Positions 1 to 51,144 of a DNA stretch of 51,144 nucleotides are shown piece after piece. The notes under the pieces are model-generated. The model made no database searches and was not told where the DNA came from. It was given only the letters and a program-made list of their open reading frames with translations. The translations under genes were made by a program, and so were the position numbers. Source of the DNA: an archaeon (GTDB lineage Archaea; AGJL01; Methanococci; Methanococcales; Methanocaldococcaceae). Positions within the stretch are counted from its first letter, which is position 1. Every line of letters starts with the position of its first letter. Where the stretch lies: NCBI GenBank assembly GCA_024278985.1, contig JAJRSC010000003.1, forward strand, positions 1 to 51,144. Direction: 5' to 3'.

Positions 1-58
1 AAACTTCAAAGGTTTATAAATAAAAGCTATTACCTACCCCTTGACAAATTACATAATA

Positions 59-74
59 GAAAAAGTTATATATT
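59..74 (+). promoter_or_regulatory. CRISPR leader promoter (BRE/TATA) upstream of first repeat
   Basis: A purine-rich BRE-like GAAAAAG runs straight into TTATATATT, about 40 bases before the first CRISPR repeat at 113. That would place a start site around 95-105, just ahead of the array. The element resembles the promoter of the tRNA gene in this window (CGAAAAG followed by TATATATA). A second AT box, TTTATAAAT at 13-21, lies further up. The leader itself is cut off by the window edge. Confidence 0.5.
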
Positions 75-112
75 AGAAGAGATATTATACTAAATACGTA
101 AAATTGCCTCTT

Positions 113-3100
113 GTTAAAATCAGACCGTTACGGTATGGAAATTTGAAACTAATATGTAAAAATCTAAATCATCTGGACATGTTAAAATCAGACCGTTACG
201 GTATGGAAATTGGATTTTTTTATAAAATATTTTAAAATCTTTAAATCATACACTAGTTAAAATCAGACCGTTACGGTATGGAAATAATTTTTAATGAAAA
301 GACTCCTGAATTAGATAATTTGTTAAAATCAGACCGTTACGGTATGGAAATAAAAAAAACTGATGGTAATGTAGCAATAAAAAATAGGGTTAAAATCAGA
401 CCGTTACGGTATGGAAATCACACACGCATTTAACCCACTGTTTTTTGTACTTTCAGTTAAAATCAGACCGTTACGGTATGGAAATTTTAATCTCTAAATT
501 TGTTAATGATGAAAAATTACAAGGTTAAAATCAGACCGTTACGGTATGGAAATTATATTTAGACAGTGTAGTTTTACCAGCAAAATGAGGAGTTAAAATC
601 AGACCGTTACGGTATGGAAATTCATTATCGATCTCTTTAAATGTTCTCATTAACTCAGTTAAAATCAGACCGTTACGGTATGGAAATGTAGATTTTAACA
701 TAAAATTGCAAATATCAGATAAGTTAAAATCAGACCGTTACGGTATGGAAATCTGATTATAGTGATAAAAGTTCATCATCAAGCAGTGTGTTAAAATCAG
801 ACCGTTACGGTATGGAAATACATAGCTCTTTTTTTTATGCATAAAATTGTTTAAATAGTTAAAATCAGACCGTTACGGTATGGAAATATTTGTTATTTTA
901 TTATTTTTAATTTTATTTTCTAAGTTAAAATCAGACCGTTACGGTATGGAAATATTTTTGAAATAATCTCATCAGTATATTTTCTTTTGTTAAAATCAGA
1001 CCGTTACGGTATGGAAATGGGGATTTAGAATGTGTTTTAACTGTTGGAGCATATGGTTAAAATCAGACCGTTACGGTATGGAAATTCCTTATGCAATGGT
1101 TGGAAAAGAAAATGGATTTAGGCAGTTAAAATCAGACCGTTACGGTATGGAAATATGGTATGATACAAATGCAAAATTGCTAAAATTCTATGGTTAAAAT
1201 CAGACCGTTACGGTATGGAAATTTTATTTTCAAATAATTATAAATAAACGGCAGACAAGTTAAAATCAGACCGTTACGGTATGGAAATACAAAATAACAG
1301 GAGTATATGTAACTGATGACAATATAGAACTAGTTAAAATCAGACCGTTACGGTATGGAAATTTTTTTCATTTTTTTCTTTTTTAATTTGACGTTTAAGT
1401 TAAAATCAGACCGTTACGGTATGGAAATAAATCTGATAAAAAAACTGAGGAGGATAAAGATAAATCGTTAAAATCAGACCGTTACGGTATGGAAATGCTA
1501 CTGCAGCAGTTGAAAAGTAATTCTTACCAATTAGTTAAAATCAGACCGTTACGGTATGGAAATAGATCAAATGTTAAAATCTCATCACTTTTATTTTGTG
1601 TTAAAATCAGACCGTTACGGTATGGAAATAATAACATAAATGAGTTTTTATTATATGCTCTAGCAGTGTTAAAATCAGACCGTTACGGTATGGAAATTAA
1701 TAACATTTCCATATATATCACTTGCACTTTTTACAATTTTGTTAAAATCAGACCGTTACGGTATGGAAATAATCTATATTTAGCATTTTTACTTGATTCA
1801 GTTGAATATAAACCGTTAAAATCAGACCGTTACGGTATGGAAATAACTTCACTGGACATAACCCAGCTGATTTCTTACATAGTTAAAATCAGACCGTTAC
1901 GGTATGGAAATATAATTTTCAGTATCAAGCTCTTTTATTTTATTATATGTTAAAATCAGACCGTTACGGTATGGAAATGGGGGTGTGTCTGACGACACAA
2001 GGGTGCTTAGAATAGTTAAAATCAGACCGTTACGGTATGGAAATAGAGACATATTTACTAAATTTATATTACCAATATTAGTTAAAATCAGACCGTTACG
2101 GTATGGAAATGCTGGTTTTTCTGGGGTTATTGAAAGTAACATTGGGTTAAAATCAGACCGTTACGGTATGGAAATGTTATTTTATCTTTGACAATATATC
2201 CTCCAGTATTTGTTAAAATCAGACCGTTACGGTATGGAAATTAATGAGAATGAGATTTAAGTATTAAGGATTAAGAATGTTAAAATCAGACCGTTACGGT
2301 ATGGAAATCTGAAAAACTTTTTCAAAATTCAAGTGAGTTGTGATGAGTTAAAATCAGACCGTTACGGTATGTAAATTTTTTAGATGTTATGAGGCCAGGA
2401 TTAGTACTATTATGTTAAAATCAGACCGTTACGGTATGGAAATGCTTTTCTTAATTTTTCAATTTCTTCAAGAATCTTGAATGTTAAAATCAGACCGTTA
2501 CGGTATGGAAATATACTTTCTTGTGGATTCAAGGAACCTGGAAGCTATATACGTTAAAATCAGACCGTTACGGTATGGAAATCAATAAATTCAATACTAT
2601 CAAATCTTCAGTTCGATGCAAATAGTTAAAATCAGACCGTTACGGTATGGAAATTCAGAATTAACAATATTGTTTGATGAAGATAAAATAAGTTAAAATC
2701 AGACCGTTACGGTATGGAAATATGTCTTCTTTTATTTTTTTCTTAAAATCTTCATCTTGTTAAAATCAGACCGTTACGGTATGGAAATTTTTTTTCTATT
2801 GTTGAAGTTATTATTTTGTACAGCAGTTAAAATCAGACCGTTACGGTATGGAAATAGGTCCCCACACATAGCCTTATTTACAAAATATTTTAAAAGTTAA
2901 AATCAGACCGTTACGGTATGGAAATTTTTCTATTATTTTATTAATTGTTTTCTCTATGTTTTTGTTAAAATCAGACCGTTACGGTATGGAAATAAGATGT
3001 CCGTCTTTTATAATAATGTTTTTGATTAAAAGTTAAAATCAGACCGTTACGGTATGGAAATAAACTTAACATTTAATATAATTATCAAAAGTTATATGTT

Positions 3101-3344
3101 AAAATCAGACCGTTACGGTATGGAAATAAAAAGACCAAATTTTGCCAATTTTGCCCAAATAAGACCAAATAGTTAAAATCAGACCGTTACGGTATGGAAA
3201 TAACATATGAATTTCTACCAGATTTTGATTTTCCATTAGTTAAAATCAGACCGTTACGGTATGGAAATTTTTATTGTTCTTTATGTTTTCTTTTTTGTTC
3301 AATTGAATAAAAAAGTTAAAATCAGACCGTTGCGGTATGGAAAC
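113..3344 (+). CRISPR. CRISPR array, 48 repeats of 30 bp and 47 spacers
   Basis: I count 48 copies of a 30-bp direct repeat that begins GTTAAAATCAGACCG and ends TTACGGTATGGAAAT, with period 65-76 bp and spacers of 35-46 bp. All copies read identically except the one at 2347 (G to T at repeat position 26) and the last at 3315 (A to G at position 18, T to C at position 30). A degenerate last repeat marks the leader-distal end, so the leader is on the left and transcription runs rightward. The ATGGAAAT 3' end agrees, because Cas6-type 5' handles resemble AUUGAAAN. ACCG-TTA-CGGT inside the repeat can fold into a short hairpin. No cas gene is present in the window. The spacers differ from one another and I could not identify targets. 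Short open frames across the array are artefacts of the repeat. Confidence 0.98.
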
Positions 3345-3350
3345 TTTTTT

Positions 3351-3385
3351 CTAACAACGTTAGGATTTAAAGACCTTTCTTTTTT
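3351..3385 (+). terminator. Possible terminator just after the CRISPR array
   Basis: Seven bases after the last repeat, CTAAC-AAC-GTTAG can form a 5-bp hairpin, followed by an AT stretch ending in a run of T at 3380-3385. This would stop the pre-crRNA before carA. The stem is short, so this is tentative. Archaea can also terminate on T-tracts alone. Confidence 0.35.
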
Positions 3386-3466
3386 GATAGATTTACATTT
3401 TTTATTAAAAGTTAAGAAAAATATATTTAAGTTAGAAACACTTATTAGTAGTACATTGGTGATATT

Positions 3467-4528
3467 GTGGATGCAGTTTTAGTTTTAGAAGATGGGACTA
3501 TTTTAAGAGGAAAGGGTTTTGGTGTTGAGAAAGAAGTATATGGGGAACTTGTTTTTACCACAGTAATGACTGGATATGTGGAAGTTTTAACAGACCCATC
3601 TTATAAGGGACAAATTGTTACTATGACCTACCCTTTAATTGGAAATTATGGAGTATCTAAAGATTGGTATGAATCAGATGGGATAAAAGTAGAGGGGTAT
3701 GTTATAAGAGAATTAACTAAAAAAGAGTTAGATAACTTTTTAAAAGAGTATGATGTTCCTGGAATCCATGATATAGATACAAGATTTATAACAAAAAAAA
3801 TAAGAACTGGAGGAGTTGTAAAGTCCTGTTTAAAAGTATCTGAGAATATAACTGATGAAGATATTGAAGAAATTAAAGAAAAAGTTAAAAAAAGTAAGTC
3901 AATAAGTGAAATGGACTTAGTTCCATTGGTCTCTACAAAAGAGGTAAAAGTTCATAAAGTAGAAAATAAAAAATATAGATGTGTATTAGTTGACTGTGGT
4001 GTTAAAAGAGGAATTATTGATAATCTTTTAGAAAGAAATTGTGAAGTTGTTCAAGTTCCATATAATACTGAATATGATAAAATCTTAGATTATAATCCTG
4101 ATTTTGTCTTAATATCTAATGGTCCTGGAGACCCTTCAAGATTGAAAGAGGTAATAAAAAATATTAAAAAATTAATTGGAGAAGTTCCATTAACTGGGAT
4201 ATGTTTAGGTAATCAACTTTTAGCTTTAGCCTTTGGTGGAAAAACCTATAAAATGAAATTTGGACATAGGGGAGGAAATCAACCTGTAAAATACTTAAAA
4301 AATGACAAAGTATATATAACATCCCAAAATCATGGTTTTGCAGTTGATTTAAAATCCCTACCTGATGAAATAAACCCAATGTTTATAAATCTTAATGATA
4401 ATACTGTCGAAGGAATAATTCATGAATCTTTACCAATATTTTCTGTCCAATTTCACCCAGAGGCAAGACCTGGGCCACATGATACAAGATTTTTATTTAA
4501 TGAAATGATAAAACTCTCTAAAAAATAA
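3467..4528 (+). CDS. carA: Carbamoyl-phosphate synthase small (glutaminase) subunit
   Basis: CarA hydrolyses glutamine and passes ammonia to CarB to make carbamoyl phosphate for arginine and pyrimidines. The 353 residues match the usual family length. The N-terminal CarA domain starts [16 protein letters not shown] and carries the conserved [20 protein letters not shown] stretch. The class I glutaminase domain follows, with the nucleophile elbow [15 protein letters not shown] (Cys246) and the catalytic His in [13 protein letters not shown] near the C terminus. The start is a GTG with GGTGAT at 3458-3463; no in-frame ATG fits as well. carB is not adjacent. The gene lies 122 bases after the CRISPR array and 20 bases before cobA, so the two are probably cotranscribed. 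Confidence 0.95.
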
Positions 4529-4548
4529 AAAAATTTTTTGTGAATTTT

Positions 4549-6014
<1,466 letters not shown>

Positions 6015-6056
6015 AAACCATAGTTATTATTAAATAATTAATATTGGTGAGTAAAT

Positions 6057-6377
6057 ATGAGTGAAGAAAATAAAAAAGAAATTAAAATAGAAATTCCTAC
6101 AGAATTAATAGAAAAGTTAAATAAATTATCTGACTTTTTAAATAAGATTAAAAATAAAGAAGTAGTAAGTAAGGATAAAGTTGAAGAAATGTTAAAAATA
6201 TTAGATGAAATTAAAACCAGATTACCAAAATTAGAAATTGACTTAGAAAAGATTTTAGGAGCAATAGAAGGAACTGGTAGTGAAGTAAAATTAACCTTTA
6301 ATGAGGTAAAATTAGATGGAGAGATTAGTTTAAAGATTATTCCATTAGTTAGAGAAAAAAAAGAGGAAAATAAATAA
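6057..6377 (+). CDS. Small acidic/basic coiled-coil-like protein, unknown function
   Basis: I do not recognise this 106-residue protein. It is highly charged, with no membrane segment and no cysteines. The first 70 residues are predicted by eye to be helical with heptad-like leucine/isoleucine spacing (ELIEKLNKLSDFLNKIKNK). The last 35 look like beta strands (SEVKLTFNEVKLDGEISLKI). The start ATG follows a strong GGTGAGTAA ribosome site. The stop codon overlaps the ATG of the next gene (TAATG), so the two proteins are probably translationally coupled and may act as a pair. It is downstream of pstK, separated by 42 bases. Confidence 0.75.
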   Translation: MSEENKKEIKIEIPTELIEKLNKLSDFLNKIKNKEVVSKDKVEEMLKILDEIKTRLPKLEIDLEKILGAIEGTGSEVKLTFNEVKLDGEISLKIIPLVREKKEENK

Positions 6378-6775
6378 TGGAATATCTTAGATATCTTTTT
6401 TTTATACAAAATTTTATTTCTTCTGGAAATTTTTGTTTAGAGATTAATGATTTAATAAAACTATATATTGACAATAAAAAAATAATTTTAGAAATTATTA
6501 ACATTGAAAAGTTGAATAAAATATATAGATTATATCAATCTCTTAAAGAAGATAATAAAGATAATAAAAAATCCATAATTGACATATTTAAGAATACAAA
6601 GGAATTATTTAAATTATTAAATAATATAGGAAAAATTTTTTATGAAAATAATAAAATTTTAATTATAAGATATAATAATAAGAATATTGTAATATTTGGA
6701 ATAAAAAGTTTTTGGGGATATGTTAAAGTAAATATATATGAAGTTATAAAAATTGGATTAAAAATTTTTAAATAA
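6377..6775 (+). CDS. Unknown protein coupled to the preceding gene
   Basis: This 132-residue basic protein is not recognised. It starts MEYLRYLFFIQNFISSGNF, is very rich in Ile, Lys and Asn, and has alternating hydrophobic and charged stretches rather than clear membrane spans. Its ATG overlaps the upstream stop codon by one base, with the purine-rich end of the previous gene serving as ribosome site. The pairing of a small helical partner with a larger partner is seen in several complexes, but nothing in the sequence identifies a function. It is probably specific to the Methanocaldococcaceae. Confidence 0.65.
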   Translation: MEYLRYLFFIQNFISSGNFCLEINDLIKLYIDNKKIILEIINIEKLNKIYRLYQSLKEDNKDNKKSIIDIFKNTKELFKLLNNIGKIFYENNKILIIRYNNKNIVIFGIKSFWGYVKVNIYEVIKIGLKIFK

Positions 6776-6784
6776 TGGGTTATT

Positions 6785-7048
6785 ATGTTTGAGGTTATAA
6801 AAGACATTCTTATTTTTACTGCATCATTGGGAATATTAATAGCTTCTTATAGGCTATGGGTTGAGAAAGATAGGAAAAATATAATATTTGCAAGAATACA
6901 TATAGTTGGAGTTATAGATTGTGCATGTTTCATAATATTTTTATCTCTTGGAGAGGTTTTATTGGCATTTGTTTATTTAATATTAGCTCCATTTATGGCT
7001 CACGCAATTGCCTATGCTTCATATTATGATAAAAATAACACAAAATAA
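6785..7048 (+). CDS. Small three-helix membrane protein, MnhG/MrpG-like (possible Ehb hydrogenase subunit)
   Basis: The 87-residue protein has three hydrophobic helices at about residues 5-22, 38-56 and 58-78. The segment IIFARIHIVGVIDCACFIIF matches the pattern of MrpG/MnhG antiporter subunits (R-x-H followed by G-x-x-D) and the small subunits of energy-converting hydrogenases such as Ehb. The ehb genes are scattered in Methanococcales, so an isolated copy is plausible. The exact subunit name is my inference and not secure. It lies 9 bases after the previous gene and converges on the PKD-protein gene, with only 3 bases between the two stop codons. Confidence 0.6.
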   Translation: MFEVIKDILIFTASLGILIASYRLWVEKDRKNIIFARIHIVGVIDCACFIIFLSLGEVLLAFVYLILAPFMAHAIAYASYYDKNNTK

Positions 7049-7051
7049 AAA

Positions 7052-10000
7052 TTATTTTTTAAATATTAACCTAATTGATATTATTGTTATAACTATTGTT
7101 AAAATATGAATATACAACGGAACTGGAACTGATTTTTCTGATTTATATATTTTTACGAATCTAATAGTAGAATCGGCATAGTTATCGTTATCATAAACTG
7201 TTAGAGTTACTTTATAAATTCCGGGTTTATTATATATATGGGTGATAATTGGGGATGTTGTTTCTACTATAGAACCATCTCCAAAATCCCATACATATTT
7301 TACTATTTTTCCATCAATATCATAAGATTTTGAAGCATTAAATATTACTTTTGTCCCATTAATTGAAAATGTAAAATCAGCAACTGGAGGGTATTTTACT
7401 ACATTTCCTATAAATATCTCTTTTGTATATGAATCTGATAATCCTACATTATTCCAAACTGTTAGAGTTACTTTATAAATTCCAGGTTTATTATATACAT
7501 GAGTTGGAGATTTTTCAAATGAAAAAGTTCCATCTCCAAAATCCCATACATATCTTACTATCTCTCCAGGTATAGATATAGATTTATCAATGAATTTTAT
7601 TTCTTCTCCAGGATTGGCCTTTGTAGGAGAGTCAAATACTGCTCTTATATAATATACACTAATATTCTTACTTATTGTATCAGAAAGGTTATACTTGTCA
7701 TAAACTGTTAGAGTTACTTTATAAATTCCGGGTTTATTATATATATGGGTGATAATTGGGGATGTTGTTATTTCTGTATTATTATCTCCAAAATTCCATA
7801 CATATCTTACTATCTCTCCCTCTTTATCATATGATTTCAAAGCATTAAATGTTACGGTTTCATTAACTTTTGGAATATTTGGAGAATATGTAAAATCAGC
7901 AACTGGAGGATAATTAATAACTTTAAATTTAACGATAACCGAATCCTTAGCACCAAATCCATCCCAAACTGTTAAATTTGCTATATAATCTCCTGGTGGA
8001 AATTTATGAGTAACAATTACTAACTTGTTTGATGTGTAATTCCAAACTATTGCTCCAGAGGAATTATATACTGTTAGATTAAAACCGTATATTCTTGCGT
8101 AAGGTTCATCTGGGGATATAATATATCCTCCACTATTTTCTAAAACTCTATTTGCATCAGGGTCATAACTGTTCATTGGGTTGAAGAAAATATTTTCAAT
8201 ATAACTTGCTGGATTTGGATACACATATAATTTAGCAACAGGTTTTCTATTATCAATAACTTTAATCATTCTTGGAATGAAATATATTCTATAATTATTA
8301 TACAGCCAATTATCATGATCAGTAAAATCATATCCTTTTATATAGTATATACCTTCCCAAGGAATTTTACATGTGATTGATAATATCTCTTTATTCCCAA
8401 CATAATAAGTTACAAAATTACTTCCAGTATAGTCAGGTTCAGGATTTAAGTAATTTTCAATTTCTGAAGTTATGTAATTATTCAAAGTATAATCTAAAAA
8501 ATATAAATCAAGGTACTCAGCTCCTTTATTTATGTAGGTTATATTAAATGGTTGATTTACTTCAACAATTGTTGGGTTTATGTATAACATTGAGCTTTCT
8601 ATTCTATTATTTTTCACAACTGGTCCAAAACCTACAGATACTACACCATTCTCATCAATTATTAAAACATGAGCCTTATAATCAATACCATTATTAGGAT
8701 ATTCATGAATAGGAGAATTCTCTAAAGAATGTGTACCATCTCCAAAACTCCAATATACAAATACAGGCTTTCCATATGGATAAATAAAAGAGTATTCTAT
8801 ACCATAAGGTGTTTCTTTAGTAAGTACTTGAACATCATAATGAACCTTTTGTTTTAGTTTTAAAGTTACAGTATTATTAATATTTTCTGAGTAGAAAGAT
8901 ATATTAACTATATGGTTTTTAGCATCATAATATACTGTTGGCTTTTCTTTATTCTCACTATTAGGAATAAAGTTGTAAATTGTATCTCCCACATCTCCAA
9001 CAACCAAATAATCTAATGTTGCCGATGATGCTATACTATAATCTCCAAACCTATTAACGTCCATCCAACATATCGGATATATAAATGGATATTTATAAAC
9101 ATGACTATATTCATATCTGTAATAATATTTTAAGTAATTAGTTTCAGTTCCATCACCAAAAAAGTATTTAACATAATCATAATAATAAGCATCAGGATTG
9201 AAATATATTTTATCTCCCACTTTATAAGCCATAGCATACTCATCTAAAACATTTACAGCTCCAGTAGAATTTTTTACATAGTTCATATCTCTAATAGGTT
9301 CAAAATAACCTCCTCTGGGTTTATTTACTATGATTCCCTTATCATAATAACCAACTAAAATTCTTCCAGAGTCATCAACTAATAATACTCTTGGATAATA
9401 AATTCCAGGTTTATTATATACATGAGTTGGAGATTTTTCAAATGAAAAAGTTCCATCTCCAAAATCCCATAATTGGAAAATAATATTTTTTGGTACAGTA
9501 TAACTAAATTCAACAGCATCTCCTTCTACTATATTATCTCTACTAACATTTACATCTACAGGAGTATTATCAACATAGACCCCCAAGAATGTGTAATTAA
9601 CATTTTTATCAAAATAATATTTTATAATAACAGTATTATTTGTTGAATTATATTCTATTTCCCAATTATCTTTTGAATATGAAGGGTTTCCTATAAAATT
9701 ATATTTAGTTGTATAGGGATTACCTACAACAATCCAGTTATATGTTGCTACTTTTGGATATCCAGTATTGTTTAAATAACCACACCATGAAACAGGATAT
9801 ATAAATGGAAAATTATATTTATGATATGATATAGTATAGTTTCCATAATCAGTTTCTGTTAAATCACCAAAATCCCATTTTATTGTACCATTTTCTAAAA
9901 TTATTTTTGCTAATGTATCTCCTTCTGGAGCCAAAGCCTTAAAAGTTAATGTATCATTAACATTATAATAACTACCTCCAGTACTATTTGTTATATTCAT

Positions 10001-10105
10001 TGTATTGTTATGAATTATTATTAACTCTCCAAAGGTTGAAGATAAAGAATATATAAATATAACTAATAAAATTATTTTTAAGTACTTTAACATATTAATT
10101 ACCAT
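7052..10105 (-). CDS. Cell-surface protein with multiple PKD domains
   Basis: A 1017-residue exported protein. A basic N terminus and hydrophobic stretch (LKIILLVIFIYSLSS) form a signal peptide, and a C-terminal membrane anchor (HILTIVITIISIRLIF) is followed by KK. At least five PKD beta-sandwich domains carry the hallmark W-x-F-G-D-G and the Y-x-x-P-G-I-Y-K-V-T-L-T-V strand, clustered towards the C terminus. Two or three degenerate copies occur in the N-terminal half. It is rich in Asn-x-Ser/Thr sequons, typical of archaeal surface glycoproteins. The first ATG overlaps the stop of the upstream gene (TAATG); an ATG at 10093 preceded by GGTAATT gives a tidier signal peptide and may be the real start. 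A role in the envelope or adhesion is inferred. Confidence 0.88.
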   Translation of the reverse strand: MVINMLKYLKIILLVIFIYSLSSTFGELIIIHNNTMNITNSTGGSYYNVNDTLTFKALAPEGDTLAKIILENGTIKWDFGDLTETDYGNYTISYHKYNFPFIYPVSWCGYLNNTGYPKVATYNWIVVGNPYTTKYNFIGNPSYSKDNWEIEYNSTNNTVIIKYYFDKNVNYTFLGVYVDNTPVDVNVSRDNIVEGDAVEFSYTVPKNIIFQLWDFGDGTFSFEKSPTHVYNKPGIYYPRVLLVDDSGRILVGYYDKGIIVNKPRGGYFEPIRDMNYVKNSTGAVNVLDEYAMAYKVGDKIYFNPDAYYYDYVKYFFGDGTETNYLKYYYRYEYSHVYKYPFIYPICWMDVNRFGDYSIASSATLDYLVVGDVGDTIYNFIPNSENKEKPTVYYDAKNHIVNISFYSENINNTVTLKLKQKVHYDVQVLTKETPYGIEYSFIYPYGKPVFVYWSFGDGTHSLENSPIHEYPNNGIDYKAHVLIIDENGVVSVGFGPVVKNNRIESSMLYINPTIVEVNQPFNITYINKGAEYLDLYFLDYTLNNYITSEIENYLNPEPDYTGSNFVTYYVGNKEILSITCKIPWEGIYYIKGYDFTDHDNWLYNNYRIYFIPRMIKVIDNRKPVAKLYVYPNPASYIENIFFNPMNSYDPDANRVLENSGGYIISPDEPYARIYGFNLTVYNSSGAIVWNYTSNKLVIVTHKFPPGDYIANLTVWDGFGAKDSVIVKFKVINYPPVADFTYSPNIPKVNETVTFNALKSYDKEGEIVRYVWNFGDNNTEITTSPIITHIYNKPGIYKVTLTVYDKYNLSDTISKNISVYYIRAVFDSPTKANPGEEIKFIDKSISIPGEIVRYVWDFGDGTFSFEKSPTHVYNKPGIYKVTLTVWNNVGLSDSYTKEIFIGNVVKYPPVADFTFSINGTKVIFNASKSYDIDGKIVKYVWDFGDGSIVETTSPIITHIYNKPGIYKVTLTVYDNDNYADSTIRFVKIYKSEKSVPVPLYIHILTIVITIISIRLIFKK
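7191..7262. repeat. 72-bp exact intragenic repeat, copy 1
   Basis: The 72 bases here recur exactly at 7698-7769, both inside the PKD-protein gene. They encode the end of a PKD domain (the ITHIYNKPGIYKVTLTVYD strand). Exact identity in DNA, including silent positions, points to recent duplication or gene conversion between domains. Confidence 0.9.
7475..7548. repeat. 74-bp exact intragenic repeat, copy 1
   Basis: The 74 bases here recur exactly at 9398-9471, about 1.9 kb away in the same gene. They encode the WDFGDGTFSFEKSPTHVYNK core of a PKD domain. The N-terminal copy sits in an otherwise divergent domain, so the block looks transferred. Confidence 0.9.
7698..7769. repeat. 72-bp exact intragenic repeat, copy 2
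   Basis: Second copy of the block at 7191-7262, offset by 507 bases (169 codons, in frame), which is two PKD domains away. Confidence 0.9.
9398..9471. repeat. 74-bp exact intragenic repeat, copy 2
   Basis: Second copy of the block at 7475-7548, offset by 1923 bases (641 codons, in frame). Confidence 0.9.
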
Positions 10106-10728
10106 TATTCTTTTTTAACATAGTTCTTTAAATAACCAATATTTTCAATATAGCACTCTACTACATCACCATCTTTTAATGGGCCAACTCCTGGAGGGGT
10201 TCCTGTGGCAATTATATCATTTGGATAAAGGGTCATAATTGATGATATAAATTCTATTAATTCATAAACATCAAAAATCATATTTTTAGTATTGGAACTT
10301 TGTTTTATTTTCCCATTAACTATACACTCAATTTTTAAATTATTTGGATTATTAAGAGGTTTTACTATTGGACCAATTGGGCAGAAGGTATCAAAAGATT
10401 TTGCTCTTGTCCATTGTCCATCCTTTTGTTGTAAATCTCTTGCAGTTACATCATTTAATATAGTATATCCTAAAATAATATCTTTTGCTTCATTTTTAGA
10501 TATGTTTTTACACTTCTCTTTAATCACAACTGCCAACTCAACCTCATAATCTACCCTCTTAGAAACTTTAGGTAAGATTATACTATCTTCTGGATAAATT
10601 ATTGAAGATGTAGGTTTTAAAAAAATTATAGGCTCTTCAGGAATTTTCATATTTAGCTCTTTGGCATGATCTATATAATTTAATCCAACACATACAATTT
10701 TTGTGGGTTTGATATTCCTAATATCCAT
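10105..10728 (-). CDS. Fumarylacetoacetate hydrolase family protein
   Basis: A 207-residue member of the FAH/HpaG superfamily, metal-dependent enzymes that hydrolyse or decarboxylate acylpyruvate-like compounds. Visible signatures are the start CVGLNYIDHAKEL, EPIIFLKPTSS, the metal-binding DYEVELAVVI with paired acidic residues, GYTILNDVTARDLQ, and the C-terminal GTPPGVGPLKDGDVVE. It is the short single-domain form. The substrate cannot be assigned; acylpyruvase or oxaloacetate-directed activity is known in the family. The start ATG follows GAGGGGATAAT. The stop overlaps the start of the PKD-protein gene, so the two are cotranscribed despite no obvious functional link. The gene diverges from leuS across 76 bases. 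Confidence 0.88.
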   Translation of the reverse strand: MDIRNIKPTKIVCVGLNYIDHAKELNMKIPEEPIIFLKPTSSIIYPEDSIILPKVSKRVDYEVELAVVIKEKCKNISKNEAKDIILGYTILNDVTARDLQQKDGQWTRAKSFDTFCPIGPIVKPLNNPNNLKIECIVNGKIKQSSNTKNMIFDVYELIEFISSIMTLYPNDIIATGTPPGVGPLKDGDVVECYIENIGYLKNYVKKE

Positions 10729-10804
10729 ATTATCCCCTCAAAATAATTTTAAATAATATTTTATTATTTATTTTATTAAAGTTATTCAGTTTGGAGGGAT
10801 AACT

Positions 10805-13585
10805 ATGAATATAAATTTTAAGAAAATTGAAGAAAAATGGCAAAAGAGATGGGAAGAAGCAGAAATATTTAATGCTAATCCTGACAATAGAGAGAAATTT
10901 TTTATTACAGCTGCATTTCCATATTTAAATGGTGTATTACATGCAGGACATTTAAGAACATTTACTATTCCAGAAGTTATGGCAAGATACCAAAGAATGA
11001 AAGATAAAAATGTCCTTTGGACTTTTGGCTATCATGTTACTGGAACCCCAATTCTTGGATTAGCTGAGTTAATTAAAAAGAAAGATGAAAAAACTATTTG
11101 GGCATATACTAATCTTCATAAAGTTCCAAAAGAAGATTTACTAAATTTAACAACCCCTGAGAAAATTGTAGAATATTTCTCAAAAAAAGCAGAGGAAGCT
11201 TTTAAAAAGGCAGGTTTTAGTTTAGATTGGAGAAGACAATTTACAACAAATGATGAAGAATTTAAGAAATTTATCATTTGGCAATTTCATAAACTTAAAG
11301 AGAAGGGTTTAATAGTTAAAGGTTCTCATCCAGTTAGATATTGTCCAAGTTGTGATAATCCAGTTGAAGACCATGATTTATTAGAAGGAGAAGATTCCAC
11401 AATAGTAGAATATATATTAATTAAATTTAAAATGGGAGATATCTATCTACCAGCTGCTACTTTAAGACCTGAAACAGTTTTTGGAGTTGTTAATTTATGG
11501 GTTAATCCTAATGAGGATTATGTTAAAGTTAAAGTTTATGATGAAGAAAAAAAATCTGAAGAAATTTGGATTTTATCTAAAAAAGCAATGAATAAGTTAA
11601 TCCATCAAAATAAAAAATTTGAGATACTTGAAGAATTTAAAGGAGAAAAGTTAGTTAATTTAAGAGCTATAAATCCAATAACTAATAAAGAAGTTCCTAT
11701 TTTACCAGCTGAATTTGTTAAGACAACTGTAGGAACTGGAATAGTTATGTCTGTTCCTGCTCATGCTCCTTATGATTATATTGCATTAAAAGATTTAAAT
11801 AAATTGGATGAAGTTGGAATAATTCCATTAATAAAAGTCCCTGGATATTCTGAATATCCTGCCAAGGATGTAGTTGAAAAATATAAAATAAAAAGTCAAA
11901 AAGATGTTGAAAATCTTGAAAAAGCAACAAAAGAAGTATATAAAGCAGAATTCCACAAAGGAGTTTTAAATGAGAACTGTAAAGAATATGCAGGATACAA
12001 AGTTAGAGAAATTAAAGATAAATTAACAAATGATTTAATTAAAAAAGGATATGCTGAAGTTATGTATGAATTTAGTGTTGAGAGAGTTAGATGCAGATGT
12101 GGAGCAGAGTGTGTAGTTAAGCTTGTAAAAGACCAATGGTTTATAAAATATTCTGACAAAAAATGGAAAGAGTTGGCTCATAAATGTGTAGATAGGATGA
12201 ACTTTATTCCTGAAAATTATAAAAAAATCTTTCATGAAATGATTGACTGGATGAAAGATAAGGCATGTGTAAGAAGAAGAGGATTAGGAACAAAATTTCC
12301 ATTTGAAGATGGTTGGATTATTGAATCATTATCAGATTCAACAATATATCCGGCATATTATACAATTGTAAAATATATTAAAGAACATAACATTAAAGCA
12401 GAGCAATTAACAAATGAATTATTTGATTATATTTTTTTAGGAAAGGGGGATATTGAGGAGATTGCAAAAACTACCAATATAGATAAGGAAGTTATTGAAA
12501 ATATGAGAAATGAGTTTATATACTATTATCCAGTAGATTGGAGATGTTCTGCTAAGGATTTAGTTCCTAATCATTTAACATTTTATATATTTAATCATGT
12601 GGCAATATTCCCAGAAGAATTTTGGCCAAGGGGAATAGTAGTTAATGGTTATGTTACTATAGAAAACCAAAAATTATCTAAATCTAAAGGGCCACTATTA
12701 CCAATATTGGAAGTTGTAGAAAAATATGGAGCAGATGTTGGAAGGTTTTATATAGCAACTGCTGCAGAAATCCCTCAAGATGCTGACATTAAGTTTTCTA
12801 CCTTAGAAAAAACAAAACAGTTTTTAGAAAGATTTTACTTATTGGCAAAGGAAATTATTGATATGAAAGATAATAAAGAGAGTTATATAGACAAATGGCT
12901 ACTAAGTAGGATAAATTTACATATAAAAGAATATAAAAATTACATGGACAACTTTGAACTTAGAAAGGCTGGAATATTAATTTATGAATTTTTAGAGGAT
13001 TTAAGATGGTATAAGAGAAGAGGAGGAAATAACAAAGAAATATTAATAAAATTTATAGAAACACTAACCTTATTATTAGCTCCATTTACACCACATATTT
13101 GTGAAGAAATTTGGGAGATGCTTGGAAAGGAAGGATTTGTTTCTTTAGCAAAACTTCCAGAAGTTGGAGAAATAGATGAAGAGATATTAAAAGGAGAGGA
13201 GTATCTGAAGAGATTAATAGAGGATATTAAGGAGATTATTGAAGTTGCAAAAATAAAACCAAACAAAATTTATATATATACTGCTGAAGATTGGAAATGT
13301 GAAGTTTGTGAGATAGTTAATAAAAATAGAGATAAAAATGTTAGAGAGATTATGAAAGAAATAATGAAAGATGAAAGATTTAGAAAGAAAGGTAAAGAAA
13401 TATCCAAATTATTAAATACAATAATTAAAATAAATGCCATACCATTAGATGAAGAAAAAATTCTTTCACAAAATAAGGAATTTTTAGAAAAAGAGTTTAA
13501 TGCAGAAATTGTTATAAATGGGGAAGATAAAGGAAATAAAAAAAGGTTTGCTATCCCAATGAAACCTGCTATTTATATTGAATAA
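10805..13585 (+). CDS. leuS: Leucyl-tRNA synthetase
   Basis: Class I synthetase charging tRNA-Leu, 926 residues, within the size of archaeal LeuRS. The HIGH-type motif is HAGH at residues 46-49 and the KMSKS motif is KLSKS at residues 623-627. The archaeal/eukaryal-type CP1 editing domain is present, with ATLRPETVFGVVNLWV and GTGIVMSVPAHAPYDYIAL. Cysteine pairs at CPSCDN and CRCGAEC suggest zinc knuckles. An anticodon-binding helical domain follows, with a C-terminal extension. The start ATG has a good GGAGGG site. The gene diverges from the FAH-family gene and is followed 23 bases later by the tldD-like gene. Confidence 0.97.
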   Translation: MNINFKKIEEKWQKRWEEAEIFNANPDNREKFFITAAFPYLNGVLHAGHLRTFTIPEVMARYQRMKDKNVLWTFGYHVTGTPILGLAELIKKKDEKTIWAYTNLHKVPKEDLLNLTTPEKIVEYFSKKAEEAFKKAGFSLDWRRQFTTNDEEFKKFIIWQFHKLKEKGLIVKGSHPVRYCPSCDNPVEDHDLLEGEDSTIVEYILIKFKMGDIYLPAATLRPETVFGVVNLWVNPNEDYVKVKVYDEEKKSEEIWILSKKAMNKLIHQNKKFEILEEFKGEKLVNLRAINPITNKEVPILPAEFVKTTVGTGIVMSVPAHAPYDYIALKDLNKLDEVGIIPLIKVPGYSEYPAKDVVEKYKIKSQKDVENLEKATKEVYKAEFHKGVLNENCKEYAGYKVREIKDKLTNDLIKKGYAEVMYEFSVERVRCRCGAECVVKLVKDQWFIKYSDKKWKELAHKCVDRMNFIPENYKKIFHEMIDWMKDKACVRRRGLGTKFPFEDGWIIESLSDSTIYPAYYTIVKYIKEHNIKAEQLTNELFDYIFLGKGDIEEIAKTTNIDKEVIENMRNEFIYYYPVDWRCSAKDLVPNHLTFYIFNHVAIFPEEFWPRGIVVNGYVTIENQKLSKSKGPLLPILEVVEKYGADVGRFYIATAAEIPQDADIKFSTLEKTKQFLERFYLLAKEIIDMKDNKESYIDKWLLSRINLHIKEYKNYMDNFELRKAGILIYEFLEDLRWYKRRGGNNKEILIKFIETLTLLLAPFTPHICEEIWEMLGKEGFVSLAKLPEVGEIDEEILKGEEYLKRLIEDIKEIIEVAKIKPNKIYIYTAEDWKCEVCEIVNKNRDKNVREIMKEIMKDERFRKKGKEISKLLNTIIKINAIPLDEEKILSQNKEFLEKEFNAEIVINGEDKGNKKRFAIPMKPAIYIE

Positions 13586-13608
13586 TAATTTTTTGTGAGG
13601 GAATAAAA

Positions 13609-14952
13609 ATGATTAATTTGGATAAAATTAATTTAGATATCGGAGATTATGCCGATATAAGGATTATTTATAATGAATCAAATCATATTACTCTAAAAGA
13701 TGGAGATTTTGAGGAAATAAGTTCAGGAGAAAATTTTGGAGTATCTATAAGAGTTTTATATAAAAATGGTTGGGGTTATGTTATATCAAATAATCCCAAA
13801 GATATAAATCAATTAATAGAAAAGGCCTATAAAATGGCAAAATTATCAAATAAAGAGAGTAAAAAAGAAGTTATTTTAAAAGAGTATAAGGTAGTTAAGG
13901 ATAAGTATGAAATTGTTGGAGAAATAAATCCAATAAATGTGGATATTGATGAAAAAAAGGAAATTATATTAGAATCTTACAAAATAATGAAAGATAATAT
14001 TATAAAAAGTATTACTGTCAGCTATAGTGAAGGATATTGTAAAAAGATTTTTGCAAATAGTGAAGGCTCATATATTGAAAGTAAAAAAGTAGGTTGTATT
14101 TTAAGAATGAACTGTGTAGCTAAAGAAAATAATAATATGAATTTTGGAGCTGAAAGAATTGGAGGAGTTGATTTTAAAATAATACTTGATGAATATAAAA
14201 ATAAATCATTAGAAGCAAAAAATAAAGCAATTAGATTATTAAAAGCTAAAAGATGCCCAAAAGGTACATTTAAGGTAATTTTAGACCCTGAATTAGCAGG
14301 AGTATTTATTCATGAAGCTGTTGGTCATGCAGCAGAGGCAGATTTAGTTTTACAAAATGATAGTATATTTAAGGATAAAATTGGAGAGAGAGTTGGAAGT
14401 GAATATGTTACTATAATTGATAATCCAAATATAGAGGGAGGATTTGGTTCATATAAGTATGATGATGAGGGTGTAAGAGGAAGAGAGACAATAATTATAG
14501 ATAAAGGAATTTTAAAAAGTTATTTACATACAAGAGAAACTGCTGGAAGGTTAGGAATGGAATTAACAGGTAATGGAAGAGCAGAAGGTTTAGAAAAGCC
14601 AATTGTAAGAATGAGTAACACCTATATAAAACCAGGAGATTGGAATTTTGAGGAGTTAGTTGAAGATACAAAGAATGGTATTTTTTTAAAAGGTTCAAGA
14701 GGGGGACAAGTAGATACTGGGAAGGGACTTTTCCAATTTAGTGCTGAAGAGGCCTATATAATAGAAAATGGAGAATTAAAAGATTTAAGAAGAGATGCAG
14801 GATTAAGTGGAGAAATTTTAAAAATATTATTTAAGGTGGATGCTGTAACAAAAGATTTTAAACTTAATATTGGTTACTGTGGAAAAAATGGACAGACTGT
14901 TCCTGTTGGAGATGGAGGTGGGTTTGTAAGAACTGTTGCTAATGTATCATAA
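13609..14952 (+). CDS. tldD: TldD/PmbA-family metalloprotease
   Basis: A 447-residue TldD homolog. In bacteria, TldD and TldE form a heterodimeric protease that degrades unfolded or modified peptides. The zinc-binding HExxxH motif is seen at residues 235-240 (HEAVGHAAEAD), and the distal glycine-rich conserved segments (YDDEGVRGRETIIIDKG, SRGGQVDTGKG, VGDGGGFVRTVANVS) are all present, so this is the catalytic TldD-type subunit and not the HExxxH-lacking TldE. No tldE partner is adjacent. The start ATG follows TGTGAGGG. Spacing of 23 bases after leuS suggests cotranscription. Confidence 0.88.
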   Translation: MINLDKINLDIGDYADIRIIYNESNHITLKDGDFEEISSGENFGVSIRVLYKNGWGYVISNNPKDINQLIEKAYKMAKLSNKESKKEVILKEYKVVKDKYEIVGEINPINVDIDEKKEIILESYKIMKDNIIKSITVSYSEGYCKKIFANSEGSYIESKKVGCILRMNCVAKENNNMNFGAERIGGVDFKIILDEYKNKSLEAKNKAIRLLKAKRCPKGTFKVILDPELAGVFIHEAVGHAAEADLVLQNDSIFKDKIGERVGSEYVTIIDNPNIEGGFGSYKYDDEGVRGRETIIIDKGILKSYLHTRETAGRLGMELTGNGRAEGLEKPIVRMSNTYIKPGDWNFEELVEDTKNGIFLKGSRGGQVDTGKGLFQFSAEEAYIIENGELKDLRRDAGLSGEILKILFKVDAVTKDFKLNIGYCGKNGQTVPVGDGGGFVRTVANVS

Positions 14953-15000
14953 TAATATCTAATTATTAATTTTAATAGATAATAAAAATGGTGATATTAA

Positions 15001-15543
15001 ATGGTAACTTTTGAAGAAATCTGCAACCATGTATTAAATAATATGAATAAATTTTTAATTAGTGAAAAAAAGGATTATTCTAAGCTATCAAAGTATAGAG
15101 ATGAGATTGAAGATAAGTTAAATGAGATTATAGATGAAACTATTGAAAAATTTTATAATAATGATATAGATACATCTAAATTTGGTGATAAAGAGGAATT
15201 AAAAAATGAACTTAAATCTTGGTTTATAAAAATGTTTGAAATAAAAAATGATAAAGACTTAGAAAAGTTTTACATTGAAACTATAAAAAAAGGTATAAAA
15301 TATGTTGAAAAAGATATCTATCCAGAATATTTAACTATCTTATTAATTAACATTTATAATAAGTTAAAAAATTATATGAATTATGATTGTATGTATATTT
15401 TTGATGATATAATTAAGAGACTAATACTATTATATTTATCTTCATATATGTACTTTGAAACAGCTGTTTTAGAAAAAATAGGTATTAATAAAAGTCTAAA
15501 ATATAACACTATTAAAACATTTATTAAAAAAATGAATATATAG
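15001..15543 (+). CDS. Globin-sensor/protoglobin-like helical protein, no obvious haem ligand
   Basis: This 180-residue, almost entirely helical protein was not matched to a named gene. The order of segments resembles the globin-coupled sensor and protoglobin fold: an early helix ending IIDETIEKFYNN, then ELKSWFIKMFEI, then a helix KGIKYVEKDIYPEYLTILL resembling the family's I-x-x-x-H-x-x-x-x-I-x-P-x-Y-L, and a last helix pair ending YLSSYMYFETAVLEKIG. Tyr101 sits where the proximal haem His is expected, so it may bind no haem or bind it unusually. The fold assignment is by eye only. The start has GGTGAT 8 bases upstream. The gene is 48 bases after tldD and converges with dapB. Confidence 0.75.
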   Translation: MVTFEEICNHVLNNMNKFLISEKKDYSKLSKYRDEIEDKLNEIIDETIEKFYNNDIDTSKFGDKEELKNELKSWFIKMFEIKNDKDLEKFYIETIKKGIKYVEKDIYPEYLTILLINIYNKLKNYMNYDCMYIFDDIIKRLILLYLSSYMYFETAVLEKIGINKSLKYNTIKTFIKKMNI

Positions 15544-15598
15544 ATTTTTAATTTAATTATCCTATGCTCAACTATATAATTTTTTCATTGTAAATAAA

Positions 15599-16420
15599 TT
15601 ATTTTCCTATACAGTAATTCAAACCTAAAACATCAAAGGTATTATATATTCCTTCATCTTTATCTTTTAAAAATCTTATTGCTAATATAACTCCATTTAT
15701 AAATGCCTGTCTGCTACTTGCTTTATGGGTTAATTCTAATCTCTCACCATCTCCTGCAAATATAACAGTATGCTCTCCTACAACATCTCCTCCTCTCAAT
15801 GCATGAATTCCAATTTCTTCCTTTTTTCTTTCTCCAACTAATCCCTTTCTTCCAAATACAAAATAGCCTCCTCTATTTTCTTTAATAATTTCTGCAGCCC
15901 TTAAGGCAGTTCCTGATGGTGCATCTTTTTTAAACCTATGATGCATCTCAACAATTTCAATATCATAATCTCCTAATTTTTTGGCTAAAAATTCCAATGT
16001 CTTAAAAAATATATTAACTCCAATAGCAAAATTCTCAGATATAACTGCAGGAACTTTATTTTCTTTGATAGTTTTTATCATCTCTTCTCTTTCTTCTTCA
16101 CTAAACCCTGTAGTTCCTATAATTAACTTTATCCCTAATTTTGAAGCAATTTTTACATTATTTAATGTTGCCTTTGGCATTGTAAAATCAACTAATACAT
16201 CAGGATTTTTTTCTTTTAAAACCTGCTCCATTTCATCAGCAGTATTTAAAGGAACTCCTATTTTTCCAATCCCTATTAATTCCCCAACATCTTCTCCTCT
16301 TTTTTCATGTCCTTCTCTTTCAAATGCACAAACAACTTTCATATCATCCTGCTCATTTATTGTTCTTATAATACCACTTCCCATTCTTCCCAAAGCTCCT
16401 GCAACAGCCACTTTAATCAT
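15599..16420 (-). CDS. dapB: 4-hydroxy-tetrahydrodipicolinate reductase
   Basis: DapB reduces hydroxy-tetrahydrodipicolinate with NAD(P)H in lysine biosynthesis. The 273-residue protein has the Rossmann start IKVAVAGALGRMGSGI and the DapB signature EMHHRFKKDAPSGTALRAA, which contains the catalytic His and Lys. The GIHALRGGDVVGEHTVIF segment is also typical. I choose ATG 16420: AGGTGG stands 5 bases upstream, whereas the in-frame GTG at 16429 lies inside that ribosome site. The start overlaps the end of wecC by 8 bases, so it is the last gene of a LysR-trpA-wecC-dapB run. Confidence 0.95.
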   Translation of the reverse strand: MIKVAVAGALGRMGSGIIRTINEQDDMKVVCAFEREGHEKRGEDVGELIGIGKIGVPLNTADEMEQVLKEKNPDVLVDFTMPKATLNNVKIASKLGIKLIIGTTGFSEEEREEMIKTIKENKVPAVISENFAIGVNIFFKTLEFLAKKLGDYDIEIVEMHHRFKKDAPSGTALRAAEIIKENRGGYFVFGRKGLVGERKKEEIGIHALRGGDVVGEHTVIFAGDGERLELTHKASSRQAFINGVILAIRFLKDKDEGIYNTFDVLGLNYCIGK

Positions 16421-17642
16421 TTTTTCCACCTAATTTATAAACCTTAAATCCAAACTTTTCCCATCTTTCTTTAGTAATTATATTTTTTGTATCATAAATT
16501 ACTCTATTTCTAACTTTTTCAGATATTTTTTTTATATCCTTTTCATCTAAATCTCTAAAAATTTTGTGGTCAGCTAAAACAACAATTAAATCACTATCTT
16601 CAACTGCCTCATCTATAGGGTAGAGAGGATATTTAAACTCTTTAGCATAAGGGTCATAACACTTTATATTAAATTCTTCTTTTAAAAAAGATATTATTTT
16701 TTCTGCAGGACTTTCTCTTACATCATCTACATCTCCTTTATAAGTTACTCCAAATATAGTTATGTTTTTTCCTTTTGTAAGTTGTTTAATTTTATTGGCT
16801 ACATAGTTGGGCATGGAGTCATTTATCTCTCTTGCAGTTCTTATTAATTTTGCCTCTTTACTTTTTTCAATTAAAAACCATGGGTCTATACTAATACAAT
16901 GCCCACCTACTCCAGGCCCTGGTCTTAGAATATTAACTCTTGGATGCTTGTTTGATAATTCTATTGCCTCCCAAACATCTATATCTAACTCTTCAGATAT
17001 TTTAGCAAATTCATTTGCTAAAGCTATATTAACATCCCTATAAATGTTTTCCATTAACTTAACCATCTCTGCAGTTTTACAATCTGTTAAATATATCTTC
17101 CCTTTGACAAAACTATCATAAATCTTTTTAGCTCTCTCAGCTGATTCCTTGTTTATTCCTCCTATTACTCTATCATTATCTACCAATTCCTTTAAAATAT
17201 TCCCTGGTAAAACTCTCTCAGGACAGTATGAAAGATATATATTTTTATATTTTGATAATTTATTATAAATCTCTTCAGATGTTCCAGGAGGGACAGTACT
17301 TTCAATAATTATTAAATTTCCGTCCTCTAAGTATGGTTTTATTGAATCAATTGCAGAGTTTATATAGGAAAGGTCACATCTGTTATTTTTTATTGGTGTT
17401 GGAACACAAATAATAAAAACATCTGCCTTTTCAGGAGTATTTTTAATTTTTAAATTTCCTGAATTTATAGCTCCTCTAACTAAAGTTAATAAATCTTTTT
17501 CAGTTGTTTTGAATGTAAGATTCTTAATTTCTTCCACTCTATTTTTGTTTATATCCACTCCAACAACTTCAAATCCATTTATTGCCAAAATTGAGGCAGT
17601 AGGTAATCCAATATAACCCAAACCAATAACACAAACCTTCAT
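16413..17642 (-). CDS. wecC: UDP-N-acetyl-D-mannosamine dehydrogenase
   Basis: A 409-residue member of the UDP-glucose/UDP-ManNAc dehydrogenase family, oxidising the sugar nucleotide to UDP-ManNAcA for archaellin or S-layer N-glycans. The NAD site is VIGLGYIGLPTA at the N terminus. The catalytic cysteine lies in GPGVGGHCISIDPWFL, and the C-terminal UDP-binding domain follows (TIFGVTYKGDVDDVRESPA). UDP-ManNAc specificity is inferred from resemblance to methanococcal WecC; UDP-glucose dehydrogenase cannot be excluded. Its ATG overlaps the trpA stop by 4 bases, and its 3' end overlaps dapB. Confidence 0.87.
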   Translation of the reverse strand: MKVCVIGLGYIGLPTASILAINGFEVVGVDINKNRVEEIKNLTFKTTEKDLLTLVRGAINSGNLKIKNTPEKADVFIICVPTPIKNNRCDLSYINSAIDSIKPYLEDGNLIIIESTVPPGTSEEIYNKLSKYKNIYLSYCPERVLPGNILKELVDNDRVIGGINKESAERAKKIYDSFVKGKIYLTDCKTAEMVKLMENIYRDVNIALANEFAKISEELDIDVWEAIELSNKHPRVNILRPGPGVGGHCISIDPWFLIEKSKEAKLIRTAREINDSMPNYVANKIKQLTKGKNITIFGVTYKGDVDDVRESPAEKIISFLKEEFNIKCYDPYAKEFKYPLYPIDEAVEDSDLIVVLADHKIFRDLDEKDIKKISEKVRNRVIYDTKNIITKERWEKFGFKVYKLGGKND

Positions 17643-18469
17643 ACTCTCTCCAAGATTTTATTTTTTGTTCCTTCTTTTAGTTCTTTAACAAACTTCTCCA
17701 ACTCTTTTAAAAATTTTTCTTTATTCTCTATTTTATTATTCTTACAATATTTTTCAATAATTTTTACTATAGCACTTCCAACTATTGCCCCATCTGCTAA
17801 CTTTGTTATTTCTTCAATATGCTCTCTCTTAGATATTCCAAAACCAACACATACAGGAAGATGACATTTTTCTTTAAGATTTTTTATAAAATTTTTAGTT
17901 TCTTCCTGTATCTTTTCTCTTTCTCCAGTAATTCCTGTAACTGAAACAGCATAAATAAAACCAGATGCCTTTTTTAAAATCTTTTTTAATCTTTCCTCTG
18001 TTGTTGTTGGAGCTACTAAAAAAATTAAATCAATATTATAGGCCTTACATATTTTATATAAACTTTCACACTCTTCAATTGGTAAGTCAGGAACTATTAT
18101 TCCTGAAATTCCTACTTCACTACATTTTTTTACAAATTTTTCTTCTCCCATTTTAAAAATTATGTTGTAGTATGTTAAAAATACCTTTGGTTTATTAGGA
18201 AATTTCATATTCAACTCTTTAGCCAATTTAAAGGCATGTATTGGTGTAATTCCAGATGATAATGCCCTAAAATCTGCTTTTTGAATTGTTAACCCATCTG
18301 CAACAGGGTCAGAGAAAGGAATACCTATCTCTATAATATCCCCATATTTACAAATAACTTCAAATGCTTCCTTAGAATCTTCAAAATTTGGGTCTCCTGC
18401 AACTAAGAAAGGTATAAATGCTTTTTCCTTTTTATCCCTCAATTCTTTAAACTTTTCCTCTATTTTCAT
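17639..18469 (-). CDS. trpA: Tryptophan synthase alpha subunit
   Basis: TrpA cleaves indole-3-glycerol phosphate to indole, which TrpB joins to serine. The 276-residue TIM barrel has the catalytic Glu and Asp in the segment DIIEIGIPFSDPVADG, the flexible loop region, GFIYAVSVTGITGERE, and the phosphate-binding VCVGFGISKREH and DGAIVGSAIVK. The start ATG follows the LysR stop by 7 bases. The usual partner trpB is not adjacent, and the gene instead leads into wecC through a 4-base ATGA overlap. This isolates the alpha subunit from the rest of the trp genes in this genome. Confidence 0.95.
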   Translation of the reverse strand: MKIEEKFKELRDKKEKAFIPFLVAGDPNFEDSKEAFEVICKYGDIIEIGIPFSDPVADGLTIQKADFRALSSGITPIHAFKLAKELNMKFPNKPKVFLTYYNIIFKMGEEKFVKKCSEVGISGIIVPDLPIEECESLYKICKAYNIDLIFLVAPTTTEERLKKILKKASGFIYAVSVTGITGEREKIQEETKNFIKNLKEKCHLPVCVGFGISKREHIEEITKLADGAIVGSAIVKIIEKYCKNNKIENKEKFLKELEKFVKELKEGTKNKILERV

Positions 18470-18476
18470 AATTTCA

Positions 18477-19367
18477 CTATAAATTATTTATGAATTCCCA
18501 GAATGATTTTACTGCACTTGGGTTTTTTGTTTTTTTATTTTTTACTAAGTATAAATATCTCTCTATTTCTAAATCTTTAATTGGTACTATCTTTATTAAA
18601 CCTGCTTTCTCTGCTTTTTTTGCAGGAATTTCTGAGATAACACTAACTCCATAACCCTCTGAAACAGCAGTTATAACTGCTGAATTACTTCCCAATTTCA
18701 TAATTATATTTAAATCCATTACTGAATAACCTTTTTTATTAAGAGCTTCTAAAAATACATCTCTTGTTCCAGACCCTTCTTCTCTATCTATAAAGTCCTC
18801 TTTTAATATATCTTCTATAGTAGCATATCCTTTTTTGGCTAAGGGATGATTTGGAGGAACTATAAGAACCAGTCTATCTTTACCAATAATAACATGTTCA
18901 TAACTATCATCTAATAAATAACCAACTGCAGCAATATCTGCCAATCCTTCACTTAATGCTTTAAAACATTTTTTAGAGTCAGTTATAGTTATTTCAAAAT
19001 TAACATTTGGATATCTATCTCTATACTCTTTTATTAATGAGGGCAATATATGTTCTCCTGGTGTTGTAGAGGCATAAACTCTTATAGTTCCCTCAGGATT
19101 TATATGCATGGTTTTCATTAATAATTTTGCTTCATCAATTAAATTTAAAACCTTTTTAGCCCTTTGATATAAAATTTCACCTTCTGGTGTTAGTTCAACA
19201 CCTTCAGGAGTTCTTAAAAAAAGTTGTGCATCAAAAAATTTTTCTAATGCAAATATATGATTACTTACAGTCCCCTGGGTAATCCCTAACTTTTTTGCAG
19301 CTTTAGAGAAACTTTTTGTTTCACTTGCAACTATAAATGTTTTAAAATAACTAATCTTTGGGTCCAT
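18477..19367 (-). CDS. LysR-family transcriptional regulator
   Basis: A 296-residue regulator with an N-terminal winged helix-turn-helix (residues about 5-65: FIVASETKSFSKAAKKLGITQGTVSNH split across the recognition helix) and a C-terminal periplasmic-binding-like effector domain (residues about 90-296; GTIRVYASTTPGE, GLADIAAVGYL, REEGSGTRDVF). LysR proteins are not common in archaea, but Methanococcales carry one resembling this. It heads the run LysR-trpA-wecC-dapB, with trpA 7 bases downstream. The effector is unknown; an amino-acid pathway intermediate is a reasonable guess from the neighbours. The start ATG has GGTGATATT upstream. Confidence 0.92.
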   Translation of the reverse strand: MDPKISYFKTFIVASETKSFSKAAKKLGITQGTVSNHIFALEKFFDAQLFLRTPEGVELTPEGEILYQRAKKVLNLIDEAKLLMKTMHINPEGTIRVYASTTPGEHILPSLIKEYRDRYPNVNFEITITDSKKCFKALSEGLADIAAVGYLLDDSYEHVIIGKDRLVLIVPPNHPLAKKGYATIEDILKEDFIDREEGSGTRDVFLEALNKKGYSVMDLNIIMKLGSNSAVITAVSEGYGVSVISEIPAKKAEKAGLIKIVPIKDLEIERYLYLVKNKKTKNPSAVKSFWEFINNL

Positions 19368-19408
19368 AATATCACCTATTTTAATAGATATTAGGAATAT
19401 TAATATAA

Positions 19409-19420
19409 CTTATATATAAG
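19409..19420 (-). promoter_or_regulatory. TATA-box palindrome upstream of the LysR gene
   Basis: CTTATATATAAG is a perfect 12-base palindrome about 45 bases upstream of the LysR start codon and well placed to act as its TATA box. A palindromic promoter core could also be an operator for autoregulation, which is usual for LysR proteins; that part is inference. The rest of the 203-base gap (19368-19570) is AT-rich with no further gene. Confidence 0.45.
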
Positions 19421-19570
19421 AATGATTAATAAAAATATCGTCAAAATATTTCCGAATTTTAAATTAAATTTTAATTAATATTTATGTAATTTGGAATTTT
19501 AACATTATTCTAAGTTTAATTTTCATCATTAATTAATAAAATTTTTGAAATAAAAATAAAAAAATAAAAA

Positions 19571-21676
19571 TTATAAAATAGCATAAAAGCCAGGTCTTGG
19601 GTTGTAAACTTCTCCAGCTTTAATAAGATATTCTAAAGCTTTTTTAACATCTACCTCAGATAAACCATATTCAGATGCTTTTTCATATATCTCTTCTTCT
19701 GGGGCTATTTTATCATCTCTTAAGTTTATTAGCTCTTTAATAATTCCTAAAACAGTATCCATTTTATCTCTTCTTGACTTAGGTGTTCCTGCTATCTTAT
19801 CTAAATCAATAGTTCCAGTTTCAGGGTCATAGGCAATCTCTTTTAAACAATAATCCATAATATTTATGGCCTCTTTAACATCTTCCTCTTCAACTCTATC
19901 TGATAATCTTGCCTTAGCATGCATTTCTGCTAATCTAACAATTGCCTCCAATTGTCTTGCAGTTATTGGGATAGGATTATCTCCTTCCCCTAATTTTCTC
20001 ATCTCTAAATAATATTTTTTAGCTAATTTTTTAGCTTTATCTGTTAAATATGGCATTATTAGTTTTTTCTCATCAAACTCTCCTAAATAAATTAATTGAT
20101 TTTCTTCAATATATGCACAACTTCTTGCAAATATTATATAGTATTTTAAAAGTTTTTCATCTACTAATATTCCATCTATCTCTATCTCTCCCAATATTGA
20201 ATACTCTTTTTTAGCTGTTTCAATATGTGTTTGTAAGATATGCTCAGCTATTTTATCATCAATATTTTTATCAGGGATATCTTTAAGTGGAAAAATTAAA
20301 TCAAATCTACTAAGTAAAGGGGCAGGGATATCAATCTGTTCAATGACTGTTAAATTTCTGTCAAATCTTCCTCTCTTTGGATTACATGCTGCTAAAACTG
20401 CACATCTTGCAGGAAGTTTAACATTTAATCCTCCTTTACTTATATGTATTGTTTGGCTTTCCATAGCCTCTAAAATATATCTCATTACATCTTTATTAAC
20501 TGTTAGCTCATCAATACATGCAGTTCCTTCATTTGCCTTTACAAAAACTCCTGGCTTAACTACCCACCCATCTCCTATTTCTGTGGATTCCCTTGTAACT
20601 ATTGCTGTTAATCCACCTCCTGTAGCAGTAGTTACAGATGCATAAGCATTTTGTGGGAATAGTCTTGCAATTCTTTTTAACATGGTTGTCTTTCCAATTC
20701 CTGGGTCAGTTATTAGAAGAATATGGCTGTCTCTTCTTAGGGGGGTACCATCAGGTAGAAATTTAAAAGCCCCTTTAATTTGTTGAAGAAAAATAGCTTT
20801 CTTAACTAATTCATATCCTTTAATTTGAGATATTAAATAGTTAGATAAAATATCAATAATTCCCTTTTTTTTGCCTAATTCATATAAAATCTCTATAATA
20901 TCATCATTATTTAATATATCTCTAACCTCAATTTTTTGAAAACTTTCAGAGATTTTGATATAATTACTTCTAATAAAAATTTCATAAACAGGGGCTTTTG
21001 ATTTTGTTTTTTTCTTTAAAACAGTTCCAACTACATCAACTCTCCCAGAATATATTCCTTTACTATTCTCTAAAAACACCTTAATACTTCTTGGTGGGTC
21101 ATCTGGATTTTTCATTAAGTCAATTGGTTGTTGAATTTCAAGCTCCTGTATATTTATATATGTTGAAGAATTTTCTAATAAATTCATTTTTTCATTACAT
21201 TCTTTACATCTTTCTTCAATTGGTTCAAAATAGTTATGAATAGGTTTTTCAATTGTAGAGCCACATTTTGGACAGACAAAATAAGCCCTTTTTAATAGAG
21301 CACAAACCTTTCCAGCTTTAATTATATTTCCTTCAAAAGTTATAAGTTTATTAATATCTTCAGCAGAAATATTTTCAATAAGCTTATAACAACCAATAGG
21401 ATTTTTAAATGCTATTTGAACCTTACTTAAATCATCATCTTCTCCAAACAACTCAATATATGTCTCTCTAAAAATATGTAATATTATATCCTCAACAAAT
21501 TTAGGATATTTTAATATATAGTCATTTAAATCTCCTGCATCTGGAAATAACTCTAAGAATTTTTTTATGTCAAATACAAAAATATTATCAAGCTTAGGAT
21601 TTTCTGATAACTCTGCTTTTATAAAGTATTTTATTTTATCTTCAAACAATTCTCTAAATTCTTCTTCTGTAATCAT
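19571..21676 (-). CDS. mcm: MCM replicative helicase
   Basis: A 701-residue minichromosome maintenance protein, the ring helicase that unwinds DNA at replication forks. Order: an N-terminal domain with a zinc-binding Cys quartet (C135, C138, C157, C160), an OB-fold region, and an AAA+ core with Walker A TDPGIGKT (Lys329), Walker B ACIDEL, sensor-1 CNPKRGRFD and arginine finger LLSRFDLIF. A C-terminal winged-helix-like domain follows. Walker A begins T rather than the usual G of GDPG, a mild variation. Methanococcales carry several mcm copies, some linked to mobile elements; this one sits among housekeeping genes. No intein is seen. Confidence 0.95.
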   Translation of the reverse strand: MITEEEFRELFEDKIKYFIKAELSENPKLDNIFVFDIKKFLELFPDAGDLNDYILKYPKFVEDIILHIFRETYIELFGEDDDLSKVQIAFKNPIGCYKLIENISAEDINKLITFEGNIIKAGKVCALLKRAYFVCPKCGSTIEKPIHNYFEPIEERCKECNEKMNLLENSSTYINIQELEIQQPIDLMKNPDDPPRSIKVFLENSKGIYSGRVDVVGTVLKKKTKSKAPVYEIFIRSNYIKISESFQKIEVRDILNNDDIIEILYELGKKKGIIDILSNYLISQIKGYELVKKAIFLQQIKGAFKFLPDGTPLRRDSHILLITDPGIGKTTMLKRIARLFPQNAYASVTTATGGGLTAIVTRESTEIGDGWVVKPGVFVKANEGTACIDELTVNKDVMRYILEAMESQTIHISKGGLNVKLPARCAVLAACNPKRGRFDRNLTVIEQIDIPAPLLSRFDLIFPLKDIPDKNIDDKIAEHILQTHIETAKKEYSILGEIEIDGILVDEKLLKYYIIFARSCAYIEENQLIYLGEFDEKKLIMPYLTDKAKKLAKKYYLEMRKLGEGDNPIPITARQLEAIVRLAEMHAKARLSDRVEEEDVKEAINIMDYCLKEIAYDPETGTIDLDKIAGTPKSRRDKMDTVLGIIKELINLRDDKIAPEEEIYEKASEYGLSEVDVKKALEYLIKAGEVYNPRPGFYAIL

Positions 21677-21762
21677 AATTATAACCTTATGATGATATTT
21701 TTAGTTAAAAATTTATTCAGAAAAAATATAGAATTTAGAATATTAATTTTAAAAAAAGTTAA

Positions 21763-22827
21763 TTAAAATTGAAGGGAAATAATTTTATTATATACTTTTT
21801 CACTTAACCATTCTCTACTTATATATTTATCATAGACAGGTAATCTTAATTTAAGTTTTAAACCTGCTTCCTCTGTCCATCTTTTTAGTTCTTCTATCTC
21901 TGGCCATTCTGCTTCAGGATTTACATAGTCCTTTGTTAATGGAGAAACCCCTCCCCAATCATCTACACCAGCCAATAAAAATAGTTGTCCAGTTTCTCTA
22001 TTTAAATTAGGGGGAATTTGTATTGATATATCTTCTAATATTAATTTTGCCAAAATAATAACTTTAAGCATTTTTAATGGTGAAGGTTCTCTAAAGTTTT
22101 CCATTGGTATTCCTTTTTTAGTTCTAAAATTCTGTATTATCACTTCTTGAATATGACCATACTTTTCATGTATTTTTTTAATTGTAAATAAGGAATCAAC
22201 TATTTCCTCATCAGTCTCTCCAATTCCTATTAATAATCCTGTTGTAAAAGGAATTTTTAACTTTCCAGCATTCTCTATCATTTCAATTCTTAATTTTGGT
22301 AATTTTCCAGGACTATTTTTGTGGGCTATAGTGTTCATCAACCTATCTGAAGCATTTTCAAGCATTAAACCCATTGAGGCATTAACTTCCTTTAACATCT
22401 TTAGCTCTTCATATTCTAAGATTCCACAGTTAGTATGGGGAAGTAAAGAGGTATTACTTAAAACCCAATCTTCCAAATCATAAAGATATTCAATAATGTT
22501 ATTATATCCCATCTTTTTTAGTTCTTCTCTAATTTTTTCATTTTTATCAACTCTTTCTCCAAATGTAAATAATGCTTCTCTACAACCAAATTTTTCTCCT
22601 TTTAAAACAATTTCTTTAACCTCTTCTGGTTTCATTAATTTAGCATTTTCCTCTCTAAATATACAGTATCCACATCTATTTATACACCACTTACATAATG
22701 GAATAAAAACATTTTTGGAATAAGTTATATATTCCCTCTTAAATTTATTATTTATAATATTAATATATTTAATAATATTGTTTATACTATTTTCCTTTAA
22801 AAATTGAATAGCCTCCTCCCTATTCAT
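21763..22827 (-). CDS. cofG: FO synthase subunit 1 (7,8-didemethyl-8-hydroxy-5-deazariboflavin synthase, CofG)
   Basis: CofG is a radical-SAM enzyme which, with CofH, makes FO, the chromophore of coenzyme F420. The 354-residue protein has the CxxxCxxC cluster motif at C48, C52 and C55 (in [13 protein letters not shown]), plus the family segments [29 protein letters not shown] and the C-terminal [20 protein letters not shown]. Cys45 adds an extra cysteine beside the cluster. The start overlaps the stop of the upstream PHP gene by 4 bases (ATGA), so the two are translated together. cofH is not nearby. Confidence 0.95.
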
Positions 22828-23486
22828 AATCCCACAATTCTTTTTATTAACTCTTTTGGATAATCAGCAAGTGTTTTTTTTAACTCATTATTATTTAATC
22901 CTGCTCCCAACCCTACTTTTTTGGCAAATTCTAAATTAATTAAATCACTTGGAGCATGAGCATCAGTATTTATTAAAGTTTTTAAATTATACTCTCTGGC
23001 AATATTAACAACATGACCATTTGTTATATTGTGTCCTCTTCTTGAAGTTATTTCTATGAAGATATCATTTTCTTTTAAATTTTCAGCAGTCTCTTTATCA
23101 ATGAATCCTGGATGAGCTAAGATATCAACATCTTCAGATATTGAAGCATAGTAATTTGTCTTTTCTTCAACAGGTTCAACAACAGTCTCCCCATGAACTA
23201 CAACAATCTCAGCTCCTAAATCCTTTGCTTTTCTTGATAATTTTGGAATGGATCTTGGTGGAATATGAGTAAGTTCAATACCAACAATAACAACAATATC
23301 CCAATATTCTTTTAATTTTTCTCTGGTTATTATTATCTTTTTAATTAACTCCTTATAGTTGCTAAAATCAGCATGGTCAGTTATAGCTACTGCTTTATGA
23401 TTTAAAACTATTGCTCTCCTCACTAATTCAGAAGGTAATAACTCTCCATCACTAAAAATAGTATGGGTATGGAAATCATATCTCAA
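22824..23486 (-). CDS. PHP-domain metal-dependent phosphoesterase
   Basis: A 220-residue PHP-family protein with all expected metal ligands: [13 protein letters not shown] at the N terminus, [36 protein letters not shown], and the C-terminal [11 protein letters not shown]. It belongs to the histidinol-phosphatase-like branch, but histidinol phosphatase activity is not established for this subgroup. Coupling with cofG through an ATGA overlap hints at a role near F420 or a phosphate ester in that pathway; this is inference. The upstream region carries the tRNA-Leu gene on the same strand. Confidence 0.9.
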
Positions 23487-23547
23487 AAAATCACCTTTAT
23501 ATATAATTAAATATATGAATATAAATAATAATAAAAAATAAAAATAG

Positions 23548-23632
23548 TGCAGGGGCGGGGATTTGAACCCCGGAACCCCTTCGGGACCGGATCTTAAGTC
23601 CGGCGCCTTTGGCCAGGCTTGGCGACCCCTGC
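23548..23632 (-). tRNA. tRNA-Leu (anticodon UAA)
   Basis: Read on the minus strand this folds as a class II tRNA. The acceptor GCAGGGG pairs with CCCCTGC; there is a D-arm, an anticodon stem CCGGA/TCCGG with loop CTTAAGA (anticodon UAA), a long variable arm built from CCC-GAAG-GGG, and a T-arm CGGGG-TTCAAAT-CCCCG. The discriminator is A, as expected for leucine, and CCA is not encoded. No intron is seen. Its high G+C stands out sharply from the surroundings, as structured RNAs do in AT-rich hyperthermophiles. Confidence 0.97.
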
Positions 23633-23666
23633 ATGTAATCGGTGATAAAATTAAATAACATTTATC

Positions 23667-23683
23667 ATATATATACTTTTCGG
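23667..23683 (-). promoter_or_regulatory. tRNA-Leu promoter (BRE/TATA)
   Basis: On the minus strand CCGAAAAG is followed directly by TATATATATG, an archetypal archaeal BRE plus TATA box about 40 bases upstream of the mature tRNA. It is the clearest promoter in the window. Confidence 0.7.
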
Positions 23684-23755
23684 TTTTAATTTGATTCGTA
23701 TATTTAAAAAATATTAAACAAAATTAAAAAGATTTAAATTATATTAGGACTAAAA

Positions 23756-24247
23756 ATGAAGAGGGCTACACTAATTTTATATAACTCTTATGATAAAAAG
23801 AGGTGGCATGAAGCTCATAAAAGAGCTATAGCAAGAGCAGCACCTGTTTGTTATGCATATGATTTTAATTTAGCTATAATGGATTTTCCAGTTAAAGATA
23901 TCAATGATATAAACATAAAAACAACAATTGGAGAAGAAGGAAAATATTTAGAGTATTTAATAGAAAAAAATAGATTTTTTATTGTTGATAAATTTCTACC
24001 TCAGTTTGGAATTCCAATAGCAACAACATCAAAGCCAGAAAAAGTAATATCCCCCAAGGAGGTTGTAAAACTTTTAAATAAAAAACCTGTTGGTCTATTT
24101 GTTGGATTAGGAAGGCATGGATTACCAAAGGAGATTCTAAATTTTTGTAAGTTTCATCTTGATATTACTGAGAAAAGAGTATCTTTAGAGACCTGTACAG
24201 CCATTGGAATTATACCATCAACAATTTATTGGCTAAGTAAAAGATAA
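23756..24247 (+). CDS. DUF531 family protein, SPOUT methyltransferase-like
   Basis: A 163-residue protein of a family I associate with methanogens (DUF531). The C-terminal part, PVGLFVGLGRHGLPKEIL then FHLDITEKRVSLETCTAIGIIP, follows the SPOUT methyltransferase pattern: a G-rich loop with HGLP, and a final S-L-E/N-x-x-x-A-x-G knot segment. An RNA methyltransferase role is therefore plausible but inferred by eye. There is no Shine-Dalgarno site before the ATG, and a TATA-like TTTAAATTA at 23733-23741 sits only about 20 bases upstream, so the transcript may be leaderless. It lies between the tRNA-Leu gene and the ATPase operon. Confidence 0.85.
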   Translation: MKRATLILYNSYDKKRWHEAHKRAIARAAPVCYAYDFNLAIMDFPVKDINDINIKTTIGEEGKYLEYLIEKNRFFIVDKFLPQFGIPIATTSKPEKVISPKEVVKLLNKKPVGLFVGLGRHGLPKEILNFCKFHLDITEKRVSLETCTAIGIIPSTIYWLSKR

Positions 24248-24304
24248 ATTATTTATACTCTTTAAAGGCATTTTTAATTAATTGCTTATAAATAAGGTGG
24301 AAAA

Positions 24305-24613
24305 ATGAGTATATTAGAGGCTGTTAAAGAGGTTAGATTAGCCGAAGAACAGGCTATAAATAAAATTGAAGAGGCCAAAAAAAAAGCTGAAGAAATAAAA
24401 CAGGAAGCTGTTGAATTAGCAAAAAAAATTATTAAAGAAAAAGAGGAAAAAGCTAAAAAGAAAGTTGAAGAGATGATAAAAGTAAAAGAAGAAGAAGCCA
24501 AGAAAAAAGCTGAAGAAATAATTTATGAGGTTGAAGATGAAATAAAAGAAATTATGTCTATAGCCAAAATTAAAATACTATCCCTAAAGTTAGAGGAAGT
24601 ATTAGAAATTTAA
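24305..24613 (+). CDS. atpH: A1AO ATP synthase subunit H
   Basis: A 102-residue, nearly all-helical charged protein whose Lys/Glu/Ala-rich heptads form the coiled coil of subunit H. H pairs with E in the peripheral stalk that links the A1 head to AO subunit I. First gene of the operon H-I-K-E-C-F-A-B; GGTGG stands 5 bases before the ATG. A TATA-like ATTTATACT at about 24250-24258 is well placed for the operon promoter. The C-terminal [23 protein letters not shown] is the globular end expected to meet E. Confidence 0.88.
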
Positions 24614-24625
24614 TAGGTGATTTTT

Positions 24626-26662
24626 GTGAGACCAGTAAGAATGAAGAAAGTTAAAGCGGTGATATTTGATGAATATATCGATGATGTTATAAGAGAATTA
24701 CATGAAACTGGATTAGTAGAGATATATGATTTATCTGAAAGATTAGAAGATTATGAATGGAACTCTATCTTAGAGCCATCATCTTCAGCACCATATATAA
24801 GAGATGTTACTGGTTTATTGATAAAGGTAAGTAAAATTTTAGATTTATTTGAGAGTGTAAATCCTAAAAGTTCATCAATCTCAGATTTTTTAAATCCTAA
24901 ACCAATAGAAAAAAAGAGAGTCCCTAATTCTCATAATGATGTTATGAATTATGTTAAAAATATTGTTAGTCAAGTTGATAAAGATGTTGAAACTCTTGCT
25001 GAAAAGTTAAATACCCTTGAATCTGAAAAATCAAAAATTTCCCAAACAATTGAACAATTAAAATATATATATAATTTAGATATAGATCTTAAATATGTAG
25101 GGGATGGAAAATTTGTTAGTGTTTATGTTGGTTTAATTCCAGAAGAGAAAATCAATAAACTAAAAAATGAGTTAGAAAATGAAACAAATGGATATTCTGA
25201 TGTTTTAATAGGACAGAAAAATGATGTTAATGATGATAAAGTTCCTTCTGTTGTTATAATATTAAATGAATACTTAGAAAAAGCCCTTTCAATACTAAGA
25301 AAAAATGATTTTGAAAAATTAAATGTTGGAGATATAGAGGGATTACCAAAAGAGGCAATACAAAAATTAGAAAGTAAGTTAAAAGAAATTGAAAAGGAAA
25401 TTGAAAGTATAAAAGAAAAATTAAAAACTTTAGCAGAAAAATGGTATAATGAGTTATTAGTCATTTATGAACTTTTAAACATTGAAAAAGAGAGAGCTGA
25501 AGTATATACAAAGTTTGGTAAGACAGAGAGGACTTATTATATTGAATTATGGACTCCAAAGTTTAATGTAGATAAAGTCAAAAAAATAATTGAAGAAAAA
25601 TCTAATGGATACTGTGAAATTGAAGTTTCTGAACCAGATGAGCCAGAAGAAAAGATTCCTGTATTGTTAAATAATCCTAAACCTGTCAAGCCATTTGAAA
25701 TGCTTACAGAGATGTATGCATTACCTAAGTATAATGAAATAGACCCAACTATTCTAATAGTCCCAGGATTTTTATTATTTTATGGAATTATGCTAACTGA
25801 TGCTGTTTATGGATTAGCTTTAACATTGGCTGGTTTATGGATGTGGAAAAAAATAGGACAAGTAAGTGAAGGAGCTAAAAAATTAGGATATATTTTAACA
25901 TTAGCAGGAATCTCAACAGTTGTTATGGGTATTATAACAGGTGGTTACTTAGGAGACTTCTTAAAACAATTCCTTGGAATTGATATATATAAAATGGGAT
26001 TGGCATTAGTTAATCCACTTGGAGAAAGTTTATTTATAAAAAATGGTCCAATAGCAATATTAGGATTTGCCATAGCAGTTGGTTTAATCCATTTATTAGT
26101 TGGTTTGGTTGTTGGTTTCTGTGAGAATATCAAAAGAGGTTTAGTTGAAGATGCTATAATAAACCAAGGAATTTGGATATTTGTTATATTAGCAGTAATA
26201 TTATTAGTTTTAATAAAGGTTTTAGCTCCTGGAAGTTTAATGATAGGATTAGGAATCTTATTAATATCCATAGCAGTAGCAATATTGGCAAGTATGTATA
26301 AAGGTTATAAAGAAAATGGTATTATGGGAGCACTTTTAGGAGGTTTAGATATAACTGGATTCTTAGGAAATGTGTTATCTTACGCAAGATTGTTAGCTCT
26401 CTGTTTAGCTACTGGAGGTTTAGCAATGGCCGTAAATATTATGGCCAAACTTGTTAATGAATCTGTCCCAGTCGTTGGGATAATTTTAGCGATAGTTATA
26501 TTAATAGGAGGGCATATTTTCAACTTTGTAATGAACGGTTTAGGTGCTTTTATACACTCCTTAAGATTACATTATGTTGAATTCTTCAGTCAGTTTTATG
26601 AAGGTGGAGGTAAGAAATTTATCCCATTTAAATCAAATAGAGAATACACAACAACAAATTAA
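24626..26662 (+). CDS. atpI: A1AO ATP synthase subunit I (a-type membrane subunit)
   Basis: Subunit I carries the ion half-channels facing the K ring and anchors the peripheral stalks. The N-terminal half, about 370 residues, is cytoplasmic with coiled coil. The C-terminal half has about seven or eight membrane helices, with the essential arginine in LSYARLLALCLATGG. At 678 residues it has normal length. I prefer the GTG at 24626, which gives RPVRMKKVKAV at the N terminus, because AGGTGA lies 5 bases upstream. The in-frame GTG at 24617 is inside that ribosome site. Confidence 0.95.
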   Translation: MRPVRMKKVKAVIFDEYIDDVIRELHETGLVEIYDLSERLEDYEWNSILEPSSSAPYIRDVTGLLIKVSKILDLFESVNPKSSSISDFLNPKPIEKKRVPNSHNDVMNYVKNIVSQVDKDVETLAEKLNTLESEKSKISQTIEQLKYIYNLDIDLKYVGDGKFVSVYVGLIPEEKINKLKNELENETNGYSDVLIGQKNDVNDDKVPSVVIILNEYLEKALSILRKNDFEKLNVGDIEGLPKEAIQKLESKLKEIEKEIESIKEKLKTLAEKWYNELLVIYELLNIEKERAEVYTKFGKTERTYYIELWTPKFNVDKVKKIIEEKSNGYCEIEVSEPDEPEEKIPVLLNNPKPVKPFEMLTEMYALPKYNEIDPTILIVPGFLLFYGIMLTDAVYGLALTLAGLWMWKKIGQVSEGAKKLGYILTLAGISTVVMGIITGGYLGDFLKQFLGIDIYKMGLALVNPLGESLFIKNGPIAILGFAIAVGLIHLLVGLVVGFCENIKRGLVEDAIINQGIWIFVILAVILLVLIKVLAPGSLMIGLGILLISIAVAILASMYKGYKENGIMGALLGGLDITGFLGNVLSYARLLALCLATGGLAMAVNIMAKLVNESVPVVGIILAIVILIGGHIFNFVMNGLGAFIHSLRLHYVEFFSQFYEGGGKKFIPFKSNREYTTTN

Positions 26663-26677
26663 AAGAGGTGGTTTTTT

Positions 26678-27331
26678 ATGGATCCTATATTAATTGGTGC
26701 AATTGGTGCAGGTTTAGCAGTTGGTATTGCAGGTTTAGGTTCTGGAATTGGTGCAGGAATTACTGGAGCAAGTGGTGCAGGAGTTGTTGCAGAAGACCCT
26801 AACAAGTTTGGGACAGCAATAGTTTTCCAAGCTCTTCCTCAGACACAAGGATTATATGGTTTTTTAGTGGCTATCTTAATATTATTTGTCTTTAAAACAG
26901 CTCCAGCATGGGCAATGTTTGCTGCTGGATTAGCTACTGGATTAGCAGGTTTATCTGCTATTGGTCAAGGAATTGCTTCTTCAGCAGGTTTAGGTGCAGT
27001 TGCTGAAAATAGTGAAATGTTTGGTAAAGCTATGGTTTTCTCTGTCCTTCCAGAAACTCAGGCAATTTATGGGTTGTTAATTGCTATCTTATTATTGGTA
27101 GGTGTTTTCTCTGGAGCAGGGGCTACAAGTATTGCAGCATTAGGTGCAGGGTTTGCAGTAGGGTTTGCTGGATTATCAGGGATTGGTCAAGGTATTACAG
27201 CAGCAGGAGCTATTGGAGCAACAGCAAGAGACCCAGATGCTATGGGTAAAGGTTTAGTTTTAGCAGTTATGCCAGAAACATTTGCTATATTTGGTTTGTT
27301 AATTGCTATCTTAATTATGATTATACTCTAA
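26678..27331 (+). CDS. atpK: A1AO ATP synthase proteolipid subunit K, three fused hairpins
   Basis: The 217-residue proteolipid contains three helical hairpins in tandem (residues about 5-72, 78-143 and 150-216), as described for M. jannaschii, instead of the usual one or two. The ion-binding carboxylate is Glu126 in hairpin 2 (LPETQAIYG) and Glu200 in hairpin 3 (MPETFAIFG). In hairpin 1 the position is Gln55 (LPQTQGLYG). The ring therefore has two carboxylates per six helices. T-Q after the carboxylate and Q97/Q171 in GQGI resemble Na+-binding K rings, so sodium coupling is plausible. The gene follows atpI by 15 bases, with GAGGTGG before the ATG. Confidence 0.95.
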   Translation: MDPILIGAIGAGLAVGIAGLGSGIGAGITGASGAGVVAEDPNKFGTAIVFQALPQTQGLYGFLVAILILFVFKTAPAWAMFAAGLATGLAGLSAIGQGIASSAGLGAVAENSEMFGKAMVFSVLPETQAIYGLLIAILLLVGVFSGAGATSIAALGAGFAVGFAGLSGIGQGITAAGAIGATARDPDAMGKGLVLAVMPETFAIFGLLIAILIMIIL

Positions 27332-27362
27332 ACCTAATAAATTTTTTATTGAGGAGATACAA

Positions 27363-27959
27363 ATGGGAGTTGACAAAATAAAAAATAAGATTTTAGAAGA
27401 TGCTGATATACAGGTAAAGAAAATTTTAGAGGAAGCAGAAAAGGAGAAAGAAGAAATATTAAAAAAAGCTGAAGAGGAGGCAAATAAAAGATATGAAGAA
27501 ATAATTAAAAGAGGAGAAAAAGAGGCGGAGATGGTTTATAATAGAATTATAGCTGAGGCAAAACTTGAAGCAAAGAAAAAACTTTTAAAAGCAAAGGAGA
27601 AAATAATTGAAAAGGCTATTCAAAAAATTAAAGAAGATTTATTTAAGCTACCTGAAAAACCAGAATATAGAGATAAGTTATATAAATTAACTGTTGAGGC
27701 TATAGAATTATTAGGTGAGGAGGATAGTTATATAGCAAAAATTAATAAAAGAGATATTAATCTATTAAAAGAAATTCAGAATGAACTAAAATATGATTTT
27801 GGTAAAAACATAACATTAAAAGTTGAAACAGTTGATATAATTGGAGGTATAATTTTACAAACAATTGATAAAACTAAAGAGGTAGATAATAGTTTAGAGG
27901 CTATATTTGAAAGAAAACTTCCAGAAATAAGAATTAAGTTATCAGAGAAGTTATTTTAA
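27363..27959 (+). CDS. atpE: A1AO ATP synthase subunit E
   Basis: A 198-residue peripheral-stalk subunit. An N-terminal charged coiled coil (about residues 1-100, with EEAEKEKEEILKKAEEEANK) pairs with H. A C-terminal globular domain (ETVDIIGGIILQTIDKTKEVDNS is the family signature, given here only as an anchor for residues about 155-178) binds the top of A1. The start follows GAGGAGATACAA. Operon position between K and C is conserved. Confidence 0.93.
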   Translation: MGVDKIKNKILEDADIQVKKILEEAEKEKEEILKKAEEEANKRYEEIIKRGEKEAEMVYNRIIAEAKLEAKKKLLKAKEKIIEKAIQKIKEDLFKLPEKPEYRDKLYKLTVEAIELLGEEDSYIAKINKRDINLLKEIQNELKYDFGKNITLKVETVDIIGGIILQTIDKTKEVDNSLEAIFERKLPEIRIKLSEKLF

Positions 27960-27973
27960 TATAGGTGAGTAAA

Positions 27974-29146
27974 ATGGGGGTGGAAACACTATTAAACTTA
28001 GATATATTTTTTAAGACGCTAATGGATGTTATAAATAATCCCTTTATCATGCTTTTATCACTTATTACAGTTATTATTGTTTTAGTTATTATCGTTTGGA
28101 TTACAAAGATGATTATTGACTTGGCTCCATATGCATATGTAAATGCAAGGATTAGAGCAAGAGAAGGGAGATTATTAGATAATAATAAATTTAATGAATT
28201 ATTAGAGGCAGGTAGTTTTGAGGAGATGTTAGGATTACTTTCAGATACAGACTATTATAAATATATAGAGAGTTCTGAAAAGAATCCTTTAATGGTTGAG
28301 AAAGCTTTAGATACATATTTAGCAGACATGTATCAATTTATCTATAATATTTCCCCAGATTCTGCAAAGAAAGTTTTAAAAGTATTCACTATGAAGTATG
28401 ACATAAAAAATATAAAATCACTTTTAAGGGCTAAATATTATGGACTATCTCCTGAAAAGACAATTGAATTATTAATTCCAATTGGTAATTTATCTAACAA
28501 ATTGAAAGATTTAGCAGAATATAAAACTGTTGAAGAAGTTATTAGAGGTTTAGAAGGGACAGAATATTTTAAAATTTTACAGGAAGAACTTTCTAATTAT
28601 GAACAAACAAAAAATTTAATGTGGTTAGAGTTAGCTTTAGATAAATATTATTTAAATTCTCTTAAAAAAGAGATTATAATAGAAGGAAAAGAAGAAGATA
28701 TATTTAGAGAGTTTATTGGGACAATAATAGATATTGAGAACCTTAAAGTATTATTAAAAGCAAAAGCAGATAATATTTCAGGGGATGAATTAACAAGATT
28801 TTTAACACCTGGGTATGAATTAGCTGATTGGAAACTTAAAGAACTTGCAGGAGCTTCTGGAATTGAAGGAGTTTTAAGTGGGTTAGAAGGAACAAGTTAT
28901 TCAACTATTTTATCTGATGCTATGGAAGAATATGAAAAAACTAAATCTATTTATGTATTTGAAAAAGTATTAGACAAATTTATTATAAATAAAGGTAAGG
29001 CATTGTCTTTAAGAAAACCATTTGGAATAGGTCCAATATTAAGCTTAATAGTATCAAAAGAGGAAGAAGTCAGAAAATTAAAGACAATTATAAAAGGTAA
29101 ATTAGAGAATTTAAAAGTTGATGAGTTAAAAAGTTTGGTGAGTTAG
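27974..29146 (+). CDS. atpC: A1AO ATP synthase subunit C with an N-terminal membrane helix
   Basis: Subunit C is the funnel that couples the central stalk to the K ring. After ATG 27974 the protein has 390 residues; the in-frame GTG at 27965 is within the ribosome site AGGTGAG. The typical subunit C core begins at YAYVNARIRAREG (about residue 53). Before it is an extra hydrophobic segment (about residues 25-50, LLSLITVIIVLVIIVW) that looks like a membrane anchor and is absent from most A/V-type C or d subunits. The three-fold helical repeat of the core (the GTEYFKIL and GTSYSTIL repeats) is visible. Confidence 0.92.
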   Translation: MGVETLLNLDIFFKTLMDVINNPFIMLLSLITVIIVLVIIVWITKMIIDLAPYAYVNARIRAREGRLLDNNKFNELLEAGSFEEMLGLLSDTDYYKYIESSEKNPLMVEKALDTYLADMYQFIYNISPDSAKKVLKVFTMKYDIKNIKSLLRAKYYGLSPEKTIELLIPIGNLSNKLKDLAEYKTVEEVIRGLEGTEYFKILQEELSNYEQTKNLMWLELALDKYYLNSLKKEIIIEGKEEDIFREFIGTIIDIENLKVLLKAKADNISGDELTRFLTPGYELADWKLKELAGASGIEGVLSGLEGTSYSTILSDAMEEYEKTKSIYVFEKVLDKFIINKGKALSLRKPFGIGPILSLIVSKEEEVRKLKTIIKGKLENLKVDELKSLVS

Positions 29147-29440
29147 ATGAAAATAGGAGTTATTGGAGATTATGATACAGCCATAGGGTTTAGATTGGCA
29201 GGATTAACTGATGTTTATGAAGCTAATAATGAAGAAGAAATTTTAAAAGCATTAGATGAGTTAAATAGAGATGATATTGCTTTTGTTATTATAACTGAAA
29301 GATTGGCTGAAATGGCCAAAGAAGCTTTAAAAAAATATCCAAAAGTTGTTATACATATTCCAGATAAAAATGGAAAACTCTTAAAAGAAGACCCTATAAA
29401 AGAACTTATAAAAAAAGCTGTTGGAGTTTCAATTAAATAA
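29147..29440 (+). CDS. atpF: A1AO ATP synthase subunit F
   Basis: A 97-residue Rossmann-like subunit of the central stalk. It opens KIGVIGDYDTAIGFRLAGL, the conserved F-subunit start, and has IAFVIITERLAE in the middle. The ATG directly follows the atpC stop codon (TAG then ATG) with the atpC end GGTGAG as its ribosome site. Confidence 0.95.
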   Translation: MKIGVIGDYDTAIGFRLAGLTDVYEANNEEEILKALDELNRDDIAFVIITERLAEMAKEALKKYPKVVIHIPDKNGKLLKEDPIKELIKKAVGVSIK

Positions 29441-29455
29441 AAAAGGTGATTTGTT

Positions 29456-31219
29456 ATGGTTAAGGGTAGGATTATTAAAATTGCAGGTCCTGTTGTTATG
29501 GCTGAAGGAATGAAAGGAGCTCAGATGTATGAGGTTGTTAAAGTTGGAGAAGAAAAATTAACTGGAGAAATTATTCAGTTAAGAGATGATAAGGCAGTTA
29601 TTCAGGTTTATGAAGATACCACTGGAGTAAAACCAGGAGAACCTGTAGAAGGAACTGGCTCCCCTTTATCTGTTGAACTTGGTCCAGGTATGTTAAGGGC
29701 TATGTATGATGGTATCCAAAGACCTTTAACAGCAATAGAAGAAAAAACAGGTTCTATATTTATCCCAAGAGGTGTAGATGTTCCTGCATTACCAAGAGAC
29801 ATAAAATGGGAATTTAAACCTGTTGTTAAAGAAGGGGATTATGTTGAAGAAGGAGATATTATAGGAACTGTTCAAGAGACTCCTCCAATAGTTCATAAAA
29901 TATTAGTCCCAGTAGGAATTAAAGGGAAAATAACAGAGATAAAAGAAGGTAAATTTACAGTTGAGGATACTGTTGCTATTGTTGAAACTGATGATGGAGA
30001 GAAAGAAATTAAAATGATGCAAAAATGGCCTGTAAGAAAAGGAAGACCATTTAAAGAAAAATTACCTCCAAAAATACCAATGATAACAGGGCAAAGAGTT
30101 GAAGATACATTTTTCCCATTAGCTAAAGGAGGAACTGCTGCAATTCCAGGACCTTTTGGTAGTGGAAAAACAGTTACACAGCATCAATTAGCAAAATGGT
30201 CTGATGCTGATGTTGTTGTATATATTGGATGTGGAGAAAGAGGAAATGAAATGACTGAGGTTATTGAAGAGTTCCCACATATTAAATATAAGAAAGGAGA
30301 TAAAGAGATTATTTTAATGGACAGAACTGTTTTAATAGCAAACACTTCTAATATGCCAGTTGCAGCAAGAGAAGCATCTGTTTATACAGGAATTACAATT
30401 GCAGAATACTTTAGAGATATGGGTTATGGAGTTTTATTAACTGCTGACTCAACATCAAGATGGGCAGAAGCAATGAGAGAGATATCAGGAAGATTAGAAG
30501 AAATGCCTGGAGAAGAAGGATATCCTGCTTATTTAGCTTCAAGATTAGCACAATTCTATGAAAGAGCTGGAAGAGTTGTATGTTTAGGAAAAGATAACAG
30601 AGAAGGATTCGTTTCAATTGTCGGAGCTGTTTCTCCACCAGGAGGAGATTTTTCAGAGCCAGTTACATCCAACACTTTAAGAATTGTTAAAGTATTCTGG
30701 GCATTAGATGCTAATTTAGCAAGAAGAAGACACTTCCCTGCTATTAACTGGCTTATGAGTTATTCTTTATATGTTGATGATGTTACAGATTGGTGGAAAC
30801 AAAATACTGGACAAGATTGGAGAGATTTAAGAGATACAGCAATGTCTTTATTACAAAAAGAAGCTGAATTACAAGAAATTGTTCAATTAGTTGGACCTGA
30901 TGCACTTCCAGATAGAGAGAGAGTTATTTTAGAAGTTGCAAGAATGTTAAGAGAGGATTTCTTACAACAGGATGCATTTGATGAAGTTGATACTTACTGT
31001 CCTCCAATGAAACAGTATTTAATGTTAAAAATAATTATGACATTCTATGAAGAAGCATTAAAAGCTGTTGAGAGAGGTGTAGAACCATCTAAAATATTAT
31101 CAGTATCAGTAAAACAAGATATTGCAAGAATGAAATATATCCCACATGATGAATTTATAAATGTTAAGGCAAAAGAAATATTAGAAAAAGTTAAAAAAGA
31201 ACTCTCTTCTTTATCCTAA
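29456..31219 (+). CDS. atpA: A1AO ATP synthase catalytic subunit A
   Basis: The catalytic subunit, 587 residues. P-loop [11 protein letters not shown] (archaeal A-type SGKT), the non-homologous insert region with [14 protein letters not shown], Walker B region [21 protein letters not shown], and the conserved DVTDWW near the C terminus are all present. There is no intein in the P-loop, a known intein site in some archaeal and yeast homologs. The ribosome site is AGGTGAT. It precedes atpB by 37 bases. Confidence 0.98.
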
Positions 31220-31256
31220 ATTAACTCTTTAAAAATTTTGTTAAGGTGAAAATAAT

Positions 31257-32651
31257 ATGGCAGTTGCTAAGGATGCAATTGAATACACTTCAGTAAAAAG
31301 TATTGCTGGTCCTTTGTTAATTGTTGAAGGAGTTGAAGGAGCAGCATATGGAGAAATTGTTGAAGTTATTTGTCCTGATGGAGAAAAAAGAATGGGGCAA
31401 GTTTTAGAGGCAAGGGATGGGTTGGCAGTTGTTCAGGTTTTTGAAGGTACAACTGGTTTAAATACTGAAAATACAAAAGTAAGATTTACTGGTAAAACTG
31501 CTAAAATTGGAGTATCTACTGAAATGCTTGGAAGAATATTTAATGGTAGAGGTAAACCTATAGATGGAGGTCCAGAAATAGTTCCTGAGATGGAGTTAGA
31601 TATTAATGGATATCCTTTAAATCCTGTCTCAAGAAAATTCCCAGAAGATTTTATACAAACAGGGATATCAACAATTGATGGGATGAATACATTAGTTAGA
31701 GGTCAGAAATTACCAATATTTTCAGGTTCAGGATTGCCACATAATCAATTAGCTGCTCAAATAGCAAGACAGGCAAAAGTTAGAGGAGAAGGAGAAAAGT
31801 TTGCTGTTGTTTTTGCAGCAATGGGTATAACATCTGAAGAAGCAAACTTCTTTATGGAAGAGTTTAGAAGAACTGGAGCATTAGAGAGGGCCGTAGTTTT
31901 CATTAATTTAGCTAACGACCCTGCAATAGAGAGAATTCTAACTCCAAGAATGGCACTAACTGTTGCAGAATATTTAGCATTTGAAAAAGATATGCACGTT
32001 CTTGTTATATTGACAGATATGACAAACTACTGTGAAGCATTGAGAGAAATTTCTGCAGCAAGAAATGAAGTTCCGGGTAGAAGAGGGTATCCTGGATATA
32101 TGTATACTGACTTAGCAACAATATATGAGAGAGCAGGAAGAGTTAAAAATAAAAAAGGAACTATAACACAAATACCAATATTAACCATGCCAGATGATGA
32201 TATAACCCATCCAATTCCTGATTTAACAGGGTATATTACAGAGGGACAAATTGTTTTATCAAGAGAACTTCACAGAAAGGGTATATACCCACCTATTGAT
32301 GTCCTACCTTCATTATCAAGATTAGCAGGAAGTGGGCAAGGTCCAGGAAAAACAAGAGAAGACCATAAAAAAGTTGTTAATCAGGCATATGCTGCTTATG
32401 CAGAAGGTAGAAGTTTAAGAGACTTAGTTGCAGTTGTTGGAGAAGAAGCTTTAACAGAAAGAGATAAAGCATATTTAAGATTTGCAGATGAATTTGAAAA
32501 GAAATTTGTTAATCAGGGAGATGAAGATAGAAGTATTGAGGAAACTTTAGATTTACTTTGGGAATTATTGGCTATCTTACCATTAGAAGAATTGAAAAGA
32601 GTAGATGAAGAACTTATTAAAAAGTATCATCCAAAATTCAGAAAAAAATAA
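31257..32651 (+). CDS. atpB: A1AO ATP synthase regulatory subunit B
   Basis: The non-catalytic nucleotide-binding subunit, 464 residues, alternating with A in the hexamer. It has the beta-barrel start ([17 protein letters not shown]), [15 protein letters not shown], a P-loop degenerated to FSGSGLPHN as is normal for B, and [20 protein letters not shown] near the end. It is the last gene of this operon. Subunit D, which usually follows B, is absent here; in M. jannaschii atpD is also located elsewhere. The stop converges on the next gene with a 2-base gap. Confidence 0.97.
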
Positions 32652-32653
32652 TA

Positions 32654-33434
<781 letters not shown>

Positions 33435-33447
33435 TTAGTCTCACAAT

Positions 33448-35046
33448 TTAAAATTTTTTTAAATATTCTTCAATATCATATTCTACTTTTTTAAAGGTTA
33501 TTTTATCATCTTTAATAACTATATTCCCCCTCCACTCATCTTTAGTTTCTGGAAAATCTTCTCTATAATGTGCTCCTCTACTCTCTTCTCTATACAATGC
33601 TGATTTACATACCAACTTAGCAGTAGTTAATAAATTTTTAAGTTCATAATATTTTTGTAAATCAACAACACCGAAAATTTTTACATCATCTAAAAGAGAT
33701 TCTATTTTTTTAATTTCTTTTAAAGCATAATTTAACTTTTCTTTATTTCTTATTATTGAAACATTTTCCCACATAATATTTTTTAATTTATCTAATAAGT
33801 TGTAGATGTTTAATTCTCCATCTCTATTTATATCCTTTATTTTAACATCAAAAATTTCTAACTCATTATTTTCAGCATATATTTTAGCTGATTTTCCTGC
33901 AATTGCTCCAAATACTTGAGTATCTGCAAGTGCATTTCCTCCCAGCCTATTAGCCCCATGAATTCCTCCTGCAACTTCTCCACAAGCAAATAGTCCCTCT
34001 ATATTTGTTCTACAATACTCATCTATTTTTAATCCTCCCATAAAATGGTGGGCTGTTGGAGATACAAGCATTGGCTCCTTTCTTATATCTATTCCCAATC
34101 TTAAAAATTGCTTAAAAGTAGTTTCTAATCTTTTTTCAATTATCTCTTTAGGTAAATGAGATATATCTAAATATACTCCTCCATTAATTCCTCTACCTTC
34201 AATTATTTCTTTATAAATAGCTCTTGCAACAATATCCCTTGTAGATAGTTCCATTCTTTCCTTGTCATACCTCTCCATAAATCTTTCTCCATACCTATTA
34301 TATAATCTTCCTCCTTCTCCTCTAACTGCTTCAGTAACTAAAATACCCTTTCCAGCTATTCCAGTAGGATGAAACTGAACCATCTCCATATCTATTAGTT
34401 CAGCTCCTTCATTATATGCTATAGCAAATCCATCCCCAGTTTTTTGTATAGGGTTAGATGTTATAGGATACAGTTGTCCAGCTCCTCCAGTTGCTAAAAT
34501 TGTGGATTTGGCATATATAGGGAAGAGATTTCCATTATTTAAATCTAAGAAAATGGCACCATAACACTTTCCATTTTTAACTATTAATTTTATTGCCATA
34601 ACATCCTCTAAAATCTTAACTCTATCAAATTTATTTAAATATTCTAATAATGAAGAAATAATTTCATGTCCAGTTCTATCTCCAGAATAACATGTTCTGT
34701 TAAAACTTTGCCCACCAAAAGGTCTTTGAGCAATAAATCCATTTTTTCTGTCAAAAATAGCCCCATACTTTTCTAAATTTATTAATTCTTTAGGAGCATT
34801 TCTTACTAAAATCTCGACAAGTTTAGGATTATTTATAAAACCGCCTCCTTTTATAGTATCATAAAAATGTTTTTTAAAACTATCCTTTGGATTAAAAACA
34901 GCATTATATCCACCTTCAGCCATAATAGTACATCCACTTTTTCCTAACAATCCTTTAACAGCAATAATAACATTTAAATTTTTACATTCTATTGCTGCTC
35001 TTAAGCCTGCTCCCCCTCCACCAATAATAAGGACATCAGTTATCAT
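33448..35046 (-). CDS. tfrA: Fumarate reductase (CoM/CoB) subunit A
   Basis: A 532-residue flavoprotein of the succinate dehydrogenase/fumarate reductase family. In methanogens TfrA works with TfrB to reduce fumarate with coenzyme M and coenzyme B, giving succinate and the heterodisulfide, in the cytoplasm. The FAD site is [14 protein letters not shown]. The active-site region includes [43 protein letters not shown] and [15 protein letters not shown], plus [14 protein letters not shown] and the C-terminal [12 protein letters not shown]. tfrB is not adjacent. The start overlaps the dph6 stop by 4 bases. L-aspartate oxidase (NadB) is the main alternative, notable because nadM is the next gene, but the methanogen assignment is favoured. 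Confidence 0.82.
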
Positions 35047-35714
35047 TTTTCCACTAATTTAGCTCTCTTAATATTATAAACTCCCCAAGTATCATGCCAT
35101 ACTATTTCTGCCTCTTCTATTTTTATCCTTTTTTTAAAGACAGGGGAATCTAAAACAAAAGTCTCTGCTTCTCCACCTTCAAATGCTTTATGAATTCCAT
35201 ATTTTTCACAGATTTTTAAAATCTTGTCAATATTACTTTTATCTATTCTTTTTCCCAGCCATTCTTTTCCTAATCCATAGGCATAAACCCCTACAATTAT
35301 AACCTCAAATAACTCAGAAACAGTTCTTAAAATCCATTCTGGATTTTTATTCCATAGTGGAGAGAATGATTTAATATTTAACTCTTTACAAATTTTGTCT
35401 ATTCTATCCTTTTGATATTTACTTGCAATTGCTCCAGTTACAACACCATCAATATCAAGCTCTTTTAAACCTTCTTTTAAATCATTAACCTCTTTTTCTT
35501 TTTCTCCTTTTGTATATATTTTTATTAAAGGAATACCAACAGCTTTAGAACTTAACTCAGTTAAATGAACATTTGGGATATGGAACATATAACTCTCTTT
35601 ATTTTCACTTTCAACATTTACAAGATATTTAACATTAAGCCCTTTCTCTTTTATAGCCCAATATAATGCATAGTTAGAATCTTTACCTCCAGAATAGAGA
35701 ACAGCAACATCCAT
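35043..35714 (-). CDS. dph6: Diphthine--ammonia ligase (Dph6)
   Basis: Dph6 amidates diphthine on elongation factor 2 to complete diphthamide. The 223-residue protein has the PP-loop [14 protein letters not shown] at the N terminus and the family motifs [50 protein letters not shown] and the C-terminal [13 protein letters not shown]. It lies 28 bases after the polyferredoxin gene, and its stop overlaps the tfrA start (ATGA). Confidence 0.9.
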
Positions 35715-35742
35715 ATATTTTCACCAAAAAATAACAAAAAAT

Positions 35743-36480
35743 TTATAATTCAGTTATTTTAATGGCATTTGTTGGACAAATTTGCTCACATTTTCCACAG
35801 TATATACATTTATCTTTTAATATTTTAATTTTATTTAAATCCTGTTCTATAGCATTTACAGGACATACTTCCATACATACAAAGCAACCAACACATAAAT
35901 TTTTATCTACTTCAATATCCTTAGTTTTTATAACTTCTCCTAACTCCCTCTCAACTTTTATAACCTTTCTTGGACAAACTTCCTGACAAGCACCACAACC
36001 AATACATAAATTTAAATTAATGTTGAAACTTTTTTTTCTCTCAACTTTTATAGCTTTTGTAGGACAAAACTTTTCACAAATTCCACATTTTCCACATTTT
36101 TCTAAATCAATATGATATTTCTTTAATCTAATAATTCTGTGAGGTATTTCTTTTTCATATATATTATATACTACTTTATTATCCTTAATCTCTGCCTTAC
36201 ATTCAACAACATAAATTGCTCCAACAGGACAAGTTTGAGCACATATTTCACATTTAACACAATTATCTTTTATCTTAGCAGGTCTTTTTATTTTAGCTTT
36301 TTCAATGGCATTTATAGGACATTCATAATAACAAAGATTACATCTTATACATTTTTTTTCTGAAATATAGATTTCTTTATAATATATAGGTTTAAGATTG
36401 TGGGCAATATCAGAAAGATATGAAAAAGAATCATCAAAATCTTTTAATATTTCTTTTAAATCTTTTTCAATTTTTATCAA
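35743..36480 (-). CDS. Polyferredoxin with six [4Fe-4S] motifs
   Basis: A 245-residue cytoplasmic electron carrier with six CxxCxxCxxxCP motifs (CIRCNLCYYECP, CVKCEICAQTCP, CGKCGICEKFCP, CIGCGACQEVCP, CVGCFVCMEVCP, CIYCGKCEQICP), arranged as three two-cluster ferredoxin units. An N-terminal helical segment of about 40 residues lacks cysteines. The count of six clusters is the same as I recall for EhaP of the energy-converting hydrogenase, but no eha gene is near, so this is only a possibility. It is in a run with dph6 and tfrA and could donate to or accept from a redox partner. Confidence 0.88.
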   Translation of the reverse strand: MIKIEKDLKEILKDFDDSFSYLSDIAHNLKPIYYKEIYISEKKCIRCNLCYYECPINAIEKAKIKRPAKIKDNCVKCEICAQTCPVGAIYVVECKAEIKDNKVVYNIYEKEIPHRIIRLKKYHIDLEKCGKCGICEKFCPTKAIKVERKKSFNINLNLCIGCGACQEVCPRKVIKVERELGEVIKTKDIEVDKNLCVGCFVCMEVCPVNAIEQDLNKIKILKDKCIYCGKCEQICPTNAIKITEL

Positions 36481-36503
36481 TTTAATTCACCTAAAAAATT
36501 TAT

Positions 36504-36869
36504 TTAAATATTTTTAATATATTTTAAAATATCAAAAACTGATAAAGTTCCAACAACTTCCTCCCTATCATTAATTACTGGATAGGCAATATCTTCATTT
36601 TTTATCATTTCCTCTATTAGTTCATCAGTGATTTCATCATTTTCATTTAATATTTTTATTTCATCTAAAAATAGCATTAAATCCTCAATTTTTGAATGCT
36701 TACATCCAGCCAATAAATCTAAAGTTGTTATCCAACCTACTAATTTTCCATCTTCTACAACAGGAGCATAATTTTTTCTTTCTCTATAGAGACAATTAAC
36801 TACCTCTCCACCTATATCAAAAGGTGATACTTTAATAAAATTTTTGTTCATAACATCTTTAACTTTCAT
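36504..36869 (-). CDS. CBS-domain protein
   Basis: About 121 residues making two CBS motifs, a Bateman module that usually binds adenine nucleotides or SAM. Copy 1 is VKDVMNKNFIKVSPFD through YAPVVEDGKLVGWITTLDLL; copy 2 is weaker and ends YPVINDREEVVGTLSVFDILKYI. I prefer ATG 36869, with GTGG five bases upstream, over GTG 36878. It is the first gene of the run leading into the polyferredoxin, 23 bases apart. Its ligand and target are unknown. Confidence 0.85.
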   Translation of the reverse strand: MKVKDVMNKNFIKVSPFDIGGEVVNCLYRERKNYAPVVEDGKLVGWITTLDLLAGCKHSKIEDLMLFLDEIKILNENDEITDELIEEMIKNEDIAYPVINDREEVVGTLSVFDILKYIKNI

Positions 36870-36959
36870 ATATTCCACACAATTAAATTATTACTAAATT
36901 TTTTATGTTATATCTTACTTATATTTTTAATTCTAATATATTATATTTGGTGGTGTATA

Positions 36960-37526
36960 ATGAAAAAATATCTTTTTCTCTTAGGAATAATTTTTCTTAT
37001 GTTTTCTGGTTGTTTAGAAAAACCAGAGATTAAATATCTTGGAAGTGAAATTAAAGAAAATGGAGATATAACAAATGTAAATATAAAGATATATATAAAT
37101 AATCCAAATTCTATAGGAGTTGAAATTAAAAAAATATCATTAAATATATATGCATTGGTAAATAATGAGGAAATATTTATTGGTCATGGTGAAAAAAGTA
37201 ACATAAAAATAGAAAGTGGGGATAACTACATAACAATCCCTATAAATATATCTAATAAAAAAATTGTTGAAATATTTTTAAAAACTAAAAATGAGAAATT
37301 ACCTATCCTTATAAAAGGAAATATTAGTATTAATTTATTCATAACAGATATTAATATACCAATCAATATTAGGGAAGATATAGATATCTCACAAATAGTA
37401 AAACAACAAATTGAGACTAAATTAGAGAGTGTAAATAATATAACAAATGAAGAAATAAATAAGAACTTGAATATTTCTAAATTAAACAACACACAACTAC
37501 AGAAATTAATTAGTCAAATAAAATAA
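36960..37526 (+). CDS. Lipoprotein with LEA type 2 (WHy-like) domain
   Basis: A 188-residue exported protein. The hydrophobic N terminus ends in the lipobox FSGC (Cys18), so it is probably lipid-anchored outside the cell. Residues about 25-145 follow the LEA-2/WHy pattern of alternating beta strands with the N-N-P-N-S motif (KIYINNPNSIGVEIKKISLNIY). The C-terminal 40 residues are helical and rich in Asn. In archaea such proteins are of unknown role; stress or membrane protection is guessed from plant homologs. A GGTGGTGTA ribosome site precedes the ATG. It is divergent from the CBS gene and converges with the broken PHP gene. Confidence 0.82.
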   Translation: MKKYLFLLGIIFLMFSGCLEKPEIKYLGSEIKENGDITNVNIKIYINNPNSIGVEIKKISLNIYALVNNEEIFIGHGEKSNIKIESGDNYITIPINISNKKIVEIFLKTKNEKLPILIKGNISINLFITDINIPINIREDIDISQIVKQQIETKLESVNNITNEEINKNLNISKLNNTQLQKLISQIK

Positions 37527-37536
37527 ATATTTACAA

Positions 37537-38405
37537 TTAGAATACTGAATTATATACTTTTTTAGCTTTCCATTTTAAATAATAATTTCCTAAAACTCCA
37601 GTAACAATTGGTAAAGGAGTAGAGACATAAATTAATCCACTTAATATAGCTAACAATTTTTTAGATAATTTTATATCCAAATCATTCAGCTGATTTTTAG
37701 CAATAAAAGATTCAACCAAGTCTTTTTCAGCTTTATAAACAACTTTATAACTCCATAAAACTATCTGATACAATGGTGTAGGTCTTCCAAAAAATGTAGT
37801 TTTTCTTTTTTTTATTGCTCTATATAAATCATCTTCACAATTTCCCTCAAATAATGTATATGCATTTCCAACCATCATAGATAAATGAGCATCACTATTT
37901 CCAATAAAAGCAACTGGCTTTTTATGATAATTTTCTATAACTTTTGTTAATGCTATATTGTTTATTATCCCATCTCTATGATAGGCATTAAAAACTTCTA
38001 CTCCATCAATATCCAACTCAAATATCTTATCTCTCAAGCTTTTACATATTGGACTGTATGGATGTGGTGCAATAACTAATCCATCCTGTTCTCTAATTCT
38101 TTCAATAGTCTCTTCAGCAGATAAACCTTTTGGAATTTCTTCATTTAGGAATAGTCCAATAATCTCTCCATCTTTAGTCATTATTTCAGAGCCAACAATA
38201 ACCTCAATTCCAAATTCCTTACTAATTTTTTTCCCTCTATTCCCCCCCTAATAGTGTTATGGTCAGTTATTGCAATAATATCAATATTCTTTTTTTTTGC
38301 ATATTTTAGAATATTTCTTGGTTCTTCAACAGAGTCATAATATCTTAATTTCCAATAACCACCAATTCCAGAGTATTTTGAATGTATATGTAAATCAGCC
38401 TTCAT
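37537..38405 (-). pseudogene. PHP-domain phosphoesterase, frameshifted
   Basis: Two open frames together encode one PHP protein of about 289 residues. The 5' part (38405 to about 38232) has KADLHIHSKYSGIGG and IIAITDHNTIRGG. The 3' part (about 38226 down to 37537) resumes with FGIEVIVGSEI, then APHPYSP, GVEVFNAYHR and FIGNSDAHLSMM, completing the metal ligands. The frame changes at or near a run of seven A (38226-38232, minus strand); eight would restore it. A run of seven G at 38242-38248 is the other suspect. The start overlaps the nnr stop by 4 bases (ATGA). It may be a true pseudogene or a homopolymer sequencing error. Confidence 0.85.
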
Positions 38406-39826
38406 AATATCCCAAAGAGTTTTGTGACATTGGGAATTTTTTCAATTACTTCCAATGGAGTATAATTAAATCCCTTCTCTTTTAGTAATAAATCTCCTGC
38501 ATATCCAATTATAAAAGCTGAACAGCATGCTGATAAAAATGCTTCATTTTTAGTAAATAATGCCCCTGTTAATCCTGCTAATATATCCCCTGTCCCTCCT
38601 TTAGTTAATCCTGAGTTTCCAGTTTTATTAATTTTTATTTTTTCATAGTTAAATATTATATCATATCTTCCTTTTAAAAGTATTGTTGATTTTAAATTTT
38701 TAAGATTATACTTTATATATTCATATTCTTTTTTATGTGGAGTAAAGATAAATCTATCCTCAAAATTGAAATTATCATAATTAATAAGTTTTATAGCATC
38801 TGCATCAATAACTACCTTCTTACTATATCTCTTTAAAAATTCATTAACAAATTTTTTAGTTTCATTATTCAATCCTAAACCATTTCCTAAAACAACAACA
38901 TCATATTTTTCAGCTATTTCTAAAATATCATCAATATAATCAACAGATAAATATTTCTCCCCAACTTTATAATATATAAATTCTGGATGATTTGCTTTTT
39001 TTGTAACTTCCTTAACAGATAAAATTCCAACAATATCAACAAATTTTAAAGCACTTAGTCCTGCTAATATTGGAGCTCCATAAAACTCTCTACTTCCTCC
39101 AATAATTAAAACCTTACCATTTTTTCCTTTATACTCTCCCCTTTTTTTATTTAATGCCCTTAAATCACCAAATCCAACAATATACTCAGCTAACTTAGGA
39201 ATTCCAATATCTTTAACTATTGGTTCCTTTTTATTAATTGTTTTTTTCTTATGGAATGTTATAGTTAAATCACTTTTCAAATTTCCAGTTTCAACATCTA
39301 CACTTACAATAAATAAATTTTTATTCTTCTCTTTAGCTTTGTTTAATTTCTCTACAATTGTTTTAAATGGCTCTCTTAGTTCTCCTCTAACACCAGTTCC
39401 AAGCATAGCATCAACAACTAAAACCTTATCTTTTTCAATAATCTTAAAAATATCTTCCTTTATTTCTCTACCTTCAATAATATTAATAACTCCAAACTCA
39501 GCCAAATTTTTTAATATTCTAAAATTTTCTCTTGCTTCATATTATTTTATTTCTTCCTCTTTTCCCAAGAGAATAACTGTTCCTCTCTGTAAGAATCTTG
39601 CAACTACAAAACCATCTCCACCATTGTTTCCTGTTCCACAAAAAATAAATATTTTTCCATTAAAATCTTTAATTTCATCATAAACTGCTTTTCCAGCATT
39701 TTCCATTAATTGTAGTTTTGAAATTCCAAGATATTCAGCATTATCATCAATAATAGTCATCTCTTCTGGGGTAATAACCTCTCTTTCCTTAATTTTACTT
39801 TTTAGTTCATTAAATAAGTCCATCAT
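38402..39826 (-). pseudogene. nnr: Bifunctional NAD(P)H-hydrate epimerase/dehydratase, interrupted by in-frame TAA
   Basis: Nnr repairs hydrated NAD(P)H: the N-terminal YjeF_N domain is the epimerase and the C-terminal domain the ADP/ATP-dependent dehydratase. The N-terminal piece (39826-39542) has EEMTIIDDNAEYLGISKLQLMENAG and CGTGNNGGDGFVVAR. After GKEEEIK comes TAA at 39542-39544, then the same frame continues YEARENFRILKNL, VVDAMLGTGVRGELREPF, and the dehydratase with VLIIGGSREFYGAP, TPHKKEY and SGLTKGGTGDILAGLTGALF. The segment SVDVETGNLKSDLTITFH is shorter than the usual SVD-x-P-S-G-x-D-A-D-T-G stretch, so a small deletion may add to the damage. The downstream piece could restart at TTG 39505. 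Confidence 0.85.
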
Positions 39827-41149
39827 TTTCCATCTCCTTTATTACTTTTTTTACTAATTCTCTACCTTTGTCCAATAGATATTTAGCAAGTTCTTTATTT
39901 TTTGCTTCTACTCTTATCCTAATATAAGGCTCTGTTCCAGAAGGCCTTATTAATATCCAACCATCTTCTAAGTCAAATCTTGCCCCATCAACTGTTTCAG
40001 GCGGTACTTTAAAAATTTTTTCTCCTTCTTCTATTACTCTTTCCATTACTTTAGATTTTAAAAACTCCTCACAATGTACTTTATCCCTAATATTTATATA
40101 ACTTGGTATTTTATCAATAAGAGAACTTATTGGAGAATCATAAAATTCTAACATTTCTAAAATTCTTAATCCACTTAATATTCCATCAGGTGTTAAGTGA
40201 ATATCCCCATGTATCCAGGTTCCACTTGGCTCTCCTCCAAATTTTGCATTTACCTTCTCCATCTTTTCAGCTACAGCAACATCTCCAACTCTTGTCCTAT
40301 ATATCTTAACATTCAAATCTTCTAAATATCTATCTAAAATTATAGAAGCATCTACAGTTGTAACAATTTTTTTTATATTGTATTTCTCAGCTAAAAATCT
40401 ACAAAATAAAGCTAATAATTTATCAAAATCTACAAATCTACCTTTTTCATCTATTACTCCAATTCTATCAGCATCTCCATCATGAACTAACCCTATCCAA
40501 CCCAATGATTTAACAATTTTTATAGTCTCTAAAAGATAATTTTTATCTGGTTCTGGAATTCTAAAAAATTTACCATCAATATGAGCATTTATAGATAAAC
40601 TCTATTACCAAGTAAATTTAATAACTTTGGAGAGACCAAAGAACCTGCTCCATTTGCAGTATCTAAAATAACATTAAAATTTTTATTTAAATCAATATTG
40701 TTTAATATAAACTCAATATATCTTTTTATTGCCTGATTATCATTATAATATTCTCCAACATTTTCCCAATTTACTGGAAAATCTTTGTTTATATTGTCTT
40801 CTATTTCTCTTTCTTGATTTTTATTAAAAGCAATTCCATTTTTATTAAAAAGTTTAATTCCATTGTATTCTGGAGGGTTATGTGAAGCAGTTATCATAAC
40901 TCCAACATTATAATATCTTGTATTAAATCCTAAAACAGGAGTAGGAACTATTCCAGTTATTATACTATTTCCACCACTTTGTAATATTCCAGACACTAAT
41001 GAACTCTCTAACATCTTCCCTGTTGTTCTTGTGTCTCTTCCTATAACAACATCCTTAAATTTTTCTCCTAATACTAACCCTACTTTATAGGCAATTTTTG
41101 GAGGTAGATTCTTTAATCTTATCCCAGAAGTTCCAAAGAGTTTTATCAC
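39810..41149 (-). pseudogene. glmM: Phosphoglucosamine mutase, frameshifted
   Basis: GlmM converts glucosamine-6-P to glucosamine-1-P for UDP-GlcNAc. The 5' frame (to 40589) has KLFGTSGIR, VIGRDTRTTGKM and the phosphoserine loop TASHNPPEYNGIK. It stops after GNRVYL. The 3' frame, shifted by one base near 40592-40600, continues INAHIDGKFFRIPEPD, the metal loop DGDADRIGV, GGEPSGTW and the phosphate loop RPSGTEPYIRI. One added base near TTTATCTATAAA would join them. I start at GTG 41149, which overlaps the upstream stop (GTGA) and has GAGAGGT upstream. A sugar-phosphate mutase of this type is expected to be important, so a sequence error is quite possible. Confidence 0.88.
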
Positions 41150-42591
41150 TTTATCATACCTCTCTCTTTTTGCCATTTAATTCTTAAATTTAATATACAT
41201 GGTCCTCCTCTATTTCCACCAATTGGAACCTTTGGAGTTCCTAAACAGTTCATACATCTTGCCATTACAGATGCCCCTAACGCTAAACCATCCTCTACAA
41301 ATACAACATTCTCCTCAACCTTATCCCAAATATTTAATTCTTTTAATTTTTCTATTATAATCTCTGGTTTTTTTCCAGAAATTCCAGCTCTTCCAGTTAT
41401 ACCCAATGCTGTTTTTTTAGTTATTAAATTTTTATCTTTAGCCAATTTTACCAATCTATATACAACATCAGCCATAACATAATCAAGACATAAAAGTAGA
41501 GTAGAGATATTACTTTTTTCTACTAACTCCTTACCCAATTCAGTTAATTTATAAAGTTTATCTCCATTGTTTCCAACATCACAGCCTAATAATGTAGTTC
41601 CTGCTTTCTTAGCTGCTTCAGTATCTACTGGAACAGTTCCAAATCTTTTAACACCATCAGGCACTTCATCAATAGTAATATACTTATGTATTTTTTCAGC
41701 ATATTCTTTAGCAATTTTTTCATTTGCTTTTCCATCTGGTTTTAAATCTAATACTGCTCCAGTTTTTTTATCAATCTTTCCAGAACCTCTCGCAATACTA
41801 TCAGCAATAGCTCCGGCTAATCCACATAAGTTACCTATAACTTTAGCATATGGTAGCGAGTCGTTGGTTATTCTGCCTGCTAAAGTTGTCCCAAAATCAA
41901 TACTCATGCAAGGATTTCTAAAATCTACAAAAGTCCATTTACTACCAACTTTAATTCCAGCAGTAACAAGTTCTCCCTCCATTTCATTAGCAACAACTTC
42001 CTTTCCAGTAGGTGGAAGAACACCAGTAACAGCTCCATCAAAGATAATTTTATCTAAAAAAGAATATTTATCAAATGGTTTAGGTAGTTGTTCCTTAGTC
42101 ATTGCTGGAGTCATCTTATTAGGAGGAACTCCTGCAAGCATACAACCCTGAGCTAAAGCAATAATAACCTCAGAAACTTCTTCAGGAGAAGCAAATCCAG
42201 CAGTAACTCCAGTACTTCTAACAACAAAATGTAAATCATCAACTGTTAATCCAGCTTTTTTTAAACTCTCTAATAGAACATCCCTAACCATTTCTGCAAC
42301 TGCCTCTCTTGATAACTCAACTCCCCATAATGTTTTACCAAAAACTTTTTCTCCTTTCTTAGGTTTTCTAACATCTCTTGTCATTCTAACATACTTACTA
42401 ATAATATATGTCCTTCCTGTGTCCATATTTGTAGCCGTTATAATGGATTTTGTTGTTGTATTCCCTAACTCCACAGAAGCAACAATATAGTAAGGGTTCT
42501 TTTTTAGTTCTAATAAATCAACCTTTTGAGACTTAGCATATGCTATATTAGGTTTCTTTTTAAATAAATTCTTCAAAAAATCAAAAACCAT
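41146..42591 (-). CDS. Methanogenesis marker protein 14 (ASKHA-like)
   Basis: A 481-residue soluble protein matching, as I recall it, the methanogenesis marker 14 family found in methanogens. It has two ASKHA-type phosphate loops, VASVELGNTTTKSII and SIDFGTTLAGRI, like the activator proteins that reductively activate corrinoid enzymes. Cys clusters occur at NPCMSIDFG, GNLCGLAGA and ARCMNCLGTP (residues about 450-460). The function is unknown; a link to cofactor activation is inferred from the fold. It is the first gene of the operon with glmM, nnr and the PHP gene, and the only one of the four that is intact. Confidence 0.8.
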   Translation of the reverse strand: MVFDFLKNLFKKKPNIAYAKSQKVDLLELKKNPYYIVASVELGNTTTKSIITATNMDTGRTYIISKYVRMTRDVRKPKKGEKVFGKTLWGVELSREAVAEMVRDVLLESLKKAGLTVDDLHFVVRSTGVTAGFASPEEVSEVIIALAQGCMLAGVPPNKMTPAMTKEQLPKPFDKYSFLDKIIFDGAVTGVLPPTGKEVVANEMEGELVTAGIKVGSKWTFVDFRNPCMSIDFGTTLAGRITNDSLPYAKVIGNLCGLAGAIADSIARGSGKIDKKTGAVLDLKPDGKANEKIAKEYAEKIHKYITIDEVPDGVKRFGTVPVDTEAAKKAGTTLLGCDVGNNGDKLYKLTELGKELVEKSNISTLLLCLDYVMADVVYRLVKLAKDKNLITKKTALGITGRAGISGKKPEIIIEKLKELNIWDKVEENVVFVEDGLALGASVMARCMNCLGTPKVPIGGNRGGPCILNLRIKWQKERGMIK

Positions 42592-42667
42592 TATTCTCCC
42601 TCAGATTTATTATTATATTATTAAAAATTATTATTAGAATAATATTTAAAAATATTTTTTAATGATA

Positions 42668-43423
42668 TCAATCAATTGGGACAACTATTGGAATACCTTT
42701 TATATTTTCAATATATACCTCAACACCATAAACTGCTTTAATATTCTCAGGAGTTATTATCTCTTTTCCACCTTCTGCATATATAAATCCATCCTTAAGC
42801 ATAATAAATTTATCAGAATATCTTAAAGCTAAATTTAAGTCATGCATAACCATAATTACAGTAATATTTTGAGAATAAGATATATTTTTAATTATTTTCA
42901 TAACCTCTAATTGATTTTTTAAATCTAAGTTATTTGTTGGTTCATCTAATAATAAAATTTCAGGTTCTTGAACTAAAGCCCATGCTATTACAACCTTTTG
43001 TAACTCTCCACCACTTAATTCATTTGTATATCTAAAGGCATATTCTTCTAATCTCAATAACTTTAAAACTTTTTCAGCAATTTTAATATCTCTTTCAGTT
43101 ATGTCAAATTTAATATATGGCTTTCTTTCCAATAAAATGTAATCAAAAACTGTTAAATAGTTCCCACTAAACTTTTGTGGAACATATGCAAGTTTTTTGG
43201 CTAAAGTTAGATTATCCAACTCCTCAATATTATATTTATCTATTAATATAACTCCTTTTTTAGGTTTTAAAATTTTGTTAATGCATTTTAATAATGTAGA
43301 TTTTCCAGCTCCATTAACACCTAAAATAGAAACAACTTCTCCTCTATTTACTTTAAAAGTAATGTTATTAAGTATTTTTCTGCTTTTATAATAAAACTCA
43401 ATGCCATTAACTGATAAAATCAT
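42668..43423 (-). CDS. ABC transporter ATPase for metal chelate (FecE/BtuD type)
   Basis: The 251-residue ATPase powers the importer encoded by the two genes upstream. Walker A is [11 protein letters not shown], the Q-loop YVPQKFSG, the signature LSGGELQKV, Walker [14 protein letters not shown], and the switch His in [10 protein letters not shown]. The [11 protein letters not shown] segment is usual for siderophore/cobamide uptake ATPases. The start is 6 bases after the permease stop. Substrate (iron chelate, cobamide or other metal complex) cannot be told from the ATPase. Confidence 0.94.
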
Positions 43424-43429
43424 AAATAA

Positions 43430-44464
43430 TCACTTATATATTTTAATTAAAAGATAAATAAGCATTGGAGCTCCTAAAAATGATGTTATTATTCCAACAG
43501 GCAATACTACAGGAGATATTATTGTTCTTGAGACAATATCAGAACATAACAAAAGAACAGCTCCAAATAATGAAGATAATGGTATTAAAAATCTATAATC
43601 TCCCCCTATTACCATTCTAACTATATGGGGACTAATTAACCCAACAAATCCAATAATTCCTAAAAAAGCAACATTTACAGATACTAATATAGAACTAATA
43701 AGCATAGATATTAATCTTAATCTATATATATCCACCCCTAACGACTTAGCCACTTCATCTCCACTTTCAAGAGCATTAAAATCCCATCTCTTATGCATAA
43801 AATAAACAAATGAAAATAATAATACTACAAATATAATATAAAGTTCATTCCAGTTTATTCTACCTAAGTCTCCAAAACTCCAAGCTACAATCATTGCAAG
43901 TTTTAATTCATCAGCAAAATATTGAATAGTCATAGTTCCAGCAGTAAATAATGAACTTATTGCAACTCCTGCCAAAATCATGGCTTCAGGTGTGAAGTTT
44001 CTTAACTTTGATAAAATTAAAATAATCTTAACACTTATCAAACTTCCCAGAAATGCAAAAATAGTTATAATATAGGGATTATTTATAATTATTTCATTTT
44101 TAATATCTCCAAAACCTAATAATAATATGGCTAATGCTGCTCCAAACATTGCTCCATGAGATATACCTAAAGTAAATGGACTTGCTAATGGATTTCTTAA
44201 AATACATTGCATTACTGCTCCAGATATTGATAAGGAAATTCCTGCAAGTATAGCTGCTAAAACTCTTGGTAATCTTATGTTCCATACAACAACTTTAGTT
44301 GTATCATTTCCCAATCCAAAAAGAGCTTCTATAACCTTACTAAAACTAATATTATAGTCTCCAATAGATATTCCTAAAATTGAAAAAAATATTAAAAATA
44401 TTATCAGTATAATCCCAAAAATGATTTTTTTGTAAATATAGTATTTATATTTTTTTAGTAGCAT
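43430..44464 (-). CDS. ABC transporter permease, FecCD/BtuC family
   Basis: A 344-residue membrane protein with about nine or ten helices. Family motifs include VVWNIRLPRVLAAILAGISLSISGAVMQ (residues about 60-87), NPLASPFTLGISHGAMFGAALA, and the ATPase-contact region FVGLISPHIVRMVIGGDYR. It forms the channel of a BtuC2D2-type importer. It lies 12 bases after the methyltransferase and 6 bases before the ATPase, so it is translated with both. Confidence 0.94.
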   Translation of the reverse strand: MLLKKYKYYIYKKIIFGIILIIFLIFFSILGISIGDYNISFSKVIEALFGLGNDTTKVVVWNIRLPRVLAAILAGISLSISGAVMQCILRNPLASPFTLGISHGAMFGAALAILLLGFGDIKNEIIINNPYIITIFAFLGSLISVKIILILSKLRNFTPEAMILAGVAISSLFTAGTMTIQYFADELKLAMIVAWSFGDLGRINWNELYIIFVVLLFSFVYFMHKRWDFNALESGDEVAKSLGVDIYRLRLISMLISSILVSVNVAFLGIIGFVGLISPHIVRMVIGGDYRFLIPLSSLFGAVLLLCSDIVSRTIISPVVLPVGIITSFLGAPMLIYLLIKIYK

Positions 44465-44476
44465 AAAATCACTTTA

Positions 44477-45505
44477 TTATACTTTTTTAGCAATAATCAT
44501 TTTTGTGTCTTTATGTAAATCAATCTTTGTTATATTTTTAACATCAACTACTTCCAATATTTCAAAACCCAAATATTTTAAATATTCTATGTAATTATTT
44601 AAATCTAAATCATCTTTAAATGTATATCTATATTTTCCTTTATTTATATTGTCAAATTTAAAAAAATTCCATTCCATATTGTTTATTAAATCCTCTAAGG
44701 ATTTGTTTTCAAAATAAAAGCACTGTTTATTAATATATAAACCTCCAGGATTTAAAGAATTATAAATTTTTTTAGCTATCTCTTTATTTTTTCCTCCTGG
44801 ATTATAAGATGAAAATACAATATCATACCCTTTACCAATATCATCTTTAAAAAAGTTTCCTTTCAAAGTAAAAACATTTTTTGCATTGTATTCTTTAATA
44901 TACTTTTTTGTTTCTTCTATAACTTCAGGTAAGTCAAAAACATAACATTTTAAATTTTTATTTAGCTTACTAAATGCTATAGCATAAAGTCCATGACCTC
45001 CTCCTAAATCTAACATTTTTCTGGCTTTTTTAATTTCATCAAATTTTAATAAATAACTTACTATTTTGTCAAGTTCTAAAATTTTACATTCAATAGCCAT
45101 TTTTTTAATAATTTTTAAAAATATTTTATTGCAGTTATATTTTGGTGATTTTAATATATCTTTTAAATTTTTCCAATATTCTATTTTTTCATAATAATCA
45201 TCAAAATGAAGGACTAAATTAAAATCTGATGATTTATTAATATATTTAGATAGTTCTAATGCTTTATAATACTTTACACCAGAATGTTCAGTTCTGTCTA
45301 AAAGATGAAGTTCTGATAAAATATCTAATAAATACTCTAAGAGGGTTTCATCATAGTTTAAAATTTTTGCTAATTCATTAACACTTTTATAGTCATCTAA
45401 ATAAGAAAAAATATTTATATCAATAACAGTTTTTAAAAGATAAAATAATCTTGTTTTTGTATATAATTCATCAAAAAAATTTAATAAGTCATTTATATCT
45501 TTCAT
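44477..45505 (-). CDS. SAM-dependent methyltransferase inside the transporter operon
   Basis: A 342-residue protein with the architecture of plant-type O-methyltransferases. An N-terminal winged-helix dimerisation domain (about residues 1-95; VNELAKILNYDETLLEYLLDIL) is followed by a Rossmann methyltransferase domain with motif I LDLGGGHGLYAIAFSKL and the acidic strand CYVFDLPEVIEETKKYI. It sits between the binding-protein gene (26 bases) and the permease (12 bases), so it is produced with the importer. A role in modifying the imported ligand or a metallophore is inferred; the substrate is unknown. Confidence 0.85.
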   Translation of the reverse strand: MKDINDLLNFFDELYTKTRLFYLLKTVIDINIFSYLDDYKSVNELAKILNYDETLLEYLLDILSELHLLDRTEHSGVKYYKALELSKYINKSSDFNLVLHFDDYYEKIEYWKNLKDILKSPKYNCNKIFLKIIKKMAIECKILELDKIVSYLLKFDEIKKARKMLDLGGGHGLYAIAFSKLNKNLKCYVFDLPEVIEETKKYIKEYNAKNVFTLKGNFFKDDIGKGYDIVFSSYNPGGKNKEIAKKIYNSLNPGGLYINKQCFYFENKSLEDLINNMEWNFFKFDNINKGKYRYTFKDDLDLNNYIEYLKYLGFEILEVVDVKNITKIDLHKDTKMIIAKKV

Positions 45506-45531
45506 ATTTTCCCAAAAATTTTTTATGATAA

Positions 45532-46632
45532 TTAACTAAAATTAAGTTTTTTAAATCCTCCCCAAAAGTTGGCCATTTCTTTATAAACTGGTTTTCCTAC
45601 TAAGAAAATATAAATTTCATCTGCTTTTTCTTCTGGATTTATATCTTTAAACCTTTCTGGATATAGAACTTTCCCAATATAGTAAGCATCTGCTAAGGCA
45701 GTTCCAATATTGGTATTATAGAAGTTGTAAGGTAATAATCCATAAACATTTCCAGTTTTAAATGCCTTTAATGATTCATAAAATTCTTTATTTTTCTTAT
45801 AATCTTCTATAACTAACTTTAATCCCCCTTCATCAATAAATATAATATCAGGATTCCATTCTAATAGTTGTTCTTTAGAGATAGTTACATGTCCAGTTTT
45901 GTTTAGTGAAGATGCAACATTTTTAGCATTTACAGCTCTAAATGGTGGATAATCTGCTATAGTACTTTCAATACCTCTCTGTCCTTTATAACCTACTCCC
46001 CCAACATAAACAGATGGTTTTTTATTGTCAGGAATATCTTTTGTTCTTTCAGATAGATTTTTTAATGTTTTATTTATAAAGTTAATAACATCTTTAGCTC
46101 TTTTTTCTTTCCCTAATATTTTTCCTGCTAATTCTATAGATTTAAATAGTTTATAGTCATTAAAATTTCCCAATGTTCCATAATCTAATAATACAACAGG
46201 AATTCCAATTTTTTTCTGTATTTCATCTGCATCTTCAGGTGGTATATTAATAGCAAAAATTACATCTGGATGAACTTTTAATATTGCCTCTAAGTTAGGT
46301 TTTGGACTTGGACCTCCTTGGCCAATTGTCGGAAGATTTGCTAATTCAGGATGTGCTAATCTATACGGTCTTCCATAAGGAATCCATTTTTTCTCGGCAT
46401 CTTCAACACCAACAACTTTATCTGTTGCATTTAAATATACAATTAATCTTAAACATCCGGGACCTAAACATACAATTCTATTTACGTCCTTTGGAATTTC
46501 AACAGTTCTTCCATATAAATCGGTTATAGTTATAGTTTTAGACTTTTCATTATGTTCGGTTGTTGTATTTATACATCCACAAAATCCGATAATAAATAAT
46601 ATCATTACTAATCCAAAGAATTTTTTTAACAC
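45532..46632 (-). CDS. ABC transporter substrate-binding lipoprotein (metal chelate)
   Basis: The 366-residue class III binding protein captures the ligand outside the cell. The signal peptide ends in lipobox FCGC, with Cys20 as the lipid anchor. Typical elements are [24 protein letters not shown], a helix backbone, and [16 protein letters not shown] and [14 protein letters not shown] as the two 'NPDV/ID' segments. First gene of the four-gene operon (binding protein, methyltransferase, permease, ATPase). Its upstream region has repeated ATTACTTA motifs that may be an operator. Confidence 0.93.
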
Positions 46633-46648
46633 GATACCACCTTATTAT

Positions 46649-46695
46649 ATTACTTATTATTAAATATTACTTAAATAATACTTATATATTACTTA
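46649..46695 (-). promoter_or_regulatory. Repeated ATTACTTA motif upstream of the transporter operon
   Basis: Three exact copies of ATTACTTA (TAAGTAAT on the transcribed strand) lie at 46649-46656, 46666-46673 and 46688-46695, spaced 17 and 22 bases apart, 17-63 bases upstream of the binding-protein start. A fourth is at 46782-46789, at the end of the gap. Related ATACTTA/TAAGTA words fill the interval. The cluster could be a binding site for a metal-dependent repressor; it also overlaps the likely TATA region. Confidence 0.4.
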
Positions 46696-46786
46696 TTATG
46701 ATAAATTAAGTTTTAAGTAAGAAATAAAATATAAGTATAATTACTAAGATTAATTAAAATAATAAAATAATATAATACTTAATTAC

Positions 46787-48244
46787 TTATGATTTTTCTC
46801 CATGTTTTTCTAACCATTCATTTAATATTCTATCCCAGTTTTTCCTTAAAAATTCACCAACTTGAGAGGAATCTCTTGTTCCAACTACACAAGTCCATCC
46901 AGTTTTATCTTCAATATCTCCTCTTGTTGAAGCAGCTAATGCTGGGAGTATTATAATTCTATGTTTAACCTTATCTGCTATTCCAGTCTCTTCAATTAAT
47001 TTTTTAGCATTCTCTCCATTATATTGTCCTCCAGCAACAGAAACATCAACAGCCTTACCTCCAGTATCCATAACTAATAACCAACATGTTACATTATCTT
47101 TCTCAAAGTCCCCAGTAACTGTATAGAATGTTAATGAGAAATTAGTAGTTAGTATAACTGGACTATATTCATCAGGATTACCTATTGGATATAATCCTGG
47201 CTCAACTGCTTGTGGTTTTCTTGGGTCTGTATAAATTGCCTGTCTTAATGTTAAAACTGGCATTAACTCCCAAATGTCATAATTATGTAATATTAAAGCA
47301 TCTGCATATCTATTTATTAAAGCTGCTGCAATAGTTGCCTCAAACATTTTAGCAGCATCTTCTTTTTTAGAGATAAATTTCTCCATAGGACAACCATATT
47401 GTAGAGCATAATAATATGCCTTTATTGGTAAATTTAATATTGGAAATCCAAGATATTTATCACTTCTTTCTATTGCTGCTCTTCTAATAATAACATTATA
47501 ATCTAAGGTTTCAGCAATATTTTCAGGATAAGTATGTGGTTCTAAAACAATATCTTCAATATCATTAGCCAGACATTTAGCAGCCATATTTCTTAAATCT
47601 TTAATATTATTGGAAGATAACACTAAAGCAGCATCTTTATTTTTTAAATTTTTTAATATTTTTATAAAATCATTTAATGTCTCTTTTGTTGCAGCATATA
47701 TTAATGGTTTTGAGTTTATAACTTTAAGGGCTTCCTCAATAACCTTAGGATTTAAAGATGCCAAGGCAATGGGCATTTTTGTTTCATTTTCAACAATTTC
47801 AATGGCTTTTTTAAATTTTTCCACATCTCCAGATGCATTTCTTATAACAATAAAATCAAGTTTTAATTTTTCTCCAGTTCTCTCAAATTCAAATTTTTCT
47901 ATATCTTTAGCCCTTTTCTTAATTTCCTCTTCATCCAAGTTATCAGATATGTCAATTCCTATAGCTGTTGGATTAAAAAATGTTTTTTCATATCTATACA
48001 TTACTTCTTCTCCACCTAATAAAACTCTTCTTGTAGAATTTCCAAACCAAACTTCTTTAACTGGTGGAGAAATTAATTCTAAAAGTTTCTTTTTATTTTC
48101 AGGTTTAATAACAGGACATTTGTCAATACTTTCCTCTCTCTCTAATAGTTTTGTGGCAAAAGCCATACATGATGGATATCCACATCTCTTACAATTTACT
48201 TTTGGAAGAAGTTTATATATATCCATTACATTGACTTTTTTCAA
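46787..48244 (-). CDS. cdhE: Acetyl-CoA decarbonylase/synthase gamma subunit (corrinoid iron-sulfur protein large subunit)
   Basis: CdhE carries the corrinoid and a low-potential [4Fe-4S] cluster that pass the methyl group between tetrahydrosarcinapterin and the acetyl-CoA synthase subunit. The cluster motif is NCKRCGYPSCMAFATK followed by DKCPV (four Cys). The TIM barrel and C-terminal cobalamin domain follow, with VEPGLYPIGNPDEYSPVILTT (positions about 365-385) and LPALAASTRGDIED. I place the start at TTG 48244, 4 bases after AGGTGA, giving about 485 residues; the in-frame TTG at 48268 precedes that ribosome site. It is 8 bases after cdhD. Confidence 0.94.
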   Translation of the reverse strand: MKKVNVMDIYKLLPKVNCKRCGYPSCMAFATKLLEREESIDKCPVIKPENKKKLLELISPPVKEVWFGNSTRRVLLGGEEVMYRYEKTFFNPTAIGIDISDNLDEEEIKKRAKDIEKFEFERTGEKLKLDFIVIRNASGDVEKFKKAIEIVENETKMPIALASLNPKVIEEALKVINSKPLIYAATKETLNDFIKILKNLKNKDAALVLSSNNIKDLRNMAAKCLANDIEDIVLEPHTYPENIAETLDYNVIIRRAAIERSDKYLGFPILNLPIKAYYYALQYGCPMEKFISKKEDAAKMFEATIAAALINRYADALILHNYDIWELMPVLTLRQAIYTDPRKPQAVEPGLYPIGNPDEYSPVILTTNFSLTFYTVTGDFEKDNVTCWLLVMDTGGKAVDVSVAGGQYNGENAKKLIEETGIADKVKHRIIILPALAASTRGDIEDKTGWTCVVGTRDSSQVGEFLRKNWDRILNEWLEKHGEKS

Positions 48245-48252
48245 ACTCTCAC

Positions 48253-49431
48253 CTAAGCAATTATCCAATCATAGTTATTTAATTTAACTTTAACATCTCC
48301 AAATTTTGAAGTAAGAGTTCTACCAATTTCTTTAAGTGTTTTAACTGCTATTGGATTTAACATCATAAACATATCTACACCTGAGAGGAGCATAGTTAAT
48401 CCAGTAGTTATTTCCCAAAGTGGTAATCTATACTCTCTTGGACCCCATTCTTCTTTTTTCATCCATGCCTCTCTTGCACCATTAGCATTGGTTGTTCCTG
48501 AAGACATTGGCATATTAACTAATTCATCTCCCTTTAATCCACTTAATCTCAACCTTGTCATTGCATTTATTGAAAACTCTATTCCATATCCCAATGCACA
48601 TGTTGTTGGGTCCATAACTATTCTATTAGGGTCTAAACCTGCAGAAATAAGTTTTCTATTTAATTCCTTAGCCATATTTGGGTCCATAATAGACCATGCT
48701 AAAACATTATGGTCATATTTCATAGCAGCATCTACAATTTTTTTATAGTCCAGTTCTAAGTTTGCAGAAGCTAATAGACATCTATCTCCTTCACAAACTT
48801 CTGCACATGCTGCTAAAACTAATGGGTCTTTATCAGGATTTCCACTACCACCTATAACAAATGGAACCTTTACAGCTTGCATTAAATCTTCCATTAGTTT
48901 AGCAGCTTCTCTTGGTGAAGTGTCTTTAATTTTTGGGTCTGTTGAAATATGGTGAATAGTTATCATATCTGCCTCAAACTCTTTAACACATTTTTTAGCC
49001 CATTCACATGGGTCTTCCATAACATCCTCAAAGTATTGTTTAACTGGTTTTGGTAGGTTGTGAAGAGGAATATCAAAAATATCAAAAGTTACAACTGGTG
49101 GATTTGGATAAGGTTCTTCAAATCTATACAATGCTCTCTGCCCACCAACTTTAACAACAACCCCTCTACCACCTTCACTTTTTGGCTTACCAAATTGAAC
49201 CTCTCTAATTCTTCCAGGATATTTTTCAATTGGTAATTCAAAGTCCATCTCTGGGACTTCTTTAATTATAATCTCTTCCTCAGCCATTTTTTGCTTAACC
49301 TTTTGAGTTAAGGGCATCTTTATATAACCTGTTGGAACATTTATTATTAATTCATCAGCTTTAATGATTAAGTTGTTTATTTCAATACCTCCAGTTTTTT
49401 CAAGAATTTTAAGTAATTTATCTATATCCAT
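48253..49431 (-). CDS. cdhD: Acetyl-CoA decarbonylase/synthase delta subunit
   Basis: CdhD is the 392-residue small partner of CdhE in the corrinoid protein that feeds methyl groups to acetyl-CoA synthesis. Family motifs include GGRGVVVKVGGQRALYRFEEP, PFVIGGSGNPDKDPLVL, VLAWSIMDPN, NRIVMDPTTCALGYGIEFS and the C-terminal LLSGVDMFMMLNPIAVKTL. The start ATG has GGTGAAAT upstream. The two genes are not accompanied by cdhA, cdhB or cdhC; M. jannaschii likewise has separate clusters. Confidence 0.95.
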   Translation of the reverse strand: MDIDKLLKILEKTGGIEINNLIIKADELIINVPTGYIKMPLTQKVKQKMAEEEIIIKEVPEMDFELPIEKYPGRIREVQFGKPKSEGGRGVVVKVGGQRALYRFEEPYPNPPVVTFDIFDIPLHNLPKPVKQYFEDVMEDPCEWAKKCVKEFEADMITIHHISTDPKIKDTSPREAAKLMEDLMQAVKVPFVIGGSGNPDKDPLVLAACAEVCEGDRCLLASANLELDYKKIVDAAMKYDHNVLAWSIMDPNMAKELNRKLISAGLDPNRIVMDPTTCALGYGIEFSINAMTRLRLSGLKGDELVNMPMSSGTTNANGAREAWMKKEEWGPREYRLPLWEITTGLTMLLSGVDMFMMLNPIAVKTLKEIGRTLTSKFGDVKVKLNNYDWIIA

Positions 49432-49496
49432 AATTTCACCAATCTGTCATTATAAATCATTACAAATTTAAAATTAAATAGTTATTAAACTTTGTT

Positions 49497-49507
49497 AATA
49501 TATAAAC
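49497..49507 (-). promoter_or_regulatory. Candidate TATA box for cdhD
   Basis: In the 269-base divergent gap between cdhD and purT, the minus strand reads TTTATATATTAAC about 70 bases upstream of the cdhD start. It is the best TATA match for cdhDE. Several AT boxes further right could serve purT, none of them decisive. Confidence 0.4.
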
Positions 49508-49700
49508 ATTATTATTTCAAGGGTTTTAAAAGAAAATTTCAAAGAAATAAAGATTATTTTACTAAGTTTAATATCAAATTTTGTTAAAATGAGTGCTTAA
49601 TATTTACTATATAATTTTTTATAAACAATAAATAACTTTTAAAAATTAACAATCATAGAGTTAGATAATTAATTAACAAATAATATTTTGGTGAAATTTT

Positions 49701-50873
49701 ATGATGTTAGGAACTCCTCTTTTAAAGGGTAGTGTAAAATTTTTGTTATTGGGAAGTGGTGAGTTAGGAAAAGAGGTTGTTATAGAAGCTCAAAGGTTAG
49801 GAATTGAGTGTATAGCAGTAGATAGGTATCAAAATGCCCCTGCTATGCAGGTTGCTCATAAAAGCTATGTTATTGATATGAAAGATTATGATGCATTGAT
49901 GGCAATTATTGAAAGGGAAGAGCCTGATTATATTGTTCCTGAAATTGAAGCAATAAACACAGATGCATTAATAGATGCTGAAAAATCTGGATATAAAGTT
50001 ATTCCAACAGCTGAAACAACAAAAATAACAATGAATAGAGAGTTGATAAGAAGATTAGCAGCTGAAAAATTAAAATTAAAAACTGCTAATTATGCTTTTG
50101 CAGATTCTTTGGAAGAGTTAAAGGTAGCAGTTGAAAAAATTGGTTTTCCATGTGTTGTAAAACCAATTATGTCCTCATCTGGAAAGGGGCAGAGTGTGGT
50201 TAGAAGTGAGAAAGATATTGAGAAAGCCTGGAAGATAGCCAAGGAAGGAGCAAGAGGGTTAGGGAATAGAGTTATTGTAGAGGAGTTTATAAACTTTGAT
50301 TATGAAATAACCTTATTAACTGCAAGAACTTCTGAAGGAACTAAGTTTTGTGAGCCAATAGGGCATATATAAATAGATGGAGATTACCATGAGAGCTGGC
50401 AACCTCATAATATGTCTGTAGAATTAAAAAAACAGGCTCAAGAAATAGCTAAGAAGATTACAGATGCATTAGGAGGATATGGAATTTTTGGGGTTGAGTT
50501 GTTTATTAAAGGGGATGAGGTTATATTTAGTGAAGTTTCGCCAAGACCTCACGATACAGGAATGGTTACAATGATAACTCAAGAGATGAGTGAATTCGAA
50601 ATTCATGTTAGGGCTATTTTAGGGTTACCAGTATCTACAAAACTTATTCATCCAGGGGCAAGTCATGTAATAAAAGCAGAGATAAATAAATATGCTCCAA
50701 AATATCATAATATAGAGGAGGCTTTAAAAGTTCCAAATACTAAGTGGAGATTATTTGGTAAGCCAAATGCAAAAGTTGGTAGAAGAATGGGGGTTGCTTT
50801 AGCCTATGCTGATTCTGTAGAGAAAGCAAGAGAACTCGCTGAAAGATGTGCTCATGCAGTTAAAATTGAATAA
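49701..50873 (+). pseudogene. purT: Formate-dependent phosphoribosylglycinamide formyltransferase, interrupted by in-frame TAA
   Basis: PurT uses formate and ATP to formylate GAR in purine synthesis, a folate-free route suited to methanogens. The reading frame covers about 390 residues and is in a single phase throughout. The ATP-grasp parts are [46 protein letters not shown], then CEPIGHI followed by TAA at 50370-50372, then [32 protein letters not shown] and [13 protein letters not shown]. In homologs such as E. coli PurT the interrupted position is Gln (GHRQEDGDY), so one C to T change in CAA explains it. GGTGA precedes the ATG. Mutation or a sequencing error are both possible. Confidence 0.9.
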
Positions 50874-50885
50874 TTTAAATCTATA

Positions 50886-50901
50886 GTGGGACAAAGCCCA
50901 C
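50886..50901 (+). terminator. Hairpin after purT
   Basis: GTGGG-ACAAAG-CCCAC forms a 5-bp, mostly G-C stem 12 bases after the purT stop, followed by AT-rich, T-rich sequence. It is one of the few GC-rich spots outside genes. It could be a terminator or the 5' edge of a structured RNA. Confidence 0.4.
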
Positions 50902-51144
50902 ATATTTGAATATTTCTATTTTTACATTTAAATATTTAAATGACATTTATCACGCTAAAAACTTTTTATTTTTAGTTTAGAGGAATTTAACCGGTTATTT
51001 TTCGATTTTAAGGATTTTTATCAATTTTCTAAGGGTCGCGTATTTTAATTATTTTAAATATTTAGATGTAGTGAATTATCGAGATTTTTAAAAGATTTTT
51101 GACAGTTAATTTTAAATTAAAATTTCCCCAATAAACAAAATTTA
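50902..51144 (+). other. Non-coding right end, possible upstream part of a CRISPR leader
   Basis: This stretch has no open frame of note. It mixes long AT tracts with unusual CpG-bearing islands (ACCGGTT, TTTTTCGATTTT, GGGTCGCG, TATCGAG), unlike the plain AT-rich gaps elsewhere in the window. Methanocaldococcus genomes carry a multicopy long repeat of about 400 bp placed directly before CRISPR repeats, and the window also starts 112 bases inside a leader. That makes a leader identity reasonable but unproven; a non-coding RNA is the alternative. Confidence 0.3.

Follow-up and report, generated by a model that had tools for sequence, protein, structure and literature searches.

A COMT-like methyltransferase family encoded beside metal importers in methanogenic archaea and beyond: a candidate for metal-ligand chemistry

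Methanogens and acetogens have a high demand for nickel, iron and cobalt, metals that precipitate in sulfidic waters. The acquisition of metals by methanogens is an open question that has been raised for iron and sulfur (PMC10846266, PMC9431491). The locus described here adds a narrower one: why is a methyltransferase encoded in the middle of a gene set for a metal-chelate importer? It lies in a stretch of 51,144 nucleotides, called the window throughout this text (contig JAJRSC010000003.1 of assembly GCA_024278985.1), from a member of the Methanocaldococcaceae, by its sequences a likely Methanocaldococcus, whose draft genome (1.1 Mb, 30 contigs, 86% complete) carries three FecCD permeases and a single copy of the methyltransferase (MT). 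The features concerned are the following.

42668-43423, minus strand: ABC ATPase of the Fec/Btu/heme importer type (Pfam ABC_tran, 1.1e-31)
43430-44464, minus strand: FecCD-family permease (Pfam FecCD, 3.1e-96)
44477-45505, minus strand: SAM-dependent methyltransferase (MT) with a COMT-like fold, 342 amino acids, ATG start, intact ORF
45532-46632, minus strand: substrate-binding protein (BP; Pfam Peripla_BP_2, 1.4e-27)
46633-46786, no strand assigned: A+T-rich intergenic stretch of 154 bases 5' of BP, a possible promoter or leader
46787-48268, minus strand: CdhE, gamma (corrinoid Fe-S) subunit of CODH/ACS, the same-strand upstream neighbour
48253-49431, minus strand: CdhD, delta subunit of CODH/ACS, a further neighbour of the operon

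The operon and its methyltransferase

On the minus strand the genes follow one another in the order BP, MT, FecCD permease and ATPase, with gaps of 26, 12 and 6 bases, and judged from this layout they are read as a single operon. The first-pass annotation had placed the MT ORF between BP and permease with the first two of these gaps, and this is exactly what is found. All the parts of a FecCD importer, namely permease, Peripla_BP_2 protein and ABC ATPase, are encoded in the same operon. BP carries a lipoprotein-type signal, as read from its sequence, and its closest solved structure is 2etv, annotated as an iron(III) ABC transporter binding protein, which we take to be TM0189 of Thermotoga maritima. 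In these three components the operon resembles BtuCDF, FecBCD and FhuBCD; unlike them, it reaches no curated equivalog cut-off and has the MT gene inside it. CODH/ACS is a nickel and corrinoid enzyme system, and cdhE is regarded as a neighbour of the four genes that may or may not belong to their operon. No common operator was recognised in the regions upstream of BP, where only A+T-rich strings were seen, and no CooC gene adjoins the window operon.

Elsewhere in the window, a CRISPR array occupies positions 113-3370 (repeat GTTAAAATCAGACCGTTACGGTATGGAAAT, spacing about 65-75 bases, more than 40 copies). A phosphomannomutase-like gene and a PurT-like gene (39810-41176 and 49701-50873) are each split in two ORFs, which suggests either frameshifts from sequencing or real decay.

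The first-pass annotation had read an O-methyltransferase architecture in the enzyme and taken it to suggest a small-molecule substrate, and the two halves of this description fare differently. Pfam assigns Methyltransf_2 (3.8e-13) and an O-methyltransferase dimerisation domain (3.3e-6), with PF08100 at 27.3 bits (cut-off 25.6) and PF00891 at 49.7 bits (cut-off 22.3), so that both domains are present; a Pfam scan at E 0.001 gave methyltransferase families only and no nicotianamine synthase domain. The predicted structure, modelled on the relative from locus L011 that forms the first row of the family alignment (pLDDT 90), matches COMT-like enzymes over the whole length (Foldseek E about 1e-20), among them ASMT, 3mcz, MfnG, RedM, SibL, DsyB, PhzM and BchU. 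The methyl acceptors of these enzymes are O, N, S or C atoms. With ASMT (4a6d), 3mcz, 2r3s, MfnG (7ux6), DsyB (7wdq) and BchU (1x19) the family shares the dimerisation and Rossmann domains, the SAM loop and the whole-length fold, at an identity of about 15-20%. In the window protein the SAM loop LDLGGGHGLY ends at Y174 and is followed by SYNPGGK (233-239) and EWN (278-280). Across the family the GGHGLY loop is invariant and the W of [ED]WN nearly so; the EWN motif, the invariant HGLY and the metal-importer neighbours all set the family apart from COMT-like enzymes. Where O-methyltransferases have HDW with its catalytic His, the family shows a conserved N-P-G-G-K (N235 in 81 and P236 in 89 of the 94 rows). 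The small-molecule fold therefore stands, whereas methyl transfer to oxygen is doubtful and not established. A likeness of the N-P motif to motif IV of some N-methyltransferases is only a hint.

Conservation of the pairing

Among 14 species of the genus, eight including that of the window carry MT, the other seven copies being 51-57% identical to the window protein. Seven of these eight have MT placed between BP and the permease ortholog. In the eighth (G002, locus L013) it adjoins BP, and a 4.5-kb insertion encoding an S-layer-like protein, a binding-protein fragment and a DUF364 protein precedes the permease. No MT was found beside any other FecCD permease of the MT-carrying genomes of the genus, and since MT keeps to one permease throughout, the pairing is more than chance. 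Not every genome has the full set. Genome G001 lacks MT and still has CooC, BP, permease and ATPase, with a 410-base gap in which no MT remnant was detected; MT is thus not always needed, and this organism may rely on a ligand produced by its neighbours. In G007 BP is broken, and in G005 a BP-ATPase remnant is left. G005 and G009 retain CooC and the flanking genes that they have in common with G004, and no importer genes were found at the CooC site of either.

Far from being restricted to the source genome, which the first-pass annotation had named as grounds for rejecting its proposal, MT occurs in 23 of 36 Methanococcales genomes (E <= 1e-8), in each case adjoining BP and/or permease genes, and it extends beyond the order. 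This conserved pairing strongly supports the functional tie of MT to the importer that the first-pass annotation had proposed from gene spacing. In Methanococcus the cluster is expanded, with two MT and five BP genes in G015, four and five in G018, and three and five in G019; the cluster of G020, a relative of G018 and G019, has one of each. Such joint multiplication of MT and BP paralogues is the expected outcome if the set of ligands diversified. In G018-G020 the permease lies outside the cluster; its neighbours in G018 and G020 are an additional BP and an FmdE protein. The G014 cluster also contains a second, small methyltransferase. It aligns along its whole length (1.2e-142) with PDB 3dlc, in which the putative SAM-dependent methyltransferase MMP1179 of Methanococcus maripaludis was solved (PMC5289526).

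Two further genes were noted at MT loci. A single ORF in a Methanococcus MT/BP cluster (L107:2119-3873, minus strand) fuses an AmmeMemoRadiSam-like radical SAM protein to Peripla_BP_2, and a NifH-type nitrogenase-reductase-like gene (L016:6174-6995, minus strand) is inserted between an importer permease and ATPase. The latter was considered as CfbC of F430 synthesis; it scores 356 bits against a CfbC cut-off of 402 and barely passes the nifH cut-off (397.5 versus 394), and for this reason it was dropped as evidence for F430.

Searched with the window protein alone, the genome collection gave no matches; with the family alignment 213 relatives were recovered, of which 80 were kept. The four-gene order, which had been singled out for comparison across methanogens, is widely kept, being found also in Methanobrevibacter, in Methanoregula and Methanolinea (Methanomicrobiales), and in Methanomassiliicoccales, Thermoplasmatota and Bathyarchaeota, but it is not universal: besides G001, the Archaeoglobi have MT at the end (BP, permease, ATPase, MT) or preceding BP. 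In Desulfomonilaceae and Desulfoluna the genes of the module are clustered in differing orders. Over the 36 loci with MT, BP and permease, distances between MTs correlate with those between permeases (Mantel r = 0.92), and those between BPs with permeases likewise (r = 0.84); none of 2000 shuffles was as high. These correlations measure co-inheritance, to which shared species history contributes, and not function. Bacterial relatives at two loci lie in long runs of genes that hold several additional class I methyltransferases. The run at L134:1942-12093 also encodes an FAD oxidoreductase and a radical SAM protein, that at L182:252-14336 two Opp-type importers, and these are possible larger ligand-synthesis clusters.

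Importer classes and companion genes

The MT family is associated with more than one kind of importer. On a tree of 94 MTs, 49 stand beside a Fec-type importer, 12 beside an Opp/Nik-type and 10 beside a Znu/ABC-3-type, so that 71 adjoin one of the three classes; 19 have no recognised importer nearby and four are at the edge of a contig. The importer classes form clusters in this tree, and well-supported branches force several changes of class. In an HMM check of representative binding proteins and permeases, those binding proteins that belong to the Opp group scored best with nickel NikA, Opp5A-NikA and CntA-like models, all below the cut-offs, and representative proteins of the Znu group showed ZnuA and ABC-3 domains. 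The common denominator of the three classes is metal transport. The usual substrate of Znu-type binding proteins is a bare ion, and this makes these loci a poor fit to a metallophore.

CooC is the nickel-insertion ATPase of CO dehydrogenase, and a CooC-type ATPase (best PDB match CooC 3kje, 2.5e-27) is encoded no more than 8 kb from 13 of the MTs, at loci that cover all three importer classes. This count includes L120 and leaves out a weak match at L197; a merged cluster of 21 loci, which also held FmdE and TrmO through fusion proteins, came to 13 after splitting. The hosts belong to Methanococcales, Methanosarcinaceae, Archaeoglobi, Bathyarchaeota, Thermoplasmatota and Methanomassiliicoccales and include two Desulfotomaculum-like bacteria, and several of the loci are arranged as CooC, BP, MT, permease and ATPase. 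Nine module-linked homologues, all from related loci and none from the window, have both the P-loop and the CxC metal site; like CooC they are P-loop ATPases with 3kje as best match, and unlike CooC they are grouped with importer and MT and not in a CODH operon. FmdE and TrmO proteins recur in the MT metal modules too, and fusions occur: TrmO_N-CooC directly precedes MT at L143:6289-7530, and TrmO_N-FmdE adjoins the module at L130:3971-5068. Taken together, the NikA/Opp-type and Znu-type importers and CooC point to nickel. None of these links had been foreseen by the first-pass annotation.

Further companions belong to nickel or corrinoid biochemistry, the CODH/ACS genes of the window among them. 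In the Methanocaldococcus genomes G002 and G004 the cluster lies downstream of mcr and has a NikR_C-domain regulator at its other side; this second, divergent and weaker NikR_C protein beside mcr (L012:982-1362, minus strand; L013:16075-16452, plus strand) may control mcr rather than the importer. G001 and G007 have a similar NikR_C match near their clusters, and a stronger NikR lies elsewhere in these genomes. G013 has cobS upstream of the module. DtxR/MntR-family genes, which encode iron or manganese sensors and count against nickel, occur near six MT loci, and in some Methanococcus genomes sufBC, as read from the sequences, lies near the cluster, a proximity that favours iron there. An AmmeMemoRadiSam radical SAM gene often follows MT in Methanosarcina, directly so in some genomes. 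A CbiM/NikM-type transporter and NikR_C proteins are present in all 36 Methanococcales genomes; the MT module is therefore not the sole nickel route, and a comparison of MT-bearing and MT-lacking genomes for nickel transporters and NikR is uninformative.

Possible roles of the methyltransferase

A cytosolic small-molecule methyltransferase keeps company with a nickel chaperone and with three metal importers that are unrelated to one another, and the best explanation of this is a part in metal-ligand chemistry. A functional link between the family and metal import is very probable. That the enzyme acts on a small ligand carrying the metal is our preferred reading, with a probability of about 0.5, and nickel is the likeliest metal, at roughly even odds. 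According to this reading the four genes would form one transition-metal uptake module: outside the cell the lipoprotein BP would capture a metal in complex with a low-mass ligand, the complex would be imported by the FecCD permease and its ATPase, and the cytosolic MT would use SAM to methylate the ligand needed for uptake. The methylation step would either make or finish a metallophore, or edit the imported complex to free the metal. In related modules a CooC-type ATPase encoded alongside would then receive the nickel destined for CO dehydrogenase and other nickel enzymes. Synthesis appears slightly favoured over metal release, because MT and BP copies expand jointly and because the MT is common to importers whose binding proteins differ greatly. 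The original suggestion of a metallophore or an imported chelate as substrate is plausible; the pairing with the importer is conserved, while no further recognisable metallophore-synthesis genes recur beside MT.

Several other explanations have to be weighed against ligand methylation. The module could serve an iron and not a nickel chelate under DtxR-type repressors, the CooC links then reflecting general metal homeostasis. The Fec-type importer, the iron annotation of the nearest solved relative of BP, and the nearby DtxR/MntR and sufBC genes would suit such a system, which we regard as possible but doubtful: CooC recurs with all three importer classes, and the Opp-type binding proteins score best, below cut-off, with nickel NikA models. 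Salvage of a tetrapyrrole (corrinoid, heme or F430-like), with MT modifying the macrocycle, draws on the best matches of the permease to BtuC models and of the ATPase to heme/B12-type models, all under the curated cut-offs, on the weak BchU match of MT, and on cobS in G013 and mcr in G002 and G004. It is nevertheless unlikely, as the family also stands beside NikA-type and Znu-type importers, the latter not being tetrapyrrole importers, the best BtuC model gives 227 bits where the equivalog cut-off is 334, and MT occurs in lineages presumed to lack MCR. Archaeoglobales and Sporomusa are not expected to have this enzyme.

The target might instead be a protein, such as an MCR residue, CooC or a metallochaperone, with co-transcription merely coupling MT to the metal supply. 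S-methylcysteine methyltransferases for MCR are known, and mcr neighbours the cluster in some Methanocaldococcus; yet fold and domains are those of the small-molecule COMT class, some hosts of the family are not expected to possess MCR, and MT copies multiply jointly with extracellular binding proteins, all of which makes a protein target rather improbable. As for an accidental pairing in the source genome, for which nothing speaks beyond the single window, the conservation across Methanococcales and many phyla and the correlation of 0.92 between MT and permease leave it a negligible chance.

Metal-ligand methylation has partial analogs among known systems. Staphylopine/Cnt and NikA-type importers likewise combine ABC import of metal chelates with SAM-using enzymes that make the ligand, and they are the systems whose models, as described above, the MT-paired Opp-type binding proteins approach below cut-off. 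The window importer differs from this Opp family in being of the FecCD type, and its neighbourhood showed neither nicotianamine-synthase-like nor opine dehydrogenase genes. DUF364 (Dhaf4260) enzymes, encoded beside metal ABC transporters, have been proposed from genome context as makers of flavin-, pterin- or siderophore-like chelators (PMC2954201); they differ from MT in fold, the passages of that paper concerning them give no account of the MT family, and one DUF364 protein is present in the L013 cluster. In the open-licence literature we found no description of the MT family or its importer pairing, though closed literature may differ, no report of a methanogen metallophore, and, in papers on the proteomics of methanogen iron sources, no data that can be linked to the MT cluster.

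A broader scenario, tentative at this stage and rather doubtful, is a metallophore pathway of strict anaerobes in which a single step by a dedicated methyltransferase family would make or finish a small nickel ligand, interchangeable Fec-, Nik/Opp- and Znu-type importers would take it up and hand the metal on to CooC, and the duplications in Methanococcus would have given rise to differing ligands and receptors. If true, this would be, to our knowledge, the first metallophore of methanogenic archaea. The pairing could also help to name the substrates of many importers that are annotated only as "iron ABC transporter", and the methyltransferase family, found repeatedly with metal importers of unrelated kinds and with a nickel chaperone, offers, in the tractable genus Methanococcus, a candidate ready for knock-out.
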